Of a stretch of 57,222 nucleotides of DNA, positions 1 to 57,222 are shown piece after piece (position 1 is the stretch's first letter; each line of letters opens with the position of its first letter). Below the pieces are notes generated by a model that did no database searches, had not been told where the DNA came from, and saw only the letters and a program-made list of their open reading frames with translations. The stretch is from Pedinophyceae sp. YPF-701 (lineage: Eukaryota > Chlorophyta > Pedinophyceae). Where the stretch lies: contig CAJZHL010000025.1 of NCBI GenBank assembly GCA_916048055.1, positions 1-57,222 on the forward strand, read 5' to 3'. The position numbers were made by a program, and so were the translations under genes.

Positions 1-3000
1 GCGCGACGCTGAGGGTGCTGCGCGGGTACGCCTTCGGGTCGACGCGCACCGCGAACGGCGACCCGGGGACCTGCTGCCCCCCGACCGTCACCTCGATCGA
101 GTGCGGCCCCTTGAAGGTGTGGTTGACGGTCGCGAACCACCGCCCGTCGGGGTTGGGGAGGCCCATGTCGATCGGCTGCACGACAGTGTCGCCCGGCTGC
201 CCGGGCCGCTGGAACCGCACGGTGGTCACGGCGCGCAAGTTGGCGTAGGTTGCGACGGGCAGCGTGCGGCGCGCGGCCACGACGATGCTGTACGGCTCGC
301 CGGCGTCGATGGCGGACTCGCCGGGCCCGCCCTGGCGCGTCGTGAGCGTCGCGGAGAAGTCGAGCGTGGGCAGCTCGCCCAGGATCTCCAGCGAGCGGCG
401 TGGCAGCTGCGTGGCGCTGGAGAAGGTGGTGATGCCCACGTCGCTGCGGGGGCCCTCGACGAGGCGGTTGTTCTTGAACACGACGCTCACGATGTAGCTC
501 CCCGGGTCCGGGAGCTGGAACTGGATGAAGTAGTTGCCGTCGCCGCCGTCCGTCAGGTTGGCGATGAAGGTCAGGTCGAGCGCGTTGGCGTTCACCAGCG
601 TCACCTCCAGAAGGCTCGCCTCGCCGCCCGTCGTGAGGCGGTTCCCGAAGATGTCCACGCCCTCGAGGAACGAGATCACGCTCTGGCCCGCGGCGGCGGT
701 GCGCGGGAGCGCGCTCAGCCGCGAGAGCACCGAGGGCGGCTGGGTCACCACCGTCACGAGCGTCCCGTTCAGCCGCAGCTCGATGCGGTAGTTCCCGATC
801 CTGTCCAGCGCTGGCATGTAGACGCACTGCTCGGGCTGGCCCTCCCGCCCGCGGCACGGGTCGGGCGCCAGCTCCGTCCAGAAGCTGGGGCCGTTGTGCG
901 CCGTCTTGTCGTCGAGCACCTCCGCGACGCGCGGCTGGGCCGAGCGCACGTAGGCCGGGTCGCTGTTGTACGCCTCCTGGGGCACGAACGTCGGGACGGC
1001 CGTCACGTTCCACTCGGAAACGTACGACGGGTTGCCGAAGGCGTCGCGCGGGAGGAGCGAGAACGTCACGATGCCCGCGCGCTGCGTGGCGCCGAACTCG
1101 AGCGTGCTGCGTACAGGGTCCGGGTACGCCGGGATGCCGAGCAGCGAGAACGCCTGGAGCGGGGACCCGGGCCCGAGCGACACGGGCGCGTAGGTGGCGT
1201 TGAGGTCGAGGAGGAGCGTGCCGTTCTTGCCGGCGTTGAGCGGGTGCTGCAGGTTGACCAGCGTCAGGCGGATGGTGTAGGTGAGCGACGCGTTGCGCGG
1301 CCCGAGGAAGGTCGCGAGCGACACGCCCGCCAGAGCGTCGGGCGAGTTGGGCTCCGGCTTGATGAACGACGCGGAGATCTCCGACGGCGCGAGACGCACG
1401 CCGTTCGAGAAGATGCCCAGGTCGAGGGTCGCGCCGGGATTGTCGCGCACGATCGGGTTGCCGTACACGTCCTTGCCGAACACGCGAATCTCGTGCCGGA
1501 AGCCCGCCATGGCCACGCGCGGGTACTCCACGCGCGTCCCGTCGCCGATCTCGTTCGCGCGCACAAACTGCCGGAACGTGCCCGTGAGGTTGCGGCCCCC
1601 GACCGTCACCAGCAGGTCGTAGCTCCCCGAGCGGTACGTGTCCCACACGACGCTGAAGAGCCCCGCGTAGGGCCCCACCTGCGTCAGGGCGAAGCGGCCG
1701 TGCGTCCGGTTGTTGTCCTCCTCCGTCGGCAGCGGGTCCCAGTTGATCCCGATGGCCGTGATGTTGACGCCCGAGGGCAGCGGGTTGCCCTGGTCGTCCC
1801 GCGCGATGATGAAGTACTGCGGCCGCGTGGCGTTGACGCGCGGGACCAGGGCCGGGTCCTGCGCGATGGTCGTGCCCACCCCGAACGCGTTCGGGACCAC
1901 CTGCACGACGCGCGGGTAGTCCCCCAGCCGATCGCCCGCGAAGCTCAGCAGCGGCGCACCGCCCTGCATCGCCGCCGCGGGCGCCTCGGCGCCGAGCACG
2001 AACACAGAGGACGGCCCAGTGCGGTCGAAGTTCATCGTCGCGGTGTAGCTGCCGTTTCCGAGCGCGGTGAGGTTCGCCGACGTCGGCACGCAGTCGAACG
2101 CGCCCGGGCAGGGGCACCCCGCCGTCGACGGCAGGATGAAGGTCACCTCCTTGACCGTCGACGTGAAGTTGTACGGAGGGTCCACGCCCGACACGTAGAT
2201 CGCGCCGTCCTGCTTGGCCGCGACCTGCAGCCGCGAAGCGCCCGACGTGAACGAGTCCGCGCGGACCAGCCACGAGTCGCCACGCCACTGCGCCAGCACC
2301 GGCTGACCGAGCTCCGGCGCGGCGGCGACCAGGGGGTTGCTGGCGGCGTCGATCCCGAGCGAGGCCTCGCTCGCGCGGAACGGCGGCGGCTCCGCGAAAG
2401 GCGTCAAGTGCTGCCGGATGGTGAACAGCAGGGGCGTGGTGCCCGGCGCGTGCGCGAGGCCGTACACGACGCCCGCGCTGGTCTTGCGCAGCACGACGCT
2501 CTTGATGCCGCGCGCGACGACCGTGGCGTTCGTGATGACGCTGCCGTTGATCGTGGACCCACGGATCCACCGCAGGTCGTCGCTGCCGTCCAGGTACATG
2601 GCGTGGAGGGTTCCGTCCTGGTCAACCTCCACGTCCCACGCAGCGAGGCCCGGGACGTCGATGAGGTCGCGTAGCAGCGCCGAGAACGACGAGCCTGACA
2701 GCAGGCGGTTGAAGCACGATACCTTGCCGGCGTGCGCGGCCATGGTCTCGCGCACGCACGCAATCAGCTGCTGGTCGAGGGTGTACACCAGGCGGCCCGC
2801 CGTCGCGCCGCAGTCCTGCGACCCAGACGGACACCCGAGGCTCAGCGAGTAGAGCTGGCCCCAGCGGTCGGGCCCGCCGTCCTCGCCGCCAACGGCCGGG
2901 AGCCACTGCCGCCCGACGACGGCGTTTCGATCGTACCGCAGGACGCGGACCGACGTGGTGTTGGCGATCAAGACGTGCGGCTGGAGCGTCAACGGGTTCT

Positions 3001-6000
3001 CCTCGATGTCGATGGCCAGCGTGACGTTGTCAGCGGGGAGCTCGGGCAGGGTCACGAGCCCGCCCGTGCGCACGTCCCACGCTTTGACGCGCACGCGGTT
3101 CACGAACGTCACGTTCCGCGTGACCACCTCGGTGACGGTCTGCGTGACGATCTGCGTCGCCGGCGGCAAGGTGCTCGCCGCCGCGGCCGTGGTGGCGGGC
3201 GCTGCCGTGGCGTTGGTGCCGTTGGCCGCCAGCACGGGCGTGGTGGTCGCCGCGGGCACGACGGTCGTCGCGCTGCCGTTCACGGGCGCCGCCGTCACCG
3301 GCACGGACACGTTGCGCGTGGTGACGACCGTCTCGTTGAACAGCAGCAGGCTGGGCACCGTCTCGATGTAGGCAAAGTAGGCCTGGAACCCACCCGGGCG
3401 GACGTGCAGCACGTGCGCGTCCGAGTTGTTCGGCGCGGCGTCCCTCCCGTTCGGGATGAACCGCGAGAGGTCGCCCTCCAGCGCGCGCAGGGGGTCCAGG
3501 TCGCCCACCAGCTGCTGGCGGCAGATGTTGGCCTGGAGCTGCCCGGTGGCGTACGCGCGGCGCAGGCCCGTCACGGGATTGCCGAAGCGGTCGCGACCGT
3601 CCACGCGCAGCGTCTGCGGGCCCGCGGCGGTCACGTTCGCGGGTGCCAGCAGCACGGAGCTGTTGACCTGCATGCGCGAGTGCACGACCTGCCACACCAG
3701 CGACGTGTACGGCGCGTCGCGCGCCGGGTCCCGGAAGTACGACGGCGTGAACACGCGGAACGACACCGTCGTGGTCGTGCTGTTGACCGTCGCGTTGCCG
3801 GTGAAGGTCGTGTTGACCACCGTCTCGTTGAACACCGGGGTCGTCGTGCCGACGCGCACCGGGACGCCGTCGACCGTGCCCGTCAGGTTGAACGCCGCCG
3901 CAGTCGTGATGTTGGTTGCCAGCGAGACCACCTTGCTGCACCGCGCGTACAGCCGGGTCTGCAGAATCCCGCTGGCGTCAAACGGCGCCGCCCCCGCGGG
4001 AACGCACAGGTTCAGGATGCACCGGAACCCGTCCGAACAGATCCCCGGCGACATCGCGCCGGCGCCGTAGATCGCGATCAGCGTCGCGTTCGTCTCGGTC
4101 GGCAGCGCCCCGCTCAGGTTGACCTGCGGCAACACGCCCGCCGTGTCCGCCAGCGTGACGTTCGCCTGAACGCGCGGGACCGCCGAGAAGTCCCCCTTGA
4201 TCGACGCTAGCGCCCCGCCGAGCTCGAGGTCCCACTTCGTCTGGTTGACCTCGACCTTGTGCAGCTGCCCCGCGCCAGCCTCCAGCCCGAGCTCCTCGGG
4301 GACCACCAGCGAGGACCCCACGACTTGGAGGCCCGGGGTGACGCCGAGCGTGGCGTTCGTCACGGGCGACGTCACCTGGAGGTAGGGATAGAAGAAGGAC
4401 GCCGCGGGCTCGACGGCGGCGCGCAGGACGGCGACGTAGTACGTGCGGTTTGGCTGCGAGCGGTCCTCCGGCAGCACCGTCACGGTGATGTTCGTGACCG
4501 ACGGCACCGGCCACGCCGCGGGCGTCGGGAGCGCGATCGCCTGCGAGAAGTTCCCCGGCGGCACGTAGGCCCCGTCCACGAGCATGGTGCACACCTCCCC
4601 GCCCGCGACGACGCCGCTGCACCGCGGCTTGAGCCGGATGGTCGCCACGCTCGGCGCGACCGCGGCCGACAGGTACGTGAAGTTGTGCGGCCCGCGCACC
4701 ACGTGGTTGGCCAGCTCGGGCTGCCAGAGCGCGCTGGGGGTGTCCAGCCGCCCCGTCGACCCGTCCGTGCCCTCGGGCGCGACCCACCCGGTGTCGGGCG
4801 TCATCCCCGCGAGCCGCGCGTCCGTGTTGGGCGCCGCGCGCGTGATCACGAAGGTGTAGGTCGCGGTCGACGCGCCGTCCTCGGACACCGAGGTGAGCGT
4901 GAAGGTGTTGCTGCCCACGTCGAGCGGGAGGGCGGCGCCGAGCTCGGTCGAGATGAGCCGCACGGCGCTCCCGCCGGTCTTCGCGAGCGTGATGTTGGCG
5001 CGGTTGCGGTGGTCCGTCAGCGACACGGCGGGCGTGCGGCCCGAGGTGGCCTGCACCGTCGGCGTGAACTGCACCTGGGGCTGCCGGAACAGCGCGCTCG
5101 CCGAGTGCGTCGCGCCGGCCGTGAGGATGGGCAAGAACGGGATGCTCAGCGGCGTCGTGACGTTCGGGTTCGTCCCCGCGGAGGAGATGGCCAGCCCGAG
5201 CAGGGCGCTGTCGGTGGCGCGCGCCCGCCGCAGGACCTTGATCGTGTACAGCGTCTTCCCGGCGGTGTTGAACAGCGCGAGCCCGCTCCGTGGCTGGTGC
5301 GCCTGGCTCTGCACCTCGACCAGCAGCGTCTGGACGGACCCCTGGAACGACGCCAGCGAGTACGGGATCTGCGGAGACGAGGGCATGGAGCGGGGGTTGG
5401 GGACGCGTCTCAGCCAGGGAGCGCGCGGGACCGATGGACCGCGTCGGCGGGGGCGCGGCGAGCGGGGCGGGGGGATGCGTTGCCGCGGGTGGCGCACCGT
5501 GGTCTTGTTGGCGCGCATCCCCGGGGCGGCGCCCGTGGTGTAGCACCGTGCATCGACGCCCGGTGGCGGGTTCTCGAGCGGGCAGAACGTGGAGTCCTTG
5601 GGCTCGTTCGCGAAGTTGACGAACAGCCGCTGGAAGGGCCCCTGGAGCGTGGCGTTGACGCCGAAGCTGGTGTAGTCCGGGTCCACCTCGACGAGGTAGT
5701 TCAGCGAGGCGGGGTCGAACCCGACCGTGCCGACGGTCCCGTCGCCCGGGTCCTTGTACAGCACGCCGCTGGACGGGAAGCCGGCGTCCGCGGGCGCCAC
5801 GCTCTCAATGCGCAGGGAGAGGAGCCGGTCGGCGGTGCTGCGGCCGGGGCGCGCGGTGCCGATGGTGTAGTTGGTCCGCGAGGTGCCGTCCTGGGACGTG
5901 ACCTCGACGGTGATCGTCGCGGGGTCGCCGACGCCCGTGGCGACGTTGACCAGCAGCGCGACAGCCTGGCTCCCCGACCCCGACGAGAGCGCCGGGGTCG

Positions 6001-6367
6001 ACACTGCGCCGTCGGCGCTGTTGATGACCCGCACCTGGCTGCACGTGCTCGCGCTGCACGTGAAGTTCACCGTCATGAAGAGGTCGCTCACGCCCGTCCC
6101 CGCCGTGGCGTAGTTGTGCAGCGCGCACTCGTGGATGGCGGTCGCCGTGTACGACGTCGTCGACGGCGAGAACGCCTCGTTCAGCCGCCCGATCGACCCG
6201 TCCCCGCAGAGGCTCGTGGACAGCGCCGACAGCGTCGACGTGCTCGCCTGCGCCACCGCGCCCGGCACCAGCACCGCCAGCGCGCCCGCCAGCAGCAGCA
6301 GCGCGGCCCGGAACCCGCCCCACGCCGCCACTGCACGCCCGCGGGCCCCGCGCGCGCGACCGCGCAT
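1..6367 (-). CDS. Large secreted/surface protein with cadherin-like and filamin-type beta-sandwich repeats (3' end outside window)
   Basis: The minus frame starting at ATG 6365-6367 has no stop to base 1, giving about 2080 residues in the window; the C terminus lies beyond it. Residues ~15-42 form a signal peptide (Arg-rich start, Leu/Ala core ending near AVAQA). The N-terminal third resembles the cadherin-like beta-sandwich family: a start like LSALSTS, an 'AFSPSTTSYTATA' stretch, and later 'YTFVITRAAPNTDARL'. Further along, repeated D-x-x-GNP turns and, at the left edge, 'GPHSIEVTVGG...GSPFAVRV' are typical of filamin/ABP280 Ig repeats. Many N-x-S/T sequons indicate passage through the secretory pathway. 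A 129-bp phase-0 intron (5369-5497, GTGCGC...CCGCAG) contains no stop, so it can be missed. Probable role: cell-surface or matrix adhesion. The family is fairly clear; the function is inferred. No membrane anchor is seen in the part present. Confidence 0.8.
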   Translation of the reverse strand, partial: MRGRARGARGRAVAAWGGFRAALLLLAGALAVLVPGAVAQASTSTLSALSTSLCGDGSIGRLNEAFSPSTTSYTATAIHECALHNYATAGTGVSDLFMTVNFTCSASTCSQVRVINSADGAVSTPALSSGSGSQAVALLVNVATGVGDPATITVEVTSQDGTSRTNYTIGTARPGRSTADRLLSLRIESVAPADAGFPSSGVLYKDPGDGTVGTVGFDPASLNYLVEVDPDYTSFGVNATLQGPFQRLFVNFANEPKDSTFCPLENPPPGVDARCYTTGAAPGMRANKTTVRHPRQRIPPPRSPRPRRRGPSVPRAPWLRRVPNPRSMPSSPQIPYSLASFQGSVQTLLVEVQSQAHQPRSGLALFNTAGKTLYTIKVLRRARATDSALLGLAISSAGTNPNVTTPLSIPFLPILTAGATHSASALFRQPQVQFTPTVQATSGRTPAVSLTDHRNRANITLAKTGGSAVRLISTELGAALPLDVGSNTFTLTSVSEDGASTATYTFVITRAAPNTDARLAGMTPDTGWVAPEGTDGSTGRLDTPSALWQPELANHVVRGPHNFTYLSAAVAPSVATIRLKPRCSGVVAGGEVCTMLVDGAYVPPGNFSQAIALPTPAAWPVPSVTNITVTVLPEDRSQPNRTYYVAVLRAAVEPAASFFYPYLQVTSPVTNATLGVTPGLQVVGSSLVVPEELGLEAGAGQLHKVEVNQTKWDLELGGALASIKGDFSAVPRVQANVTLADTAGVLPQVNLSGALPTETNATLIAIYGAGAMSPGICSDGFRCILNLCVPAGAAPFDASGILQTRLYARCSKVVSLATNITTAAAFNLTGTVDGVPVRVGTTTPVFNETVVNTTFTGNATVNSTTTTVSFRVFTPSYFRDPARDAPYTSLVWQVVHSRMQVNSSVLLAPANVTAAGPQTLRVDGRDRFGNPVTGLRRAYATGQLQANICRQQLVGDLDPLRALEGDLSRFIPNGRDAAPNNSDAHVLHVRPGGFQAYFAYIETVPSLLLFNETVVTTRNVSVPVTAAPVNGSATTVVPAATTTPVLAANGTNATAAPATTAAAASTLPPATQIVTQTVTEVVTRNVTFVNRVRVKAWDVRTGGLVTLPELPADNVTLAIDIEENPLTLQPHVLIANTTSVRVLRYDRNAVVGRQWLPAVGGEDGGPDRWGQLYSLSLGCPSGSQDCGATAGRLVYTLDQQLIACVRETMAAHAGKVSCFNRLLSGSSFSALLRDLIDVPGLAAWDVEVDQDGTLHAMYLDGSDDLRWIRGSTINGSVITNATVVARGIKSVVLRKTSAGVVYGLAHAPGTTPLLFTIRQHLTPFAEPPPFRASEASLGIDAASNPLVAAAPELGQPVLAQWRGDSWLVRADSFTSGASRLQVAAKQDGAIYVSGVDPPYNFTSTVKEVTFILPSTAGCPCPGAFDCVPTSANLTALGNGSYTATMNFDRTGPSSVFVLGAEAPAAAMQGGAPLLSFAGDRLGDYPRVVQVVPNAFGVGTTIAQDPALVPRVNATRPQYFIIARDDQGNPLPSGVNITAIGINWDPLPTEEDNNRTHGRFALTQVGPYAGLFSVVWDTYRSGSYDLLVTVGGRNLTGTFRQFVRANEIGDGTRVEYPRVAMAGFRHEIRVFGKDVYGNPIVRDNPGATLDLGIFSNGVRLAPSEISASFIKPEPNSPDALAGVSLATFLGPRNASLTYTIRLTLVNLQHPLNAGKNGTLLLDLNATYAPVSLGPGSPLQAFSLLGIPAYPDPVRSTLEFGATQRAGIVTFSLLPRDAFGNPSYVSEWNVTAVPTFVPQEAYNSDPAYVRSAQPRVAEVLDDKTAHNGPSFWTELAPDPCRGREGQPEQCVYMPALDRIGNYRIELRLNGTLVTVVTQPPSVLSRLSALPRTAAAGQSVISFLEGVDIFGNRLTTGGEASLLEVTLVNANALDLTFIANLTDGGDGNYFIQFQLPDPGSYIVSVVFKNNRLVEGPRSDVGITTFSSATQLPRRSLEILGELPTLDFSATLTTRQGGPGESAIDAGEPYSIVVAARRTLPVATYANLRAVTTVRFQRPGQPGDTVVQPIDMGLPNPDGRWFATVNHTFKGPHSIEVTVGGQQVPGSPFAVRVDPKAYPRSTLSVA

Positions 6368-7739
6368 CGCCTCCGCCCCTCCCCCCGGCGGCCACCCGCC
6401 GTGCCAGAAACTTGCGCCCGCGCAGTCTCGTGCCCCCGACCCGCCCGCCGCGCCGCCCCACGCGGCCCCGCACCCCCTGCATTGACACCCTGGCATCCCG
6501 CTCCCCTCGCTCCGCCTCGGGTCCGGCCCGACCTGCGCGCGCACGCGTCGGAGGAGCCCGCGGAGAGTCTCATCTCAGTGCAAGCTCGAGGACGCGGAAA
6601 GTGCACCGCCCCGCCGCGCGGCAGGTGCAGGGTGAGCGGCCGGGGCGCGCCGGGGGGCGCAGGACGCTGTCTCCCGGTCGCGGCGCGCGGGTCGCGGCGC
6701 GCGACGGCCGCCCGTGCGCGCGCGCGACCCGGTTCGGGCGGCGCTGGGCCCATGCGGGCGTTGCGACGCGCCGCGGGGCTCCGGCGCGCGCGCGGGGCCC
6801 CGGGCCGGTGTGGCCAGTCCGGGAGGCTGCGCTGCGGCGGTGGTCGTCCGCAAGGGCGGGCGGCAGTGCGGGCGCGGCGGGAGTTTCGAACGCATGCCCC
6901 GGGAGCGAGAGCACGGCGTGGGCGTCAGGCGCGGCGCGCGAGGCGGAAGCGAGCGCGCCCGCGGCTCCGGGAGGGCGGGCGGGAGCACGGAGGGTGTGCG
7001 GCGCGAGGGTGCGGCGCGCGCGGCGTTGGCGGCGAGGCCGCGGGCGCGGGCGGTCGGAGCCCCGGGCGAGCGCACGGTGGTCGCGCCTGGCGCTCGCTCG
7101 TGCGGGGGCCGCGGGGGGCGCTGGCGGGCGGGGAGGGCGGCGCTCACCTCTGCCGAGGTCACCGGCGGCGCGGCGATCCTCGCGTGGTCTTCCATGCCGA
7201 TCAGGGCCGGACGGACGTGCACATCCTGCACCGCTCCACCTGCTTGCGCTCGCTGCGACGTGCTCGCGCTCCTGTCCGGACGCCTCGCGCAGTCGAACGT
7301 ATCGTGGGGCCTATATTTAGAGCGTACGACGTCCGGAACGCTGTATTTTCCGTGCGTGACCCGTTGGTTCGCGGCGATCAACTAGTGCTGTTCCTTCACC
7401 TCGCGGGGGGGAGCGAGGGGGAACAGTGACGCGACGGATATCCAACCAGCGAGCGAACGTGGGTCTTTGTGTGCCCGGACGCGCGGGCGGGAAGGCCATG
7501 GCGCGCGGGCGGGGCCCGAAGGGCGCTCGGGAGGACTCCGCGGACCTCCCTGCTTCCGACCGACTTCAGGCGACCGACAGGGCCGCTGAAGGTCCTCGAG
7601 CGGAGGCGCCGGCATGCACAGGTGCTTGTTTACCTGGTTGCTGCGGCACGACATGATACGCCGTAATTAAGGGCCCTGACGGCCAGCAAAGGTGGTGTGC
7701 GTAGGCGGTCGCTCGGGCTGCGGCACAAGGCGTGTCGAC
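6368..7739. other. Divergent intergenic region between the surface-protein and NSF-like genes
   Basis: About 1.4 kb of extremely GC-rich sequence separates two divergent start codons. Long open frames exist here on both strands but show no domain, signal peptide or consistent splice structure, so I treat them as compositional. The only clear element is the A/T-rich box listed separately near 7315. I see no RNA gene. Confidence 0.5.
7315..7322. promoter_or_regulatory. TATA-like box (TATATTTA) in a GC-rich divergent intergenic region
   Basis: An isolated CCTATATTTAG stretch lies in otherwise GC-saturated DNA, about 420 bp upstream of the plus-strand NSF-like start and about 950 bp upstream of the minus-strand surface-protein start. 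It is nearly symmetric, so it could serve either direction. The plus-strand gene is closer. Assignment is inference. Confidence 0.35.
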
Positions 7740-10700
7740 ATGTGGCAGCACCGGTGGTGCGCTTGCATCGTCGTCCTCTGTCTGTGGCTCGCGACAGCGA
7801 CGCAGGTGAGGACGTGCAGGCGCGCCGTGGTCGGGCGTCGCAGGAGAACGCTGCGGCTGAGCTGTCGATGCGACGCCGGTGCCGGATTCACGAGCGACCG
7901 CGCTGCGCTCCATCATCGCCCGCACGCGTTCCCGGAAAAACGTCGCCATGCGCTCGGGTGACTGCGCAGGGAGAGGAGGAGTTTTATCACTACTTCACTG
8001 TGCCGGAAGAGGCCCGGAACCTGGTCCTCGTGCAGGGCCGAGCAACGCCATGGATCCCGTTCACGATCAACTCCCCGGCTACGCTGCGCATGGTGCCTCA
8101 GTGGTTCCGCGCCGTCCCCGCTGACCCCCACCAGCCCGCCGCGAGCGACGCGCCCACCTTCGAGCCCTTCGACGGCGCGGGCCTGAGCATCGAGCCAGAC
8201 CCGCTGACCTTCGACCAGGACGGCCCGCGGACGCGCGAGTTCCGCGTCACCTCGAACGTGACGGGGGACTTTCGTCTCGAGCTGGGGGTGTTTGCCACGA
8301 CGCGCATCGTGTACATGCGCCCGCAGCCGTTCGACCTGCGGGTGGAGCCCGTCGGGGCGGTGCTCGTCACGCCAGCGGCCATGGACTCGGTCGTCGCGGG
8401 CCGGCGCTCGCGGCAGTACAAGGCGGCGTCGCCGTTCCGGGAGCGTGGCGCGGCGCCGCTGGTGGAGGTGGCAGTGGTGGGCGAGCAGCGGCGGGCCGCG
8501 GTGCTCGGGGACGGGTCGCGGCGGAGGATGCCGGGGCGGAAGGCGGCCGCCGAGGGGCGGGGCGCGTGGGGCACGTGGGCGGGCACGGGGCAGGGGGACG
8601 CTGGCGTGGAGGGGGGCGGCTGGGAGGCCGTGCCGGCGGGCTGCGTGCGCGCGGAGCCGCCGGTGCTCAAGCTGTGGAGCGCTCCGGACGAGGGGGCGGA
8701 GGACGACCCCGGCTCAGCGGGCGTGCTCCCGTTTCACCTCGTGTCTGACACAGCGGCGGAATGTGCGGGGGTGTTCGAGGCCGCGACGGAGGACGACGTG
8801 GTGCACGCGGGCGTGGACGGGCCGGCGCCGGTCGCGGTCAACCTGCGGGTGAGATTCGAGGCCAGGTGCAGCGAACAGGCGCACGTGGTGACGGCGGCTG
8901 ACTGCCACGACAAGGCGCTTCCGAAGATTCCTGCACCCCGCGACGTGGTGCTGAGGCGCCCGGTGGTCGTGACACCCCCCGACGTCATCGTGCTCGCGCC
9001 CGGAGAGACAAGGAACGTGTCTGTAGAGGTGCGACACTGTTGACATACAGCCGCCACGGTGCGTAATTGCGGTGCGCCCCCCCTGCGAGCGTGACTCGAC
9101 GCCCTGCACCGTTGCGGTCTGCAGGTCTCGCACGCGGACGACGTGTCGCTGGCGCTGCTGGGCGAGGACCTGGTGTTCAGCGCCGCGCAGCTCGCCCTCA
9201 CGGCGACGTCACGCCCGCCGCTGCAGCTCAACGTGACCGTAGAGATGAGCGACGCGAGCGACTGCACCCTCGGCGCGCCTTGCTTCCGGGACATTCACTG
9301 GGGTTTGAACAAGGAGGGGACTGCCAAGCGACTGCTGTCAGGTCAGACGATCGTTTCTGTCCCTGCCCCCGCGCTCCACTAGCTCTTCGCAGTCAGTCTA
9401 GACCCGCTTGCGTCGACTCGGATTCTGGCCGCAGGAGGAGGGGTCGTTTTCAACAGCTCAACGACGCGGGTGATCGTCGTGCCGAGACTCCGGCTGCGGC
9501 TGCCGCGGTCGGCGCCGATGGCGTTTCTGAACCACACCGTCGACATGGCCATATCCATACAGCCGGCGGCAGCGGAGGGCTTCGCGAAGATCGCGGCGAC
9601 GGTCGACATGGGCGCAGCGCTGGACGCTGCGGTGCGGGAGGCGCGCAAGGCCGGCTGGCGGGCTTGTTCGGGCGAGCAGAACGCGACGATCACGGACGAG
9701 GCGGGGCAGGAATGCAATGCAGACGAGCATCCAGATCCAAACGAAGGGCGGTCCGGGGAGGCGACCAGCAACACAGCAGGGGCCTTCCTCGAGGCGCTGC
9801 TGCGGCGCGTCAGCGCCGGCGGCCCCGCGGACGGCCTGAGGCTCACAGATGCAGGCTCCGACGGCCCGCCGCTGCAGCCCAGCCCCGGCGCGTACCTCAC
9901 GGTGCGCCTCACCACCGTCAACGGGACCTCTGCGACGATATCTCCGTCGTGCTTCAACCTCAGCGCAAGCGCGGGATTCAACCGCACCGTGCGCATCACG
10001 CCGCACGAGCCCGGCGCACACGACCTCGTTCTGGACGTGTCGGGTCCGCTGGCGTCGCTGGTGCAGCACAACACCACCGCGAACACCACCTCGCTCGTCG
10101 CGCACTGGCCGGTGTTCAGCGACGACAGCGGCGCGTTCGCGCGCTTTGGCCTCGGCGGCGTAGATGAGCAGATGCGCGAAATCGTCCGCCGAGCGTTCGC
10201 CACGCGCGTCCTCCCTCCCGCGCTCGTCAGGTCCCTGGGCATCGCGCCCGTGCGGGGCATCCTCCTGCACGGGCGTCCGGGCGTCGGCAAGTCCACGATC
10301 GCCCGCGCGATCGGCCGCATGCTGTCGGCGGAGACGGTGCGCGTGGTGTCGGGGCCGGAGATCCTGTCGAAGTTCCTGGGCGAGAGCGAAGAGAAGACGC
10401 GCGAGGTGTTCGACCAGGCCGCGGAGGCTGCGGACCGCTCCCCCGGGCGCGTGCAGCTCATCATCTTCGACGAGCTGGACGCGCTGGTCAAGCCGCGCAC
10501 GGGCGGCGGCACCGCGCCCGACCGGGTGTACGACGGCATCACCAACACGTTCCTCACGCGGATGGACGCGATGGGGGAGTTCCCCAACGTGCTCGTCATC
10601 GGGACCACGAACCGTCGCGACCTCATCGACAAGGCGCTGCTGCGGCCCGGCCGGTTCGACATCCAGGTCCAGGTGCCGATGCCGGACGAAGATGGGCGCC

Positions 10701-12588
10701 GGCAGATCCTCGCGGTGCACACGCGCGACATGGCCGACGCCGGGCTGGTCGCGGAGGACATCGACCTCGCCGTGCTGGCGTCGCTGACCGAGGGGTACAC
10801 CGGTGCGGAGCTCGAGGGCCTGGTGAAGAGCGCGGCGTCACACGCGGTGCAGCGGACGATGGACGGGGAGGGGCGCGGCGGGAGCGAGCGCGAGTACGAG
10901 AGCGAGCTCGCGTCGTCGCTGCGGCTGACGTGGGCGGACGTGGAGCGCGCGCTGACGGAGGTGGTGCCGGCACAGGTGGATGCCGAGGCGAAGCTGTCGC
11001 AGATGGCGGGGCCGGGCCTCGTGCGGTTCGCCCCGCGCGTCGACCGCGCCGTGGACACGCTGAGACTTGTGGTGGCGCACGCGCGGGGGCTGCCGGCGGA
11101 GTTCCACACGTGGGAGCTGGATGCGACGCGGGCGCAGCGGGTGCGCAGGAAGCTGCGGCAGGCGGCGCCGACGTCCGCCGCGGTGGACGATGCGCCCCGA
11201 CGAACCACGGAGAGGGAGAACGTGGCCGAGAACGGCGATGCGGCGGACGGGGAGGGCTTCCGCGCAGGGCTGCTGCGGCCGCGCTCCACGTTTGCGGTCG
11301 GGCAGGACGCCGGCTTCGGGGGCGCACGCTCGGGAGGCGGCGCACACTCGAGCGCTGCGAGCAGGCAGCGCGCGACGCGCGTTCTGATCCACGGCGCGAG
11401 CGGGTCCGGCAAGTCGGCGCTGGCGGCGATGGTTGCGCTGGAGGCCATGCCCTTCTACTCGTTCGTCGACGTCGTGACGGACGGGCCGGAGGACATCTGG
11501 GACGCCGGGGCGCGCGGCGGGCAGCAGAAGATCGGGCGGATCGCGGAGGCGCTGTCGCGCGCGCACCGGGAGACGCACTCGCTGGTGGTGCTGGACGACC
11601 TGGACACCGCCGTGGACCACGTTTCGGCGCGGGACGAGGTCGCGGCGGGCCACCTGCTGTCGTCGCTGCGATCGCACCTGCGCCAGGAGACCGCGCGTGG
11701 CCACGGCATGCTCGTGCTGGCCACGTGCTCCACGCGCCTCTTCCAGGCCTTCCCGCAGCTGGGCGACCTCTTCGACGCCGTGCTCGAGGTAAGCCGCCAC
11801 CCCGCCGGGCCGATCGTACAGCACGCGGGGGCACCGCACGACGAGGTATCGAGATGCGACGCCCGTCTTCGACCCGTCAGACGAGCAACGTTCCGTCGCT
11901 CGGCATGGCACCCCGCCGTCGTCGTCGGGCACCCCGCCGCCCTGTTCCACGACGCCCGCGACGTCCTCCTCCCACCCGCGCCCCCCCGCCGTCCCGTCGC
12001 AGGCGCCGCTCGTGCAGACGAAGCAGGAGCTGCAGGCGCTGCTGGAGGAGGCAGCGAAGCTCCCGGGACGGGGCGCGGCGTGGCTGACCGCGCAGATGCA
12101 GGAGCAGGGTTCGCTCGCGGCGCGTGCTGCGCGGGGCGCGGCGGGTCGCGCGCGTGCGGGTCCGGGGCGGGTTGGGTTTGCGCTGCGGGAGTGTGTGCGG
12201 GCGCTGGAGACGGAGCTGCCGATGGCGGTGGGGAGGGTCCTGCGAGTGCTGGACATAGCCGGCACGCACTCACAGGCGAGGACTCGGCCGCGAGCGCTCG
12301 CCGGCGTCCCGTCGCGCACGGTGATTCCCAGGTCTGACATGAGCGAAGCGACAGTTGTGTGTGCAGGGTGCAGCGCCTGGGCTCGAGGCGCTGGGGCTCA
12401 CGGCGGAGGACGTTGGGCTGAGCGGGAACGGGACAGAGGGGCGCGCGGGGGGCGGGGTGGTGTCGTCGCGGCCGCGGGGAGTGCACGGGTGGGTGCGCAG
12501 GGCGATACTGCTGGTGCGAGGGGCGTCGGACGACGCGCTGGACGAGGAGGAGGACCGCGGGCAGCAGACTCGTGTCCGGTGGTGGTGA
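7740..12588 (+). CDS. Signal-peptide/beta-sandwich ectodomain fused to NSF-type double AAA ATPase (D1-D2)
   Basis: Exons: 7740-7805, 7970-9028, 9125-9341, 9435-11788, 12003-12275, 12367-12588, giving 1396 aa with all phases consistent. Exon 1 is exactly a 22-residue hydrophobic signal peptide (start MWQHRW, core IVVLCLWLATA). Residues ~23-690 are beta-sandwich-like with several N-x-S/T sequons. At ~700 the sequence changes abruptly to NSF D1 (FARFGLGGVDEQ, then RRAFATRVLPP). Walker A GRPGVGKST is near 726, Walker B IIFDELD near 790, sensor GTTNRRD and RPGRFD follow. D2 has GASGSGKSA near 1100 and VVLDDLD near 1165, and the tail resembles the NSF C terminus. The NSF N domain (SNAP binding) is absent. 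The last intron (12276-12366) appears to be GC-AG (CAG|GCGAGG). NSF family membership is strong; the fusion and its compartment are unexplained. Ectodomain and AAA parts share one uninterrupted exon (9435-11788), which argues against two genes. Confidence 0.75.
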
Positions 12589-12873
12589 CGTCGGTGGTTT
12601 GTGAACGTCGCGCCGGCGGTCGCGCCCAACACCTCCCAGTCTGGCTGACACGCCCCCCCGGGTGCGCTGGGGCGGCCTGATGCCTGCCCCCGGGCACCGG
12701 ACGTTCCAGTGCCACGCTGGGTTCGATCGAGGGTCTTCCCAGAGCGACCTTGCGAACACGCTGAGAGGTTGGGCGGGCTTCCGTGGTGCTCGGCACCCGT
12801 GCGCGCCGTCGTCCGGCGACGCTCGCCCGCCAGCGGCGGCCGACACGTAGAATTCGCAGGCAGTTCCCGCGAG

Positions 12874-13979
12874 ATGCCGGGCCGGGGCGGTCCTAAGCGG
12901 CACCAGCGCCGGGAGGGGAGGGCGGGCCTCTCCACTGGGGACGTCAAGCGCCTTGCGCGGCGCGGGGGCGTGAAGCGGATCGCGGGGCAGGTCTACGAGA
13001 CCACCAACGAGACCCTGAGGGCCTGGCTGTCGAGCGTGATCAAGGATACCGTCACTCTCGCCGAGCACGCCAGGCAAGAGAGCACCTCTGTCCTGCCTGG
13101 AATGGCGGGTCGCCCAGCGCGACGTGCGCGGGCCACGCGACGTGCGCCTGCTGCCCGTCCGGACTCGTACTTGGGTGAATATTCAAGAATGAACCCCCGC
13201 GGCGCTCTTTCGTGCCCCCCACGGCGCGTGCGGGCGGTCAGCCGGGCAGCGGCGGCAACTGCGGGCGGGCCTCCTGTGCGTGACCACCGGCCAACGAGAG
13301 GTTGCCTGACGCATGTGCAGCTCTTCTCTCTCCGCGATCGCGCAGGTCTATGACCGTGAGACCGCTGCACGTCTTCCTGGCGCTCAAGAGACGCGGCGTC
13401 AGCCTCTATGGCGCTCCCGGCCTCTCGGGGTCCGAGTTCTGCTCGGCGACGTCCCTGCGCGCGAAGAAACGGATCAAGAAGCCGCTGAACGCCCAGATCC
13501 GCGCCGTCGGCGGCCCGTCCGCGCCCCCCAACGCGGCGACGGACCAGCAGGAGGGTGCACCCGTGACCGCCCCGCGCACGCGGCGCACGCAGGCTGTCCC
13601 GCGAGGCACGCCGATCACGGAGGCTCGCGACGACGACACGCGGCTCCTCGAGGAGCACGAGGTTCAGGAGATCCAGGTCCGCGCGCGATTGCACCCCCAC
13701 GCAACCACCTCCGCTGTGCAGGGCGAGCTGCTGACGCCGCAACGTGCCGGCGGTTCGAACCAAGAGCACGTCCTGCGCCACGACCACGCGCAGGAGGCGA
13801 TCGCGGAAATCCTCTCGGGATCGCCGGGCCTGTGCCTCCCGACAGAATCCCTGGTGGAGCGCGTCGTCGGGCAGTGCAAGTCGCGGTTCAGGGCGGCGCA
13901 CGTCCGCGCCGTCCTGCACGCGCTGGAGCGCATGGAATCCGTCCACATCGAGGGCGGGGACGTTTACGCGCTGGTGTAG
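12874..13979 (+). CDS. Divergent histone H4 variant with long C-terminal extension
   Basis: Exons 12874-13073 and 13346-13979 give 277 aa. Residues ~20-86 align end to end with histone H4: RLARRGGVKRI is identical, followed by GQVYETTNETLRAWL, IKDTVTLAEHAR, and after the intron LALKRRGVSLYG. The N tail is shortened: it starts MPGRGG-PKRHQR, keeps the K16-R17-H18 equivalents, but lacks the segment carrying K5, K8 and K12; K20 is Arg. The single intron must use a GC donor (CCAG|GCAAGA) to keep the H4 alignment gapless (AG|G = Arg). After the H4 fold come about 190 extra residues: a basic stretch (LRAKKRIKK), a low-complexity linker, and a compact C-terminal ~65 residues (EAIAEILSGSPGL..., ending GGDVYALV) that looks like a winged helix. 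Likely a specialised chromatin protein, not bulk H4. H4 identity is strong; winged helix is tentative. Confidence 0.85.
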
Positions 13980-14860
13980 GCGGGGCGACGCGCAACAGCA
14001 CACATCGGTCACGCGAGGCGCCGCTCGCGTGCAGCGCGGCAGGCGAGCGCGGCGGCTGCGAGTCATGCGGCGAGGACGTGTGTCCCGCCGCCGCCAAGGA
14101 CACATCATGCACGAAACTATAAATAAATATGAATCAGTGCGAAGAACCTGCATCATCTCAAGGACGCAACACGCGGAACGTGCACGCGCGACACGGCCGT
14201 CAGCGTCCTCCCGCTCGGCTCCACCCTAGCAGCATCTTATCCGGCGCAGCACGTGCTGCGAGCGTGATGCCAGCTCACGTATTCAGACAAGCAGTTCGGA
14301 ACGACTGGCGCGAGCTCTGTTCAACAAACATGGAATGTGATTTCCCGGACTCTCTGAATCCGGCGGCGACGGGCCGCGGTGCGCATCACGGTCACACGGT
14401 TTGCCGCGAGAGTAGCATGATCAGCGACTCCCTTAGCAGCGTCACCCCAGGCCTGCACTCTTCCCTGGAATCACGGCTTCGATCGAGCCTGACCCGCCGC
14501 CGCAGCTCGAAAACGGATCCCAACCAGTGCTGGCTTGGTGGGTCCTTCAACGGTGAGGTTGTATGGGAACGGAACAGAATGGCAGGGAGGAAATGTCTCC
14601 AGGCTGGCCGGGAGGCGGGGGGGGGGAGGGTCGGAGCGGCGGCTCTGTCTAACGATGCCGCGTGATGTTGCGGCGATAGGTCTGTAGCGAAGGCAAGTCT
14701 GCTGCTTCGAAAGCCGAAAGCCTTCAGAGCAGGTGGCATGCAGTGGCGACGTTTGCACGGCGACGCCGCAACGTGCAACTCCGAGCGCGCACGGTGGCCC
14801 ACTCGCGCCCGTGTCCCAGCGGCGGCCGGGGCCACGCGCCCGCCAAGACGGACCGGCCCC
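13980..14860. other. Convergent intergenic region (H4-like / leishmanolysin)
   Basis: Both flanking genes end here. GC content drops noticeably between about 14100 and 14720. Apart from the AATAAA/TATAAATA element, I see no domain-bearing reading frame, RNA gene or repeat. An open frame of 178 codons beginning at 14129 has no recognisable features. Confidence 0.45.
14122..14127 (+). terminator. AATAAA polyadenylation-type signal downstream of the H4-like gene
   Basis: The A/T-rich run TATAAATAAATATGA, starting at 14118, contains a perfect AATAAA about 140 bp after the H4-like stop codon. It could equally be read as a TATA box (TATAAATA, 14118-14125), but no credible plus-strand gene follows. 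A 3'-processing role is therefore the better guess. Confidence 0.35.
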
Positions 14861-17800
14861 TCAGTCGAAAATGCTGTCCTGCCTGTCCTCCTCCGTCAGC
14901 GCGCGCGGGGGCACGGCGGGCGCGGCGTGCGGCGGCGACGACTCCCGGGACCACATCTGCGCCCCCTGCGCGCCCGACATGCGGTGCGGCCGCAGCTCCA
15001 CCTCCCCGGGCATGCCAAGGTCGACCACCTGCGGCGAGTCCTCCGGGGATCTCCGCTCCGCGCGCGACCCCGCCACGGGCGAGGCGTAATGCTCGAGGGG
15101 CACCACGGGCCGCCGGATGTCCTCCTGCGAAAACCTCGACGAGATGGGCCGCGACACGCGCTGCACGCGCCCGGGCACCGCGCCCTGCGACTCGCGCTGG
15201 TCGCCCCGGCCCTGCGACCCGCGGTGCCCGCGCCGCACGTCCGGGCTGCTGGGCGACGGATCCCCGTACGTGAGCGGCATCGTGGTGCGCATCTGCGTCT
15301 CGCGCCAGTCTTCCGGGAGCGTCGGCCGCACGATCTGCCCGCTCTGGTGCGTCGCCAGCGGGTACGAGGGCCGCAGCTGCGTCGAGGCGGTGCGGCCCTC
15401 CGTGCCGAGGTCCTTCGTGGGGCGCGACGCGCCCTCCGTCTCCTTGCCCGTCCTGTCCGACGCGTTGCGCTGCATCTTGCGCGCCTCGATGGCCGCCCGC
15501 TTCTGCGCGCGCTCCTCCCTGCGCGCCTGCTTCGCCTTCTCCTCGTCCCTCTTCAGCTTTCGCAGGTACACGAAGGCGGCGATCACGACCCCGATCGACG
15601 CGGCGCCCAGGACCGAGCTCCCCACGACCACCGCCAGCGTCACCGTGGAGTCGTTCAGGCCCTCGCCGCTGGCGCCGTCGCCGGAGAACGCCGTGCCCGT
15701 CGACGCGGCGCCCTGCGATACGACGTTCAGCGAGGTGGAGTCCACGGCGGCGCAGTTCGAGCCCCGGTGCCCGAGGTAGCACTCGCACTTGCCGGCGATG
15801 CACTGCCCGTTGCCGCTGCAGTCGTCGGGGCAGGACAGCGAGGGGCAGATGGTCGACGAGTCCGGGCAGGGCCCGATGGTGCCCTCGAAGATCGACACGT
15901 CCGCGAGGTCCACCGTCTCGCCCGCGGGGCACGCGAAGGGAGCCGACCCCCCCACGGACACCATGAGCTGGCCGCCGCTGCAGCTGGTGCGGAAGCAGCC
16001 CGCGCGCTCGGTGTACCGCGACCCGCGCCTGCGGATGCCTCCAGGCTGCGAGCGCACGGGAGGAAGAGGAGGAGTGGGAGGGGAGTAGGCGCGCAGGTGG
16101 ATGTGCGGGCACGCAGCGGGTCGAGTCGAGCGGGCGGGGCGGGAGCCTGCGCGCACCTGGAGGGGCAGACAGCGCGAGTACGCGCCGTAGTGCATGCCGA
16201 GGTCCCCGAGCGACCCCTGGCGCAGTTCGTTCTGGCACTCCCCCTGGTCGCTGGCCACCACCTGCGGGCACCCGTCCGCGAAGAGCGTGGTGCGGCAGTC
16301 GCCGTACGTCAGGTGGTCGTACGAGCACGTCATCTCCTCCGACGGCGAGCACACGAGCCCCAGGTCCCGGAGCGCCTGGTCGTCGACCCCGCAGCGCGCC
16401 TCCACCACGCCGCATCCGGCGCCAAGGCCGTACTGCAGCATCGCACCGGACTCCACGTCCACGTCGTACCACCCGGAGTCGTCGAGCAGCGCGAGCGTCA
16501 GCCGCGACAGCAGCGCCCTCCGCCCCTCCGTCGCCCCCAGCATCAGCTCGTTGTCGTGCAGGCGCGCCTCCCAGTGCGACGAGAGCGTCGCGCTCGACCC
16601 GTCGTTCTCCAGCGCCGCCCCGGGCAGCTCCGGGCAGCTGAACTGGTCCCGCGCGGCCTGCGCCGCCCCGGGCGTCACCACGTAGTTGCGCCCGCCGACG
16701 TTCTGCACCACCTGCGAGCGCGGAACCCGGGCCCCGTCGCCGTCCACGAAGCGGCTCAGCGACGCCGAGCTGAACCCGAGCGCGTGCAGGGCCTCGTGGA
16801 GGACCAGGTCGACGGTCTGCCCGATCTCCGCGTCGGGCAAGGCGCGGTCGCGCGGGCACAGGTTGACCACGCCGGCGAGCGGGCGCCCCGTGCTGTCGAA
16901 GGAGCACGGCGCGCCGAACGCGGAGAACCCGCCGTCGCAGAGCACTTGCGACCCGATGCTCGTCTCCGCGGTCACGTACAGGACCACGTCGGCGTCCGGC
17001 ACGCCCGCGCCCGGCGGCGAGTCCGTGCAGGCGCCCGTGGAGTCGCACACGCGCGCGGACGAGAAGTACGAGGGCTCGTGCTGGGCGAAGAAGCAGTTCC
17101 CGATCGGCTTCAGCTCCCTGCAGGACGCGGGGCGCGGGGCAGGCTCTCTTGAGCGCTCCGTGGCGCCCGTCGTCGTGATCGTCGGCCCAGATCGCGGCGC
17201 CCACCGCCTCCGGAGCAGGCTGCCGCGGGGGCCGCGATCCGCGCAGGGCGTCGGCGTACATCGGAGCGCCAGCGCGCGGCACCCCGGGCGCCCGCGCCGG
17301 GTCGGCAACGCGCGGACGGAGGCTGATTGTGTCATGGGCTAGGCAGTTGTGGCACGAGGTTCTCCGTCGCGCAATTGCGGGAGATGTTGGTCGGCAGAGC
17401 AGCGCGATAGACGCTCGGCGGTGTGGGCGCGCGCCCACCTGCACTGGCCGGTGCTCTGGTCCACCGTCTCGCACGTGCGCGGCAGGAAGAGCGTGCCCTG
17501 GGTGGGGCGGCGAGGGGCGAGGGTGCGCGACAGCTTCGCGACGACGCGGGGCAGGATGGTGCCCGTGAGCGTCTCCCGGAACGACGGCGCGAGGCCCCCG
17601 AGCTGGAAGTCCAGCGCCACGCGCAGCCCGCCGCCCCCCGTGCCGGCGTTGCCGGCCAGCCCCGATGCGTCTCCAGCGCCCCTGCGGCGCAGCGCGGGGA
17701 CAAGTTGCTTCCGTCTCGGCGGATTCGCAGAGCGCGGGTCGCGGGCACCGCCCGCGGAGGACGAGCGGGGCGTCCCCGCGTGCGCGCGCCGCGCCCGCGC

Positions 17801-18438
17801 CGTCCAGGCCGAGGGTAGGTTGCGGCGCAGGCCGGCGGCGAACCCGGGGTGTAGGGGCCCGCACGCGCGCGCCCCACGGCCGCCGCGGGCAGGGGACGGC
17901 GTACCTGGCCTGCAGGTGGACGTCCGCGGCGGTTTGGGCGGGCGCGCTGACGTGGCTCGTGTAGAGGGCCTCGACCTCGGCCTCGAGCGCCTCATGCGCA
18001 CACGAGGCCTTCGCGGCGAGCGCTGCGGGGATCGGGAGTGTGCGCGGCGGGGGGTGGGTCGGCGGTCGTGCGCGGTGCCGCGCCGCGCGTGCGGCGGGTG
18101 TCGCGGCGGGGCGCGGGCCCGGAGGCCGTTGGGCACAACCATCGCGGGAGGCACGCCGCGCTGGCGCCGTGGGGGCGCGGGGGTGTGCCCTAGGACGATC
18201 GCGGGGAGGGAGCTCGGCGCCGGAACAGGCGCAGCGGCGGGCTCGACTGCGCTTCGGCCCCCCCGCCGCGCGTTGCGCGGGTGCGCGCTGCGCGGTGGTG
18301 CTCAGATCGGCGGGCGCGCGCACCTGGAGAGGCAAATGCCGAGAGGAGCGCGCACACGGTCGTCAAGACGCATAAATATGCCACCCGGGCCCGTGAGGGG
18401 CCTGGGTGCGGGCAGATGCCGGCCCCGCGCGCCGGCAT
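14861..18438 (-). CDS. Leishmanolysin-like (peptidase M8) membrane-anchored metalloprotease
   Basis: Exons (transcript order) 18438-18324, 18022-17905, 17681-17439, 17117-16157, 16045-14861, giving 873 aa. The N terminus carries a hydrophobic signal segment (VAYLCVLTTVCALLSAFAS) followed by a Cys-containing M8 propeptide. The zinc site is HEALHALGF (residues ~264-272) with the third His in SSHWE at ~340. The family signature after it, ELMLGATEG then LALLDDSGWYDV, is clear. Cys-rich C-domain, one EGF-like repeat (~548-575, CSGNGQC then CECYLGHRG), a TM helix near 612-638, and a ~235-residue basic/Ser/Pro cytoplasmic tail follow. The last intron (16046-16156, 111 bp) is phase 0 without stops. 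A type I surface protease that cleaves extracellular proteins is the expected role; the long cytoplasmic tail is unusual against GPI-anchored trypanosomatid members. Confidence 0.88.
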
Positions 18439-20546
18439 CTGGCTGTGCAGCGCACCACGGGCGCGCCGCGCTCACCAATGTGATGTCTCTCGCCCGGGTC
18501 TGGGGCGCGCAGAGATGGCGTAGCGAGTAGTGGTCCGCCGCCGCGCGCGGCGCCCGCTACGGCGCCGTCTCGCGCGCAGAGCCGGACTCGGCTGGGGGGT
18601 GAGTCCTTACCTACCTGGCAGTAGGTAGCACGGCCTAGTTGCGCGTGGGGCGAGGGAACCGACGTCGGCGCGCCATGAGCGCGCAATACTGTGGGGGATG
18701 CGTGCCCGCGCGCGACCGATCGCGCCGCTCGCGCCGGGCAGACGCCGCCGCGAGCGGCAGGGGTGGCGCGACTTGGGCGGGCGCAGAGCCCGGGCGAGGG
18801 TGCGCTCCCCTGTCAAGAGTGCCCGGGGTGGTCGAGCACGATGAGGAGTACGCGTCGATTTCCGTGGCAGGGCTTCCCCGCCGCGCGGCAGGGCACGGCA
18901 GCCGCGGCCGCGGGGAGGCACAGAAGCCACGCCCCCGCGGCCCGTGCGGCTCGCTCTCGGGCCGCGAGGTGACGGCGACCGCGCGGACACGCGGGCACGC
19001 ACGGCACCGGCGTCGTCCCGGCCCGGTGACGGTAGCGCCGGGGGTGTGCGGGTCTGAGAGCGAATTCCCATATGAGGGATTTGCATCGCGCGCGGCGGGT
19101 CGCTGCGGCGTCGGAGCTCGCGGCGCGCGGGGGACCGACCTGCCCCGATGTGCTCAGGCGCTGGGCTCGGTCGCCGGGGGCAGCGCGCGTCGGGAGCGGG
19201 CTCGCAAGGCCGCACGAGGTGACGGAGGACAAGAAGGTGCGAATCGCGGGTGTGGGGGGGCGCCGCAGCGCACGCCGGTGCGTGGACGAGGCGGTGGCGG
19301 GCGGAGGGCGCTCAGCGGGCCCCGCGTGAGAGCGCGGCGCGTGACGGGACCGGGGAGGGGAGGGGAGGGGTGGCCAGCTACCCCCTGGAGGGATCGCGGC
19401 GCGGTGCAGCCGGCGGCGTGTTCGGTCGCGGCTGGGGTTGCGGGGCGTGCAGGTATGAATTCGAGGCTGCGCTGGAGCGTGAGGGCGGGGGTGGCGCGGG
19501 GCCTGTCGCGCGCATCCGAGGCAATCAGACTGGTGCAAAAAGGACTCGGTCCCAAAAGGACACGGGCGGCCTGGCGGGGCCGTGCGCCGCGGAGGCAAGG
19601 CCGGCGCGCCAGCGGGCGGTCGGTCAGTTTACCACTGTTCATCGCACACGGCACGTACGGCCTGAACTGTCCAGGCGCTGCCGTGCGAGCGAGAGACGAC
19701 GATGGTGGCCCCCTGAGGTCGAGAGGAGACGAGATGCATGCCGGCTGGGGCTGCTCCGAAGCGGCGAGCGCAATGATGATGATGCAACACGCCGAATCGG
19801 CGGGAAGCCGCCCAGCGGCGAAACTCGGAGCGGCAAGTGCTCCTAGGGCGTTGGGGTCCGGTAGCCTCCAGAGGTGCGCACGACGCGGCTTCGGTCGCCC
19901 GCCCGCATCTTTCTCCCGTCACCCACGAAGACGCATAGCCCGCGGAGCCTGCGGACGGCTGTGGCGCGGCCTGCACGGACTCGGCGGTATTTCCTTCCCG
20001 CTCCCGCCCAGTGTTGGGCCGAGGCGAGGCTGTCCGCCGCAGCACGCGACGACGATGGTCGCATGGTCCCCCGAAGGCGCGCAAAGCTGTCCGTTGGTAG
20101 CCCTCGCGCGTCGAGGCACGTACTTGCCGCTCGTTTCCCTGCCCGCCTGGTTTTCCGCCTCCCGCGCCTCCCCCGCCCCTATCCGGCGGTCAAGAGCGCA
20201 GCCCCGGACCCTCCGATCACCTGCCGCCGACCCAGGGCGCCACCGCCCCGCGTCAGCCTCGCCAGGCCCCGGCGACGGCTCCCCCCTCCGGTGCCCCTGC
20301 AGCCCAACTGCTCGGCCCGGCGCCCGCGCAGCGCGACCCCTCCGTCACGACGGGCCCCAGCCACGCGTCTACATTGCCCCCACCCCCCTCCCGCGCGCCC
20401 GCGGGCGAGCGTTCCGCCCCCCTCCCCGGCGGTCGCGCACGTCCAGTGCGGGAACCCTCACCTGCAGCCTCCGCCCGCGCCTCCCTGCGTCGTGCAGCTC
20501 GGACACACCGCGGGACCACAACCTGCAGGGCGGCCAGTCCCGCTCC
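18439..20546. other. Divergent intergenic region upstream of the leishmanolysin and PH-kinase genes
   Basis: About 2.1 kb between divergent starts. Frames are open for long stretches simply because stops are rare at this GC content. I could not find splice-consistent exons, domains or RNA genes. One small hairpin lies at 18611-18628. The distance is large enough that a small gene or 5' untranslated exons could be hidden. Confidence 0.4.
18611..18628. repeat. Short inverted repeat (6-bp arms CTACCT/AGGTAG, 6-nt loop)
   Basis: CTACCT and AGGTAG flank the loop GGCAGT. It sits about 170 bp upstream of the leishmanolysin start, within its presumed promoter. Short enough to be chance. Confidence 0.3.
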
Positions 20547-23058
20547 ATGACCGTCACCGTGCAGCCGGTCGTCGAGGGCGCCCTGAGCGTCAAGCGCGGC
20601 CTGTTCTCCTTCCCCAGGTGCACCCCGGCTCCTCACGAATCACGTTTGCGGCCGCCGTGGCGCCGCAGGCGCCCGCCCGGCCCTGGTGACGCGAATTCCG
20701 GCGAGCCTAGTTCATGCCCGCCGCAAACCGCTGACCAGCGCTGCATGCTCCCCGCCCTGCGTGGCGCGCCGCGGGCCCCATCCAGCCCCTGTGGTCGCTT
20801 GCCCGGGGTCCGCGTTGCACGGCGCGCGTGGCGGCGCTCCTGCCGTCGGGCGTCCCTCGCGGAAGTCCCTGATTTCCCACACGCAAATATCGCTGCTTCG
20901 CAGGGCGTGCCACTGCCGCCTCCGCGGCGGCACGGTGACGTGCTTCAAGCCCCCCGAGCCCGGCGCGGCCCTCGGCGCGCCCGTGTTCACGCTGCGGCTC
21001 GTCGGGTGCGACATCCGCGTGCTCCCCGACGGCTTCTCCGTCCGGCAGCCCTCGGGCACGCGCTTCACGTTCCGCACGCCGCAGCCCCGGACGCGCCTGG
21101 CCTGGCTGCGGGCGCTGGCCAAGGAGCACGGCGTGTACCGCAAGGTCGCGGACTGGTTCGAGGTGGGGCCGGTCCTGGGCGAGGGCGCGGCGTGCGTGGT
21201 GCGCGAGGCGCGCTGCCTGCTCACGGGCGGCAAGTTCGCGGTGAAGCAGCGCATCGACGGCAAGTCGTGCGCGTCGTCGCGCGCGATCCACAACGAGCTC
21301 ACGGTGCTGCAGTACGTGGGCGCGTCGCCGCACCCGGCGGTCCCGCGGCTGGTGGACTACTTCTTCGACCGGCACGGCGACATCTCGCTGGTGCTGGACC
21401 TGATGGCGGGCGGGGAGCTCTTCGCGTCGCTGGTGCGCAAGGACCGGTACACGGAGGCGGAGGCGCGCGCGGCGTTCGTGCAGGTCCTGCGCGGGATCGA
21501 CCACCTGCACGCGATGGGCGTGGTGCACCGCGACATCAAGCCGGAGAACCTGATGTTTGAGAGCGACGACGAGACCAACCTGCGCATCATCGACTTCGAC
21601 CTCGCGCGGTGCGACTTCCGCGACGAGTGGCGCGGCGACACGCCCTGCGGCACGCTCTCGTACATGGCGCCCGAGGTGATCGCGCACCAGGTGTACGACA
21701 AGTCGATCGACATGTGGTCCCTCGGGTGCGTCCTCTACATCCTCCTGTGCGGCCGGAAGCCGTTCGGGGGCACGACGGAGGAGCACCGGAAGGCCAACAT
21801 CACGCGCGCCAAGGTGCCCTTCCCCGACGACCTCTGGGGGCGCGTCTCGCCCGAGGCCAAGGACCTGGTCTCGCGCCTGCTGCGCAAGGACCCCCGCGAG
21901 CGGCTGACGGCGCGCCAGGCGCTCGAGCACCCGTGGATCCTCGGCCTCGAGCGGTGCGCGGCGCCCGGGCTGTCCGCGGCGTCCGCGCCGCTGCGCACGC
22001 CCGCGGGGCTCCGCGCCGCCATCAGCCAGCAGGACCTGGCGGCGCTGCAGCACGGGGACCGGCAGAGCCGCGGGCACGTGACGGCGCTGCGGAACCTGCA
22101 CGGGTCGATGCTCGACGACGAGCACGCGATGCGCACCGAGGCGCTGCGCCACGGGATGGCCGAGGGCGGCCACAAGGTGTCGGGCGTCGGCAGCAGCGGC
22201 CACAGCAGCCGCAACGCCCCGCCCTGGGCGCGCTTCAACACCGCGGGCCCGTCGAACGCCTCGAGCATCCCGGACGCGGCGGCCGCGCAGGCCTCGGCTA
22301 CCGCACCCGCGCAACAACAACACCCCTCGCCGTTCCTCGACAGCGCGAGCGAGCTCGACGCGCACGGCCTGCTCGCGCTGCGGGGAGACCCGGTGTTCAG
22401 CCCGATGGGACAGTCGCGGCCCGCCGACGCGCCCGGCGACGCCGCCCCCGCGCCTGCACCTGCACCTGTGCGCCCGCCGCTGCCCACGGGCTGCGCGAGC
22501 GGGCGCAGCCCCGCACCGCCCGCCGGCGGCCAGGCGGTGCACCGCCTCGCCAACAGCTCCGTGATGCACGACCTGGAGCAGGGCGAGGTGCGGGTGCCGG
22601 AGCCCCCCCCGCCCCCGCACGTGGTGCGCAGCATCAACGTCCTGGAGTCGGTGACGCACGGGTCGGTCGCGGGCGGGTCGTGCGTGCTGATGGACAGCGC
22701 CGCGAGCAGGAGCAGGGTCTCGCTGCGGACGTCGTCGGACGTGGGCGTCAGTTCGCGCGAGCGGCGGCGGGCTGGCGTGCTGGACTCGTGGGCCGGGTCG
22801 CAGGCGTCCGGGGCGGGCGAGCGGCGCGGGCACGTCGCGAGCTCCGGCGGCGCGCTCGGCGCGGCGCACACGGATCGCCCCCCCGCGATCGTCGACGCCG
22901 ACGGCGCGCGCAGGGGGTCGATCTCCGCGCTGCGGGTGCAGCTGGACCTGGGGTGCACGCTGGCCACGCGCGGCAGCCTCGACGACCGGCACCGCCGCTC
23001 GCCGGCGTCCTCGGTGCGCGAGCTCGAAGTCATCCCCTCCGGCGCCGTGCTCCTCTAG
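20547..23058 (+). CDS. PH-domain serine/threonine kinase of the CAMK group with DFD in place of DFG
   Basis: Exons 20547-20617 and 20904-23058 give 741 aa. The first exon begins the PH domain (VEGALSVKRGLFSF); it ends near residue 115 with the conserved Trp (RLAWLRALAKEHG). Kinase domain ~125-385: Gly loop GEGAACVV, lysine in FAVKQ (~138), HRDIKPEN (~231), IIDFDLARC (~253), MAPEV (~278), and the CAMK-type PWILGLE end. The metal-binding motif reads DFD instead of DFG; Lys, catalytic Asp and DFG Asp are present, so activity is possible. No EF hands follow, so this is not a CDPK. Residues ~390-741 are Ala/Ser/Pro/Arg-rich and predicted disordered. The PH domain suggests recruitment to phosphoinositide membranes. 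CAMK placement is confident; substrate unknown. Confidence 0.88.
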
Positions 23059-24693
23059 CGCCCCTGCCAGCACATGCCTTGCACCAAACCCCCCCTCGTT
23101 CTCGTGCGCAACCTCCGCGCTCGCGCTCGACGCCTGGCGCTTTGCCGAGGAACCTGTCGAAATCTGACCATGCTCGCTGCACCTAGCTCAGTGCATCGTC
23201 AGTCGCCTCTTCCCCACCATGGCACCCACCCCGCGCACATTGACAGTGGACGCCTTCTTGCCATGCCGCCTTCGACCAGGTCGAGGCTTCCCGCATGCGC
23301 TAGCCACGCACTGGTTCGCAACGCGGCACACGCCCTCACACCCGACGCCCACCGCGAGATGGGCGCCCATCAGACGCAACACGCCCACAGGCGCGCATGC
23401 TCGTAGCCGGGCGTCGTGCTTTCGGGCGCACCTAGGACTGACGACCAGCGTCTCGGCGGCGTCAGTCAGCTCACTCTCACAGCGCAGCGTCTCCGCACGC
23501 AGCTTCAAGACCGTTTTTCGCACGAACCGAAGACAACACGACGTGCACGCAACCACCCGTCGATTCAGCGTGCGCTGTCCTCGTACATGCTTCACACGAC
23601 GAACCCGACACCCCTCCACGCCACGAAGCCCTCCCCGTGCACCTCCTCATTCCCACCCATGACATGCACCAGCCAGCCGACCAAACGTCTGCGTGCCGTA
23701 TGCAAGCCGTTAGCGTGCGCCACCTGGCAGCCGACATACCTCACCTCCCTCGATCATTCTTCGGCTCCGTGAGTCACTCCACCCCTCCCCCCCCCAACCT
23801 GCGATCCTACACATCATCGGCCTCCGATGGCACCGGCCTCCGAAACCTCCCTGCGGACGGCGAACCATTGGTCATCTGCGCGTGAACAGCACGACTTTGC
23901 TCTCGATTGCACCGCACGTGGCACACTTCCCACGAGCCAAGCAGGAAATCCATTTGGAGACGGGCGATCCATTCGTTTTGGGTTGCCATCCATTTTTCGA
24001 ACAGGCACGACGCCGTTCGGACCTGACGACGCGGTTCGTGCGATATGAGTGTGACCTCGGAAGCTACGTACCGGGGCATGTGTCACTGGGCGCGCATGTG
24101 TTGTTCTGAAGCCAGAGGGTGCTTGTAGGTCGGCGAAGTACAAACAAACCAGTCCCCTGTCAAGGCGACGATCCGCTGCGGCCCCGGCTGCCGCGACGTC
24201 CGTGCGCGGGAACGGCGGAGCGCGTGGTCTGCCACGGCCTGCACGCAACGTCGTTGTCGCCGACAACAGTTCGAGGCTCGAACTGGCAGAGGGGGGGGTT
24301 GTAAAAGCCGGACAGGAACACGTGCGGAATTCAGCGGCGCGACGCTACATGCGCTGTGCTTGCGGCTGGCACGCTCGTGTTTGCGGCTACGACATCGCGA
24401 CGGATCTGGCGTGACCTTCGGCAGCGCTGTTGAGCCTCAGTGGGAGCGTTGGTCTCATCGCGCCGCCCGCACTTGACGGGAGGCCAACGTGCGCGAGGCG
24501 CAGACACCGATAGGGAGAGTGCATCATTTCGCCGTCTCGGACAGCGCAGGGGCGGTACGGCGCGCGCGGGCTGAGCTGTCCGAGCTGGCTTCGCTCTCCA
24601 CCAAGCCCTGCGCCGGGGGCTCTCAGCGCTCTGGTCTCGCGGAACCGCCGTCGCACCGCTGACTCCTATACCCCACTATTGCGTTCCCGGGCC
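23059..24693. other. Intergenic region between PH-kinase and cryptochrome genes
   Basis: About 1.6 kb with visibly lower GC than the flanking genes, especially 23650-24120. It includes the kinase 3' region and the cryptochrome promoter; a CTATAC motif near 24666, about 25 bp before the cryptochrome ATG, could be a weak TATA element. Open frames of up to about 150 codons show no family resemblance. No RNA gene seen. Confidence 0.45.
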
Positions 24694-27375
24694 ATGAACA
24701 TGGCGTCACCCGCCAGGACCGCCCCGTGCCCGGCCCTGGCCATGCTCCGCAAGGCCTCTGGCATCACCACCAGGTGCGAGCGGACAGCACCGTGACATCG
24801 CGCAGCGCGCCGTTGTGCTCGTACCTTTCAGTTCCGCAGCACGTCGTTCCCTCGGCGGGACTGCGTGCGGCCGCGCTGGCGCCCTGAAAGCTCACCGCTG
24901 CCATCCACACGTCTGCAGCGCCCCGGAGGCGCGCTCGACCGCCAGTGCAGTCGTCGCGCGCGCGTCCCGAGGTCCCCAGGGCACCCAGCTGCCGTTCCCG
25001 TCGGACACGGTCTCGCACCGGTGGCAGCCTGACGCCAGCATCCTCGATGCGGCGCCAGACCCGCTGCAGCACGACGTGGGCGCACGGGCCGGGTCCGACG
25101 CCGCGGCGCGCGTGCCCGAGGGCGGGTTCGGGACGTCGGTGGTCGTCTGGCTGCGGCAGGACCTGCGCCTGCACGACAACCCCGCGCTGCACCACGCCGC
25201 GCGGCGCGCGAAGGCGCACAACTCCAAGGTGGTGTTGTTGTACGTCGACTCCCCCTCCGAGGACGGAGACGCGCCCTGGGTGAGCGACACAGCACTGCGC
25301 GAGCTAGCGCGTCCGCGTTCACAGCCGTGCGTCTCCCGCGTGTGCGGTGCGTCCAACACACAGCGGTGTTGGGGTCCCTGGCCTCGCAGTGGGGGAAGTC
25401 GTGGCGCCCGGGGGCGTGCAACCGCCTGTGGCACCACCACGCGCTGGAGAGCTTCCAGGCTGACGTCAAGGCGCGGTACGGCCCCGGCGCCGCCGTGGTG
25501 TTCGCGAAGGGCCCGTACCTGCCCGCAGTCGTGTCCGCGCTGCAGGGCGCCGAGGCCGGGGCGCTGTTCTACAACCGGCGCTACGAGCCGGCGATGCGCG
25601 CCGCGGACGACGGCGTGCGCGACGCGCTGCTGGCGCGGGGCGTCGCGGTCGAGTCGTTCAACGCGCACCTGCTGCGGGAGCCCGAGGAGGTGACGGTGGA
25701 CATGTCGCGCTGGGCCGGGCACTTCGGGACGCTGATGCCGTTCGTGCGCGCGTCCGAGGCCGCCGGGCCGCCGCAGAAGGCGCTGCCGGCGCCCGAGAAC
25801 CTGCCCGTCGGCGATGAGGTACGCGCCGCCTGTGTTCCACGACCAAAGTTCGGTGTTTGCCTGGACGGCGCGCACCACCAAATGTGTGTGCTGCTTTGAC
25901 CCGGTGCTTCTCTGACGCGCGACGTCCGTGGCTCTGTGTCGTCGCAGGACCCTTCGGAGCGCTGTGGCGGCGTGCCGCTGGCGCAGCTGGGCCTGCTTCC
26001 CACACCCCGCAAGGGCGTCGACTGGGGCGCAGCCGTGGCGTCGCACTGGGACATCTCCGAGAAGGCGGCGCTGGAGCTCCTGGACCGCTTCGTCGCCTCG
26101 TCCGTGGGCGGCTACGAGGCCGACAAGGGGTTTGCCGACGCACGGGGGGTCTCGAAACTGTCCCCCTACCTGCACTCGGGGCAGCTCTCCGCTCGCACGA
26201 TGCTGGCCGAGCTCGCGCGCGCGGGCGCCAAGGGCGCGTCCGGCACGCTCTGGCGCCGCCTCGCGTGGCGCGACCTGGCGTACTGGCAGCTGCACCACTG
26301 GCCCGCCATGTGCCGCGACCCCATCCGCGGCGCCGGGTACAACAAGATGGTGTGGAACGACGACCCCGAGGCGCTGCGTGCGTGGCAGGAGGGCCGCACG
26401 GGCTTCCCGCTGGTCGACGCCGGCATGCGCGAGCTGTGGCAGACGGGGTGGATGCAGCAGAACGTGCGCATGGCGGCCGCACTGTGCCTCACCGAGTACC
26501 TCGGCATCCACTGGATCGAGGGGCTGCGGTGGTTCCACGACACGCTCGTCGACGCGGACCTGGCGATCAACAGCATGATGTGGCAGAACGCGGGCAAGAG
26601 CGGGCTCGACCAGTGGAACTACACCGTCTCGCCGTGCACGAAAGTGAGCGATCCGAGCGGGGACTACGTGCGCAAGTGGGTGCCGGAGCTCGCGGGGATC
26701 CCCGGCGCGCAGGTGCACCAGCCGTGGCAGTGCAAGCCCGACGTCCTTCGCAAGGTGAGCCCGCGCCGCCGCGTGCCGGTGAGCGCGCTGTGCGGCCGTC
26801 GCGGCCAGGGTGCGAGACGTGCGGCGTTTTCTGGGTCGGACTTGCAGGCCGGTGTGGTGCTGGGGGAGACGTACCCGCACCGCATCATTCCGGGCGACCT
26901 GGCGGCGGCGCGGGAGGCGACGGCGCGCGCGATCCGCGAGGCGCGCGCGAGCAAGCCGAAGTGCATTGACGCCGGCGGGTACGACATCATCGAGCCCCCC
27001 GCCGGCTCCGTCAAGGGCCTCAAGGGCCCCCGGGTGCGTGTGTTCACCACGCCGCTGTACCGCGGGACCACCCAGGAGCTCGCCGGGCGCGACTTTGGGC
27101 CGGCGCCAAAGGCGGAGAAGGCGGCGAAGCGCGGGTCGGGCGCGGAGAAGGACACGGGGAAGAAGAAGGGGGGTAAGAGGAATCAGTCCCCCCAGCAGAA
27201 GGGGGGCAAGGCCAAGTCCCGGGGCAACGGCATGGGCGCGAAGCGGCGACGCGCCGGGGCGATGAGCGACGACGGGCTGCGGCGGCGCAGCGGCAGGGAC
27301 AGCGTCGAGCGCGCCCTGCGTGCCTACGAGCGCGGCGGTGCCGTGGACGAGCTGGTGGACGACGTCCTCGCGTAG
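24694..27375 (+). CDS. Cryptochrome/DNA photolyase family flavoprotein, plant-like
   Basis: Exons 24694-24773, 24832-25279, 25390-25818, 25948-26754, 26848-27375 give 763 aa. Exon 1 plus the start of exon 2 form an Ala/Ser/Arg-rich, acid-poor leader (MNMASPARTAP...) typical of organelle transit peptides. The photolyase alpha/beta domain starts at SVVVWLRQDLRLHDNPAL (~residue 110). The FAD domain shows GYEADKGFAD, SKLSPYLHSGQLSAR, WRDLAYW, GFPLVDAGMREL, then the characteristic NSMMWQNAGKSGLDQWNY and YVRKWVPEL. About 100 C-terminal residues are Lys/Arg/Gly-rich with NLS-like clusters (GAKRRRAG) and an acidic end (VDELVDDVLA). Intron 4 (26755-26847, 93 bp, GTGAGC...TTGCAG) is stop-free and in frame. 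The family is certain; photoreceptor versus repair enzyme cannot be decided by eye. The leader and basic tail raise possible dual targeting. Confidence 0.92.
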
Positions 27376-27775
27376 TGCGAGCGACACGACGACCGGAAGG
27401 GCGGCGGGCACAGCGATCAAGAGCAGGCAATCCGGAACGGCAAGCGGCTCGGCGGAGCCAGCGCATCGAGCGCCGTGGAGGCGATGTTGTTTTGTCCCCC
27501 GCGAACCTTCAGAGGCCAGACGACGGGAGTGTCTCTCGCCACGGGAGCATGACGAGACGTGTGACAGCTCAGAGACCGTCCAGAGCGGCGCCGTGGGGGC
27601 ACTGTCGCGAAGGGCGCGTCGAAACGTCCCGTGGATCAGCCCCACGGAAAAAGGGGGTCAGGAGCGAGACGTGGGCGATTAAGCCCCTGCGGCGCGAGTG
27701 TCGGCGGTAACACGCGCACTTGCGGCGGAGCGGTCGTATGTACAGGCGGTCGGCGGGCCGCAGTGCGTGCGGGCG
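27376..27775. other. Convergent intergenic spacer (cryptochrome / LEA-2)
   Basis: About 400 bp between two 3' ends. No gene, repeat or obvious polyadenylation hexamer is visible. Confidence 0.5.
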
Positions 27776-28860
27776 TCATCGCGCAGGCCAGGGCACCCCG
27801 CCGTCGTCGTCGTCGGACGAGTCGTCGTCGTCGTGGTGGCGGTGCTTGCCCCCGCCCTGGCAGTCGACGATGAAGTACGAGTCGATCTGCGGCATCTCGT
27901 GCGCGCGGCCCACCAGCATGGTGGCGTTGAGGCTGCTCCGGAGGAGGAAGATCAGGCTGTGCGGGAACATCGCGCACTGGTCCACCACCGTCAGCGTGTA
28001 CCGCGAGCTCAGCTGCGACGCGTCCATGCGCAGGCTGAGCGTCGTCGGCAGCGCGCGCGCCGGCAGCACCTCGTCCAGCTCCACAGTCCCCGCGGGGGAG
28101 TCGTAGAAGAGCACGTCGAGCGTCCCCTGGAGGCGCGCCGACATGAAGTTCGGGTTGTACACGGGCAGGGAGAGGTCGAGCTGGAGCTCGTACGTGCTGC
28201 TGTCGGCGTTCCACGACATGGTGCGGACCTCGACCTGCGCGGTGCCCGTGGCGATGCCGCGCGGGACGAGCAGGAAGATGACGCCGCACATGGCCATGCC
28301 CAGGGCGATCACGGCGCACAGCACGCCGCGGACGCGCGCGGGGTTCATCGACAGCCTGCGGGCACATGGGACCGGGGGGGGGGTGGGGGCGTGCTGGCGG
28401 GGCGAGCGGCGGCGCGGCGCGACGGAACGGGCCGAGCGTACCGAGAGTCGGACAGCGGGACGAGCGCGAAGTACTCGGACGAGGCGTGCGGCTCAGCGCG
28501 CCTCGCCCCGTGGCCCAGAGTCTGGATGCGCTCCCACGCCCATGACAGCGGACCTTGCCGGCCAACAGGGCGCGACTCGGTGTAGTACTCCTGCGGCGCC
28601 GTGGCGGAGCTGCTGGTGGGCGCAGGCGGGCGCGGCGGTTGGCGGCGCGCGGGCTGCGCTGGCGTGTCGTCGGGTGCAGCTCGCGCGCGACGGCCGGCGG
28701 GCTGGTCGTTCGATTGACGATGAAGCGTGGCGGACACGCGGATGCAGTGCCTCGGAGGCCGCGAATGACAGGATGCACCGCGCAGGCTGCTCGGGGGGCA
28801 CGCGCTGGTGGCACGCACTTGCACGGGCTCTTCGTGGTCGCTCAAGTGATCGACGTTCAT
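27776..28860 (-). CDS. Type II membrane protein with LEA-2 (NDR1/HIN1-like) domain
   Basis: Exons (transcript order) 28860-28819, 28590-28442, 28355-27776, giving 256 aa. About 65 cytosolic residues (MNVDHLSDHEEPVQ, then EYYTESRPVG...EYFALVPLSDSR) precede one TM segment (GVLCAVIALGMAMCGVIFLL). The lumenal or apoplastic part fits the LEA-2 fold: VRTMSWNADSSTYEL, then the NPN-containing strand (LPVYNPNFMSARLQG) and FYDSPAGTVELDEV. The extreme C terminus is a His/Asp low-complexity tail (KHRHH, DDDDSSDDDD). Taking only the last exon would give a 190-aa protein starting at Met 28348; the upstream exons join in phase and add a sensible cytosolic tail. In plants this family includes membrane and pathogen-response proteins. 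Family assignment is moderate because LEA-2 sequences are divergent. Confidence 0.72.
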
Positions 28861-29767
28861 GGCCGGGCGCGCTGGAACCCGACTCCCGCCTCCTGGGCAC
28901 GCAGAGTTCCTCCCCTGAGACTCGCTCGTCCACCTGCCGCCACCTCTCGCCTCGCCCCTTGCGCCGAGAACGCCTCGCTGCGAGCGCTGCCTGTCACAGA
29001 CTCAAGCTCCGCCACGACGCTAAGATCAACAACACCACGCGCGCGCTCTTCTGCACAGCGCGCACGGCCGCCCGGGCCTCGAGCACGCCGCACAGCGGCG
29101 GGGGGTCGCACCAAGTCGGTCCAGAGTGCGTCGGGCAGAGCTCTCCCGCCACGCGCGGCGTCGTAGGTCGCCCGCTTGTCGGCGTGCTGCCACGAATGCG
29201 GGCAGCGAGCGCTGATCAGCAGCGAGCCTGGAATCGCGCAGCAGGGCCAATTGTTGCGCCGTGTGCAAGCAGGGAGGCTTGGGCCGCGCTTCCCGCGCCC
29301 AGGTGCTTTGCTTGGTGGTCGCTCTCACGTCGCAGAGTGGAACATATAGACGTGGTGGTGTGCAGGCCATCGCCCACGCGCATAGCGGAGCCCAGGGCGC
29401 GCGGGGTCGGGGCGAGCTCGCGTTCTGTGCTCTGGCCAGTCCTGTGGCCCGTGCGCCCTACAAGCTGGCGCGCTTGGTCCCCACCGCTCGCTGACGGCAA
29501 GCCGTAGGAGGGACATGGTGTACAGAAGCTAGCGCGGTCCATGACGCGCCCACCGGGGCAGGTTCCTTGATCGATCATGCCAGCGCGACCAGGGCAGGCG
29601 ACAGGTGAGCACCCGCAGCGCTTGGCTCTTTAATCGGGCCACCGGCCTGCCTCACGTCGCTGGGATATCGCACCCCGGCACCGTGGCGGCCACGTCCCGT
29701 GCCCCAGCGGCCTCATGCCCCCCCCTTGGTCTGCGACACCCTCCTTCCACGCCGCTCTCACCCAGCT
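28861..29767. other. Divergent intergenic region (LEA-2 / nucleotide-sugar transporter)
   Basis: About 0.9 kb between divergent starts. No convincing gene, RNA or repeat. The frame of the transporter is open upstream of its first ATG (29768) to about 29699 but offers no ATG there. Confidence 0.45.
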
Positions 29768-31048
29768 ATGTCTCCCTCCGTGCGCACAGCCCCGAGCGTC
29801 GACCGGAGGGCGGGACAGGGTTCCTGGCTCGGGCCGTGCTCGATCGTGCTCCTCATCACGCAAAATGCCGCGCACGCCATTCTTCTGCGGGCGTCGCGCG
29901 TGGTGGACGGCCCGCTCTACCACGGCTCCGTCGCGATCGTCATCGCGGAGGGCATCAAGCTGCTGCTGAGCATCGCGGCCGTCGCGCTGGAGCACCGCAC
30001 CTGGGCGCGCACCCACCCTCCAGGCGGCCGTGCGCGTTTCGACCCGGAGCGCGGAGACGCCCAGCCGGTCGCGCTCGGCGGGTCCGAAAGACACCGCGGA
30101 GATCCAGCGGACAGGGTGGGCGTGGACAAGGCAGGGCCGGGCTCGAGCCTCCACAGCAACACGGACATGAACGACGACGACGACGACGACGGGTCGCGCG
30201 TGGTCGGTCCGCGGAGCCGGCGCCCTCCGACGGTGGCCGAGGTGATGCGTTCGTCGACGCCGATGGCGATCCCGGCGCTGTGCTTCACGCTCCAGGCGGT
30301 GCTGTACATCATCGGGGCCACGCACCTCTCCGCGCTCATCTTCCAGGTGTCGCAGCAGCTGAAGATCATCACGACGGCGCTCTTCTCGGTGCTGATCATG
30401 AGGATCCGGCTCAACGCGGTGCAGTGGCTGAGCCTCCCCACGCTGGCCGTGGGCGTGGTGATGTCGTCGATGCAGCGGGCCAGCCCCGGCGCGGCCGCGC
30501 CGGGGTCGGCGGGCTCGCTGGTCACGGGTCTCACCGCGAACACCGCGGCGTGCGTGCTGTCGGGGTTCGCGTCCGTCTACACCGAGAAGTTCCTCAAGCA
30601 GCCGGGCACCGTCGTCGGCGACCGGCTGTGGGCGCGCAACGCGCAGCTGTCCTTCTACGGGATGGTCTTCGGGGTCGCGTACGCGCTGGCGTTCGACAAC
30701 CGGGCGATCGTGGACGGCGGGGTGATGCAGGGGTTCGGGGGGCACGCGTGGTCGATCGTGGCCATGCAGGCGCTGTCGGGGTTCGCGGTGGCGCTGGTGA
30801 TCAAGTACGCGGACAACATCATCAAGACCTTCGCGACGGCGTTCTCGTCGCTCCTCACGGCGGGCCTGGCGTACGCGCTCTTCGGGGACGTGCCGTCGGA
30901 GGTCGCCGTGGGCGGGGCGGGCTTCATTTTCCTGTCGATAGGCATGTACAACGGCGGGGTCTCGCGAGCCCTGAAGCACGCCATGAAGCGCGTCAGGTTG
31001 CGAAGGAAGGGGCTGCCCACGACGACGGGCGCAGCTGGTCGCAAGTGA
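29768..31048 (+). CDS. Nucleotide-sugar transporter (SLC35A/UDP-galactose transporter type)
   Basis: A single exon of 426 aa from ATG 29768. Hydrophobic helices repeat along the whole protein. Family landmarks are present: IFQVSQQLKIITTALFSVL followed by LNAVQWLSL, the GFASVYTEKFLK motif, LWARNAQLSFYG, and IKYADNIIKTFATAF near the C terminus. The loop after TM2 is expanded and acidic (a run of seven Asp near residue 140), facing the cytosol. The C terminus is strongly basic (KHAMKRVRLRRKG) and may act as an ER/Golgi retention tail. Expected role: exchange of UDP-galactose, CMP-sialic acid or a related nucleotide sugar for the nucleoside monophosphate across the Golgi membrane. Substrate cannot be read from sequence. 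Intronless, unlike most neighbours. Confidence 0.93.
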   Translation: MSPSVRTAPSVDRRAGQGSWLGPCSIVLLITQNAAHAILLRASRVVDGPLYHGSVAIVIAEGIKLLLSIAAVALEHRTWARTHPPGGRARFDPERGDAQPVALGGSERHRGDPADRVGVDKAGPGSSLHSNTDMNDDDDDDGSRVVGPRSRRPPTVAEVMRSSTPMAIPALCFTLQAVLYIIGATHLSALIFQVSQQLKIITTALFSVLIMRIRLNAVQWLSLPTLAVGVVMSSMQRASPGAAAPGSAGSLVTGLTANTAACVLSGFASVYTEKFLKQPGTVVGDRLWARNAQLSFYGMVFGVAYALAFDNRAIVDGGVMQGFGGHAWSIVAMQALSGFAVALVIKYADNIIKTFATAFSSLLTAGLAYALFGDVPSEVAVGGAGFIFLSIGMYNGGVSRALKHAMKRVRLRRKGLPTTTGAAGRK

Positions 31049-31292
31049 CGGCGGTGGGCCGCGGTGCACCCCCTGTTGACTTGGAATGTGTCTCACATCT
31101 CCCGGCACCGCAGCCGGCTTGTGACGAGCACAGCTGGTCCCGCGCACGCGCCATCGGACCCGGCCGTGCCAGCGAGACACCGCGAAACCGCCCTCCTTGA
31201 GTCTGACAATGATTTGAGTCTGGGGGAACGCGCCCTGCCGCCGCGGGGTGCGCGCGGCGCCCGCTCCTGCGTTTGCGCGGGGCCGTCGCCGG

Positions 31293-32530
31293 TCACGGCT
31301 CCACGTTGCCGTCCGCCTCGAGCCCCCCCTGGCCGCGCCCCAGTGCCACCTGCGTCCCGTCCACCACGACAGCTCCGCCGATGCTCGACCACTGCCCCTC
31401 CTCGTTGCCCTCCATGCGGCAGCTCTTGCTCGCTATCGACCCGCTGTGGAACGCCCAGACGCCGCACTTGTGGTTGTCGCACGCCGCGCCGCCCTCCAGG
31501 GACACCGTCGCGCTCGCGGTCGACACGACGCCGTTCCCGCGGTTCTGCGAGCACGACACGCCGTCCATCTCGACCCGCGTGCCGACGTCGCTCGCCCACA
31601 CGCCGTGCGCCCCGCTGCCGTGAATGCGCCCCCCCGCGACGCGCGTGTTCGACCCCCCCGTGCACACGAGGCCGTTCCGATCGCTCCCGCAGACCTCGCA
31701 GTCCCGCAGCGTCACGTTCAGCGCCCCGTGCACGAACACCCCCTCCCCCTGCGACCCACACACCTCCAGCCTGTCCAGGACACACCCCGCCGACTCAGGG
31801 TGCATCATCACCGCGACGGTGCGCTCCCCGCGGCCGGGCACGTCGACCAGCCCGCCCAGGCCCTGCACGCGCCCGCTGCGGAGCGTCTGGTTCGGGTGCC
31901 GCATGTGCAGCGCCTGCGCGATCTCCTTGGAGCCCCCGATCAGGTCGCGCTTGCGGCCCACGGTGCGCCCGCGGACCTTCGCGCCGCCGAGGTCCACGCA
32001 CGAGACGCGCGGGTCGTCGAGGATGGTCTGGATGTCGTCCACGACCGCGTCCGTCTCCCGGAGCGCCGCGGCGACGATGTGGCTCTCGAGGTGGCGGAAC
32101 GCGGGGGACGACATGAGCTTGGCGACCTGCGCCGACTCGCGGGACGCCGCGGGGTCCTGCTGCACGCGCGCGTGGAAGGCGTCCGTGGTCACCGCGCGCA
32201 GGGCCATCACCGGGCCGTACACCCGGCGCATGGCCGAGTCGAAGGTGCGGGGCTGGGCGGGATCGTCGCTCGCGCCGGCGTCGGGGCCCTCGTCGATGCC
32301 GAGCGCGCGCCGCGCCGTCTCCCGGAGGTTCCCTTCGCCGCCTGCGCACCGAGGGGGCGTGGCGCGGGCGCAGCAGGTCGGCGCGGGGGCAGAGGGGTGC
32401 GCGGCTGGGTCGCGCGGTGGGGCGCGTGGGGTGCTGCGTGCGAGCCGCGCGGAGCGAGTGCGCACGAAGGCGAACGGTCGGACAGCTCACCTCCCGACGA
32501 CGTCATCGTGGCGTCCGCGCTGTACCGCAT
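31293..32530 (-). CDS. Right-handed parallel beta-helix (pectate-lyase-like fold) protein
   Basis: Exons (transcript order) 32530-32491 and 32341-31293, giving 362 aa. The first exon adds only MRYSADATMTSSG. The first ~140 residues are polar and probably helical (ALRAVTTDAFHARVQQ...). From about residue 150 the sequence is a series of short strands with turns rich in G, N and D, of the kind seen in beta-helix repeats (GEGVFVHGALNVTLRDCEV, RNGLVCTGGSNTRVAGG, AHGVWASDVGTRVEMDGV, KCGVWAFHSGSIASKSC). These coils match the NosD/F-box-type beta-helix family more than secreted pectate lyases. There is no signal peptide, so a cytosolic scaffold or RNA/protein-binding role is more likely than polysaccharide cleavage. 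No catalytic residues are claimed. It ends 245 bp from the convergent transporter gene. Confidence 0.75.
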
Positions 32531-33708
32531 GTGCAGGTGCTGTGACGGTGCTGGCACACAGGGGGCGGATCCCGTCGCCTCCCGCTCTGCAAACGAGGCG
32601 GTCGGAGCGAATCTCTCCTCAGACGTCGGAAGCTATGCGGGAATCGCGGTTCAACGGGCATGGTGCGCGCGTTCGGTGCGGCCCCGCACTGAGGCTGGGG
32701 CCCCAGTGCGCCGTCGTTCGTGCGTCCTGCGGCTCGCCCGGTGCTAGCCGGCCTCATGGCGCCGCCGCACCACCGAAAGCTGGACGCGGAGGGTGGGACG
32801 GGGTCGCGAGGACCGCGTTCGCGGCGTGCGCACAGCTGCTGGGCTCTGCCAAGGGGGCAGGCGCGCGCGTCGCACGGCGGGGGGCGTTCGGCGTCCTCAG
32901 ACCGACGAAAACGCTTTCAGCAGTCGTATGGGGTCGTGGAAAGGAGCGTGCGCGAGAGACTGCGCCCGGTGCTCGGCGAATCGGCCACGGCTCAGAGAGC
33001 ACAATCCGGTCGCCAGGACGCCGTGCGTGGCCCTCGATGGCGAGCGCGCCGCAGCGGAGAGCGCAGGTGTTCCGGCCTGGTGGGGCGTAGAGCGCGTGGT
33101 TGCGCGGGCGCGCGCGCGCACGAGGCGCAGCGGCGCGCCCCGTGCAAAAATTCCTCGCCCCCAGGTGCGCGCGGCGGCATCCGCGCGAGGCGGCGTCTGG
33201 CGGGCGCCGGGGCGCGTACCGTGTTCGATGCTGATGCACTCAGCCGAGCCGATGCAGCGCGGAAGCCCCTTGTCCATCTCCCCTCTCCTGCGCCAGCACC
33301 GCCGCCCGCTCCCAGCCTGCGAGCGCACGCCAATCCGCAGGTCCACAGCCCACTCGCGCGGCCTCGATCGCCACAAAAGTGCCGTAGCAACGCGGAATTG
33401 CGTCGCCGCGGCGCAGCAGCCGCCCATGGCCCCGCGCGCCACGGCACCAGGGGGGGGCACTTGGCGCAGGGCACGACGGCGAACGCGGCGAGAGCGCCCG
33501 ACACAGCGGCTGCCCCGCACGCGGCGCCGGGCGGCGGCTGCCTGCCTGGGGACGCCCCGACGCCCCGTTGCACCGCGACCGGCCCGCGCCGCCGTCGCGA
33601 GCCTCGCAGCGACACACCGTCTTGCAGGAGACGCGCCGTCCGCGGGCGCGCACGGACCGGACCGCGTCGCTGGCGCGCGTGTGACACGGGGAGGGGCGGG
33701 GGCGCGGT
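32531..33708. other. Intergenic region between beta-helix and UMP-CMP kinase genes (both minus)
   Basis: About 1.2 kb. It should hold the beta-helix promoter and the kinase 3' region. I saw no splice-consistent exon, RNA gene or repeat. Confidence 0.45.
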
Positions 33709-35179
33709 TCACAGGCCGAGCGCTTCCCGGAAGCCGGCGAACACTTCCTCGACGGTGCCGTTGGCGGGCACGCGGCGGAGCTTCCCCTGCGCCTCGTAAT
33801 GCAGCACCTGCGGCATGGTCTCCTCGTTGAAGACGCGGATGCGCTCGCGGATCACGGTCTCGTCGCGGTCGTCCGCGCGGCCCTCGTCCCTGCGTCGCGG
33901 CGCGAACGAACACAGCAGTCCACTTGTGGTGGTCGGCTCGGGGCAGTGGCACGCGGCATCGCGCCAGGCAGCGGCAGCGGCTGCTCGGGCGGGGAACGTG
34001 CCTTCCGAGCAGGCGCGTCACGAGCACGTCCTCCGAGCAGTCGAGGAACACGACGGCCTCGCAGTCGAGGCCCAAGGAGTGCCAGCTCGACCGGTTGTCG
34101 TCGTTGCGCGGGTAGCCGTCGATCACGAACAGCGTGCCCGCGGGCTGCTCGCACATCGCCTGCGTCGCGGGTCCGCGCGGCGGCGTGTCTGCGCGGGCCG
34201 CACCGCATGCAGGCGGCTTCCGGGTGCGTGGGAGGGTGGGAGCGGGCGCGGACCTGGACCATGAGGTTGACCGTGATGTAGGAGGGCACGATGTGGCCGC
34301 GGCTGGTGATGGCCTTGACCATCTCGCCCTCCTCGGAGCCCCCGCGCACGAGCGCGCGCAGCAGCTCGCCCGCGGACAGGTGCACCACGCTCCTGTCCCC
34401 CTCCTGCGGCGCGGGCGCGGAACAGACGGCCTACTCGTGAGGCTCGCGCCGGCACCCGGCGCCGGCACGGTGCGGGGCGTGGAGGCAGAAGGCACAGAGA
34501 GGCTCGCGCGATCGGGAGCTGTGGACGGCCATTGCGGCACTTGTGCCGCCGAACGTAGAGTTCACTGGTGCGACATGGCATCGGGTGCGCTGGATGTTCG
34601 GTGCAGCGCGGGAGGCCGCGGCGACGGGCGCACTGGTGTCTGCACCTGAGCCTCCTCCTGCAGCAGCATGTTGCACTGCGTGCCCTTCCCCGAACCAGGC
34701 CCGCCGAGGACGAAAACGACCTTGTACTTCGCCGCCTGCGTGAATGCGGCGTCGCATCGCGCGTTGGCCGCGCTGGGGCGCAGCGAGCACCGGTGCAGAC
34801 TCAAGACCGCCCGTGCACACGCCTCCGTCGCACGGTCCGGGCACGCGAATGCACGCGGGCCGCCAGCCCGACGGCGGGCGCGGACGCCGGGCTCAGCGGC
34901 GCCGGGGCCGCGGGTCCGCCCGCAGCCGCCCGCCCTCCCCGGTCCCCTTACCTGCTGCAGCGTGGCCTGCGGGAGCTGCCACATCGGCGGGACCCCCTCC
35001 GTCGGCGTTGCCTGTGATGCGTAGCCCCTCACGCAGCGGTCCCGCCGCGCGCTCGCCCGCTCGCTGGCCGCGCAGCCGCAGCGAGGCGCGGGCGCAGCTG
35101 CGGCAGCCCGGCGGCTCCGCGCGGCCAGCGCCGACGCTGCCGCGGCGGTGCGACGCACGACGGGCGCGAGAGGACGCAT
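33709..35179 (-). CDS. UMP-CMP/adenylate kinase family enzyme with organelle transit peptide
   Basis: Exons (transcript order) 35179-34952, 34735-34646, 34403-34254, 34159-34002, 33889-33709, giving 268 aa. Residues 1-~72 are an Ala/Arg-rich presequence without acids (MRPLAPVVRRTAAAASALAA), typical of mitochondrial or plastid import. The core starts AAKYKVVFVLGGPGSGKGTQ (P-loop at ~87-95). HLSAGELLR, GHIVPSYITVNLM and VIDGYPRNDDNRSSW follow; the YPRNxDN form and the short lid (RDEGRADDRDETV) favour UMP-CMP kinase over long-lid adenylate kinase. The reaction is ATP-dependent phosphorylation of a nucleoside monophosphate. The fourth intron (34001-33890) only keeps the lid in frame if a GC donor is used (GGAAG|GCACGT). 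Family certain; nucleotide preference and organelle are inferred. Confidence 0.9.
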
Positions 35180-36018
35180 CAGGCTGTCTTTTCGCGGACG
35201 CGTCCACCCGCAGCGCGATGCGCAGAGGGACCAGCGGCCGCAGCTAGGATTCCTGCCACGAAGCAGCGGTTGGCGTCGCGGGACTCGGGCGGGTCGTGCA
35301 GCCGATTCGCTCGTTGACGGCGCCCCAGTACCACCTCGGTGTCGCGGGGGCGCTGGTTGGCGCTGCGCTGAGTAGCCGCGCTGCGCCCCCTGCGTCTCGA
35401 CGAGAGAGTGCCCAGGGGCCTCACCGCGACTGCGCACCTGGGCGAAACAGTGCACGAAAAGGGGTCGTACAGTGGAGCAGATGTCGCGACGGGCGCCTCC
35501 GTGCGCTGCAAAACGATAGCTGGACCGGGAGCGCCGTCCGCCCCAGGTGAAATGCCTTGCCCTGCTTCCGGGGAGTGCGCTCCACTCGATGGGACGCCCA
35601 GACTCTACGTGAATTCGTCCATTCTGATTCGCTCAACCATGAATTCGAACAGACGATCGTGATTCGCGCACCCACGAGCCAGAAAGCGCCCCGGGCAGTA
35701 TGGTTCCGACGCCGCAGCCCCGTACGCGCGCTCGTTCGGAAGCGACGTGCGCCGACACCGGATCCGCATACAGCTGGACCCGCCGGACGCGCATGAGTCT
35801 ATCGCCAGGCGTGGAACGACGCGCGCGGGACACGTCGCGCTGGGGAGGGCAGTCCACCCGCGGCGTCAGCCCGCCGCGTGGCCGCCGCCGGCGGCGCACG
35901 AGGCCCGGCCGGCGCGCCCCGCTGCCCCACTCCGGCATCTGACGAACGAGCTGAGCACCGACCTCCGAACTCGACCCACCAGCGCACGCGCCCCCTCCGA
36001 CCCCCTCAGCTGTGCACC
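35180..36018. other. Divergent intergenic region (UMP-CMP kinase / TSJT1-like)
   Basis: About 0.84 kb separating divergent starts; both promoters must lie here. No TATA-like box, RNA gene or repeat stands out. Confidence 0.45.
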
Positions 36019-38017
36019 ATGTCGACGGACTGCGCCTTCCTCTGCTGCTTCGACAATGGTGCGCGCTGCCCGCGCCGCGGTCCCTGGCATCGATCGCATT
36101 CGCGCGGACGCCGGTGCGACGGGCCGGGCCGGCCACGCGCTGCATGGCATGACGTTGTGTGCTCACTGCGTGTGCGCCCGTGCGTCGGCGCGCTGCAGAG
36201 ACCGCTCGGGCCCCCCGCGGGCTGGAGCCGCTCGAAATGAAGCCCGGACACTTCCAGGTGAGGCGCTGTCGCGCGAACGCGGCCCACAAGAGCGCGCGCC
36301 CGCCACGAGCCACACCGCCCGAGGCGCGTCGCCCCGCGCGGCGCCGCCCCGCGCGCGCCGTCCCATCGGCCCTTACGAGTCGCCTAGCCCGTGCCTCCGT
36401 CTCCGCAGGGCCACTTCCACGACACGGCCGTCAACGCCCGCATGGTGCGCCCCCTCCCTTCCCCAACTAACTCTCGCGTGCCCGCGAAACGCACCGCAGC
36501 GGGCCCGAACGGGCGCGCGCGCTCGCAGTAACCGGGCGGGTCCCCGCGATACGACCCTGCGTTGACGCATTTCCGGCCCTGTGCGGACCAGCGCGCCCTG
36601 GCTCGCTCCTGGCCAACTGCCACCCTGTAGCCCATTGCCCGCGCACCGCGGCCTGCAGAAGCGCTGCCACGACTTCCTGGAGAAGAACTTCACCGTGAAG
36701 AGCTCGATGCGCCGCATGGTGGACCTCGGCGACGGCAACGGCGCCGCGATCAAGGCGAGGCCCCGTCCCCTCATCGCCCCTGGATGTCGCCCCGCACGCG
36801 CGCCACACATGCGCTCCGCCGGACGAAACGCGCCCCGAACCGGTCGCACACATACTGAAACGAACGAATACGGCAGTTACGGGGCGTTTCATTGGCGTCA
36901 AGCCGCCCCAGACCACGGTGTCGTCCTGCACACTGCGCGGCCCGTGGGGGCTGCCCGCCGGCGCCGCGCCGCGCGCCCCCGGCACGGCAAGCGCGCACCC
37001 GTGACGCCGCGCTGCCTCCGCGCCCTCGTCCGCGCAGCTGGGCCCGTACTGCCACATCGCGTCCCAGGACGGCGTGACTGTCGTCTTCACGGGCGAGGTC
37101 GCGCACTGGCCCGACGTGTCCCCGGACGCCGACCCCGTCGCGGACAACCAGAACAAGTACGTCTCGGGCGAGCAGGGCGGCTCCGAGGCCGACCGGCTCC
37201 TCAAGGCACGTGCATTGACCCCCCCCCTTCCTCACACTGCGACCCGTCTCGCACACGCGTCGCACGGGCGCTCCACGCCGTCGCCGCCGACCGGGCTGCG
37301 CCGCACGACGCCCCTCGCGCCCCCGCAGTACTACCGCGCGCTGCTGGACGTGCCGACGGTCGAGGAGGTCTGCGAGCGCGCCCTCGAGTCGCTCGGCTCC
37401 GTCGAGGGCCCGTTCGCCTTCGTCATCTTCGACAGCATGCAGCGCCGCGTCCTCGCCGGTGCGCCCCCCGCCCGCGACGCCGCCACGACGCCCCCCGCGC
37501 ACCGCCTCGGCTGGTTGCACTCACCGCGCCCCGCGCCGCCCCCGCGCCGCAGCTCGCGACAAGGACGGCGCGCAGTCGCTCGACTGGGGCGTCACGAACG
37601 ACGGCCTGCTGTGCTTCGGCACCGACTTCAGCATGCTCGGCGAGTGCGTGCGCCCGACGGCGGTGCCCTTCCCGGCGGGCTGCCTGTACACGTCCGCGGG
37701 CAACCACATCGCGGAGTCCCCCGGCGAGGAGGGCTGGGTCATCGAGGGCGAGCAGTGGCCCGGCCACGTGTCGTGCTACATGCACGGCATGACGCGCCGC
37801 TGGCGGCCCGTGCAGGCGGTGCCGCGCGTGGACTCGCACGGGTGCATCTGCGGCAACGTGTTCAGGTGCGCGACGGAGGGCAGCCGCTCGCGCTCGGGGG
37901 GGGCGGCCCGCGAGGAGCCTCCGTGTCGCACGCTCGCTCCTCACCCCCCCCCGTTGGTGTGCGCTGTGCAGGGTGGCGAGCGAGCGCGACGTGCCCAACG
38001 TGCAGGGCGCCGCGTGA
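36019..38017 (+). CDS. TSJT1 / DUF3700-like class II glutamine amidotransferase-fold protein
   Basis: Exons 36019-36058, 36199-36257, 36409-36444, 36659-36754, 37038-37205, 37329-37458, 37553-37865, 37972-38017, giving 295 aa. The order of motifs fits the plant stem-specific TSJT1/aluminium-induced family, which is related to the N-terminal domain of asparagine synthetase: VVFTGEVAHWPDV, VEEVCERALESLGSVEGPF, AFVIFDS, LDWGVTNDGLLCFGTD, PFPAGCLYTSAG and RVDSHGCICGNVFR near the end. The N terminus is not Met-Cys, so the usual amidotransferase nucleophile is not at position 2; Cys5, Cys9 and Cys10 are nearby. Catalysis is therefore doubtful. Introns 4 and 5 both need GC donors (AAG|GCGAGG, AAG|GCACGT). 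Eight short exons, several under 60 bp. Family assignment is good; function unknown. Confidence 0.85.
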
Positions 38018-38571
38018 TGCAGGGCCCCGGGGGAGCTGGGGCGGCTGCAGGGAACGCCTCCACGTACATTCCACGGCGCTGCAGCCCCGCGCCTGCACAC
38101 ATGACAGGGAGTTAGCGACAGCACACGTGCGCACGCCGGGCCGAAGGGACGTGTCCGAGGGCCCCGGAACGCGTCGTGTGATTAGAATGAATCAGGCTGT
38201 GCCGCTGCGTGGCCGCCCGCTGCTGTCGCTGGGGCTCCCGAGGCCGGGGGGGGGGCGTCGATGTGAGGCGTCCGGGACGGTCCGGCAGCGCGCCGCCGAG
38301 CCTGTCCGGGGCGCGGCTGGATGCTGCCGGCGCCCAGAGACAGCGTGCACTGTTTCGTTGTTGACAGGTTGACCGCAGCAGCGGGCCTGAGACCTCCTAG
38401 CGTTGCTCACCTGGAAAAGCGACGCGCCGCCCGCCGCGACGGCCCGCCCATGTCGCAGAGCAGCTAAACTGGCGAGGCAACACCCGCACATTGCGTATCG
38501 TCCGCCCGTAGTGCGAGGTTGCGCGCTGCTGCGCCGGCAGAGGCGGCTGAAGGGCCTGCAGTCCAGCAGCA
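38018..38571. other. Intergenic spacer between TSJT1-like and MAP3K genes
   Basis: About 550 bp between head-to-tail genes, holding the upstream 3' region and the kinase promoter. Nothing else visible. Confidence 0.45.
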
Positions 38572-41500
38572 ATGGGCAACGCGTGCTTGAAGGGCGCCCA
38601 GGGCCCCCAGGTGCGGGTTCCCGGCATCACGACGCGTGTCCGCGATCCTCGTGCGCGCGTGTCGCGGCGGACACGGCCGCTCGCGCGCCGGCGCCCACGT
38701 CCGCGGCGCAGCGGCTGTCGCGCTCCGTGTTCAAAGCCCAACGGACGTGGCGGGACGCGTGCGCCCGTTGAGAGCCCCGGATGGACGCGTCAGGCCACCC
38801 ACGATCATACAGACGACGATCGTGTGGTCACGTTCAGCGAACGTCCTCCCAGGCCGCAGGGAGGGCGCTCTCTTTCTCTGTCGCAGTATTTCGCGCGCAC
38901 TTGCGCCCTGAGCGGCGAGAAAGCGCACGCGCGCGTCCGTTCCCACGTCCCTCGCACCCAAACACGTCCCCGCCGTCTTCCCTCCGCGCCGCGCCCCCGG
39001 GCGCGACGCCAGACCCCCCCGAGGGCGCACCTCGCGCGCCCGCGACCGCGTCCCGGCCCCCCGCGGCCCCACGACGCCTCGCCCGCACGTCGGACTGCGC
39101 GCAGGATGATCGCGAGCACCGAGAGGGCTCCCTGGAGTTCACCACGACGCTCGTCCCGGCCCCCACGCCGGCAGCGCCCTCGCCGCTGCCCGCGCCCGCA
39201 GCACCCACCCCGCCGCCCGCGCCCCCGCCCGCGCCCGCGGAGCCGCTCGCGGAGGGGCTCAAGTGGCAGCGCGGCGAGCTCCTCGGCTCCGGCGCGTTCG
39301 GGCAGGTCTACCTCGGCATGAACATGGAGACGGGGGAGCTGATGGCGGTGAAACACCTCCCGGTGGGGGGCTCCGCGGGGCGCCCCGGGGACCGCGACGA
39401 GGTCGACCGCCACGTCAAGGAGCTCGAGGAGGAGGTGGGCATCCTGCGCGCGCTCCGGCACCCGAACATCGTGCGCTACCTCGGCACGGAGCGCAACAAC
39501 AAGAACCTCAGCATCTTCCTGGAGTTCGTCCCCGGCGGATCCATCGCGTCGCTGCTCGCCAGGTGCGCGACGCGCCGCGCGCCCGCGCCCGCCGCGCCGC
39601 GCCCGCGCGCTCCCGCCGCGCAGCCCGACGCCCGCCGCCGCCACGCCCCTCCCACGCGCGCAGGTTCGGGCCGTTCCAGGAGTCGGTGGTGCGCGTGTAC
39701 ACGCGGCAGATCCTCCTCGGCCTCGAGTACCTGCACCAGCACCGGCACATGCACCGCGACATCAAGGGCGCGAACATCCTGGTGGACAACGCGGGCACCA
39801 TCAAGCTCGCGGACTTCGGGGCCTCGCGCAAGATCGAGTCGCTGGTCACGATGGGCGACGGGTACCGCTCGATCAAGGGCACGCCGTACTGGATGGCGCC
39901 CGAGGTGATCAAGCAGGAGGGCCACGGGCGCGCGGCGGACATCTGGTCGGTGGGCTGCACGGTGATCGAGATGGCCTCCGCGCGCCCGCCGTGGAGCGAC
40001 CACGCGTGGGGCAACCAGATGGCCGCGATGTTCCACATCGCGAACTGCAACCGCCCGCCCACCGCGCCCGCGCACCTCTCCGAGGAGGCCAAGGACTTCC
40101 TGGCGCTGTGCTTCGAGCGGCGGCCCAAGATGCGCCCGAACGCCACGCGGCTCCTGCGGCACCCGTTCGTCGCCACCGCCTACCCGCGGCAGTCGCCCAC
40201 GCGCGGGTTCCTCGGCGCCGGCGCGATGCCCTCGCCCGTCCCGGAGGAGTCGGGGCTGCAGCAGACCACCGGCGCCGACTCCGGGACGCTGTCGGGCTCC
40301 GGCGCCGACTCCGGGACCACGCCGTCGTCCGGCGTGGCGGGGCCGCCGCCCGCGCACGCCGCGCCGGAGCCCGCGGCGGCCCACCCGCCGCTCGAGTCGT
40401 TCAACCCCTGCGAGAGCCTGGGGACGCCGCCGCCCATGTTCTCGCCCGCGATGCTGGAGGGCACCTTCGACGCCACCACGTCGCTGCAGCCGCCCGCGGC
40501 GCACGAAGACGGCAGCGTGGCGTGGGCGGTCATCCCCGGCGGCATGGGCATGGGGACGATCGACGGCGCGGAGGAGCCGTGCGGGGTGCCGGCGACGCCG
40601 TCGGCGCACATGCCGCGGATCCCGGAGGGATTCGAGGTCGCGACGGACGCGCCGCAGCGCCGCGCCCTCGAGCCCGCGAGCGCGCTCGCGCCGGGTCTCG
40701 CGGCCACGCGACCCCCCGTGGGGGACTCCTTCGACCTGGGGTATAACCCAGTGGACGTGGAACCTGACGTGGCGTCGTCCAGCGGCGTGCCCGCGGTGCT
40801 CGGCAGCCTCGGCAGCGCGGCCGGGCGCTACGGCGGCGGCGAGGACGACGGCGGCCACGAGGCGGTGGCCGGCACCCCGCTGCGCCACGCGCCCTCGACG
40901 GGCAGTCCCACGCGCGCCGCGTCGCGCAGCCCGGCCGCGGACGAGATGTCGTTGCTCTCGTTCGTTCAGCAGCGGTCGCAGCAGCAACACGAGATGATTC
41001 GCCGCAGCTTCAAGAGCAGCGTGTTCCGCCTGGCAGCGCTGCCGCCGGAGACGCCGCGGTTCCCGCACGGCGCGCCGGCGCCGGCCGAGGCCGCGCCGCG
41101 CGAGGGCGGCGACGAGAGCTCGACGCCGCAGCAGGGGCTCGACGCGGCGGGCGACAAGGAGAACGCCCCGCCCGCGCCGTCGCCGAGCGGCCCGGCGGGG
41201 GCTCCGGGACCGCGCGGACGGCCGGGACGCCCGCCACGCCCGGCAGCGCGGGTGCGCCGACGCCGCAGCCGACGATGTCGCCGATCGCGCGGCGCGCGTC
41301 GCCGCTCGCGGGCGGCGTGGGGTCGTCGCCGGGGAGGGCGTCGGGGAGCCGGCACGCGGGGCTGCGGGCGTCGCAGGCGACCTCTGCGGCACTCGACGGG
41401 AGGAGCTCGCACAGGAGCTCGGTGCAGAGCGCCGGCGTGCGCGGCGCGTCGGCGCTGCGGCCCCAGAATGGGCCCGCACCGCTGGTGGCGGGCAGCGCGG

Positions 41501-41936
41501 TGCCCGTGCCGCCGCTGCCGTTGGGGGCTTTGCGAGCGGGGTCTTCGACGCCTGGGACGGGGGCGAAGGGCGCGCAGACGCCGGGAGCGACGCCGCTCGC
41601 CGGCCTGGACATCAAGCAGAGCATCATGAAGGTATGACGAACACACCCCCCCCTGGCGCTATGCCCCCGTGCACGCTCCGCCGCCGCACCGCCGCCGCAC
41701 CGCCGCCCGTATCCCGCGCGGGGTCTCACCGCTCGTCGCCGCCCCGGAGCGCGCAGTCGCTGGACTTGAAGGGCCTGGCGTCGGCGCGGGCGTCAGCGGC
41801 GTCGGGGAGCAAGGCGCAGGAGTGGCGCGATGAGCTGGAGCGGGAGCTGGAGTCGCAGCGGCAGCAGCTGCGGCAGTCCGGCGTCTCGGTGCGGTCGGCG
41901 AGGAAGTCCGGCAGCCGCGTGGGGAAGCACGCATGA
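38572..41936 (+). CDS. MAP kinase kinase kinase, ANP/NPK1-like (STE11 family)
   Basis: Exons 38572-38610, 39105-39562, 39664-41178, 41247-41631, 41757-41936, giving 858 aa. Exon 1 encodes MGNACLKGAQGPQ, a classic N-myristoylation (Gly2) plus palmitoylation (Cys5) signal. A Pro/Ala linker leads to the kinase domain (~residues 60-345): GSGAFGQVYLG, MAVKHLPV, HRDIKGANILVDN, LADFGASRKIE, KGTPYWMAPEV, all as in plant ANP/NPK1. The C-terminal ~500 residues are Ser/Pro/Ala-rich; the final exon has a charged helix (WRDELERELESQRQQL). The 68-bp intron 41179-41246 is my weakest junction: it is needed to move from the kinase frame to the Ser/Thr/Pro-rich frame used downstream, and a frameshift is the alternative. 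Role: upstream activator of a MAPK cascade, probably at the plasma membrane. Confidence 0.87.
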
Positions 41937-42327
41937 CTGCTGTGGCGCGAGTGCGGGGACGCCGCGTTCACGGCGCGATGCCGGGCTGTGACACGCGCGT
42001 GCTCGATAGGTCACACCCTGCCCGGTTGCGCACTCGAACAACCTCAGGTCGGTTCAGCGGTCAATGCGACAAAAATATCCCCTCTCCCCGCCTTGGACGT
42101 GCGTCGCTGGGGAAGTAGCGGAAGGAGGGGAGGGAATATCGAGCTACTGGGTGTTGTGTGTCGTCGTCTTGATAGCGTCTTGTGGATGTGGAGGAGAGCG
42201 GAGAGCGACGGGCTCGTCGTCAAGGAACGCCCCCGTCGCAGGGGTCCTCTGCGGTTCTCATTGCGTACAAGGGTTTTACTGCAGCTCAGCGTTGAGCGCA
42301 AAAACGTGCGTTCGCGGGCTTGGGATT
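41937..42327. other. Convergent intergenic spacer before the 81-bp repeat array
   Basis: About 390 bp between the MAP3K stop and the tandem array. Slightly AT-richer; no gene or RNA seen. Confidence 0.5.
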
Positions 42328-42651
42328 TGTCGCTGGCCTAAGATGACCGCAACGGCAGCTCTGTAAAGAGCTTGATTGCTAGGGCAGCAGCAGGTCGATC
42401 TGCTCTTGTGTCGCTGGCCTCAAACGACCGCAACGGCAGCACTTTGAAGAGCGTGATTGCTAGGGCAGCAGCAGGTCGATCTGCTCTTGTGTCGCTGGCC
42501 TCAAACGACCGCAACGGCAGCACTTTGAAGAGCGTGATTGCTAGGGCAGCAGCAGGTCGATCTGCTCTTGTGTCGCTGGCCTACAATGACCGCAACGGCA
42601 GCACTGTAAGGAGCTTGATTGCTAGGGCAGCAGCAGGTCGATCTGCTCTTG
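42328..42651. repeat. Tandem array: four copies of an 81-bp unit overlapping the nucleotidyltransferase-like 3' end
   Basis: Units at 42328-42408, 42409-42489, 42490-42570 and 42571-42651 each start TGTCGCTGGCCT and end with CGATCTGCTCTT. Copies 2 and 3 are nearly identical; 1 and 4 carry a few substitutions. On the minus strand, copy 4 contains the last codons (EQIDLLLP) and stop of the neighbouring gene, so the three other copies duplicate that coding end in its 3' untranslated region. The period is a multiple of three, which leaves a plus-strand open frame with a 27-residue repeat; I regard that frame as incidental. Confidence 0.93.
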
Positions 42652-44537
42652 GATCTCGTCCTGGTCCATGAGCGCGGCGCACGCCTCGAAGGCGGCCTGC
42701 CCGTCGCGGCATGTTTCCTGCGCGCAGCGGATGCAAGCAACCACGCCTCGTTTCCACGCTGGTCATCGCATCTATGGCCGGTGCGCCGCGACGCCGCGCG
42801 CCGGCAGCCCCCGACCGCCACGCGCGCGCACAGGGAGAGCCTCGTCGGCGGGGAGCGCGCACCGCGATGTGCTGTATGGTCGCCATCGAGAGGTTCCTCG
42901 CGTTGTTTTGCACGGACTCGATCGGGTCGGGCACCACCGCGACGTTGTTCCCCATCGCCAGCATGCGCCGGCCGAGCTCGGTGTCCGGCACGGCGACCCA
43001 GGCGCCGTGCCAGGTGCACGGCACGCGGTTGCCGAGCGTTCCGTCGGCCCACGCCGCGGTGAGCCGCGCCACGCGCTCCACGAAGAGCGCCAGCAGCTGC
43101 CCGACGCCCGCCTCGTTCCCGGAGCGCCACGTGGACACGAGCTCGGTCGCACGCACGAGCATCCTGGCCACTCTGTCGTCGACGTCTGCGCGGGAGCGCG
43201 GGGGCGCGGCACCGCGCGGTTGGAGCGCCCGTGTCTGGGCAGTGGGAGCGGCCGGCCGCGCGGGGCGGCGCGGGACGACGCACCTTCGGCGCTGACCACG
43301 CCGTCGAGCGGCCGGGGGCCGTCGGGGTCCTGGTAGGCGGGGAAGAGCTCGCGGATGGGCGGCAGGACGGGCTTCCGGAGCGTTTGCAGGTGGAAGAGCA
43401 CCAGCAGGTCGAGAGCGTAGGGGGTTAGCAGCTTCCTGGTGCCGTCGACGACCTGCGCGCCCTCGCGCTGCGCCCACCTGGCCGCGGCGATCATCAGCGG
43501 CCGCACGCGGTCGTCCATCTGCGGGGGCGCGGTGGGAGCGGGCGGCGAGGGCTGCTGATTGGCGGCTGCAGGACGGCGGTCCCGGGGCCGCGTGCGCCGC
43601 GAACGGGGCCGAGGGGGGGCCGGGGGCAGTGCACGGCGCCGGTACCTTGATCATCTCGCGGATGACGGCGGCCTTGAAGCCGCTGAGGCTCCCGCACGAA
43701 ATTTCAACCAGAGTCCCATGGAGCGCGTGCCGGGCGCGCAGCAGCGGCTTGCGCGCGTTCCGCAGCTGCTCCATGCACTGCAGCTCCGCCTCGTTGGGTC
43801 TGCGCAGATCCCGCGCGACGAAGCGAAGAAGACGCAGCTGTATTACGTGAGGGGTTCGGGCTGTATGCAGGGCACTGGAGTTCGCGTCCTGCAGCGCCCT
43901 CGAGATCCTCCGCCTGTCTGCGGCCCCCCTGCAGCGCAGACGACGGGAACAGTGGGGTGGACGCCCGGGCGAGAGCCTGCGCGCCGCTGGGGCGCGGTGT
44001 TCGGGCGTGAGGCCTTGCAGCACAGTCTAGGCTGCGGCGTGCGTGCGCGGGGCGGGTCGCTCACGGAGTCATGGCGCTGATGAGGTCGATTGCGGCCGGC
44101 GTCACCACGCCGCAGAGCGTCACGTTGCAGACCGAGTCCGTCTGCGCCGTCCCCTGCGCGTAGGGCCCCTCCAAACACACCGAAACCGTGTTCTCCTGGA
44201 ACACGCGCACCCTCTCGCCGTTGCGGGCGCGCCAGGGCGTGTCGTCGTCCGTGAGCGACGAGCCGTGCACCGTGACGGTCAGCTCCGCGGCCAGCGCCTG
44301 CAGCGCGGCGATGCTCCGTGAAACGTCGGTGAGGAGCGGCCCACCCGCCTCCCACGCCGCGACCTTGCTCTCCACGTGCCTCTCGAGCACGCGGATCCAC
44401 GGCAAACGGCTGTTGTATCCATTGTCGTCGTCGCAGGCCCACAGACTCTCCACGTTGTCGCCCGGGTGCCCCTCGAGGGGCGGGCTGGAGGACTGGGCCC
44501 GCGCGTCACTTCCGCCTGGCGATTCCTGCGCGGCCAT
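42622..44537 (-). CDS. Catalytically degenerate Cid1/Trf4-type nucleotidyltransferase paralogue (probable pseudoenzyme)
   Basis: Exons (transcript order) 44537-44065, 43874-43646, 43518-43284, 43185-42863, 42696-42622, giving 444 aa. All four introns match, in phase and position, introns of the downstream nucleotidyltransferase at 46074-48277; exon 3 has exactly the same length (235 bp) in both. The PAP-associated domain is well kept (DDRVRPLMIAAARWA, LTPYALDLLVLFHLQ, KPVLPPIRELFP, GPRPLD). The catalytic loop is not: where the paralogue has HGSFVQDMSQEDSDVDV, this gene has EGPYAQGTAQTDSVCNV (residues ~123-139). Ser of the GS signature is Pro, and both aspartates of the D-x-D are Val and Asn. 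The zinc-finger array is also missing. The reading frame and splice sites are intact, so it is likely expressed as a non-catalytic partner. The exon 2 acceptor (before base 43874) is the least certain. Confidence 0.85.
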
Positions 44538-46073
44538 CCACCGAAACGGACTACCTCAACATCGTGCGCAACTCGCCGCGCGCGCCCGCCGCGCGGAGGC
44601 AACGAGCACGCCGCGCGGCGGGAGGACCCTAGGCAGGGCCCGCCGGGCGCACGACCAGCTGTCACGCAGGCTGCCGCTCGTCCCGCGCGAACCGCCCCAT
44701 CAACGCAAGCTGCCGCGGCGGCACCGCCGAAGACAGCAACCCTGCCGTCTGCATGCGCGCGCGCGTCCCGTCCGCCGCCCCTCGCGCGCCGCGAGCGGGC
44801 GTCGCCCAGGGCCCCAACCACGGCACCGTGACATGCTTCGGCCGCGGCACGCAGCCCCCGCAGTGTGTGTCCGCGGACACGTGGTTCGTCGGGGACTCAC
44901 CGCCATACGCGGCGCCGGAGTTGCCCGCTTGGCAGTGCCGCGTCCGCGCGGGAGCCGGGTGCGTCGGAGGCTGCTCAACGCAGGCCTGGAGGATCGTGTA
45001 GCGGGGGACCGATATGCGGCCGCGCAGGGCTGGGCGCCCCGGACGTGGGCTCCGGGGTGGCGGGTAGTGCTCGTGGCGCGCTGGCGGGGGCGCTTATGCG
45101 CGGGCGGCGGCGGGGGGGCGCGGAGGCGGTTCCGGGGCCGGGGCGAGAGGACCCCCCCCACCGCGCACGGTCCTGGCTGCGTCATGGGCGTGCCTGCGCG
45201 CGACGCCCGGGGCAGGAGCGACGGCGCGGTGTCGCGGCGCCGACGGTCGCGCGCGGGACTCGCGGCGCGTCTCGAGTGCGTGTTTTTCCCAGCAGTGCCA
45301 AGCTGCGCCGCTGCGCCGTGTAGGGCGCGCGGGCGGCGCTGCTTCGGCGAGAGGCGTGACGTGCAGCCCAGATCCACGGCCGTCGTCGCGCGTCGCTCCC
45401 GCTTCTGCGCGCCGCGCGGCTGGGGCACGCCACAGCCCGCTCCTGAACCTCCGCGTGCGTCATGTGTCCAGGTGCTCGCGCGTCAGCGAGGCGCGATCGG
45501 TGGGACGCGCGCGCCGCAGAGGGGGCACAATATTGGGACCGAGCCGGCCGTGGGCGGAACAGCCGGTGCCACGCCCGGCGTTCGCCCAGCGGCCGTGCAT
45601 GTCTGCGTTCCGCCGCGCACCGCTGGGGCTCTCTGTGGGCCGCCACGGACGCTGAGGCGACGTTCCGCGAGGACGGCCGCTTGTTGAGCGCTCCCGGGTG
45701 CGGCGGGGGGCGGCTCGCTCGGTCACTTCGTACGCCTGTCCGGCCGCCAAGGCTCTTGCAGCAAGCCGCAGCTCCTAGCGCCACGCGGCCTGAGGTCGCG
45801 CCGTCCCGCCCCCAGGAGGCCGCCGCTGTGAGGCCCGTCTCGTCATCACACCTTCGGCAGCCGTCACGGCAGGTGTCCGGCCCGCTCCACCCGCGTGCGG
45901 AGATGACAAGTGCACGGAAGTCTGCAGCCCGCCCGGCTCGCAAACGCAGCCGACTGCGAGGTGGCGCTCGGGCGGACGGGCTCACGCGGCGAGAGCGCCG
46001 CCGTGCGCACGCTGGGACCGCCAGCGGGGGTCTCGGACGGCCGCAGTTGTCGCACAGCCCTCGGGCCCTGCTG
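44538..46073. other. Intergenic region between the tandem nucleotidyltransferase paralogues
   Basis: About 1.5 kb. I searched it on the minus strand for decayed zinc-finger exons like those of the neighbour and found no C-x2-C/H-x3-C pattern in a plausible frame. No other gene or repeat recognised. Confidence 0.45.
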
Positions 46074-49000
46074 TCACAAGAACAGGACCTCCAGGCCCAT
46101 GCGCGCGTCCACCCGGTCCAGCTTCGCCGTCCCCAGCCCCTCGGCAATCTTCAGGAGATCCTGCGTTCCGTCCTTGCACGCCTCCTGCAGAGCGCGCCGC
46201 CAGCGCCGCGCGGCACAGGTTTCAACGGGCCAGGGCGGATGCGGGGGGGGCGCTGGGCGGCGCTGGGCGGGTCCCAGGCCTTGGGGCCGCGCACCACGAT
46301 GCCTTCATACTTGTACGCGCTCCGTCCGCAGTTCTCGGCGACCTCCAGCGGGTCCGGCACCACCACGAAGTGACGCTTCTCCTGGTAGCACGCCTCCCCC
46401 GGCTCCAGGCGCACCCAGGCCCCGCGCCACACGCAGGGCGCGTACCCAAGGAAGGCCGCGCCCGTCCTGTCGCAGGCTCCGATCATGGCGTCCAGGCGCA
46501 CCAGGAAGGACGCGAGCAGCTCGCCGACACTGCACGTGTTCTCGGACGCCCACTCCGTGCGCAGGGCGCGCGCGCGCTCGATCATGGCGCTCTCGAGGTT
46601 CTCCCGCGCTGCGTCGCGGGCGCGGGGGTCGCGCGGAGTCAGGGGACGCGACGCGGCGGCGTGCGAACACGACGCGTCCCGCGGGGCCCGTCGCGTGTGC
46701 GGCGGCGGCGGCGTGGGCAGCAGCGCTGCGCGACGGACGCACCTGCGTCGTCGTGTCTCGTGGCGTCGAGCGGGCGCGGCCCGTCTGCCGCGAACCCGGG
46801 GAAGAGCGTCCACATCGGCGGCACGACGGGCGGCGACACCGTTTGCAGGTGGAACAGCGCGAGGAGGGAGATCGAGAAGGAGTTGAACAGCCCTGCCGAC
46901 GCGTCCACGATCTTCGCGTGCGGGCACTTGGACCGCATCTTCGCGGCCAGCAGCAGCGGGCGCACCCTTGCGTCAAGCTGCGTGCACCAGGGGCCGGCGA
47001 CGGAACTCGGTCTCCGCACGAGTGCTCGCGCGGGGCGGACGATGGCGAGGAGCGTCCCGCGGGGGCCGTGCGGGGAGTTACCTGCGCCATCTCGCGGATG
47101 GCCGCCGACTTGACTCCCGCGGTGTTGCCCACCATGACCTCGATCATGAACCCTCCCTGGGCGCAGCGGGTCTCCAGGAGCGGGATCCGGGCCCGGGCGA
47201 GGAAGTTCGTCACTTTGAGAAGGCGCCTGATGCGGCTGTCGTACGGCAGTTTGTAAAAGAGGTTTCTCATAATTGAGAGCACGCGCTTCTTGATGCACCT
47301 GGGGAGGCTGGCCGCGCACAGCGGGGGCGCTCCCGGCGCGAGAGAGTCCCGGAGAGCGCGCCGCTCGTCCTCTGTCAGGTCCTTCGTCCTGCGGCGGCGC
47401 GGGGGGGGGATCGCTGTCCAGCTACTCAGCACACTGTGCCGAGTCGTGGGCGGCGCGGAGCGCGCTCGGCGTTCGCGGCAGGTCGGGGCGCGTGCGCGCA
47501 CCACTCGTTCTCCGTCTCGACCACGAGCCGCACGTAGTCGCGGTTCAGCTGCCCGTGGATGGACACATCGACGTCGCTGTCTTCCTGCGACATGTCCTGC
47601 ACGAACGACCCGTGCGGCTTCATGCGCACGGTGCCCGGGACGAACGCCGGGATCCTCTCCCCCGTGCGGTGCGTCCAGTCCTCTGGCTTGTCGTAGACGA
47701 CCTGCTTGTTCACGACCTGCCCGATGTCCTCTGCCAGGGACTGCAGCTGCTCCACGCACTTGCGCCGCATCCGCGCGCCCGCGGGCGAGACGGTCCAGCG
47801 CTGCAGCGAGGATCTGACGATCTCGTCCAGCTCGGCTACGCAGGCTCGCCCGCCAGCCGCCCACTCGGGCGTCGCCTGGAACGCAGGCCACGCGCCGTCG
47901 ATTTGCGCGATCAGCTCGTCCGCGCGCGCGCGTTCCGCGGCGGGATCCGCGCTCTCGGCTGCGTCCACGACCGCGGTCTCGTCCGAGGAGGCCGGGGCGG
48001 CGCCGTCCGCGGAGGGGGACGCCGCGTCTGCTGGCTTGGAGGATTGTGGGGTCGGCGGCGCCCCGCTCGAGGGCTGGGCTGCGATGGCTGCTCGCACATC
48101 ACGTGCTCTTTTGGTAGCGGGGGCTTGCGGAGGCGTCGCCGGCTCGGGCGGTCGGGCGGCTGCGGGCGCAGGGGCCGTCGGCGTTGGCGCTCGCGGGACG
48201 CGTGGTGCGCCGCCCCGCCCCGGCGCGGCGTTGCATCGCTTCTTGTGCAACTTTGCCGCCGCCCTGTCTTCAAAGCCCTGCACCGCCGTTGCAGAAAGAC
48301 GTGAGGTTGCACTCTCAGCGCGCGTCAACTGCACTGGCACGGACGACGCGGGGAACGATGGTCGTACGCAGTCTCACCTCGAAACAGCGCCCACACATCT
48401 GGAACGGGATGCCGTGCACGCGCTTCATGTGCAGACAGACTTCTGCAACCGCGCGTGGACCTCGGCCGGTGAAGTCGTCGCAGCGCGGGCAGGCGATCGG
48501 GTCGGGGGCGGCGACGTCGCGCTTGGCGGCGAGCTTGGCCGCGCTGCCACGTGCGCCGGCTGCGCCCTCCTCGGGCACGGGCGCAGGCGTTTCATCCGCG
48601 GGCGCCCGCGCAGCACCCGTCGCCGCTGCGCTCCCCGACGGTGCAGTCTGCGACGCTGGACTGGCGGCGCACCCCTGCTTCTTGTGGGCCTTGATCGCAC
48701 CCTTCGTGGCGAAGCCCTGCATCATGCGCCGACGTTGACAGAGACACATGACTTGGCTTGTGGACATTCTAGGAGCGTTCGGTAGGCACACGTGGGACGA
48801 GACCGGCCAGGACGCGCGCGTCCCGCGCTCCGACGCCATCGCACTCACCTTGAGGCAGAGCCCGCAGACGAACGCGACCCCGTGCACCGCCTTCATGTGC
48901 GCACAGACGTTGGCCACTGCGCCGGCGAAGTCGTCGCAGTGCGGGCACGCGACCTTCGCGATCCCGGATCCGCCCTTGCCTGGTCTGCCACGCACCCCGG

Positions 49001-50634
49001 CGCCGCCCCGCGCCTCGTCGACGATCAGCACCGGGATCACGTACCCGTCTTCGACCACGAGCGTGCGCACAAGGCAGGGCGCCGCCGTGCGGCGCTTGCT
49101 CTTGTCCGCCTTCGCAGTCTTCTGGCCCGCAGGGGCCGCTGCCGGCGCGGCGCTCGCGACTTGCGCCCTCGCGCCGCATGCCTCCTTCTGTAAGTGTTGT
49201 GCCAACGCCCCCTTTTTTTTGAAACCCTGCAATCGCGCCGCACGTCCCCCTCGCAGCTCGAAGCAGTGTACATCAGCGGCGCGCGAGCGACCAGGCGGAG
49301 GCGTGCTTCTGGCGCGGCCTCACCTCCATGCAGCGCATGCAGACGAACGGGCGCTTGTGGACGCCCCGGATGTGCGCGCGCACTTGCGATGCTGCGAGCG
49401 GGCCCCTGCGCACGAATCTGCTTCGTTCCGTCACGCAGTGCGGGCACACGACCTCATCACCACCCGCGTCCCAGCCCGGCAGGCCACCGCGCACAGCGAG
49501 CTCCGACTCGAACACTGGCTCTGCCTGCTTGGCCTGCGGCGCCGCCGGCGCTGGTGCGGCCTCACGCGGCGTCTTCGCGGCGCACGTCTTCTTGTGCGCC
49601 GCGACCGCAGCCTTGCTCTCGAAGCCCTGCGTCCGCAAACACCGTCGCAGGCCTCGCTCTCGCCAGCGCGCACATGCTCCGCGCAACGCAGGCACCAGGC
49701 CACGCACGGCGCTCGCATCGATCGCCCCTCCCGCGCACTCACCTCCAGGCAGTTCCCGCACGCAAACGCGACCCCGTGCGTCCGCCTCATGTGCGCGCAG
49801 ACCTGCGCCGCCGCCCCCGGTCCCTTGCCCCGGAAGTCCGCGCAGCGCGGACACGGCAGCACGTCGCTCGCAGCTCCCCCACGAGACGCGGCGGGCGCGT
49901 CCGCGTCGACCACGATCGCGACCATCACGTAGTCGTCGACAACGAGGCTCACGAGCAGGCAGCGGGCCGCGGGGCGCCGCTGGCCCTTCGAGGGAGCCGG
50001 CGGCGCCACCTGCGGGAGCATGCGCGCATCTTTCGCCGCGCACTTCTTCTTGTGCGCCGTCGCCGCGGCCTTGCTGTTGAACCCCTGCGGCAGCACCCAC
50101 GGCGCACGCTCGCGCGCGTTTCCTCCAGCCTGGGACGCCGGGGCGACCCTCAGCGGCGCGAGCGCGGGCGAGGAAGAGCCGTACCTTCAGGCAGCGCCCG
50201 CACGTGAACGGGATCTGGTGCACGTTCTTGACGTGCGCGCAGACCTGCGCCACCGCCCCCGGTCCGCTGGCGTGGAAGTCCCCGCAGTGCGGGCAGGACA
50301 CGGCGGCGGGTGGGGGTTCGTCCACGCGGGGCTGCTTGCTCGGGGCGTCCCTCGTGGGGCCCGCCGAGGCGTGCGGGACTGTGCCGGCCGGCTTGGCCTT
50401 TCGCCGCTTGCCCCCTGGACGCGCCCGTGGGCGTCCGGGGCCAGGAGGGGGATGAACGGTATCAGTTGCCGTCGCGACGGGCTTCGCTTGCGGTTCTGCG
50501 GCGCCCTGGGCCTGCAACGGAACCCCGGTGTGCGCTGGGCGGTTACGCGCCCTCCGTGACCTGAGGCGCGGGCCGCAACGGTGTTCGTGGCGCAGAAAGC
50601 CATGCTTGCAGTGTAGACATGGAAGACGCGCCAC
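46074..50634 (-). CDS. Zinc-finger-array nucleotidyltransferase (TUTase/non-canonical poly(A) polymerase type)
   Basis: Exons (transcript order) 50634-50185, 50084-49743, 49626-49324, 49226-48849, 48716-48378, 48277-47502, 47388-47082, 46977-46743, 46608-46295, 46184-46074: 3555 bp, 1184 aa. Residues 1-~620 hold five repeated modules. Each has a C2H2 finger (C-x2-C-x12/16/20-H-x4-H), a short linker, and a C2HC finger (C-x2-C-x12-H-x3-C) split by a phase-0 intron just after its second Cys pair. Residues ~730-1184 are a Pol-beta-superfamily nucleotidyltransferase: HGSF...EDSDVDV gives Ser828 and Asp839/Asp841, the third acidic residue is Glu946 (FMIEVMVG), and the PAP-associated domain reads LDARVRPLL, FSISLLALFHLQ, PPVVPPMWTLFPGF. 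Such enzymes add U or A to RNA 3' ends; the fingers would select the RNA. The combination resembles vertebrate TUT4/TUT7 only in concept. First Met (50634) is inferred from a shortened finger, C-x2-C-x6-H-x3-C. Confidence 0.85.
48378..50084 (-). repeat. Four symmetric zinc-finger exons (intragenic exon duplication)
   Basis: Exons 50084-49743 (342 bp), 49626-49324 (303), 49226-48849 (378) and 48716-48378 (339) all begin with codons for Gly-Phe and end after C-x2-C-(L/M/F)-(K/E). All are multiples of three with phase-0 boundaries. Between the ends lies a variable linker, in two copies containing a related 'VVDDYV/VVEDGYV' hydrophobic stretch. They are diverged but clearly homologous, consistent with serial exon duplication. 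Confidence 0.85.
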
Positions 50635-51240
50635 GGAGTGCGGCTGATCCGGAGCGCGTCCGCGACAGGAGCTCGACGCTCCCTGTGCAGTTGGGCACCA
50701 GGACGGGGGGCCGCGAAACGGGCTCGCTCACCATCGCGGCCCGGGCGCGCCGATCGAGGACGATGCACCTGAGTACGGCGCCACGTTTCCCCCTGGGCAA
50801 CGCAGGGACGTGCTCGTGGCGGACAAGCGTGTGCCGGCGCCTTTTTGCGCTCCTGCACGGCGCTCGCGTGGGTCGCGCGCGGCACCTCGCTCGGGCCAAG
50901 TGTGCCCCTGGCGCCCGCCGCGGCGCCCCTCGTCGCGCGCGGGCCGCCCTCGCGCCCGTCCGCGCGGCCTGACCAGTGGCCCAGGGGATGTGGGGGGCCG
51001 AGCCGACGCGGGAGGTCCTCTCGCCGCCCCCATCGGCGCGATGCATCCGTCGTCACGCGAGTATCGTGGTCCGCGCTGCCTTGTGTGAGTTCGCCGCGCC
51101 TGTGCTCCGTGCCGCGCGAGTGTTGCTCCGTCGCACTCAACGCCGCGTGCAGGCCCGTTCCCACGGTCGACAGACCCGGTTTCCCCGCGAGCTCCCCAGA
51201 GCGCAGCAGCCCCGCGCCGGGAGCGGGCCGCGTCGCAACG
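50635..51240. other. Divergent promoter region (zinc-finger nucleotidyltransferase / acyltransferase)
   Basis: About 600 bp between divergent start codons. No TATA-like element or repeat is obvious; it probably contains both promoters. Confidence 0.45.
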
Positions 51241-53081
51241 ATGAACCTGGCCTTCCCGCTCGCCGTCGCGGTGATGTACTGGAGCCTGCCCATCGGGGCG
51301 CTGCTGTACCGGATCCGCTTCCTGAACGTCTTCGGGCCCCGGAACGACATGCTCGAGTGGGCAGAGATGATGCGGGCCTTCCTCGGCGTCAGGTTCAAGC
51401 TGGTGAGCCGCGCGCACGCCCGACGCCCACCTCGTGCCTGGCCGCGACCCTGCTCTCTGGATGCGGCCCGCACTGCGCGCGCGGGGGCCGAGACCGCCCG
51501 AACGCGCCGCGCCCAGCCAATCAGAGATGCGAACAGAACATCGCAGAGACCCAGCTGAGCGTTGAGTCGCCTGGGGCACAATGCCGGCCACCTCTGTGCG
51601 TTGAGGCACGGCACACCGTCGTCGCTGGGACGTGCCCGGCGCGCCGTGACGCTGCAGCCGCGCGCCTGCCCGGCTCACGCCGCTACGGCTCCGCGTCGGT
51701 TCCTCGCGCGCATTGTCGACCCTTCGTCCGCACACCGCGAAGTGAGCGATGCAGCCCGCGGTCGCGGGGGCCCGCGGCGCCGTCCTGGCGCGTGACGACA
51801 CCCCGAACTCGCCGTTCCGGCGACCTCGCTCACCAATCGTGCGAGATTCTTGCGCGCGCTCCCGCTATCACCGTGCAGGTCGGTCAGCGGCGGCTGCACA
51901 AGGGTGAGCGTATGGTCTACCTGGCCAACCACCGCAGCTGGGCGGACTTCTTCCTCGACGTGTGGACGACGGAGGCCCGCTGCAGCATCATGTCGCGCTG
52001 GATGGTCTTCTTCGCGTTCCCGGTCTTCATGGCCTCGGTCATCGTCCTGCGCGGCATCGTGCTCTTCAAGCGCGGCAAGATCAAGTGCGCGATCCCGCCG
52101 GCCTCCCCTCCCCGCCCTCGCCGCGCATCACTGCCCGCTCAGCGCGTTCCCGGGCGGATTCGTGCCTCCGCGACAGCCAGACGCGCGCACGGCCCCACGT
52201 GCCCTGGCGTGTGTGTGCGCGCGTCGCAGGGACAAGGACGCGTTCAACGCGTGGCTGGACAAGACCCTGGACCGCCAGGTCAACAGCGGGTCGCTCCTGC
52301 TGTACCCCGAGGGCACGCGCAACACCAAGCCGCACGCGCTGCCCCTCAAGCGCGGCATGCTCAAGTACTCGTGGTCGCGCGGGCTGCCGTTCCAGATCAT
52401 CGTCACGACGAACAAGGAGCGCGTGCTCTCGGAGAAGAAGATGGCCGTCAAGTTCGGCGTCACGTGCTGCACCGGCTTCAGCGAGGTCATCGAGTCGAAG
52501 AGGTACAAGGACGATTTCGACGGGTTCATGGAGGAGGTGCAGCGCGTGTGGGACAAGGAGTGGGCCGAGGTCTACAAGGCCGCCGCGGAGCCCGAGAAGC
52601 TCGAGGACCTCACGGTGCGTGTGCATGTGGGCGCGGCGGCGGCCGTGCGCGTGCTGCACCCGGCGTCGTTGCGCGCAGGGCCGGCTCCGCGTGTCAGGGC
52701 GACGAACATTGCGTGCGTGCGTGCGCGTGCACGTGGCGCGCACGCTCGGCACGCTGTCGGCAAGCGCCCGCGGCTCACTGCCGGTTCCCGCTGCGCGTCT
52801 GCGCTGTGCAGATCCCGAGCCCCGACGGCTTCGACTACCTGCCTTCGATGAAGCTCCTCCAGGTCCTGGTCACCCTGCTGACGATCGCCGTGTTCTCCGC
52901 CATGGTCGTGGGCAGCGCCTACGCTCTCGGCCTGGTCGTGCCGGCGGCGCAGGACGCCTGGAAGTACGCGTCGTACGTGCTGGCGTCGATGCCCATCCTC
53001 GGCCTGGCGTCCAAGCTGCTCGGCGGGTCCAAGGTCGGGGCCATCAAGTACCCGGGCCTGGCCTCCAAGAAGATCGACTGA
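51241..53081 (+). CDS. Lysophospholipid acyltransferase (PlsC/AGPAT family)
   Basis: Exons 51241-51402, 51879-52084, 52230-52614, 52812-53081, giving 340 aa. The N-terminal TM segment (LAFPLAVAVMYWSLPIGALL) is followed by the acyltransferase block I NHRSWADFF (H72-x4-D77), a hydrophobic stretch (WMVFFAFPVFMASVIVLRG), and block III YPEGTR near residue 150. The C terminus has two more predicted TM helices (LLQVLVTLLTIAVFSAMVV and a second near SYVLASMPILGLASKLL). These are the features of AGPAT/LPLAT enzymes of the lysocardiolipin/LPAAT-5 type in the ER, which transfer an acyl group from acyl-CoA to lysophosphatidic acid or another lysophospholipid. Introns use GTGAGC, GTGCGC and GTGCGT donors; the first is the longest at 476 bp. 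Acceptor lipid unknown. Confidence 0.9.
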
Positions 53082-54158
53082 CTCATTGTTTTGCCGCCGA
53101 CGGGGCGACGCGGCGCCGCCCGCGACGGAACACCGGAGGGTGCACCCGCAGAGGCGCGCTCGCCGCTCGCTGCTCGCGTCCGCGCGGCCTGCCCTGTAAC
53201 TCTCGTTGCCTCCTGTTGCGCCGCAAGCTCGGCGGCATGCGCACGCCCGTGGACGCGCATGTCTACGCCCGCTTCCGCCCTGCCGCCCTGCCGCGGATGA
53301 CACGGCCCTTCCGGTGCGGGTCCACACCTCACCGACCCCGTGCGAGGCCGTTGCCCGCGTCCATGGCGTGCAAGTTCCTGTCGGCGCGACCAGGGGGGCA
53401 CCGATCGCGCGGACAGTCACGGAACCGACAATCCAGCAGGCAATCCTTGTACTTCGCTGACCGACACGCCCATCCTCGCCGCGAGGGGGCAGGCCACAGC
53501 CACGGACCGGACAGTGATAGTCTGGGACTTGCATGAGACTTGGATGTCACATACACAAGTCATAGGCTGAGCGGGGATGCTACATGGGGGCGGCTGGGCA
53601 AGAGCAGGGGCATCCTGAGGTGTGTTGCATGGGCCGAGCTTGTGCCACACATGCGTCCCCGTTGCGCGTCGTAGGAGTACGTTGTCCATGAGCGAGGTGG
53701 GCAGGCTAGGAGACGGGGTCAGACTACAGGCGAGGGCGAAGGTAGGTGCACCGTAGGAACAGGGTCAGGAAGAGGTAAGATGGACGCCTTGCAGTATCGA
53801 CAGTGGGCGACATCGAGAACCGACATCGGGGGGGGACATCTGGCTGATCTGATCCGACAGCGCAAACACCAGTCCTCCGCGTTTCTATCACGCTCAGGAA
53901 CCGCGCAAGCAAAGACATGGGCCTAGGGAGGGGCCGACGCGAGGCGCCGGGCTGGGAAACGAGCCTGGATGTAAGGGGGGCTTGCAAAGATCGTCATCAG
54001 GGGGGCCCGCGCGCGTGTAGCGGCGCCGGGCTGAGGTGGACGTGGACAAACGTGCACCCACTGAGAAGGGGGGCCGCGGCCAGGGGCGACCCGCGAGGCG
54101 GCCGTCTCCGCCCCGCGTCACCGTCGAGCGGCGCAGGGGTGCCTGGGGGCGCAGCCAA

Positions 54159-54177
54159 CCGCCAACATGGTTGGCGG
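54159..54177. repeat. Perfect inverted repeat (8-bp arms, 3-nt loop)
   Basis: CCGCCAAC and GTTGGCGG flank ATG. A stable hairpin in the 3' intergenic region; could be a terminator-like or binding element, or chance. Confidence 0.45.
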
Positions 54178-55350
54178 TGGAACGCAGATATCTCGTACGT
54201 ACGTCACTTCGTCATGGAGCGAAGGGCGAAATGGAGGCGGAGGCGAACGAGCGGCGCCGGTGCAGCGCGCTGTTCCTGAGATAAGGGGAGGGGAGAAAGA
54301 AGAGGGGGTCCTTTTGGAAGGGGGGGGGGAAGTGTAGGGAAGGGGTCCTTTGCGTCACGCGCTGCACGCCGTGGCAGGAACGACATGTTGCCATGAGGTT
54401 CGCGCCGCGGCGTGCATCGCGTGGCGCGGACCGCTAGTGACCATCTGCGGCCGATGGGGCACACCACTGGCTGGGTGTCTCACCGACCTGACGTCACCGA
54501 CGGCATCAAGGACGACGGCGGCGCAGCACCCGCGTGCGCACGGCGTCGGCCGTTCGCGAGGGGCTTGCGCTCACCGTGCGAGCGATGGGCGGCACGGGTA
54601 GCGGCAGATGAACGACACGGCGGGGTGGGGTTCCCCGCCGTTTGGATGCACTTCTGATCGTGCGGGTCGGGCTAGGTGCAGAAACGCGGCGGGACAGGGC
54701 GCCGGTCCAGGGTGCACGTGACACGACCCTTGCGTTGAAAACTTGGCATTGAGGAGCATGCAAAATGCACTGTGCAGATATCGTGCAGGAGTGCGGGCAG
54801 GTGGGGAACGTCGTGACACGTCGGCAAGTGCCGTGCGGGGAGATGCCGTGCATCTGCGGTCGCGGGGGGCCCTGTCGGAGGCCTCGTTCGGAGGGGAGCA
54901 TCGTGTTGCTGGCAACCGACTCGGGAGGTCGGTGCAGGCTTTTCCGACGCCGATGGCTTGCGCCGGTGCGTTCGCTCGCACCCTGCCGCGATGGTCGGTG
55001 CCGAGGTGGTTGTTGGAGGGCCTTGACACGGGGGAGTGGCTCAAGCGAGTTGGGGTAGTTGAAAGCGACGCACGAGGACTCATCTCGAGTCGGGGGACGG
55101 GGGGCATGCTTTTCGACGGTCAAGTCAGTGCACCCAACGAGGAGTTCGGCGTATCCAGGTGACCCGGAAACGTTCTGGGCCTCGAGGGGGGTTGGGGAGC
55201 GTGCGTGGGGCGGGGGGGGGGGACAGTGGCGTGCTGTCCGGGAACAGGGATTTGGAAGCACCATTTCCCTTGACTGTGGCCCCGATTCTCCACCCTAGAG
55301 GGCCGGGGGGTGGGGAGGGGGGGGTCGTCAGGACACGATTTGGTTGCGTT

Positions 55351-55430
55351 TTCGAAGAGGGGGGGGGGAGTTCGATTCGAGAGAGGGGGGTTCGACTCGA
55401 GAGGGGGGGGTTCGATTCGAGAGGGGGGTG
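55351..55430 (+). repeat. G-rich minisatellite, four 20-bp units
   Basis: Units at 55351-55370, 55371-55390, 55391-55410 and 55411-55430 share the pattern TTCGA(T/C)TCGAGAG followed by six or more G (the first unit is TTCGAAGAG plus G run). Exactly 20-bp spacing places four long G tracts in register, giving G-quadruplex potential on the plus strand. Confidence 0.85.
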
Positions 55431-55878
55431 GGAGGAGGGGGCAGATGGCGGGGGATCATCGGGGAGGATGTGGTGGAGCCGCTTGAGAGGGCGAGTCCAC
55501 ATGTGTGGGGCCCCGGTGGTGGTGGTCAGCTGCCAAGTGTCGTTTCGCGTCAATGGGGACGAACGTGGCGTCGTGCGCGGGCCCACAGCGCGGCCGGGAG
55601 GCAGCTGAGATCGGGCGGATCCATCTGCCTCGCGGGTCGGCTGTTCGGGGGTTGCGTTGTGAAAAGTCCCCCTGGCCGCTGCGTGTCAGGCACGACACAT
55701 CAGCGGCGCGCGATCGTAGTTCGTCGGGGCCTGGGTTGGTTCGAAAACTTTGCTTGCGCGTCGCGGCCGAGCTAGGTGCGCCGCAGCAGAAGTGCTCCGC
55801 GGCCCCACCCCATGGGGCGGCGGCCGCGTGCGGAGCAGCCCGAGGGGGGCGCGCCGCGACGGGTGAGGCCGCCGTCCC

Positions 55879-57120
55879 CTAGAGCTGCGACGCGGCCTGG
55901 CGCTCGGCGGACGCCCAGTCCAGCCCGAGGGACGCGAGCCCCTGGAGGATGCTGTGGGGCGCGGGCCGCGCGCCCTGGTCAGTCGACGGGCGCGGCGAGG
56001 CCGGCACCGAGGTCCAGGCGCCGGGGGCGTGCTGCGGCTGGCCCTCCGCCTGCGCGCTGAGCGCCTGCAGGATGCTGCGGAGGTGGCTCAGCGCCGCGCC
56101 CGTGCCCCCCGGCCCGCTGTGCGCAAGCATGGCCCGCTGGAGCGCGTGCGCGTCGTGCTGCGAGGGCGCCGCGAGCGTCTGCTGCAGCAGCGCGGCGGGG
56201 AACGCCGTGGACGCGGGCGACCCCGCCGCCGGCGGCGTCAGCCCCGACGACGGCGACGACGGCGCCAGCACCGACACCTGCTGCGGCGACGCGGCGGCCT
56301 GGCCGCCGGCGGGCGCGCGCGGCGCGGTCTCGTCCAGCGAGGCCGCTCCGGTGCGGCGGCGGCGCTTGCACCCCGCGGCCCACGCGAGCGACGCGGGGCT
56401 CTTCCACGCGCCGTCGAGCGCGCCGTCCGTGTACCGCGGCCCCGTGGGCCCGCTGCCGAGGTGGAGCGTCATGGCGCCCTGCGGGGCGACCCACTCGTCG
56501 GGCGCGCCCGTCGACTCGCGCTTGACGCCGCCGGACACGCGCGGCGCGTGGGCCGGGGGCGCGGCGCCACGGCGGCGGGCTGCGGCCGGGGGGGCTCGTC
56601 GTCGTCGTCGAACACGCCGCCGAGCTCGACCAGGCCGGCGACGGCCTCCATCATCTCGTCGCCGTCGCGGCCGCGGTGGTTGCCGCGCCGCGCGCCGTTG
56701 TTGGCCGTCGCGGAGCTGCGCTTGGGGGCGGCGTGGTGCAGCCACGCCGGCGGGGGCGCGGCGGCGTCCGGCTGCCACGACCCGGCGTTGCGCGCGGCGA
56801 CGGGCAGCGACGGCAGCGTGTTGTCCGACCCGGAGTTCTCCGCGCGGTTCGCCGACCCGGCGCGCGGCCGCCGCCCGCCCGCGCTGCCCGCGCCCGCCGA
56901 CGCCGCGCCGGGCGCCAGCACGGGGCTGCCGGGCAGCGTCGACGAGCTGTTGTTGTTGCTCCCGCTGCCGTTCGCGTTGCTCGTGATCACGCTCGCGGGG
57001 CACTTGACGTAGTGCTTGCAGCGGTAGGTGTCGAACTCGGAACTCATCAGGCGCCGCAGCGCCGTCTTCGAGCCGATCGCGCTCGGGTCGGGGGTCTCGT
57101 CCGCGAAGTTCAGGTGCGAC
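55879..57120 (-). CDS. Partial regulatory-type protein (5' exons outside window; apparent frameshift)
   Basis: An internal acceptor (CCCCGCAG) at 57121 opens a terminal exon that starts with one base of a split codon, then SHLNFADETPDP and SSEFDTYRCKHYVKCPAS. The rest is Asn/Ser/Ala/Pro/Gly-rich with an acidic patch (FDDDDE) and, later, KRESTGAPDEW and CKRRRRTG, ending AERQAASQL before the stop at 55879-55881. The SHLNFAD start would fit the C-terminal edge of an AP2/ERF DNA-binding domain ending in xLNFP, but that is a guess from eight residues. The first part (to ~56595) and the second (from ~56594 down) are in different frames. They join if one G is added to the G7 run at 56588-56594. Low-complexity composition suggests a transcriptional regulator. 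I do not recognise the family. Confidence 0.5.
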   Translation of the reverse strand, partial: VAPELRGRDPRPERDRLEDGAAAPDEFRVRHLPLQALRQVPRERDHEQRERQREQQQQLVDAARQPRAGARRGVGGRGQRGRAAAARRVGEPRGELRVGQHAAVAARRRAQRRVVAAGRRRAPAGVAAPRRPQAQLRDGQQRRAARQPPRPRRRRDDGGRRRPGRARRRVRRRRRAPPAAARRRGAAPPAHAPRVSGGVKRESTGAPDEWVAPQGAMTLHLGSGPTGPRYTDGALDGAWKSPASLAWAAGCKRRRRTGAASLDETAPRAPAGGQAAASPQQVSVLAPSSPSSGLTPPAAGSPASTAFPAALLQQTLAAPSQHDAHALQRAMLAHSGPGGTGAALSHLRSILQALSAQAEGQPQHAPGAWTSVPASPRPSTDQGARPAPHSILQGLASLGLDWASAERQAASQL

Positions 57121-57222
57121 CTGCGGGGCGGGCGGGCGCGCGGACGGGGTCGGCGGCCGCGGGGCGCGCGCGGGGGCGCTGGGCGGAAAAGGCGGTGGCG
57201 CGTTGGGCAGGGCCGGGGCGGT

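Follow-up and report, generated by a model that had tools for sequence, protein, structure and literature searches.

Variants of histone H4 are rare, according to the abstract of a report on one of them, the ascomycete H4E, which is nuclear with GFP at its C terminus and interacts with H3, so that a C-terminal extension is in itself no bar to an H4 (PMC10878826). In yeast, the C-terminal winged helix of MCM3 provides the helicase's first contact with ORC-Cdc6 during loading, and a single change of the last residue of MCM3 abolishes recruitment (PMC7979726). How chromatin specifies replication origins is an open question in most eukaryotes. Among the open-licence papers listed, judged by title or by the start of the abstract, none describes an H4 or other histone variant with a winged helix, MCM3, an extension or a domain fusion. 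The gene described here, from a minute marine green alga, belongs to a protein family that very probably joins an H4 variant to an MCM3-related winged helix; new here are seven environmental proteins of this architecture, in two clades, whose winged helix points to that of MCM3.

The gene lies in a window of 57,222 nucleotides, the whole stretch of DNA that was analysed (contig CAJZHL010000025.1, assembly GCA_916048055.1), from Pedinophyceae sp. YPF-701 (Chlorophyta, class Pedinophyceae), a strain described in 2025 as Akinorimonas japonica (PMC12574857). At the limits given in the first-pass annotation there are indeed a start codon (ATG, 12874) and the end of a stop codon (13979), but the frame from 12874 is not open through to 13979, having stops in its second half, and is replaced by a two-intron model. 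The whole coding region, for an H4 variant with a C-terminal winged helix, occupies 12874..13979 on the forward strand and gives 238 residues when spliced. Exon 1 (12874..13073), which comprises residues 1-66 and the first two bases of codon 67, encodes the short tail and the greater part of the H4 histone fold, and intron 1 (13074..13345, 272 nt, GC-AG) falls within the H4 core, its removal restoring the H4 alignment. Exon 2 (13346..13676) carries the end of the core (residue 91, about base 13418), a linker (residues 92-160) and the beginning of the first helix of the winged helix, to residue 177. After intron 2 (13677..13793, 117 nt, GT-AG, in phase and stop-free), exon 3 (13794..13979) supplies residues 178-238, that is, most of the MCM3-like winged helix, the terminal YALV and the stop codon.

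The gene is real. With both introns spliced, its translation equals letter for letter the NCBI protein P0001 (238 aa, "unnamed protein product"), which was also the best match in a protein search with the window protein (E 3e-141). The intron borders were placed by a script that tried positions near both gaps; 25 placements proved equivalent, and in one of them both introns have standard or GC-AG borders. Splicing of intron 2 is favoured because relatives align across the junction of exons 2 and 3, where EIQ and EAIAEIL on its two sides align with LVQEALGRF. A first working model of 277 residues, in which intron 2 was retained, was dropped; intron 2 is absent from P0001. The protein had been described in the first pass as continuing within the same exon into an extension of ~190 residues, a longer reading that arises because intron 2 keeps the phase, has a length divisible by three and contains no stop, and one that holds only with that intron retained; in the NCBI model its splicing removes 39 residues and keeps the extension, which then runs for 147 residues after residue 91. 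Third-position GC is 0.90 over the gene (0.88 in the H4 part, 0.92 in residues 92-165 and 0.905 in residues 166-238) and 0.82 in intron 2 read in frame.

Upstream of the gene, on the forward strand (9470-12337), is a frame in which two stretches of AAA ATPase (PF00004, E 6e-40) and an AAA lid (PF17862) were recognised; we take it to be NSF-like, and it continues to 12337 in low-information sequence. The downstream neighbour, on the reverse strand (14861-17335), encodes a leishmanolysin-type peptidase (PF01457, E 3e-43), after which come an EGF-like stretch and what is likely a membrane segment. Elsewhere in the window, an 81-base unit occurs four times in tandem (94% matches) at 42328-42651, and the 2 kb that hold the copies (42001-44000) have a GC content of 0.681, below most of the window.

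The identification of the N-terminal part as H4, made from the sequence in the first pass, stands beyond doubt. The core carries RLARRGGVKRI, and a PDB sequence search with intron 1 removed returned 92 matches at E<=0.001, the best 60 of which are all named H4 (best match E 2.8e-21, over residues 3-95); the Pfam Histone model is matched weakly (E 0.12-0.14). The alignment, previously described as gapless, is so once the 272-nt intron 1 has been taken out, apart from the absence of two residues close to the N terminus. The protein begins MPGRGGPKRHQRR, without a tail of the K5/K8/K12 type, and in the PDB alignment the equivalent of K16 is retained and that of K20 is Arg, the tail loss and the K20 replacement both having been read correctly before. 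Because the acetylatable tail is lost and the core ends in LYGAPG, not the canonical LYGFGG, the predicted protein is a divergent H4 variant and not a canonical H4.

Across one representative of each of the three clades described below (P0001, P0034 and P0119), 18 positions are unlike canonical H4, including A33 (D/E), Y88 (L), R95 (V/I) and F100 (A/H/Y). Some of the 18 changes are also present in other divergent H4s of the set; proteins outside the family share changes at Y88 (L in P0006) and at R95 (I in P0022). The window protein further has L at position 72. Y72 and Y88 of H4 are taken here to face H2B, and F100 to serve the chaperone Asf1. Binding to H2B may be weakened by the changes at 72 and 88, and incorporation of the window protein into nucleosomes is plausible, not assured.

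The YPF-701 assembly (27.9 Mb, 32 contigs) was searched for further histone genes. A 92-residue H4 query recovered the gene's own two exons, four canonical H4 genes (on contigs C8, C19, with two, and C1) and two other H4 variants, together with two chance-level rows (E 0.43 and 0.60). The search for a canonical H4 elsewhere in the genome, proposed in the first pass, was thus answered by four identical canonical H4 proteins, each of them encoded close to an H3 gene, the four H3 genes being identical too. The H4 part of the window protein is 48-52% identical to the products of these six other H4 genes. The window's contig has none of the 21 matches that a search with PF00125 listed, and no H3 gene beside the window gene is among them. 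The other two H4 variants terminate at their GFGG or GFGV and are without a C-terminal extension: one (C5:99422-99700, L006) has an odd tail, MTAKKYTYGRGKGGPKRRPLPLNKTEALRG, and the other (C21:238576-238842, L007) has a T73D-like and other changes and ends in GFGV. A further match to the Histone model apart from the canonical H3 copies (C8:273306-273647, L062) carries LFEDTNLCAIHAKRVTIM and is perhaps a divergent H3.

Relatives were collected by several searches. The first protein search gave 37 proteins at E<=0.01, including two environmental proteins, P0034 and P0035, with the same order as the window protein (unusual tail, H4 core, linker, C-terminal domain). A profile of these two with P0001 and P0031 drew 1016 proteins at E<=1e-8; six proteins were newly read among the best 120 of these 1016, and four of them, P0039, P0041 (a fragment), P0119 and P0123, have the same architecture. 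The tail of P0119 alone as query returned three proteins, one of them new (P0151). The architecture is thus found in at least eight proteins, the window protein and seven environmental ones, and further examples may be among the profile matches. They fall into three clades: the window protein P0001; P0034, P0035, P0039 and P0041; and P0119, P0123 and P0151. Identity between clades is 45-55% in the H4 core, 12-35% with gaps in the linker and 17-27% in the winged helix. Judged from these predicted proteins, the architecture is beyond chance, since it recurs in other sequences, and its recurrence in three divergent clades argues for use.

A tree was computed from 31 H4 cores, with seven winged-helix rows included and P0041 left out; P0020 and P0030 (odd or partial) and P0124 and P0134 (duplicates) had been dropped beforehand. 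The seven winged-helix rows, which have long branches, fall on one side of a branch supported at 88/58, and four fungal rows, H4E by resemblance, form a separate starred group without the window protein; elsewhere the tree is weakly resolved. A clade that includes P0031 was neither shown nor rejected (p 0.17), and a grouping of P0001 with the genome's own H4s was not rejected (p 0.174). P0031 and P0030 have C-terminal extensions, neither of which matches PF23191 (0 of 2), and they were not counted as members. A giant-virus or prokaryote origin was considered and set aside: no relative was found in the viral contigs or prokaryote genomes scanned, a result that concerns those collections only. 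Two other kinds of H4 protein were noted in the course of these searches. Five environmental proteins, perhaps viral (P0006, P0007, P0017, P0022 and P0131), are listed with both an H4 core and a Ulp1-type protease domain (PF02902), and two from the green alga Pyramimonas (P0029 and P0032) are H4 variants that have K79M/T80H-like changes and a long extension at the N terminus, with none at the C terminus.

The linker of the window protein (residues 92-160, ~70 residues) contains 11 K/R and 4 D/E and a basic patch, RAKKRIKK. The domain beyond it was suspected in the first pass to be a winged helix, and a sub-threshold match to the Pfam family PF23191 (WH_MCM3_C) together with the winged-helix topology of the model bears this out, the domain lying mostly on exon 3. 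PF23191 is matched by all eight members of the architecture (E 0.0014-0.016 for P0034, P0035, P0039, P0041, P0119 and P0123; E 0.031 for the tail of P0151; E 0.18, 12.5 bits, for the whole of P0001). When domains were searched alone, six of six matched it (best E 0.00013), other families being matched by at most two of six, and for the window domain alone it was the sole Pfam family matched (E 0.018, 15.7 bits). The scores shown all lie below the curated cut-off of 27 bits, those of the non-window members being 14.9-19.3 bits where shown. Shuffled versions of the window domain did not match PF23191 (0 of 7), the linker-histone family PF00538 gave no match at E<=10 in the window protein, its relatives or the isolated domains, and no MCM AAA+ ATPase core was detected by Pfam in the 238 residues of the window protein.

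Profile methods point the same way for the environmental members. A six-row winged-helix profile, in which the window domain is one row, was run against 177,635 PDB sequences at E<=10 and gave eight matches, seven of them MCM3 C-termini and the eighth a thioredoxin reductase (E 0.32); two of the MCM3 C-termini were matched over the whole domain (E 0.0041 and 0.011), and the other five over the last 29 columns only (E 0.25-0.29). The winged helix of a single relative, used against the same kind of sequences, had yielded three chance-level rows (ORC1 twice and ClpX, E 0.45-0.94), so that MCM3 came up with the six-row profile only. In profile comparisons with two animal MCM3 tails, the P0119 clade reached 93% probability over 57 columns and the P0034 clade 78% over 27 columns; the two clades matched each other at 92% over 30 columns, and the linker-histone control, the P0020 domain, scored 0.4% and 0.06% against them. 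All seven environmental members end in YLI and MCM3 tails in FLI; the window protein ends in YALV. Where the environmental members are concerned, the MCM3 assignment is thus a good one. The window domain taken alone gave, in profile comparison, 0.7% with MCM3, 3% with the P0034 clade and 0.16% with the linker-histone control. Against thin local profiles, scores at least as high as its own were reached by 26 shuffles out of 2000 and 10 ORF decoys out of 1813 with a joint profile, by 123 of 2000 and 47 of 1813 with a family-only profile, and by 57 of 2000 and 9 of 1813 with an MCM3-only profile. The weak assignment of the window domain to MCM3 comes from its PF23191 match and the shared architecture.

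An AlphaFold2 model of the window protein, built with eight rows, shows three H4 helices, then a linker that is for the most part disordered, and a domain of the order helix-strand-helix-helix-strand-strand, with pLDDT block means of 71-86 over residues 171-238. In a model of P0119 the winged helix (residues 201-265) has a pLDDT of 86-92 and the H4 core is poorly modelled; the two models are not independent, relatives having served as the alignment in both. A Foldseek search with the first model returned only histone or nucleosome entries in its best 50 rows. With the P0119 model there was no Foldseek match at E<=0.001, the best being residues 792-863 of chain 4 of 8b9d (E 0.016), which we take to be the human MCM4 winged helix. 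The fourth match was to residues 736-808 of chain B of 9lxd, an entry listed under MCM3 in the profile search; this segment presumably fits the end of human MCM3. Because winged helices of cullin, Stn1 and Cdt1 have Z values of 9.0-9.3 against the P0119 model, similar to the 9.7 and 9.3 of MCM winged helices, the fold does not decide between MCM3 and other winged helices.

The genome's own MCM genes were also sought. Seven MCM loci (C4, C8, C10, with two, C12, C27 and C28) emerged alike with three Pfam MCM models and with an MCM3 segment as queries, the segment giving in addition one row on C14 (E 0.61). The loci correspond to MCM2, 4, 5, 6, 7, 8 and 9; MCM8, MCM7, MCM6 and MCM5 were named by their best PDB matches, and the other three we presume from their motifs to be MCM2, MCM4 and MCM9. 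MCM3 was not found in the YPF-701 assembly by these four queries, which probably reflects an assembly gap rather than true absence, and the search may also have missed the gene. Searches of the genome with PF23191 and with MCM3 tails were uninformative, the former matching nothing, controls included.

The simplest functional reading of the sequence would be a histone-fold protein that carries a docking module on chromatin, the step from homology to function being one that we infer. A divergent H4 variant, whose flexible linker includes a basic patch and leads to an MCM3-like winged helix at the C terminus, would pair with H3 and ride on chromatin, and the winged helix would be displayed as a docking site for ORC-Cdc6 in the way that the MCM3 domain serves at the first recruitment of the helicase. 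The variant would then mark or favour licensing sites, which is the outcome preferred here, or compete with MCM3 and limit licensing. Docking of ORC-Cdc6 by the winged helix is advanced tentatively, and the joint reading, in which the protein would be both an H4 variant with an MCM3-related winged helix and a docking site for ORC-Cdc6, calls for the same reserve. A positive role in marking origins is doubtful. It would likewise be a speculative step to hold that the MCM3 winged helix, the first part of the helicase to touch ORC-Cdc6, is carried by a conserved class of H4 variants in this alga and in environmental sequences, so that the nucleosome would itself display the docking signal of the helicase, as an origin mark within the histone polypeptide. 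If true, an H4 variant joined to the MCM3-type contact with ORC-Cdc6 would be a direct link between nucleosome composition and origin licensing. The centromere, silencing or DNA-repair mark suggested in the first pass found no support; the only specific lead is the MCM3-like winged helix, which directs attention to replication licensing instead.

Several other explanations have to be weighed against the docking proposal. The winged helix might bind DNA or protein without an MCM3-like role, for example by compacting or silencing chromatin as a linker histone might. The winged-helix fold is common, the MCM, cullin, Stn1 and Cdt1 domains being alike in comparison with the P0119 model, and the sequence of the window domain matches MCM3 weakly; this explanation is held to be only slightly less likely than docking. 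Against it, seven of the eight PDB profile matches are to MCM3, no linker-histone family is matched in Pfam, and the linker-histone domain of P0020 reaches at most 0.4% in profile comparison. An antagonist, chromatin-borne or free, whose MCM3-like domain would occupy ORC-Cdc6 and so limit or time licensing, draws on the same sequence evidence as docking, and an MCM3 winged helix that lacks an ATPase ring would be expected to compete, to judge from helicase loading in yeast (PMC7979726). Against a free competitor, which would not need the histone part, the 45-55% identity of the H4 core between clades suggests that this part is used, and we consider antagonism improbable.

Similarly improbable is a non-nucleosomal histone-fold protein, the possibility raised in the first pass, that would pair with H3 or with a different histone-fold protein in a complex of replication, repair or the kinetochore. 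The changes at Y88, R95 and F100 in the three clade representatives and L72 in the window protein, on surfaces that face H2B or Asf1, would suit such a protein; RRGGVKRI and most of the core are however retained, and the likewise divergent H4E, fused to GFP at its C terminus, is nuclear and partners H3 (PMC10878826). That the gene is decaying, or its model faulty, is very improbable: intron 1 has a GC donor and the window protein is the most divergent family member in the winged helix, yet all three parts have a high third-position GC, splicing leaves an intact frame and seven environmental proteins share the architecture. Docking of ORC-Cdc6 by a chromatin-borne winged helix remains the preferred reading.

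Among known systems, the ascomycete H4E resembles the window protein in being an H4 variant with its own intron structure, few tail lysines and a C-terminal extension; it differs in that its C terminus is 7 residues longer in Aspergillus nidulans, and no winged helix is reported in the excerpted text (PMC10878826). The trypanosomatid H4.V is also a divergent H4 variant, encoded by a single-copy gene away from the arrays, and the start of its abstract mentions no extension of this kind (PMC13052989). P0020 of Perkinsus olseni (247 aa) likewise unites a linker-histone winged helix (PF00538) and an H4 core in one predicted protein, but there, unlike in the window protein, the winged helix is N-terminal to a near-canonical H4, and P0020 may be a merged gene model. 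The canonical H4 of the same genome, encoded by four identical genes, shares the histone-fold core and RLARRGGVKRI (52% identity over residues 3-91); in contrast to it, the window protein is without the K5/K8/K12 tail, has a core split by an intron and LYGAPG for LYGFGG, is extended by 147 residues at its C terminus, and has no adjoining H3 gene among the listed matches. The C-terminal winged helix of MCM3 (PF23191) differs from that of the family in being joined to an MCM ATPase rather than to a histone fold, and the family's scores are below the cut-off, with YALV in the window copy. In both MCM3 and the family, however, the domain sits at the very C terminus, PF23191 is the sole Pfam family matched by all six domains and by the window's alone, and MCM3 and all seven environmental members end in (F/Y)LI.
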